This document shows, piece by piece, positions 1 through 19,030 of a stretch of 19,030 nucleotides of DNA; positions within the stretch are counted from its first letter, which is position 1; every line of letters starts with the position of its first letter. The DNA is from Desulfovibrio sp. Lineage in GTDB: Bacteria > Desulfobacterota > Desulfovibrionia > Desulfovibrionales > Desulfovibrionaceae. The stretch is taken from NCBI GenBank assembly GCA_020217165.1, contig JAIWOE010000053.1, positions 1-19,030 on the forward strand. The letters run 5' to 3'. The notes under the pieces are model-generated. The model saw nothing but the letters and a program-made list of their open reading frames with translations, did not search any database and was not told the origin of the DNA. The position numbers and the translations under genes were made by a program.

Positions 1-961
1 GGGGCAGCCGTCCGCTGGGAGACCCGGGCCGGGTGGGGCTGTCCGGCGGGTGCACGTCCCTGAGCGTAAGGCCCCGCCGTTCCGCCATCCGCACGCGCAG
101 GCCGGGCCGGGTGGTGTAGAGCTCCAGCTCGCGCCCGCTGTGCGGGTGCCGCAGCCGGGCCACCAGGTCCGGGGCCTCTATGCATCCTGGCAGGACCAGC
201 AGCAGATCCATCCCGCCCCGGGCCACGGCATCGGCCAACCGCACGGGCAGCCGCAAATCCGCCTCGGTGCCGTGCACCAGCCGGGGGGGCGCCGCGGGCA
301 GGCCGTCCTCTTCAGGAAGCACAAAGTTAGCCAGCAGTTCCAGTTCGTGCTCTGCCAGGGTCTTCGCCGTCTGTTCCCCGGCCAGATTGAAACAACAGTG
401 TTGCGCCAAATTGCAGACGGTCTCCGCCGTACTGGTGGCCAGCATGTCCACGATGAACAAATTGTCCTCGGTGAGCTGATAACGTACCTGGACCACCAAC
501 GCACCGGGATAGCCGCTGGCGCCGTCCGGGGAGACGTGGGACAGCACCAGCACGGGCCCCGCGCTGACGGCATTGAGGGCATCCTCCCGGGCAGTCCAGA
601 GGACGCTGTGAAAACCGGCCGGGCCACCGTTATCGTGATGCCCCTCCGCCGTGGGCGGTAGGCGGACGGTGGTGGTGCCCAGGGAGAACATGGCGTCGGC
701 AATGCGCCCGGCAAAGCGGCCCAGCAATGCGCCGCGGTGCAGGGGATCCCGCAGGCGATGCTCCAGGGTGTCCGGCCCGGTCAGCATGTTCACCAGCCGG
801 CCATGCTTGTCTGGCAGGCAAAGGGCCTCGATGCTGGCGCCATATTCCAGGATGACTGCCTGCATGCCGGCGGTGTTTTGCAACACGTGCCGGCGCACGG
901 GCTGTCCGTCGGGCAGATACCCAGCCAGCTCCGTGCGCACGGAAGGTTGTGGCGGCGACAC
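1..961 (-). CDS. galM: Aldose 1-epimerase (GalM-like), 3' end outside window, active site apparently degenerate
   Basis: About 320 residues are visible and perhaps 10-20 are missing at the C-terminus. The fold family is recognisable from GRFAGRI (81-87), NGGPAGFHSVLW (from 111), AQHCCFNLAG (H188 is the expected catalytic acid) and the late PPDSP motif (305-309). Family members interconvert alpha and beta anomers of aldoses such as glucose before phosphorylation. Several usual catalytic or sugar-binding residues look replaced: HGG is NGG (N111), the DHxF-type His is Leu (L253), the Asn of GRxANRI is Gly (G85), and the expected catalytic Glu before PDSP is Arg (R301). I chose the GTG at 961 because AAGGAGG sits 10 nt upstream. 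A GTG at 1000 overlapping the rpiA stop (GTGA) is the alternative. It is the last visible gene of the glk-gnd-zwf-pgl-rpiA operon. Family assignment is firm; activity is doubtful. Confidence 0.82.
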   Translation of the reverse strand, partial: MSPPQPSVRTELAGYLPDGQPVRRHVLQNTAGMQAVILEYGASIEALCLPDKHGRLVNMLTGPDTLEHRLRDPLHRGALLGRFAGRIADAMFSLGTTTVRLPPTAEGHHDNGGPAGFHSVLWTAREDALNAVSAGPVLVLSHVSPDGASGYPGALVVQVRYQLTEDNLFIVDMLATSTAETVCNLAQHCCFNLAGEQTAKTLAEHELELLANFVLPEEDGLPAAPPRLVHGTEADLRLPVRLADAVARGGMDLLLVLPGCIEAPDLVARLRHPHSGRELELYTTRPGLRVRMAERRGLTLRDVHPPDSPTRPGSPSGRLP

Positions 962-971
962 CGGCGTGGCT

Positions 972-978
972 CCTCCTT
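972..978 (-). promoter_or_regulatory. Shine-Dalgarno of the galM-like gene, inside the preceding coding end
   Basis: AAGGAGG on the minus strand ends 10 nt before the GTG at 961. It lies just past the rpiA stop and decides between the two in-frame GTG starts (961 and 1000). Confidence 0.6.
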
Positions 979-996
979 GCCTGAAATCCGCCAGGG

Positions 997-1692
997 TCAC
1001 TGACGCCGCAGGCGCTGCAGGCCTTGCGGTCCGGCAAGCAGGGCCTCACGGGCCATGTCCAGGAACAGACCGTGTTCCACAATCCCGGCCCTGGCGGAAA
1101 GCTGCCGCGCCAGGCGGGCAGGATCGACGATGGGCCCGAAATCGCAATCCAGAATGATATTGCCTTGTTCTGTCTGGAAGGCCTGGCCCTCTGCATTGCG
1201 GCGCAAGACCACGGTGGCGCCCAGGGATTCCAGATAGGCCACCTGAAAGCGGCGGCCCCAGGGGACGCACTCCACGGGCACGGGCCAGTGCGTGCCCAGG
1301 GCCGGGGAGAGCTTGCTGCTGTCTGCGATGATGATGAGGGTATCTGTGGCCTGGGCCAGGATTTTTTCCTTGAGCAAGGCACCGCCGCCGCCCTTGATGC
1401 AATCCAGGGCTGGCGTGAGTTCATCGGCCCCGTCTAGCACCAGGTCCAGGTGCGGCACGTCATCGAGCTGCTTGAGGGGGATGCCCAGGGCCTTGGCCTC
1501 GCGTTCGATGAGGATGCTGCAGGGCACCACCGTCACGTCGCGCAGGCGGCCCTCCTGCAGCCAGGCAGCCAGCAGGCGCACGGCCCAGAGCACGGTGCTG
1601 CCGTGCCCCAGCCCCACCACCATGCCGGGCGCCACGAGTTCCAGGGCCGACCGGGCGGCCTCCTGTTTGTGTACCTTCATGGTTTCATTCAT
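997..1692 (-). CDS. rpiA: Ribose-5-phosphate isomerase A
   Basis: The 231-residue cytosolic enzyme interconverts ribulose 5-phosphate and ribose 5-phosphate, the step after 6-phosphogluconate dehydrogenase. RpiA motifs are all present and in order: GLGHGST phosphate loop (27-33, usually GLGTGST), DGADE (87-91), KGGGGALLKEK (100-110) with the catalytic Glu at about 109, and ADSSK (123-127). Length is normal for the family. The reading frame is open upstream to about 1899, but the ATG at 1692 is preceded by GGGAGG at 7 nt, and residues before it do not resemble RpiA. A second ATG lies at 1680. Its stop is next to the galM-like start, so those two genes are probably translationally coupled. A 225-nt gap separates it from pgl, unlike the tight spacing elsewhere in the operon. 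Confidence 0.96.
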   Translation of the reverse strand: MNETMKVHKQEAARSALELVAPGMVVGLGHGSTVLWAVRLLAAWLQEGRLRDVTVVPCSILIEREAKALGIPLKQLDDVPHLDLVLDGADELTPALDCIKGGGGALLKEKILAQATDTLIIIADSSKLSPALGTHWPVPVECVPWGRRFQVAYLESLGATVVLRRNAEGQAFQTEQGNIILDCDFGPIVDPARLARQLSARAGIVEHGLFLDMAREALLAGPQGLQRLRRQ

Positions 1693-1699
1693 GACCGCG

Positions 1700-1705
1700 C
1701 CTCCC
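1700..1705 (-). promoter_or_regulatory. Shine-Dalgarno fixing the rpiA start
   Basis: GGGAGG on the minus strand with 7 nt to the ATG at 1692. It selects this start over the longer open frame. Confidence 0.7.
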
Positions 1706-1747
1706 AAATCCATGCGGAGGAACCCGGCTTGCGAGCCTTCCGAGAGT

Positions 1748-1767
1748 GGCGGCGACTGCCAGCCGCC
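1748..1767 (-). other. GC-rich hairpin in the rpiA leader
   Basis: GGCGGC and GCCGCC form a perfect 6-bp stem around an 8-nt loop, about 55 nt before the rpiA start in the pgl-rpiA gap (1693-1917). No U-tract follows, so it is not a standard terminator. It could be a processing or attenuation element, or chance in GC-rich DNA. The same gap holds a GTGATCAC palindrome near 1903. I see no convincing promoter in it. Confidence 0.3.
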
Positions 1768-1917
1768 ATACAGCAATGACACATGCATTGGCGTACCCCT
1801 TGTCGGATCATCCCAACCACCGAACCGACATAGCCCCTGCGGGCTGCCATTCGGAATGCATGACTGCCTGATCGTGTCCCGCAGCTGAAAGGTATGCACT
1901 CTGTGATCACTGTAATA

Positions 1918-2646
1918 TCACAATTGTTGAGAAACAATCCAGACGCAATTCTCGTTGCGGCACGCCATGGCGGCAGGCAGGGCAGCACCCTCCCCCTGCT
2001 CCCAAATACGTTGCGCCAAGGACAATTTTTCCGGGCCGCCAGCCAGGAACAACACACGGCGGGCGCGGTGGATGAGGGGCAGGGTCATGGTCAGCCGGGG
2101 CACTCGGGGCTCCACCTCAGGAGCTGGCACGGCAAAAATCCAGGCTTTTTGGGCAATAAGCGCCGGGGAGTCCGGGAACAGGGAGGCCGTATGGCCGTCC
2201 TTGCCCAGGCCCAGGATCACCACATCCAGGATCAAATCTCCGCCCGCAGCCACGCCCAGGGCCTTGGCGATCTCCGCTTCATAGGCATGCGCGGCCTCCT
2301 GAGGCGTGCAGCCTTCCAACTCCGGCGCCACGAACCGCGCCATGCAGGCCCGCCCGCCCGCCATGAGGGTACGACGGATCATGGCCGAGTTGGACAATGC
2401 CTGCTGCCCCGGTGCTATGCGTTCATCGCCCAGCAGCAGCAGGACCTTTTCCCATGGCAGCTCCATGTTCCCGAGTTCCTTGTAAAAGGCCTCGGGGGTT
2501 GTGCCGCCGGCCAGGGCCATGACCGCCCTGCCCTTGGCCTGGATGGCCTCCAGCAGCCAGCCGCGCACGCGCTCCAAGGCGGCGGCCGTCATGGCGGCGC
2601 CATCGGGGACTATCAAACGTTCCACGGCGGGGGGTGCATCGCTCAT
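1918..2646 (-). CDS. pgl: 6-phosphogluconolactonase
   Basis: The 242-residue protein of the DevB/Pgl (NagB-like) family hydrolyses 6-phosphogluconolactone to 6-phosphogluconate, the second oxidative pentose phosphate step. Visible motifs are ALAGGTTPEAFY (44-55), LLGDER (71-76) and GLGKDGHTASLFP (146-158), which carries the conserved catalytic His region. Length matches the bacterial family (about 230-250). The ATG at 2646 overlaps the zwf stop as ATGA, so translational coupling to zwf sets the start; the frame is open further upstream but lies inside zwf. Co-production with glucose-6-phosphate dehydrogenase is expected because the lactone is its direct product. Confidence 0.95.
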   Translation of the reverse strand: MSDAPPAVERLIVPDGAAMTAAALERVRGWLLEAIQAKGRAVMALAGGTTPEAFYKELGNMELPWEKVLLLLGDERIAPGQQALSNSAMIRRTLMAGGRACMARFVAPELEGCTPQEAAHAYEAEIAKALGVAAGGDLILDVVILGLGKDGHTASLFPDSPALIAQKAWIFAVPAPEVEPRVPRLTMTLPLIHRARRVLFLAGGPEKLSLAQRIWEQGEGAALPAAMACRNENCVWIVSQQL

Positions 2647-4223
2647 AACATGGTCCCGTGTTGCATCGTTGCAGGTGATAGAATATGCCGCACTTCCTGT
2701 GGGCCGTCGCTGCCGGCCCTGTACAAATACAGCCTGTCTGATTTGTCTGCCTTGTCCGGGCAATCGCATTCCTGAAGAATGGGCGTTAAAAATCCCCAAC
2801 AGAGTTCCACGCTATCCTGACGCCAGAACAACGTCTGGTCTCCCAGCAGCACATCCTGCAGCACCTTGACGTATGCGTCCACCTTGGCGCGTTGCAGGCC
2901 AGCGTTGTAGTCAAACTCCATGCGGACCGTTCGCAAGCACATGGGGCCGGGGAGTTTGGTCTGGAAGGTGAGGATCACCTCTTCCCTAGGCTGGATGGAA
3001 AGGATGAGGGTGTTGGCGCTGATGTGCTCCCCCAGCACCTTGCGGAACATGGAGTATGGCACTTCCTTGAATTTGACTGTTATTTCAGTATGTTTTTTCC
3101 GCAACCGCTTGCCGGAGACCAGATAGAACGGCACGCCCTGCCAGCGCCAGTTGTCGATGAAGACCTTCATGCAGGCGTAGGTGGGGGTGGCGCTGTCCGG
3201 CGCCACCCCGGGCTCGTCCACGTAGGCTGGCACCTTGCGGCCGTCGATCATGCCCGCTCCGTACTGGCCCAGCACCAGATGTTCATCCAGCCTTTCCACA
3301 GGGAACGGTCGCAATGCCCTGTATACTTTTGTTTTTTCGTCGCGCACCAGCTCGGCCTCAAACTGGGAGGGCGGCTCCATGGCGCACAGGGACAACAGTT
3401 GCATCATGTGATTCTGGAACATGTCCCGCAGCACGCCGGCGTGTTCATAGAACGCCGCACGGTGCTCCACGCCCAGGGATTCCGCCGCGGTGATGCGAAC
3501 ATGGTCGATGTAGCGCCGGTTCCACAGGGGCTCGAAGATGGCGTTGGCGAAGCGCAGGACCATGATGTTCTGCACCGTCTCCTTGGCCAGGTAATGATCG
3601 ATGCGGAAGACCTGATGCTCCGCGAAATGGCGATGGATGGCCGCATCCAGGGCCCTGGCCGTGGCGAGGTCGCTGCCAAAAGGTTTTTCGATGACGATGC
3701 GCGCGAAGCCCTGGGCCTCATCGCTCATGCCCGCCTGACCCAGGGCGGTGGCGATGGTCTCGTACGCGGTGGGGGGAACTGCCAGATAGTACAGCCTGTT
3801 GCCGCCGATGTTCCAGGTGTCGTCCAGCTCCTGGCACAGGGACCGCAGGGCGTCCAGGCCTTCGCCGCCGTCCACGTCCACGGCACAATAAAACAGGCGG
3901 GGGGCCAGCTCTTCCCAGGGATCCAGCTGCTCCACGCCAGCCTGCTCCAGGGCCTCGCGCATGCGGTGGCGGAAGGTCTGATGGTCCATGGGGGAACGGC
4001 CTACGCCCACGATGCAGGCGCGGGGATCCAGACTGCCCAGGCAATGCAAATCATACAGGGATGGAAACAGCTTGCGGGACGTGAGATCCCCCGTGGCGCC
4101 AAACACCACCACCACGCAGGGCGGGCTGGCCCGGTCCAGCTGACATTGGGAGCGCGGCGACGCAGCGTGGTCCTGCAGGGTGGAGACCAGGGCGCTGGCG
4201 ATGCTGGGTTGGGGATCTGGCAT
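2643..4223 (-). CDS. zwf: Glucose-6-phosphate 1-dehydrogenase
   Basis: The 526-residue enzyme oxidises glucose 6-phosphate to 6-phosphogluconolactone with reduction of NAD(P)+. The N-terminal Rossmann motif is FGATGDLTSRKL (41-52), the substrate-binding VIEKPFG is at about 177-183, and the family signature RIDHYLAKE is at 207-215 (usually RIDHYLGKE, so one conservative Gly to Ala change). H210 and K214 are the expected substrate and catalytic positions. It is some 30 residues longer than many bacterial homologues, mostly an N-terminal tail of about 34 residues before the first strand. A shorter start is conceivable, but the ATG at 4223 is the natural one, 9 nt after the gnd stop. Ribosome binding is not obvious there; AAGGAAA lies further upstream inside gnd. 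Confidence 0.96.
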   Translation of the reverse strand: MPDPQPSIASALVSTLQDHAASPRSQCQLDRASPPCVVVVFGATGDLTSRKLFPSLYDLHCLGSLDPRACIVGVGRSPMDHQTFRHRMREALEQAGVEQLDPWEELAPRLFYCAVDVDGGEGLDALRSLCQELDDTWNIGGNRLYYLAVPPTAYETIATALGQAGMSDEAQGFARIVIEKPFGSDLATARALDAAIHRHFAEHQVFRIDHYLAKETVQNIMVLRFANAIFEPLWNRRYIDHVRITAAESLGVEHRAAFYEHAGVLRDMFQNHMMQLLSLCAMEPPSQFEAELVRDEKTKVYRALRPFPVERLDEHLVLGQYGAGMIDGRKVPAYVDEPGVAPDSATPTYACMKVFIDNWRWQGVPFYLVSGKRLRKKHTEITVKFKEVPYSMFRKVLGEHISANTLILSIQPREEVILTFQTKLPGPMCLRTVRMEFDYNAGLQRAKVDAYVKVLQDVLLGDQTLFWRQDSVELCWGFLTPILQECDCPDKADKSDRLYLYRAGSDGPQEVRHILSPATMQHGTML

Positions 4224-4232
4224 GGGCAGGGC

Positions 4233-5138
4233 CTATGTTTCCTTGACGGCGTGGCCGCCGAACTCTCGGCGCAGGGCGGCGAGGATGCGGTCCTGGAAGG
4301 TGTTTTCCTGGCGGGAACGGAACCGCTGCATGAGGGAAAGGGCCAACACCGGCGCCGGCTGGGCCAGTTCGATGGATTCCAGCACCGTCCAGCGGCCCTC
4401 GCCGGAATCCTCCACATGGCCCGCCAGGCCCTCCAGGGCGGGGTCCTCGGCAAAGGCGCGCTCCGCCAGTTCCAGCAGCCAGGAGCGGATGACACTGCCC
4501 TGGTTCCAGAGGTGGCAGAGGGCGGCCATGTCCAGATCCTTGCCATAGCCGGACGCCTGGATGAGCCCCAGGCCCTCGGCATAGGCCTGCATCATGCCGT
4601 ATTCGATGCCATTGTGAATCATCTTGACAAAATGCCCGCTGCCCGTGCCACCGCAGTGCATCCAGCCGTGGGGGGGGGCCAGGGCGTCCAGGTAGGGCGC
4701 CAGCACGGCCACGGCCTGGGCCGGGCCGCCCACCATGGTGCAGTAGCCTTCGGAGAGTCCCCAGACGCCGCCGGAAACACCGGCATCCACGTACTGCACG
4801 CCCACCGTGTTGCACACGGCGGCGTGGCGCAAATCGTCCTTGTACCAGCTATTGCCGCCATCCACCAGGATGTCCCCAGGGGCCAGCAAGGGCAGCACTT
4901 GGTCAAGGTGCGCATCCACGGCCGGCCCGGCGGGGAGCATGAGCCAGCAGATGCGGGGAGGGGTCAGGGCCTGCACCAGTTCTTCCAGGGTACGGCAGGC
5001 CAGGGCGCCGTCTTCCGCGGCCAGGGCTTCAGCCTTGTCGAAGCTGCGATTCCAGGCGGCCAGGGGCAGCCCGGCGCGGCGCAGGCGACGGGCCATGTTC
5101 AGCCCCATGCGTCCAAGTCCGATAATGCCGAACTGCAT
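4233..5138 (-). CDS. gnd: 6-phosphogluconate dehydrogenase (decarboxylating), short type
   Basis: The 301-residue protein converts 6-phosphogluconate to ribulose 5-phosphate and CO2 with reduction of a nicotinamide cofactor. It belongs to the short (about 300-residue) class rather than the 470-residue E. coli type. Seen: GLGRMG dinucleotide loop (7-12), VDGGNSWYKDD (92-102), SGGVWGLSEGYCTMVGG (122-138), and HFVKMIHNGIEYGMM (169-183) with the catalytic Lys at 172 and Asn at 176. The end of beta-2 reads WNRS (29-32); an Arg there is more typical of NADP-preferring enzymes, so NADPH production is an inference only. The ATG at 5138 has AAGGAG 6 nt upstream. The gene lies between glk and zwf in the same operon. 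Confidence 0.95.
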   Translation of the reverse strand: MQFGIIGLGRMGLNMARRLRRAGLPLAAWNRSFDKAEALAAEDGALACRTLEELVQALTPPRICWLMLPAGPAVDAHLDQVLPLLAPGDILVDGGNSWYKDDLRHAAVCNTVGVQYVDAGVSGGVWGLSEGYCTMVGGPAQAVAVLAPYLDALAPPHGWMHCGGTGSGHFVKMIHNGIEYGMMQAYAEGLGLIQASGYGKDLDMAALCHLWNQGSVIRSWLLELAERAFAEDPALEGLAGHVEDSGEGRWTVLESIELAQPAPVLALSLMQRFRSRQENTFQDRILAALRREFGGHAVKET

Positions 5139-5158
5139 GGCACACTCCTTGGGCATGT

Positions 5159-6127
5159 CTATGCCAGACCCAGGGCGGCCAGGCCGGCATGCCCGGCGCC
5201 CCACAATCCGGATAGTTCGTTGCTGTTCCGACGGATGGGGATGGCTTCCAACAGGGGCCGCTGGGTGGGACAGTTGCAGAATTCCTCACCAAACGCGGCA
5301 TGCCGCACCAGCTCGGGGGATCGTGCCGCCACGCCGCCGGTGACCACCACGCCCCCGGCGGCCACCACGGCCAGGGCGTATTGCCGACAGGCGCGGCCGT
5401 ACAGCCTGGCGAACCAGGTCACCACCTCGGGCGCCGCCGGCAGGTATCCCGGCACCTCGGCGGGGGAGACGGCCTGGCCGGTGAGGAATTCATGCAGCAG
5501 GGCCAGGCCGCCGCCGCTGACCACATGGTCGCCAATGGGATAGTGAACACCCAGGCGATCCATGACAAACTGTTGATATTCAAATTCTTCCTTGCCCACG
5601 AACGGATATGGCGCGTGCCCGAATTCCGCAGGCACCACGGTGCTGCCGCCACCCTCCAGGGGCAGCAGGGCGCAATTGCCCAGCCCGGTGCCCGCACCGG
5701 TGACGGCCACCGCCCCCAGGGCATAGGGCTCGCCGGATTTGAGCAGCTCGGCATCCTGCATGACGGGGGTGACCACAGCGTGGGCCTGGGCGGCAAAGTC
5801 GTTGAGCAGTACCAGCCGCGCCGCGCCTACGACGGCCTGCACCTCCTCCCAGCGAACCAGCCAGCTGACGTTGGGCAGCAATACCGGATGGTGGCCGCGC
5901 ACGGCACCCGGCACGGCAAAGGCGGCGGCATCCATGCGGGCCGGGTCCAAGGCCGGCTGCGCGGTCACGGCCTGGCTTACAAGATCGGCAAAGGAGGTGG
6001 CTTTGGCCGTGGGCAGGGTGTGTATGGCCTCCAGGGTCAGGGTTTTCCCATCGGCCAGGAACGCGCCGAACCGACTGGAAGTGCCGCCGATGTCCGCGGC
6101 CAGAATATGTCGCATGGTCTCTGGCAT
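5159..6127 (-). CDS. glk: Glucokinase
   Basis: The 322-residue cytosolic enzyme of the E. coli Glk type (not ROK) phosphorylates glucose with ATP. Motifs: DIGGTSSRFG (12-21, phosphate 1), VPGAV (72-76), LLNDFAAQAHA (107-117) with the catalytic Asp at 110, TGAGTGLG (143-150), EFGH and VVSGGGL. Length matches E. coli Glk (321). The ATG at 6127 has GGAAGG 4 nt upstream; ATG 6115 is an alternative with poor ribosome binding. It is the first gene of the minus-strand sugar operon, 20 nt before gnd. In a sulfate reducer that stores polyglucose, this enzyme would feed free glucose into glycolysis and the oxidative pentose phosphate branch; that physiological role is inferred. Confidence 0.95.
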   Translation of the reverse strand: MPETMRHILAADIGGTSSRFGAFLADGKTLTLEAIHTLPTAKATSFADLVSQAVTAQPALDPARMDAAAFAVPGAVRGHHPVLLPNVSWLVRWEEVQAVVGAARLVLLNDFAAQAHAVVTPVMQDAELLKSGEPYALGAVAVTGAGTGLGNCALLPLEGGGSTVVPAEFGHAPYPFVGKEEFEYQQFVMDRLGVHYPIGDHVVSGGGLALLHEFLTGQAVSPAEVPGYLPAAPEVVTWFARLYGRACRQYALAVVAAGGVVVTGGVAARSPELVRHAAFGEEFCNCPTQRPLLEAIPIRRNSNELSGLWGAGHAGLAALGLA

Positions 6128-6206
6128 GACCCCTTCCGAGAGGGATGACTGAGGATTTTCCCTCACCACTGCGGCGCAACCCCAGGAGCGTTCAGTAGCA
6201 GGTCCC

Positions 6207-6233
6207 ATAGCACGACACGCCCCGGCAGAACAA
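6207..6233 (-). promoter_or_regulatory. Possible sigma70 promoter of the glk operon
   Basis: On the minus strand, TTGTTC is followed after only 15 nt by TGCTAT, roughly 80 nt upstream of glk. The position after the upstream terminator is right, but the spacer is short and the match modest. Confidence 0.3.
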
Positions 6234-6246
6234 GCCCGCCCATCAT

Positions 6247-6282
6247 AAAAACGCGCTCCGGGAAGGACCCCCCCGAAGCGCG
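6247..6282 (-). terminator. Rho-independent terminator after the chemoreceptor gene
   Basis: On the minus strand an 11-bp stem (6282-6272 with 6262-6252, one T-G wobble) closes a 9-nt loop and is followed by five Ts. It begins 28 nt past the TAG of the chemoreceptor gene and isolates the glk operon from it. Confidence 0.85.
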
Positions 6283-6309
6283 CCCATGCATCTGCAAGGG
6301 ATTTCGCGG

Positions 6310-8679
6310 CTATTGGCTCCTGGATTGGTTCAGCAACTCCTGACTGACGGATTCCATGGCCTGCACCTGGCGCCGCAGGGCCTCGATGGCCTGGCGGGCC
6401 TGATCCATGGTGGCGGCGGTGGTGGCGGCAATGCGGTCCACATCCTCCACGGCGCGGGTGATTTCCTCACTGGTGGCGGATTGCTGCTGGCTGGCCGCGG
6501 CAATGCCCTGCACCTGCCCCGAGGCTTCGTTGACAAAGGAGACGATCTCATCCAGCGCCTGGCCGGATCGCTCGGCCAGGGCCGTGGCCGCGGTGACCGC
6601 TTCGGCCGCGGCCATGGTGGCGTTGCGGGAGGCCAGGGCCCCCTGCTGGATGGAATGGATGGCCCCCACCACATCCTTGGTGGCGTGCATGGTTTTTTCC
6701 GCCAGCTTGCGCACTTCGTCGGCCACCACGGCAAACCCCCTGCCGGCATCGCCTGCCCGGGCAGCCTCAATGGCGGCATTCAGGGCCAGGAGGTTGGTTT
6801 GGTCGGCAATGTCCGTGATGACGGTGATGACCTGTCCCACCCCCTCGGCGTGCCGGGCCAGCTCTTCCATGCTGCCCCGCAACTCCTTGGCCTGGTGCTG
6901 CACGCCCCCGATGGCGTCCACCACTTCCTGCACAGCCTTTTTGCCGTGGAGCGCCTTGTCTGTGGCCTTGGCTGCCTGCTGGGAGGCGTTGGAGGCGCTC
7001 TGGGCCACCTCAAGCACCGTGGCGTTCATTTCTTCCATGGCGGCGGCGGTTTCGGTAATCCGGCGGGACTGCTCCTGAGAGCCCTTGCTGGCTTCATCCA
7101 CCTGATTGGTCAGCTCGGCGGCGGCGGCGGCCACTTCTTTGGCCACCACGTCGCCCTCCCGGGCCAGGCGCTGCAGGGAGGCGTTGGTGGCTTCCATGGC
7201 CTGCTGGCGGCGACGGATCTCCGTGATGTCATGATAGAAGGTGAACACACCAATGGGATTGCCGTCCAGATCCTGGATGGGGTTGGCGTTCACGGTGAGG
7301 ATGTGCTCCACCCCTTTGAAGTTGTTGAGGGTCAGCTCGCCGGAGACCCGCTGCATGGTGGCCAGGGCTTCGTCGGTGCGGGTATGGCGGGAGGCGTCCC
7401 TGTACAGCAATTCACCGCTGCTCATGCCGTGCACGTCTTTGGGGGTCTGGTCCCTGCCGACGATGCGCAGCATGAGCTCGTTGATAAAGGTGATGCGCCC
7501 CTCCCGGTCCGCCACCAGACAGGGCACGGTGCTGGAAATGCCGCCCAGCACGCCCTGCGCAAAGCCCAGACGGTTTTTCAGGTCGGCGATCATGCGCTTG
7601 ACATTCTCGGTCAGGTCCACCAGTTCCGTGCCGCTGCCCACGGCCACCACGGCGTTAAGGTTGCCGTCGGCCACCTCCTGGGTGTAGCGGCCCAGGGCCT
7701 GCAGGGGACGGATGACCACCACCCGGCTCACCAGCACGATGACGGCCAGCAGCACCACAAAGGCTGCCGCACCCAGGCCCAGCAGCAGGTTGCGCTGGTC
7801 CGTGGCCGCCTCCGCCATCTCGCTGGCATAAGCCGAGGCCACAAGAATCCAGCCATTGGACACCCGGCCCCAGGAGAGGAACTTGTCCTCGCCCCGGAAT
7901 TCGTATGCAAAGGAGCCCTGCCCCTGCTGCAGATGCGGCTTGATGAGGGGATAGGTGCTGGAAGGCTGGAGCATGAGCTTGGGATCGGGGTGCCCGATGA
8001 GCATGCCGGCGCCGTCCATGAGGAATGGATAGCCCCGCGCGCCGATCTTCACGGGCAGGATGTACTTCTTGACAAAGCGGGACAGGTCAATGGCCAGGGC
8101 CACGCCGCCCACCACGCGCCCGGCAGGGTTCTTGATGGGATGCGCCACCACTAGCACATGCGCGCCGGTGAAGCGGCTTTGCACCAGGGTATCGCCGTTG
8201 TAGCCTTCCCCGCGGGAAACAGCCTGATAATATTCGCGATCCGTCACGGAAAAAGCGTCCCGCCGGTGCTCCACCCTGCCCCCTGCGCCCGCACTGGTGG
8301 CCACGCTGGCGGCCAACACCTCGCCGGCGGCGTTCCACACGAACACGGCTTCGGCCATGGGCGCGCCTTGCAGCAGCACGGCCAGCTCATCTTCGGCGGC
8401 CTCGACCGTGACGGTATCGGCGGACTGGCCTTCCTGGGCAAGGCGCTGCACCGCGGCGTTGCCCGCGGTAATGCGCGTCAACCCGTCGCCATGATCCAGG
8501 AAATCTTCCAGCACATCCACCAATGAGACGCGCAACTGGTCCATGGACCCCAATTGGGACTGCAGCACCGCCGTCCAGGTGGAGCGGTAGGCCGCAAAAA
8601 CCAGCACCGCCAAGACCGCCAGCAACACCGTGGCAACGCAAACCGCCAGGCGTGAGGAAATGGATCGACATATGCGCAT
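6310..8679 (-). CDS. Methyl-accepting chemotaxis protein with dCache, HAMP and PAS domains
   Basis: A 789-residue transmembrane chemoreceptor. Order: TM1 (about 10-30), periplasmic double-Cache-like sensor (about 35-290, with [18 protein letters not shown] near 147-164 and VVAHPI near 177-182), TM2 (about 297-323), HAMP (about 321-372), a cytoplasmic PAS domain (about 378-488, ending [10 protein letters not shown]), then the MCP signalling coiled coil (about 495-785). The hairpin tip shows [20 protein letters not shown] (623-642) and [18 protein letters not shown], which contact CheA and CheW. There is no C-terminal CheR/CheB-binding pentapeptide. The ligand cannot be read from the sequence; small organic acids or amino acids are typical for dCache. 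The extra PAS suggests a second, perhaps redox or cytoplasmic, input. ATG 8679 follows a GGGGGA ribosome site. The gene is monocistronic, bounded by a terminator. Confidence 0.93.
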
Positions 8680-8701
8680 ACGTCCCCCAAGTATATGGCG
8701 T

Positions 8702-8737
8702 TGTGGTGTGAAGCCCCGGCGTCACCTTAACACCACA
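8702..8737. repeat. 12-bp inverted repeat upstream of the chemoreceptor gene
   Basis: The arms TGTGGTGTGAAG (8702-8713) and CTTAACACCACA (8726-8737) are complementary at 11 of 12 positions around a 12-nt spacer. The repeat lies 23 nt upstream of the ATG at 8679, so it could be an operator or form a hairpin in the mRNA leader. Confidence 0.55.
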
Positions 8738-8769
8738 TGCGACGAATGCAAAGCGCTATTTACATCAAC

Positions 8770-8789
8770 TTGTCATACTCACACGACAA
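8770..8789. repeat. Short inverted repeat (TTGTCAT-N6-ACGACAA), possible operator
   Basis: The two 7-nt arms match at 6 positions, about 90 nt upstream of the chemoreceptor start, where a promoter would lie. No clear -35/-10 pair is visible. The rest of the gap 8680-8876 holds no gene that I can support. Confidence 0.35.
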
Positions 8790-8876
8790 ATGACGCCAGT
8801 TCGACATGGAACGAAGCCAAGAGAAACCGGGGGGAGAACAGGCAATCATGCAAGGGGGCGGGAGCGCGGGGGGGCG

Positions 8877-9101
8877 TCAGGAAGACTCGTCCAGGGGAAT
8901 CACTTCTACCTGTTCCGGCAGCCAGTCATCATCGGCGCTGCTGTGTTCCTGCACAAACTGCTGGCGCACCGTGCGCTGGGCCTCGCGCAGGGAGGGCGCC
9001 TCCACTTCGCAATGGAACACCTTGCGCTCCGCCTGCCTGAGCCCGCCGGAGACTTCACGAGTTCTTCTGGATGCTGTGACAAAGGCCTTGTACCGTGGCA
9101 T
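8877..9101 (-). CDS. Small hypothetical protein (74 aa)
   Basis: I do not recognise the family. The frame gives a soluble, charged protein beginning MPRYKAFVTASRRTREVSGG, with alternating strand-like and amphipathic helical stretches (RKVFHCEVEAPSLREAQRTV) and an acidic end containing DDDWLPEQVEVIPLDESS. No signal peptide, membrane segment or Cys pair is present. The composition and the high third-position GC look coding. The frame is open upstream to about 9371, but those residues are rich in Cys, Arg and Pro and look non-coding, so I take ATG 9101. Ribosome binding there is only a G-rich run about 10 nt upstream. It is divergent from gltA across 305 nt and sits upstream of the chemoreceptor gene on the same strand. 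Confidence 0.6.
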   Translation of the reverse strand: MPRYKAFVTASRRTREVSGGLRQAERKVFHCEVEAPSLREAQRTVRQQFVQEHSSADDDWLPEQVEVIPLDESS

Positions 9102-9147
9102 AATGATGCGTTCCCCCCCCTCAACACCGCACGTGGACTGGACATCC

Positions 9148-9259
9148 GCAATGCCCTGCACGAACCAGCGACACTGCGGATGCATTGCCACGGTACGACA
9201 GAATGCGGCAATGCGCAATTGCTCCGAACCTGCCCTTGGGGCAATGCCCTGCGCATTGG
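9148..9259. repeat. Cluster of GCAATGC heptamers upstream of gltA
   Basis: GCAATGC occurs at 9148-9154, 9208-9214 and 9241-9247, and inverted at 9182-9188, with a near copy (GCATTGG) at 9253-9259. Two copies extend to the 12-mer GCAATGCCCTGC. They fill the 305-nt gap 9102-9406 just upstream of the gltA promoter. Other copies occur in coding DNA of this window, so chance is not excluded. Confidence 0.4.
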
Positions 9260-9293
9260 AGGATCTTCTCCTTGCTGCCGCAGGTCCACCGGC

Positions 9294-9323
9294 TGGACAA
9301 AAGGCCACGTTCTTGCATATGAT
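9294..9323 (+). promoter_or_regulatory. Sigma70-type promoter of gltA
   Basis: TGGACA (9294-9299) and TATGAT (9318-9323) each match consensus at 5 of 6 positions, with an 18-nt spacer. The expected leader is about 75 nt. A TTGGC-GTT-GCCAA inverted repeat (9323-9335) overlaps the end of the -10 and the start region and could be an operator. Confidence 0.6.
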
Positions 9324-9393
9324 TGGCGTTGCCAAGGGTACAGCACTGCGCGGCTTTTTCCGACACAGCACCGCAGCCCCGCGCTGCGCACAC

Positions 9394-9398
9394 AGGAG
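9394..9398 (+). promoter_or_regulatory. Shine-Dalgarno fixing the TTG start of gltA
   Basis: AGGAG with 8 nt to the TTG at 9407. It supports the rare start over the ATG at 9323, which lies within the promoter. Confidence 0.65.
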
Positions 9399-9406
9399 TC
9401 CTGACG

Positions 9407-10717
9407 TTGTCCGAGGACAAAATCACCACGGCTGCACGCACGGCCACCCTTATTCTTGACGGCCAGTCCTACGAGTTTCCGGTCCTGGAAGGCAGCGAAG
9501 GCGAAAAAGCCATCGACATTTCTAACCTGCGTTCCAAAACCGGCTACATCACCCTGGATCATGGATACGGCAACACCGGCTCCTGCCAGAGCGACATTTC
9601 GTTTGTGGATGGCGAACGCGGCATTCTGCGCTACCGCGGATACGACATCGAAGAGCTGGTGGAAAAAAGCTCTTTCATCGAAACAGCCATGCTGCTCATT
9701 TTTGGCAGGCTGCCCACGGCCGTGGAGCTTGACAGCTTCCGCAACATGCTGCGCGAGCAGGAGTTGCTGCACGAAGACCTGCTGCATCACTTTGACGGCT
9801 TCCCCTCCAGCGGGGAGCCCATGGCCATTCTTTCCGCAGTCATCAACTCCCTGGGCAGCTATCATCCAGATTTGTACAACATCACCAGCCAGAACGAGTT
9901 CACCCGCGCCGTGGCCAAGGTGATTTCCAAGGTGCGCACCATCGCGGCCTTTGCCTACCGCAAGTCCCAGGGATTGCCCTTCATCTACCCCAACCCCAAC
10001 AAGAACTACTGCGCCAACTTCCTGCACATGATGTTCTCCGTGCCCTACCGGCTGTACGAGCCGCCCCTGGGCGCGGTGCGGGCGCTTTCCCTCTTCCTGA
10101 TTGTCCACGCGGACCACGAACAGAACTGCTCCTGCTCCACCGTACGTATGGTGGGATCCTCCGAGGCCAATCTGTTCGCCTCCGTGTCCGCCGGGGTCTG
10201 CGCCCTGTGGGGCAGGCTGCACGGCGGGGCCAACGCCGCCGTGGTCCACCAGCTGCAGCATCTGGTGGAAACCAAGATGGACATCAAGGAGTACCTGGAA
10301 AAGGTCAAAAAGCGCGAGATGCGCCTCATGGGTTTTGGCCACCGGGTGTACAAAAACTTCGACCCCCGCGCCCGCGTGCTCAAGGAAGCAGCCCACAACC
10401 TGCTCCAGAACATGGGGCAGGATGACCCGCTGATCCATGTGGCCCAGGAGCTGGAAGACGCCGCCCTGAACGACGACTTCTTCCGCGAACGCAAGCTCTA
10501 TCCCAACGTGGACTTCTATTCCGGCATCATCCTGCGCACCCTGGGCATTCCCGTGCAGATGTTCCCCGTCATGTTCGCCATTGGCCGCATGCCAGGCTGG
10601 ATTGCCCATTGGTACGAAGAATTCCAGGGACCGGCCAAGATCCACCGGCCCCGGCAGGTGTACACCGGCCCCACCCGCCGGCCGTACGTGCCCATTGAGG
10701 AACGCGCCGGGGAGTAG
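9407..10717 (+). CDS. gltA: Citrate synthase (Si-type, GltA)
   Basis: The 436-residue cytosolic enzyme condenses oxaloacetate and acetyl-CoA to citrate. It is the hexameric Gram-negative type II form, shown by the N-terminal extension and by DHGYGNTGSCQSDISFVDGE (51-70). Catalytic residues are present: H272 in LHGGANAAVV, H312 in GFGHRVYKNFDPRA, D369 in PNVDFYSGI; the HADHEQNCS signature is at 234-242. The start is a TTG with a good ribosome site; initiating upstream at ATG 9323 would place translation inside the promoter. Length agrees with E. coli GltA (427). In many Desulfovibrio citrate is thought to be made by an unrelated Re-citrate synthase, so a complete Si enzyme is worth noting. It is monocistronic and ends at a convergent junction. 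Confidence 0.96.
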   Translation: MSEDKITTAARTATLILDGQSYEFPVLEGSEGEKAIDISNLRSKTGYITLDHGYGNTGSCQSDISFVDGERGILRYRGYDIEELVEKSSFIETAMLLIFGRLPTAVELDSFRNMLREQELLHEDLLHHFDGFPSSGEPMAILSAVINSLGSYHPDLYNITSQNEFTRAVAKVISKVRTIAAFAYRKSQGLPFIYPNPNKNYCANFLHMMFSVPYRLYEPPLGAVRALSLFLIVHADHEQNCSCSTVRMVGSSEANLFASVSAGVCALWGRLHGGANAAVVHQLQHLVETKMDIKEYLEKVKKREMRLMGFGHRVYKNFDPRARVLKEAAHNLLQNMGQDDPLIHVAQELEDAALNDDFFRERKLYPNVDFYSGIILRTLGIPVQMFPVMFAIGRMPGWIAHWYEEFQGPAKIHRPRQVYTGPTRRPYVPIEERAGE

Positions 10718-10819
10718 TGTCCTGCCGGGCGGGGCGTCCTTGAGGCCATGGCGCCTCCTGCCGCGTCTTCAAAAGACGTGTCCATACAATCGCAACACGC
10801 CGGGCCGCAGGCTCCGTGA

Positions 10820-10863
10820 GTCCCCGAAATACGGCGATGGAAGCCTCGCCGTATTTCGGGGAC
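10820..10863. terminator. 18-bp perfect inverted repeat between convergent genes
   Basis: Bases 10820-10837 are perfectly complementary to 10846-10863, with an 8-nt loop (TGGAAGCC). It lies between the ends of gltA (10717) and the TPR gene (10887), so it can act on both transcripts. Neither side has a U-tract, so it may work as a Rho-assisted or 3'-protecting hairpin. A smaller hairpin, CGTCTT-CAA-AAGACG (10764-10778), precedes it. Confidence 0.7.
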
Positions 10864-10886
10864 ACCACACGAGGGCACGCCCGTGT

Positions 10887-13013
10887 TCATTGCTTCCAGC
10901 CGATTTTTTCCAGATTCACGGCCTGCAGCCGCGAGCACAGTTCCTTGGCCAGGGGGAGCATGCTGGGGGAGGCGTACAGCTCCGCCGCCTTGACCATGTC
11001 CGGATGACACAGCACCGCCTTGGCCAGACAACTGGCCGCGGTGGCAGGATCCTGCTCCACCTCCAGGGCGCGCAGGGCCTGGCTTTTGTACCGCAGGAAG
11101 GCGATGAGCCGCTTGTTGTATTTGCCTTCGGCCCGCACAGCGAGTTGCCGGTTGAAAAACGCAGCCAGCTCCCTGGAGGCCTGTTTGGCAGACGCCGCCA
11201 GCACCCCCACGGTGCGCTGCATGAACTCCGTGATGGTCTTGCTGGCCGCCACGTGCTCGCGCTCCATGAACTCCGGCAGCTGCGTGGCCACGTGCCACAG
11301 GAGCCGCATGGCGCGGGTATCCTGCCCGGCGAGGATGGCTTTTTCGAGGTCTTCCTGCAAGGAAACGGCCTTGCAGGTCACCTCCTGGGGCATGAACTTC
11401 CGGCCGCGCCTGTCGATTTCCAGAAGCAGGGCCACGGTCTGGCCCAGCACGTCGTGCACCTGGGCATTCTTGTAAAAGGCCCCCTCCTCCGGCAAGGAAG
11501 GGTCCAGGTACACGGCCTGAATGATGGCCCCGGCCCCGTCAAGCTCGCGTTTTTCCACGCAGTACGCCACGGCCAGGTTGTAGTACACCGGAGCCTTGCG
11601 AGGAGGGTCCAGCTTGAGGAGGCGGTGGTAGATATCCAGGGCCTTGGCCGCGCCCAGGGCCTTGCGCACCACGGCGCCCATGTAAATGATTTCGTCGCAG
11701 GCCTCCTGAAAATATTCCTTGTCCGCGGCGGCGCGGAAGAGCAGGCGGTCGGCTTCTTCAAACTGCTGGGAGTCCAGGGCGGCCAGACCCAGGAAGATGA
11801 GGTGCGGGGCGGGGAGCTGATCGACGTCCTGGGGCGCCACATCCTCAATGGCCTTTCGAGCCAGACTGCCCAGGGCGCGGACCACGGGATGGGTCTTGCC
11901 CAGCACGCTTTTGAGATCCAGTTTGACCAGTTCCGCGGCAATACGGGCCACGGCCTCCCGGCTGCGCTTGCCCTCTTCCTCATCTGCGGTCAACGGCTTG
12001 ATTTGCCTAGCCTTTTCCAAGGCGATTTCAAAGTTGGCCACGGCCTCGTTCAGCAGTTCGAGCACCTCGGGGTTGGTGGGGGAATCGCCCTGATCCAGAC
12101 GTTCCCGCACTTGCAGCACCCGGACCATGCCGATTTCCTTGTTCGGCTCGGGCATGGTCACGGCCAGTTCCTCGGCCTGGGCAAACCGCAGCAGGGCCCG
12201 GGGATACTTCTTCAGCCGCACGTACACCCGCCCGCTCTCCAGGTAGGCCAGGGGGTCCTGGGGGTAGAGGTCGATGGCCCGCTTGTAGCACAGCACAGCG
12301 CGTTCCCAGTCCCGGGCTTCGCGGGCGCGTTCGGCCTCCCGGCACATGGCGTCGGCCTTGGCCTTGCGTTCGCTCAATTCCAGCTCTTCCAGCCGCTCCT
12401 GGACCATTTCCTTGGCACCGGCCAGCTGGGGCAGGAACTCCTGCAGATATTCGCGCAGCTCGTGGAAGCGCTCCATCACCTGCTCCTGCATGCGGATCTT
12501 GCGCAACTGCGGCGACAGGGACCCCAGCGCCTCCTGTTTGTTGAGAATAAACGCACCGGCAATGCCATACTTGGCCAGCTGCAGGATGGTCAGCTCGCGC
12601 TTTTGGGGAAACTGGATGTCCTGGAACACGGGCACGCATTTGGACATCATGGCCTTTTCCTCTCGCCGGCCTTTGCCCAGCAGCACCTTGAGGCTGGCGA
12701 AGAAATCCGTAATGTCCTTGGCCACCCGCACCTTGCCCCCCTGGGAGACGGCGGCCTGGGGAGGATTGACCAGGATGAGCCCCTGCTTCTGCTGCAACAA
12801 CAACTGCGCCAGGAGCTTCACGCTTTCCAGGTAGCCGCCCCCCGTGGCGTGCTCCTCCACCAGGGAGAATTTGAGGGCCGAGAAGATGACCCGCAGTTGC
12901 TCGCGCAACATACGGTCATGAATGAACAAGTGGATGGGCGTGTCGCGGTACGGGGCGAGGGGATCGCCCGCGCCAGCCTGGGCTGGGCCTGACGCGTGGC
13001 CCGGGGCCTTCAT
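10887..13013 (-). CDS. Large TPR protein with an N-terminal receiver-like domain
   Basis: A 708-residue soluble protein without signal peptide. After a low-complexity start (1-24), residues about 25-165 look like a divergent response-regulator receiver: PIHLFIHDRMLREQLRVIF at the start, a central strand GLILVNPP where the phospho-Asp would be expected but Asn is found, and GIAGAFILNKQEA near 150-162. A coiled-coil-prone segment (about 171-230) follows, then TPR-like helical repeats (DWERAVLCYKRAIDLYPQDP, 235-254, and another set from about 400 to 530). The C-terminal third is helical and unrecognised. ATG 13013 overlaps the panB stop as ATGA, indicating coupling. A scaffold or regulatory role is plausible from the domain types; no specific function can be given. 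Confidence 0.85.
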   Translation of the reverse strand: MKAPGHASGPAQAGAGDPLAPYRDTPIHLFIHDRMLREQLRVIFSALKFSLVEEHATGGGYLESVKLLAQLLLQQKQGLILVNPPQAAVSQGGKVRVAKDITDFFASLKVLLGKGRREEKAMMSKCVPVFQDIQFPQKRELTILQLAKYGIAGAFILNKQEALGSLSPQLRKIRMQEQVMERFHELREYLQEFLPQLAGAKEMVQERLEELELSERKAKADAMCREAERAREARDWERAVLCYKRAIDLYPQDPLAYLESGRVYVRLKKYPRALLRFAQAEELAVTMPEPNKEIGMVRVLQVRERLDQGDSPTNPEVLELLNEAVANFEIALEKARQIKPLTADEEEGKRSREAVARIAAELVKLDLKSVLGKTHPVVRALGSLARKAIEDVAPQDVDQLPAPHLIFLGLAALDSQQFEEADRLLFRAAADKEYFQEACDEIIYMGAVVRKALGAAKALDIYHRLLKLDPPRKAPVYYNLAVAYCVEKRELDGAGAIIQAVYLDPSLPEEGAFYKNAQVHDVLGQTVALLLEIDRRGRKFMPQEVTCKAVSLQEDLEKAILAGQDTRAMRLLWHVATQLPEFMEREHVAASKTITEFMQRTVGVLAASAKQASRELAAFFNRQLAVRAEGKYNKRLIAFLRYKSQALRALEVEQDPATAASCLAKAVLCHPDMVKAAELYASPSMLPLAKELCSRLQAVNLEKIGWKQ

Positions 13014-13885
13014 GCGGCGGGCTCCCGCAGGTACGACCGGGCCGGACGGCCATCCACCGTCAGGCCCTCCAGGTGCTGTTCTTCCATGGAGAACACCTGT
13101 TCTGGCCCGGGAAAGCGTCCCTGGCGCACTTCTGCGGCATAGGCGGTCAGGGCCTCGCGGCCTGTTGCGCCCAGCTCTGCATATCGCTTGACAAAACTGG
13201 GGCGGATGCCCTCGTGGATGCCCAGCACGTCATGAAAAACCAGCACCTGCCCGTCGCACTGCGGCCCGGCCCCGATGCCGATGGTGGGGGCCTCCAGCAC
13301 CGCCGTGATCACCCGGGCCAGGGCGGCGGGCACGCACTCCAGCACCACGGCAAAACACCCGGCCCGGGAAAGGGCCACGGCATCGTCCAAAATGGCCTGG
13401 GCCGTGGCGGCATCCCGCCCCTGGACCCGAAACCCGCCCAGGCGCGCCAGACGCTGCGGCGTCAGCCCCACATGCCCCATGACGGGAATGCCGGCGGCCA
13501 GCAAGGCATCCACCTGGGGCAGCACCTCGCGCCCGCCTTCCAGTTTCACGGCGCGCACGCCGCCTTCCTTGACCAGCCGGCCCGCGCTCTCCAGGGCCTG
13601 GGTCGGGCCGGCCTCGTAGCTCAGGAAGGGCAGGTCTCCCACCACCAGGGCCCGTTGCGCCCCCCGGGAGACGGCCTTGCAATGATGAACCATCTCCTCC
13701 ACGGTCACGCTCAGGGTGTCCGGGTGGCCCAGGACCACCATGGCCAGACTGTCACCCACCAGGAGGATGTCCGCCCCGGCGTCCTCGGCCATGCGGGCGG
13801 AGGGATAGTCATAGGCCGTCAACATGACGATTTTTTCGCCACCCTTTCGGGCGCTTACGGAACGGGCGGTCTGCCGTTGTTTCAT
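13010..13885 (-). CDS. panB: 3-methyl-2-oxobutanoate hydroxymethyltransferase (ketopantoate synthase)
   Basis: The 291-residue cytosolic enzyme transfers a hydroxymethyl group from 5,10-methylene-tetrahydrofolate to 2-oxoisovalerate, giving ketopantoate for pantothenate and CoA synthesis. Motifs: MLTAYDYPSA (21-30), LLVGDSLAMVVLGH (41-54; D45 is a metal ligand and the usual Gly after SL is Ala), VGDLPFLSY (82-90), KLEGG (114-118), PVMGHVGLTPQ (134-144), LECVP (182-186) with the catalytic Glu at 183, and IGIGAGPQCDGQVLV (202-216). It is slightly longer than E. coli PanB (264) owing to its C-terminal tail. ATG 13885 has GAGG and AAGG upstream; ATG 13909 is an in-frame alternative with no ribosome site. 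It overlaps the TPR gene by ATGA. panC is not in the window. Confidence 0.95.
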   Translation of the reverse strand: MKQRQTARSVSARKGGEKIVMLTAYDYPSARMAEDAGADILLVGDSLAMVVLGHPDTLSVTVEEMVHHCKAVSRGAQRALVVGDLPFLSYEAGPTQALESAGRLVKEGGVRAVKLEGGREVLPQVDALLAAGIPVMGHVGLTPQRLARLGGFRVQGRDAATAQAILDDAVALSRAGCFAVVLECVPAALARVITAVLEAPTIGIGAGPQCDGQVLVFHDVLGIHEGIRPSFVKRYAELGATGREALTAYAAEVRQGRFPGPEQVFSMEEQHLEGLTVDGRPARSYLREPAA

Positions 13886-13930
13886 GGCCTTGCGCCTCAC
13901 GCTATGCAATAGGATCGGGTGGAGCGCCGC

Positions 13931-14047
13931 TCATTTCATGAGGGTGTTCCACTTGCCCACCATGGCACCGGGATCGGTAGCTGGCAAGGGGCGGCCGAAG
14001 AAAAAGCCGCGTTCGATCGATTCAACCCACCGCAGCCATTGACCCAT
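13931..14047 (-). CDS. Candidate small protein (38 aa) upstream of panB
   Basis: The frame on the minus strand starts at ATG 14047 and ends at TGA 13931, 45 nt before panB. The peptide begins MGQWLRWVESIERGFFFGR and ends PGAMVGKWNTLMK. It is rich in Trp, Phe and Gly-Arg, soluble-looking, and its codons end mostly in G or C like neighbouring genes. A GGGGG run directly abuts the ATG, so ribosome binding is poorly spaced. The start overlaps a candidate promoter for the divergent gene, which weakens the case. I do not recognise a family. If real, it would be the first gene of a panB-TPR operon. Confidence 0.42.
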   Translation of the reverse strand: MGQWLRWVESIERGFFFGRPLPATDPGAMVGKWNTLMK

Positions 14048-14067
14048 GCCCCCTGGCCCGGTATGGC
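14039..14067 (+). promoter_or_regulatory. Possible sigma70 promoter for the small exported protein
   Basis: TTGACC (14039-14044), a 17-nt spacer and TATGGC (14062-14067). The -35 matches 5 of 6 and the -10 is weak. Predicted leader is about 50 nt to the ATG at 14126. Confidence 0.45.
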
Positions 14068-14125
14068 AGGGGCAGTCTCTTTCCCTTGTCCCGGACCGAG
14101 CCTCCGGACGCATCAGGAGCATGCC

Positions 14126-14470
14126 ATGCCTTCCATGACCTTCCCCCGCCCCGTCTGCGGCCTTGTGGCCGCGTTGCTGCTTGCCTGCAGCCTGTTGCTG
14201 GCGGCCGCGCCCCAGGCCCAGGCCCAGGTCCTCACGGCCACCACCACCGTGGATCAGGTCTTCGAGGCCGACGGCGCCGTCCAGTTCACCTCCCCCATGG
14301 GCGTGTGGCAACTGGACTACGAAGCCGGCGTGGATGCCAACACCGCCGCCATGGCCACCCTCATGCGCCTGGCCGGCACAGGCAAGCCCATTTCCTTCAC
14401 GTATTTCATGGAGGGATCCCTGCGGATTCTGACCAAATCCTCCGTGGCCTCCCTGGCCTGGATGCGCTGA
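14126..14470 (+). CDS. Small exported hypothetical protein (114 aa)
   Basis: A typical Sec signal peptide is visible: an Arg-containing start, a hydrophobic core CGLVAALLLACSLLLAAA (11-28) and an AQA-type cleavage site near 33, leaving about 80 residues in the periplasm. The mature part (VLTATTTVDQVFEADGAVQF and onward) has no Cys and no motif I recognise; it ends SLAWMR. ATG 14126 has AGGAG 6 nt upstream. An ATG at 14121 in another frame stops at once. It lies divergent from panB and convergent with the DUF1737 gene, sharing a hairpin at its 3' end. Confidence 0.75.
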   Translation: MPSMTFPRPVCGLVAALLLACSLLLAAAPQAQAQVLTATTTVDQVFEADGAVQFTSPMGVWQLDYEAGVDANTAAMATLMRLAGTGKPISFTYFMEGSLRILTKSSVASLAWMR

Positions 14471-14477
14471 CCTCTGT

Positions 14478-14514
14478 GCCGCCGGCCGTCCCACCCCTGC
14501 GGGCGGCCGGCGGC
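14478..14514. terminator. Shared hairpin between convergent small genes
   Basis: GCCGCCGGCCG (14478-14488) and CGGCCGGCGGC (14504-14514) form a perfect 11-bp stem with a 15-nt loop. It starts 8 nt after the stop of the exported protein and touches the stop codon of the DUF1737 gene, so it can serve both directions. No U-tract is present. Confidence 0.65.
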
Positions 14515-14744
14515 TATTCCCGCTGCCGGGCCACGTCCAACAGCGACAGCAAATCTTCCATGGCATGGCGGTCCTTCTTGGAATCCTTTCCCACGGCCTG
14601 ATAGAATTTCAGGACCTTGGAGAAGGCCATCTCCGCCTGAACGATGGAGAGCCCCCCCAGGGGCCGCCAGCCTTCATGCAGGTGTTGCTGCACCAGGTCT
14701 TCCAGTTCAATTTCCGTAGACGCCTTGAGAATTCTGTATTTCAT
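14514..14744 (-). CDS. DUF1737-domain small protein (76 aa)
   Basis: The N-terminal half matches the DUF1737 pattern as I remember it: MKYRILKAST (1-10), an acidic helix ELEDLVQQHL (13-22), then EGWRPLGGLSI (24-34) and a final strand ending FYQAVGK (47-53). Function of this family is unknown. A charged helical tail of about 25 residues (KKDRHAMEDLLSLLDVARQR) follows. ATG 14744 has AGGA about 10 nt upstream, and a perfect GGCGCG-CAC-CGCGCC hairpin (14764-14778) lies just ahead of that site, possibly affecting translation. The gene is monocistronic and its stop lies in the shared hairpin. Confidence 0.8.
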   Translation of the reverse strand: MKYRILKASTEIELEDLVQQHLHEGWRPLGGLSIVQAEMAFSKVLKFYQAVGKDSKKDRHAMEDLLSLLDVARQRE

Positions 14745-14856
14745 GGACGCTCATCCTGTTGAAGGCGCGCACCGCGCCCGAGGTATTCCCGCCTCTTATC
14801 ATGCCTGCCGCCCCATGCAAAGCCCGCCGTGCCGCGCCCGGCGCCGTGGGACAGGC

Positions 14857-14876
14857 CATTGCCTCCCCCGGCAATG
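14857..14876. promoter_or_regulatory. Inverted repeat overlapping the protease promoter, possible operator
   Basis: CATTGCC-TCCCCC-GGCAATG is a perfect 7-bp inverted repeat that covers the -35 hexamer of the predicted promoter, a position suited to repression. Its GCAATG half resembles the heptamers before gltA. Confidence 0.4.
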
Positions 14877-14887
14877 TGCCCTACAGT
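14859..14887 (+). promoter_or_regulatory. Sigma70-type promoter of the protease gene
   Basis: TTGCCT (14859-14864) and TACAGT (14882-14887), each matching 4 of 6, with a 17-nt spacer. Predicted leader is about 33 nt to the ATG at 14927. Confidence 0.5.
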
Positions 14888-14926
14888 AGCGAGAGCATTC
14901 CATCGCCCCCTACAAAGGAGCGTTCC

Positions 14927-15685
14927 ATGCCCCGCCTGCTTCGTGTGGTTCCTGCCCTGTCCTTATGCCGGCTTCCTCGGCTGTTCTTCCTGCTGCTGCT
15001 CTTGACGGCGCTGCAATGGCGCACGGCCGAGACGGCCCGGGCCATCGACGCCCAAGAGCTGTTCCAGCGCACCGGTCCCTCGGTGGTGGTGGTGGTGGGC
15101 AAGAACGCCGCCGGACGCGATGTCTCCCTGGGTTCTGGCTTTTATGTGGAAGATACCCTGGTGGTGACCAACCATCACGTGGTGGAAAAGGCCAGCCGGG
15201 TGGAGATTCGGCAGGGGCAGGACGCCCCCGTGCCGGTGCGGCGCATCCGCGCCCTGGACAAGCAGAACGACTTGGCCTTGCTGGAGGTGGGCAAACCTGG
15301 TGCGCCCCTGCCCCTCAAGACCTCCCACCCCCATGTGGGCGAGGAGATTCTGGCCATTGGCAACCCTAAGGGCCTGGAGCGAACCATCTCCCCGGGCATT
15401 GTCAGTGGATTGCGTAAGGACCCGCAGCAGCGCATCCGGTATCAGATCACCGCGCCCATCTCCCCCGGTTCTTCGGGCGGTCCCATCCTGGATGCCGGTG
15501 GCAACGTCATTGGCCTGGCCACGTTTTTTGTGCTGGACGGACAGAACCTGAATTTCGCCGTGCCGTCCCTGTATGTGGAACAGCTCCTGGGTGGCCGCGG
15601 CGGAGGGGGTGCCCCTGCCGGGTCCCGGGCGGGCAAGCGCATTGAGGTCATGGAGGACCCCTCGGGCGTCATCACCATCAAATAA
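14927..15685 (+). CDS. Exported trypsin-like serine protease (HtrA/Deg type, no PDZ)
   Basis: A 252-residue protein with an N-terminal signal or anchor (LFFLLLLLTAL, about 19-29, then an ARA-type cleavage site near 39), so it acts in the periplasm. The chymotrypsin-like catalytic triad is complete: H84 in VVTNHHVV, D115 in KQNDLALL, S183 in SPGSSGGPIL. The fold continues to NFAVPS (209-214), where a PDZ domain would start in DegP, but only a Gly-rich linker and a 15-residue tail follow. That makes it a single-domain Deg-like protease, perhaps with a narrower role than DegP. ATG 14927 has AAAGGAG 6 nt upstream. It has its own promoter and converges on the redox operon across 67 nt that hold only weak inverted repeats. 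The frame is open upstream to 14759, but that part is non-coding in appearance. Confidence 0.9.
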   Translation: MPRLLRVVPALSLCRLPRLFFLLLLLTALQWRTAETARAIDAQELFQRTGPSVVVVVGKNAAGRDVSLGSGFYVEDTLVVTNHHVVEKASRVEIRQGQDAPVPVRRIRALDKQNDLALLEVGKPGAPLPLKTSHPHVGEEILAIGNPKGLERTISPGIVSGLRKDPQQRIRYQITAPISPGSSGGPILDAGGNVIGLATFFVLDGQNLNFAVPSLYVEQLLGGRGGGGAPAGSRAGKRIEVMEDPSGVITIK

Positions 15686-15752
15686 ACGCTGGCGCGGCTG
15701 CTCGAATCACGCTGGCGCCACACTGGCAATCCCGCCGCCCGTGGCGCGGCAA

Positions 15753-16022
15753 TCAATCCCTGGGCGTGTTGGCGAAGGCCTTTTGATACACGTGCACGGA
15801 AAACCGCCAGAAGGCGATGAACACGGCATTCAGCACCACATAGTTCCAGAATCCCATATGCATGCGCCAAGCCAGGTACATCAGCAGGGGCTGCAAGACA
15901 AGCACCACCAGCAGCAGGGTGCGCAGGGTGCTGGGCGTTTTGCAGAACTGAAGCACTCCGGCGGCCAGGCGGCGCGCCAGGACCAGCACAGGATGCGGCG
16001 GGGTGGATTGCGGTGACTCCAT
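15753..16022 (-). CDS. Small two-helix membrane protein (89 aa), last gene of the redox operon
   Basis: I do not recognise the family. Two hydrophobic segments are evident, RTLLLVVLVLQPLLMYLAW (about 36-54) and WNYVVLNAVFIAFWRF (about 62-77), preceded by a basic cytoplasmic-type stretch, so it should sit in the inner membrane. An ATG at 16028 overlaps the stop of the lipoprotein gene (ATGA), but the ribosome site AAGGA abuts that ATG; the second ATG at 16022 has the correct 6-nt spacing, so I use it. It is the fourth gene of a coupled cluster with a thioredoxin-like protein and a MauE/DoxX-like protein, so a supporting role in that module is likely but unproved. Confidence 0.7.
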   Translation of the reverse strand: MESPQSTPPHPVLVLARRLAAGVLQFCKTPSTLRTLLLVVLVLQPLLMYLAWRMHMGFWNYVVLNAVFIAFWRFSVHVYQKAFANTPRD

Positions 16023-16024
16023 GA

Positions 16025-16351
16025 TCATTCCTTGTGCAAGCGGAGCGAACCCAGGCCGGGCAGCTCCATGGCGATGGTTCCCTGCTCCCAGCGGCCGGCC
16101 ACCACGCCGCCGCTCTTGGCGTGCAGCCAGATGGCGTTGTCCCGCAGTTCCCAGCGGAAGGGCACGGTTTCTCCGCCGGCCTGCCACTCCCCGCCGCCGT
16201 CTTCGCGCAGGGTCAAAAACACCAGGGTGTCCCCCGCCGCAGCGGTGATGGAGCCGGCATACCGGCCGGCCACCTGGGTACGGTCCTGACCGCAGGCGGC
16301 GCACCACAGGCCCAGGGCCAACAGAAGGAACAGGCAGGCAGCTCGGTTCAT
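16025..16351 (-). CDS. Small probable lipoprotein (108 aa)
   Basis: A signal peptide with core LFLLLALGLW (7-16) ends at CAAC, where C20 is a possible lipid-modified Cys, although the -3 residue is Cys rather than the usual Leu. The mature part is all-beta in appearance: GRYAGSI, a strand pair around TLVFLTLREDG, then FRWELRDNAIWLH and a closing GSLRLHK. This pattern resembles small lipocalin-like or NlpE-N-like beta barrels, which is a weak structural guess. ATG 16351 overlaps the stop of the MauE/DoxX-like gene as ATGA. Its own stop overlaps the first possible ATG of the next gene. It probably faces the periplasm. Confidence 0.7.
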   Translation of the reverse strand: MNRAACLFLLLALGLWCAACGQDRTQVAGRYAGSITAAAGDTLVFLTLREDGGGEWQAGGETVPFRWELRDNAIWLHAKSGGVVAGRWEQGTIAMELPGLGSLRLHKE

Positions 16352-16839
16352 GCGTCGGTCAACTCCCGCATGGGGGGGAAGAACAGGGTATCCAGATGCA
16401 ACCAACGGTCACACTTCCAGACATAGGCGGCCATGGCCAGCCAGCCCAGATCGCGCAGCAGGGTGGCCACGCTCATGGGCTCCTCCAGGCTCTTGAAGCA
16501 GCCGCACCCGATGGGCACGCCACGGACAAGGGTGATGGCAATGGCCAGGGTGAACAACGCCAGCAGGCCGCCGATGACCACGGTGGCCGCCTTGGGCCGC
16601 AGGCCCACCAGCAGCAAGAGCCCGGCCACCAGCTCCACCCAGGGCATGATCACGGCCACGGGGTTGACCAGCACCGCCGGCACCAGCTGGTACGAGGCGA
16701 TACTTTCCGCAAACTCCGCGGCGTAGATGATTTTATACATGCTCGCGTACAGAAACAATCCGGCCAGATAGGCGCGCATGAGCAGCGCCGGCAGGGGGTG
16801 GCAGACTCGGGCCGCCCATGTGGCCACCAGGGACGTCAT
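16348..16839 (-). CDS. MauE/DoxX-family redox-associated membrane protein
   Basis: A 163-residue inner-membrane protein with four hydrophobic helices (about 17-38, 56-80, 84-105, 124-141). Helix 1 contains RAYLAGLFLYASMYKI, the DoxX/MauE-like start, and a conserved-looking GCGCF (111-115) follows helix 3, with C112 and C114 as a probable redox pair. MauE is known to be needed, together with the thioredoxin-like MauD, for disulfide formation in methylamine dehydrogenase; related proteins occur beside other exported thioredoxins. Here the thioredoxin-like gene is directly upstream and overlaps by ATGA (start 16839). It could pass electrons between the membrane and that partner. No mau structural genes are visible, so the substrate is unknown. 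Confidence 0.85.
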   Translation of the reverse strand: MTSLVATWAARVCHPLPALLMRAYLAGLFLYASMYKIIYAAEFAESIASYQLVPAVLVNPVAVIMPWVELVAGLLLLVGLRPKAATVVIGGLLALFTLAIAITLVRGVPIGCGCFKSLEEPMSVATLLRDLGWLAMAAYVWKCDRWLHLDTLFFPPMRELTDA

Positions 16840-17402
16840 TGCGGCAACAGCGATTTTATGGTCCCAAAGAATCCGTCCACATCCTGGATGATGCCCATGT
16901 GGGCGTAGCGCACCACGCCCTGGCGGTCCACCAGCATGGTGAAGGGCGTTTTGGGCTCGCCCAGGGCCTTGTGCAAGGCATAGTTCTCATCGCGCAGCAC
17001 GGGATAGGCATAGCCGGAATGCTGGCGGAGGAAATCGATTTCCGGCTCGGTGGCGCCGGAGGCAATGGCCAGCATCTTCACGGCGCCGTCCAGTTTGGCC
17101 CGGACCAGCCGGGCATGCAGAGCATTGAACGTGGGCACCTGCTGATGGCAAAATGGACAGTAGACGCCAATGATTTCAAGGAGAAACAACTCCCCGGCCA
17201 AGTCGCCAAGATTCACCACCTGCTGCTGGGCCAGGCCAAGGTAGGCCCTGTCTTCCGGGCGGTCCGGGGCCACAAGCTGCAGGGGTGGGAGGGCCTCCCC
17301 CTGCTGGGGTGCGGCGTGGGCCTGGACGAAAACACAGGCAAGGGCCAGGCACAAACACAGCCCGGCGCGCAGCAGCATGGGCACAGCGATGGGAGCGGGC
17401 AT
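16836..17402 (-). CDS. Periplasmic thioredoxin-like protein (TlpA/MauD type, CPFC)
   Basis: A 188-residue protein with a Sec signal peptide (core MLLRAGLCLCLALACVFVQA, 9-28, cleavage near AHA-A at 30). The mature part has the AhpC/TlpA-like thioredoxin fold: LFLLEIIGVYCPFCHQQVP with the active site C82-P-F-C85, and a cis-Pro region TPFTMLVDRQGVVRYAHMG in the second half. It should act in the periplasm as a thiol-disulfide reductase or oxidase. ATG 17402 follows AAGGAGG with a 4-nt gap; GTG 17417 is a weaker alternative. It is the first gene of a four-gene operon whose second gene is MauE/DoxX-like, recalling the MauD-MauE pair. The substrate is not evident. Confidence 0.9.
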   Translation of the reverse strand: MPAPIAVPMLLRAGLCLCLALACVFVQAHAAPQQGEALPPLQLVAPDRPEDRAYLGLAQQQVVNLGDLAGELFLLEIIGVYCPFCHQQVPTFNALHARLVRAKLDGAVKMLAIASGATEPEIDFLRQHSGYAYPVLRDENYALHKALGEPKTPFTMLVDRQGVVRYAHMGIIQDVDGFFGTIKSLLPQ

Positions 17403-17429
17403 GGCGCCTCCTTGCACGAGTTTCCTCCT

Positions 17430-17458
17430 CGCATACCAGAGCCAGGGAGCCGGGGCAA
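17430..17458 (-). promoter_or_regulatory. Possible sigma70 promoter of the redox operon
   Basis: On the minus strand TTGCCC (17458-17453), a 17-nt spacer and TATGCG (17435-17430). The leader would be about 20 nt to the ATG at 17402. The match is moderate. Confidence 0.45.
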
Positions 17459-17516
17459 TGCCGCATGGACGCGTCCGGCGCGCTGGGCTTGCCAGGAATT
17501 CGCCTTCATGGCAGGG

Positions 17517-17535
17517 TGGAAAAGAAAATTTTCCA
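17517..17535. repeat. AT-rich inverted repeat between divergent genes
   Basis: TGGAAAA-GAAAA-TTTTCCA is a perfect 7-bp inverted repeat in otherwise GC-rich DNA, 30 nt upstream of the transposase-like gene and about 60 nt upstream of the redox-operon promoter. No matching copy is seen after the gene, so it is not an IS end pair; an operator is the better reading. Confidence 0.45.
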
Positions 17536-17548
17536 CACGATTTTGACC

Positions 17549-17555
17549 GGGAAGG
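17549..17555 (+). promoter_or_regulatory. Shine-Dalgarno of the TTG-started transposase-like gene
   Basis: GGGAAGG with 9 nt to the TTG at 17565. It lies within a small GACC-GGGAA-GGTC hairpin (17545-17557), which may lower translation. No in-frame ATG occurs before residue 82. Confidence 0.5.
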
Positions 17556-17564
17556 TCGGCGACA

Positions 17565-18395
17565 TTGAATCTTAACACCTATGAAGCACTGATCAAATCT
17601 GAATCATCCGCCCGCAAGTGGCTGTTGGGTTTCTGCTGGAAAAACCACCAACGGTTTTGCCCGCGGTGTAAATTTCGTACCCTGTACAAATTGGCGGAAG
17701 GCCGGCGCCGGTGCGGACGCTGCAAATATACATTCCATGACTTTTCAGGGAGATACATTAATCGTGGCGGACTTGATCCCGTGGACTGGCTGCGGCTGCT
17801 CAAACTCATGGAGCTGGAAGTCTCACCGCCGGTGATGGCCGAGCAATTGGGCATGGCCGAGGCCACCGTGGCCAAGGCCCTGGTGACGGTACGGGCTTCC
17901 ATCATCGCCGGCAGCCTGGACGCCCCGGCCTGCATTGAGGCTGGCTGGGCCACGCCCTGGGAAGACGCGCCCAACCCGCCGGTATTCGGCATTGTAGAGC
18001 ACGGTGGCATGGCCTTTGTGGATCTGTTGCCCGAGCTGGCCGTGGAGTCCCTCATGCATTTCAAGTCCAGCTTCCGCCTGCGCACGCGGACCATCGGCGG
18101 CATGGTCTATACCGACCGCTACCGCCACTACACGGCCCTGGCCGCCTGTGCCCCGGAGCTGACCAAAGGGTACTTCAGCCATACGGACCGCGGCCTGGCC
18201 CTGGACAAATCCTCGGCCTTCTGGCGGTTTGCCCGCCCCCGGCTGGTGGCCCGGCAGGGCATCTCCGAAAAAGGATTCCCCTTGCTCATGAAGGAGCTGG
18301 AGTTCCGCTTTAACCATCGGCAGGACGACATTTTTTCCTTGCTTGCCCAGCGGCTGTGCATGTTTGTGCCGAACCGTGACGCAGCCGGAGCGTAA
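17565..18395 (+). CDS. IS1595/ISXO2-like transposase, catalytically degenerate, probably domesticated
   Basis: A 276-residue protein starting with TTG. Order: a zinc ribbon (C32-x2-C35 in FCPRCKF, C50-x2-C53 in RCGRCKYTF), a helix-turn-helix-like segment with DWLRLLKL (74-81) and VMAEQLGMAEATVAKAL (90-106), then an RNase H-like domain with PPVFGIVEHGG (138-148), VYTDRYRHY (181-189) and KELEFRFNHR (243-252). Compared with the family pattern, the first Asp of the DDE triad (VDE-type motif) is Gly (G127 in CIEAGW), the second is kept (D184), and the third acidic position before SFW is Ser (S217 in DKSSAFW). No terminal repeats or target duplication flank it. The frame is intact, so selection for a non-transposing role such as DNA binding is plausible. 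It lies 285 nt upstream of fdhA on the same strand. Confidence 0.8.
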   Translation: MNLNTYEALIKSESSARKWLLGFCWKNHQRFCPRCKFRTLYKLAEGRRRCGRCKYTFHDFSGRYINRGGLDPVDWLRLLKLMELEVSPPVMAEQLGMAEATVAKALVTVRASIIAGSLDAPACIEAGWATPWEDAPNPPVFGIVEHGGMAFVDLLPELAVESLMHFKSSFRLRTRTIGGMVYTDRYRHYTALAACAPELTKGYFSHTDRGLALDKSSAFWRFARPRLVARQGISEKGFPLLMKELEFRFNHRQDDIFSLLAQRLCMFVPNRDAAGA

Positions 18396-18399
18396 GCGA

Positions 18400-18427
18400 T
18401 TGCCGGGCGTTGTGTTTTTCTTAATAT
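18400..18427 (+). promoter_or_regulatory. Possible promoter in the AT-rich patch before fdhA
   Basis: TTGCCG (18400-18405), a 16-nt spacer and TAATAT (18422-18427), just past the transposase-like stop. The T-rich run TTGTGTTTTTC could instead belong to a weak terminator. If used, it would give a leader of about 245 nt. Confidence 0.35.
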
Positions 18428-18587
18428 ATCCCTCATGCTCACGCATGGGACTACCTCCTCACCGCTGCCGGCATTTGCCGGGCTGGGCCTGGACTTGGCT
18501 GTTACGGAACACTTTGCGTCCACGCTCACGCCGTGGCTCGGCAGGCTGACCATTCTGCCGCCGCGCCCATCCCACATCCCATGCACC

Positions 18588-18646
18588 GCGGGCTTTTGCC
18601 CGCCCCGGGCTCGCCTGTTTGTCACAGGACGCCTGGCGCGTGCGCC
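18588..18646 (+). other. Run of short hairpins in the fdhA leader
   Basis: The 285-nt gap 18396-18680 has no gene that I can support. It contains GCGGGC-TTTT-GCCCGC (18588-18603), an overlapping GCCCG-CCC-CGGGC (18598-18610) that would exclude the first, and GGCG-CGTG-CGCC (18635-18646) about 35 nt before the start codon. They may form an mRNA leader structure, or reflect high GC content. Confidence 0.35.
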
Positions 18647-18680
18647 GTAGGCATCCTGTTTACTGGTACTGGGAGGAAAC

Positions 18681-19030
18681 ATGCTGATCAAACGTCGTGC
18701 CTTTCTGAAGCTGACGGCTGCGGGCGCCACGCTCTCGGCCTTCGGCGGGCTGGGGGTGGATCTCGCCCCGGCCAAGGCTCAGGCGGCGACCATGGCCTTG
18801 AAGACCGTGGACGCCAAGCAGACGACCTCTGTCTGCTGTTACTGCTCCGTCGGCTGCGGCCTCATTGTGCACACCGACAAAAAGACCAACCGCGCCATCA
18901 ACGTGGAAGGCGATCCGGACCATCCCATCAACGAGGGGTCCCTGTGCGCCAAAGGCGCCTCCACCTGGCAGCTGGCGGAAAACGAACGCCGCCCCGCCAA
19001 TCCGCTGTACCGTGCCCCTGGCTCCGACCA
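18681..19030 (+). CDS. fdhA: Formate dehydrogenase large (catalytic) subunit, 5' part only
   Basis: The first 116 residues are in the window; the gene runs off the right edge. A Tat signal is clear: KRRAFLKLTAAGA (4-16) and a hydrophobic stretch to about 36, so the enzyme is exported folded with its cofactor. The [4Fe-4S] ligands follow the molybdopterin-oxidoreductase pattern, C52-x2-C55-x3-C59 (CCYCSVGCG) and C89 in GSLCAKG. This subunit binds a Mo or W bis-pterin and oxidises formate to CO2 in the periplasm. From memory the sequence after about residue 39 closely resembles the D. gigas tungsten enzyme; I cannot verify this here. The selenocysteine site, if present, lies beyond the window. 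ATG 18681 has GGGAGGA a few nt upstream. Confidence 0.93.
   Translation, partial: MLIKRRAFLKLTAAGATLSAFGGLGVDLAPAKAQAATMALKTVDAKQTTSVCCYCSVGCGLIVHTDKKTNRAINVEGDPDHPINEGSLCAKGASTWQLAENERRPANPLYRAPGSD

Follow-up and report, generated by a model that had tools for sequence, protein, structure and literature searches.

We found that a dead transposase has been retained beside the formate dehydrogenase genes of sulfate reducers for a very long time. One such gene lies in the window, as we call the whole stretch of 19,030 nucleotides of Desulfovibrio sp. DNA that was analysed, and from its sequence, its relatives and its surroundings we propose, with a probability of about 0.76, that it encodes a domesticated, catalytically inactive IS1595-type transposase that would serve as a sequence-specific regulator of the periplasmic formate dehydrogenase operon, acting through operators derived from terminal inverted repeats (TIRs). 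Formate dehydrogenase is central to the energy metabolism of sulfate reducers and is a favoured enzyme for CO2 reduction. If true, the proposal would put a specific operator at hand for fdh regulation and would offer a clear bacterial case of a DDE transposase and its inverted repeats turned jointly into a regulator-operator pair, in which active sister elements allow direct comparison with the inactive clade.

The window gene encodes an IS1595-like protein with an incomplete catalytic motif

The earlier note on this DNA, made from the letters alone, had described a full-length frame with an intact zinc ribbon, and both were borne out. The frame is present at its full 276 codons (Table 1), and its product matches the Pfam profile Zn_ribbon_IS1595 with 34.8 bits, over the cut-off of 25.4. 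Cys24, Cys32, Cys35, Cys50 and Cys53 of the ribbon are invariant in a 39-row alignment (A1) made of the query and 38 of the homologues listed, the list comprising the best 120 of the 444 found by protein search. The same protein reaches only 19.3 bits with DDE_Tnp_IS1595 (Pfam, cut-off 27) and 19.8 bits with NCBIfam transpos_IS1595 (cut-off 75), below the threshold in both cases. The neighbours are also those claimed, with the start of fdhA downstream and the redoxin and MauE/DoxX genes divergent. Another part of an fdhA gene is found on a different contig of the same genome (G000:C18), and we infer that it continues the fdhA of the window.

Table 1. Features in and around the transposase-like gene (positions in the window)
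Feature	Position	Strand	Basis or remark
Divergent MauE/DoxX-like protein	16348..16839	-	Family via cluster representative
Divergent redoxin/AhpC-TSA-like protein	16836..17417	-	Family via cluster representative
TTGACC at -22 of the start codon	17543..17548	+	Near where active relatives have the inner end of their left TIR; weak alone
Catalytically dead IS1595-like protein, 276 aa, TTG start	17565..18395	+	Open frame
Zinc-ribbon part, residues 11-56	17595..17732	+	Pfam PF12760, 34.8 bits; alignment
HTH-like helices, residues 63-116	17751..17912	+	
RNase-H/DDE-derived domain, residues 138-250	17976..18314	+	Retains Asp184 but neither the first Asp motif nor Glu217
Degenerate counterpart of the TIR-derived site, GTGCCGAACCGTG	18366..18378	+	2 mismatches to GTGCCAAANYTTG; overlaps the 3' end of the gene
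Promoter-like TTGCCG - 16 nt - TAATAT	18400..18427	+	Direct reading and aligned sites
Small ORF, 71 aa, of a conserved family upstream of fdhA	18435..18650	+	GLGFDL ... REIRGR; C-terminal motif degenerate here
fdhA, first 116 codons, Tat-like signal, cut by the contig end	18681..19028	+	Molybdop_Fe4S4 in the cluster representative

The catalytic residues were examined in a MAFFT alignment that combined 211 rows of the family and, from related genomes, 15 canonical IS1595 rows. Column 184, the second catalytic position, is Asp in 14 of the 15 canonical rows and is kept as Asp184 in the window, whereas the third position, column 217, is Glu in 14 of the 15 and has been lost to Ser217. A regular expression for a DExYFGG-like motif around the first Asp found it in 32 of the 211 family rows, 31 of which also have the other two catalytic positions (the remaining one is truncated), and did not find it in the window frame. 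The window protein therefore does not hold a complete DDE motif, with the first motif absent, Asp184 present and Ser217 in third place. The claim that the first and third DDE positions are lost thus stands, but its naming of the first as Gly127, a fair guess by eye, depends on the alignment, as MAFFT left the IEAG of the window unaligned with IEVD; the absence of the first-Asp motif is independent of how IEAG and IEVD are placed. The AF2 model of the protein has a mean pLDDT of 87.8 and a pTM of 0.86, and its residues 126-139 do not form a strand, where the first RNase-H strand is expected. Searching the PDB by sequence gave weak matches, most of them to the zinc ribbon or to antibody chains, and structure comparison with VIA-align gave weak matches centred on the HTH, in which the absence of RNase-H folds carries no weight.

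Most inactive members form one clade, and dN/dS is low

Many identical copies elsewhere in the genome would count against domestication, and we found a single match to the window protein in its own genome (340 contigs, 87% complete). Across genomes the family gives one to three matches each, where an ordinary IS1595 element yields as many as 28 with equal scores. Family matches at 1e-10 or better occur in 37 of 59 related genomes, that of the window included, and profile matches at 1e-15 or better in 14 of 297 genomes sampled across the phylum. The genome of the window also holds an ordinary IS1595-type DDE domain match of 92 bits (G000:C81:3522-3959, L137).

After removal of 2 duplicates, 5 loci without a family frame and 7 with frames shorter than 200 aa, 91 of 105 loci remained; the protein set numbered 121, one of fewer than 240 aa being omitted. 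A quick tree without bootstraps was built from 95 rows, the 91 of the family and 4 canonical ones. In it, 75 inactive rows form one clade (SH-aLRT 99), and the relatives with an intact motif, L044, L048-L054 and L070-L072 among them, branch outside it. Within the inactive clade there is a 66-row subclade with mostly formate dehydrogenase neighbours (support 98) and an 8-row subclade beside hcp, nrfHA or a sulfite-reductase-like gene (support 99). Two inactive rows, L077 and L078, were placed among the active ones and may have lost catalysis separately; joining them to the inactive clade is not rejected (AU p 0.209). Related species are non-independent samples, which bears on this and on all other cross-genome counts given here. 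The distant clade linked to hcp, nrfHA or sulfite-reductase-like genes (L079, L132, L133, L134, L129, L130, L131 and L082) suggests further regulators of the same origin.

A dN/dS analysis, which the earlier note had advised, gave low values in line with domestication. The window gene and the relative nearest to it have a dN/dS of 0.12 (NG86) or 0.06 (YN00). Sixteen of 17 pairs were computable, two of them made up of active elements, and their NG86 values span 0.04-0.30; the remaining pair, L106/L047, gave no usable dS. Mean identities between inactive and active members, compared with those among active members, are 0.67 versus 0.71 in the zinc ribbon, 0.49 versus 0.66 in the HTH and 0.36 versus 0.72 in the catalytic domain. 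The catalytic part has drifted, while the zinc ribbon is preserved and the HTH partly so.

The family gene is linked to formate dehydrogenase genes across the order

Neighbouring genes were identified by clustering the adjoining frames and scanning the cluster representatives with Pfam. In many loci fdhA and fdhB adjoin the family gene, and fdhA is often split at an in-frame stop into parts of about 190 and 804 residues, as for a selenocysteine enzyme; fdhE, fdhD, a MobA-like transferase, radical-SAM and FmdE/MoCF proteins are encoded nearby in such loci. When the 91 family rows were labelled, 58 were formate dehydrogenase-related (any such gene within seven frames), 8 had nrf, hcp or sulfite reductase neighbours, 4 had topA, 13 were active elements and 8 received no label. 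On the same contig and within 10 kb, fdhA was found at 31 of 52 family places, all 31 among the 40 strongest matches, against a chance expectation of 0.57 for the 52 (59 genomes); the window was left out of this count, since its fdhA is cut off by the end of the contig. All 35 genomes with strong family hits have fdhA, compared with 49 of 59 overall, and seen from the other side the family gene lies within 10 kb of 33 of 94 fdhA places. Another genome of the same genus as the window has two fdhA genes, and a family copy lies next to each of them; the Desulfovibrio gigas genome paper (PMC4287179) likewise describes two sets of formate dehydrogenase genes. The fdh linkage is order-wide.

Other arrangements occur as well. 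L125, L126 and four topA-linked genes have no fdh gene beside them, and the inactive members adjacent to topoisomerase I are L105, L114, L118 and L040. At L032, L034, L080, L098, L099 and L104, a block comprising a periplasmic binding protein, a histidine kinase, a response-regulator-STAS protein, a redoxin cluster, a rhodanese and MauE is divergent from the family gene, and in the window only the redoxin and MauE members of this block adjoin the gene.

A remnant of the terminal inverted repeats persists as a DNA site

Nine active sister elements, collected by pattern with L077, L078 and L086 omitted, carry the TIRs GGTRATT-N10-TGRCAC at both ends, the left one near the start codon, the right one overlapping the stop codon, for which reason the Val-Pro codons at the end of the gene are often GTGCCA. 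Around the window gene, within about 250 bp, there is no flanking inverted pair longer than 9 bp. The statement that no terminal repeats surround the gene is accordingly right for full TIRs and falls short for their parts, since many relatives have conserved half-sites derived from the TIRs.

In the inactive clade, what persists of the sisters' right TIR is its inner half, a DNA site with the sequence GTGCCARANYTTG that many loci carry at the same place, often 28-30 bp ahead of TTGAC. Among 72 loci, TTGAC follows the start of the site by 28-30 bases 15 times and by all other offsets together 6 times (L074, L077, L078 and L086 were omitted from this count and from the left-site and palindrome counts below). 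In the 44 regions between the gene and fdhA, defined by an fdhA start no more than 900 bases downstream on the same strand, GTGCCAAANYTTG occurs with at most one mismatch in 25, against 4 of 880 shuffles, a comparison in which the consensus was drawn from the same loci; the other 19 regions have at least two mismatches to it. The final Pro codon is CCA in 22 of 57 FDH-group loci, compared with 6.2 expected from local codon use. In 9 of the 25 loci the site lies beyond the stop codon, where the C-terminus of the protein has drifted, and the site is therefore held as DNA and not as protein. The aligned sites also show a weak -10-like nATAAG about 17 bases after the TTG box.

A left copy of the inner TIR was found, facing inward, upstream of the gene at 15 of 73 loci with at most one mismatch, while controls gave 0 of 73 in the opposite orientation and 2 of 1460 among dinucleotide shuffles. 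The inactive genes are devoid of full TIRs, but the inner 13 bp are kept at these loci. Upstream of the family gene, at about -110 to -90, there is also a palindrome, TTATGYC-N6-GRCATAA (spacers of 4-8 allowed), present with at most two mismatches at 19 of 73 loci, against 6 of 730 shuffles. L034, L036, L099, L100, L102, L104 and others carry it, the window not being among them, and it is probably the site of another regulator.

The counterpart of the site in the window occupies the same position as the intact sites in relatives, and taken alone it is no better than chance, with 2 matches seen in the window and 3.37 expected. Neither the genome of the window nor its congener has a strict site (the TIR-derived site together with TTGAC). 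The TTGCCG box lies 34 bases from the start of the window site, unlike the 28-30 of relatives, and a sigma-70 consensus scan of 17380-18700 returned nothing at its threshold, so that the promoter-like pair of Table 1 was not recovered. The best hit of the left-site search in the window has 3 mismatches and lies at a position other than that of the TTGACC. Because the site is degenerate in the genus of the window, the mechanism would be extended to that genus through kinship, together with linkage and selection.

Sites upstream of fdhA genes that do not adjoin the family gene

Among gene-bearing genomes, 6 of the 34 fdhA copies that are not next to the gene have the site within one mismatch (shuffles: 5 of 480) and 28 do not; in genomes without the gene the count is 0 of 14, a contrast that falls short of significance when taken alone (p 0.11). 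Three of the 34 copies (L219, L220 and L225) belong to the gene's own cluster, roughly 5-16 kb off, and two of these have the site; without the three, the comparison becomes 4 of 31 versus 0 of 14 (p 0.21). As for the topA-linked members, both fdhA upstream regions of G040, located on other contigs, carry the site, L176 with at most one mismatch and L177 exactly, and the fdhA upstream regions of G044 and G056 are without it.

The strict pattern was also searched genome-wide, with the reversed pattern as control. It gave 13 hits in 12 of the 59 related genomes (control: 1). At the level of the taxonomic family there were 26 hits, spread over 24 of 288 genomes (control: 4), and the phylum-wide sample of 297 genomes gave 2 hits, both in one gene-bearing genome (control: 1); 14 of these 297 match the family profile, yet one shows a strict site. 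Among the related genomes, 11 of 37 with the gene have a strict site, compared with 1 of 22 without it (Fisher one-sided p 0.018), and the other 26 with the gene have none. Together the hits amount to 34 distinct loci, 31 of them directly upstream of fdhA, 24 beside the family gene and 7 not, and all seven genomes with a site-bearing fdhA that is not beside the gene carry the gene elsewhere. The three loci that are not upstream of fdhA are L236, from a genome without the gene, L237 and L251. At L237 (G029:C3:77894) a good site precedes frames that by eye resemble a CoA-dehydratase activase and a dehydratase/reductase partner, and these are a possible extra target.

Proposed function and alternative explanations

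The order-wide linkage, the low dN/dS, the preserved zinc ribbon next to a drifted catalytic domain and the TIR-derived sites at fdh promoters, those of distant fdhA copies included, support the suggestion of the earlier note that the protein was domesticated as an fdh-linked DNA-binding protein, the binding itself being predicted. As a second natural target that note had named the divergent redox operon, which is not specifically supported, those genes being neighbours in only part of the loci. We propose that the dead transposase would bind the TIR-derived sites by means of its zinc ribbon and HTH. The site often starts 28-30 bp upstream of TTGAC at fdh promoters, and its centre would fall near -60 if TTGAC is the -35 element, which would make activation the likelier direction; the regulator probably acts as an activator of fdhAB, repression instead being possible. 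The inward-facing sites upstream of the gene itself in some loci suggest that it may also be autoregulated, and the signal sensed might, as a guess, be the status of tungsten, molybdenum, selenium or formate. We give an even chance to a wider reading, namely that co-option took in a bacterial DDE transposase along with its own terminal repeats, making the protein a transcription factor and the inner TIR its operator, and that duplication then spread the pair across the Desulfovibrionales into a family of regulators of redox operons (formate dehydrogenase; Hcp-NrfHA; sulfite-reductase-like genes).

Among the other explanations, it is unlikely that the site belongs to another regulator or to the promoter itself, with the dead transposase as a bystander. 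The TTG box at a near-fixed distance and the weak -10-like nATAAG after it would fit such a reading, as would the second, unrelated palindrome upstream of many family genes, a sign that other regulators probably act here, and the contrast at distant fdhA copies (6 of 34 versus 0 of 14) is small in number; yet the site is the inner TIR of the sister transposases, and all 31 strict matches upstream of fdhA, those beside the gene and those elsewhere alike, fall in gene-bearing genomes. We consider quite unlikely another role in formate dehydrogenase biogenesis, such as maturation or selenocysteine insertion, with no action on DNA. The conserved parts are the zinc ribbon and the DNA sites, and the gene also stands beside an uninterrupted (probably Cys-type) fdhA, as well as beside hcp, nrfHA, a sulfite-reductase-like gene and topA, all of which weigh against such a role, although the gene often lies ahead of fdhA on the same strand, separated from it by a small ORF, and has fdhE, fdhD and mobA homologues nearby. 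In its selenocysteine-specific form this explanation is ruled out, since the neighbours of the gene include uninterrupted fdhA and nrf/hcp genes too.

A decaying insertion-sequence relic that came to lie beside fdhA by chance and was carried along by descent would explain the derivation from an IS1595 element and the TIR remnants in relatives, but is highly improbable given the full-length frames across the order with the dN/dS range reported above, and given TIR-derived sites that lie outside the frame and at distant fdhA copies; recent decay is ruled out by dN/dS, tree and sites. That the protein is still an active transposase using other acidic residues is hardly credible. Asp184 does remain, as do conserved acidic residues, Asp119 and Glu246 among them, but these last two are no replacement residues, because they are also conserved in the rows with an intact motif (26 of 32 and 31 of 32, respectively); besides, the family has one to three matches per genome where an ordinary IS1595 element reaches 28, and no TIR pair surrounds the gene in the window.

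Relation to known systems

With IS1595 elements (ISXO2-like, PF12760 and PF12762) the dead protein shares the zinc ribbon, the HTH and the RNase-H-derived domain. The TIR sequence of the intact sisters L044, L048-L054 and L070 matches the proposed operator; these sisters have the full catalytic motif and TIRs close to the frame, and several of them lie at contig ends, whereas in the inactive clade, which is low in copy number, both the motif and the full TIRs have been lost. TldR originated from a nuclease-dead TnpB. Pfam found no TnpB domain in the window protein, and IS1595 zinc-ribbon and DDE domains were found instead. TldR is a transposon protein whose active site is lost and which now serves bacteria as a transcription factor, and the reuse of dead transposon proteins in this manner is already known. 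The likeness lies in this reuse and the difference in the mode of recognition, as TldR is RNA-guided, whereas here a DDE transposase would read a DNA site from its own TIR. In sulfate reducers, TunR is a tungstate-responsive regulator whose DNA-binding domain derives from a recombinase and which is linked to formate dehydrogenase through a metal. It resembles the present case as a regulator in the same bacteria with such a link, but belongs to another protein family, and the window protein has no ligand domain recognised by Pfam or NCBIfam. In the literature searched, which covered few subscription papers or preprints, we found no account in which an IS1595 or other bacterial DDE transposase is reused in this way together with its TIR, and the search likewise yielded no formate dehydrogenase regulator of such a kind.

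A small conserved ORF upstream of fdhA

The small ORF between the transposase-like gene and fdhA belongs to a family of 54-82 aa (alignment A2) with the pattern LPFxGLGFDL ... LLxxLgREIRGR, found upstream of fdhA. It has 257 homologues, those listed being unnamed or hypothetical, and it gave zero Pfam matches and no meaningful NCBIfam match. In G052, which lacks the dead transposase at this place, a member of this ORF family also precedes fdhA. The GLGFDL stretch of the ORF is similar to the Tat signal region of FdhA itself, which appeared as second matches in the search, and the small ORF may mimic the FdhA signal for a chaperone.
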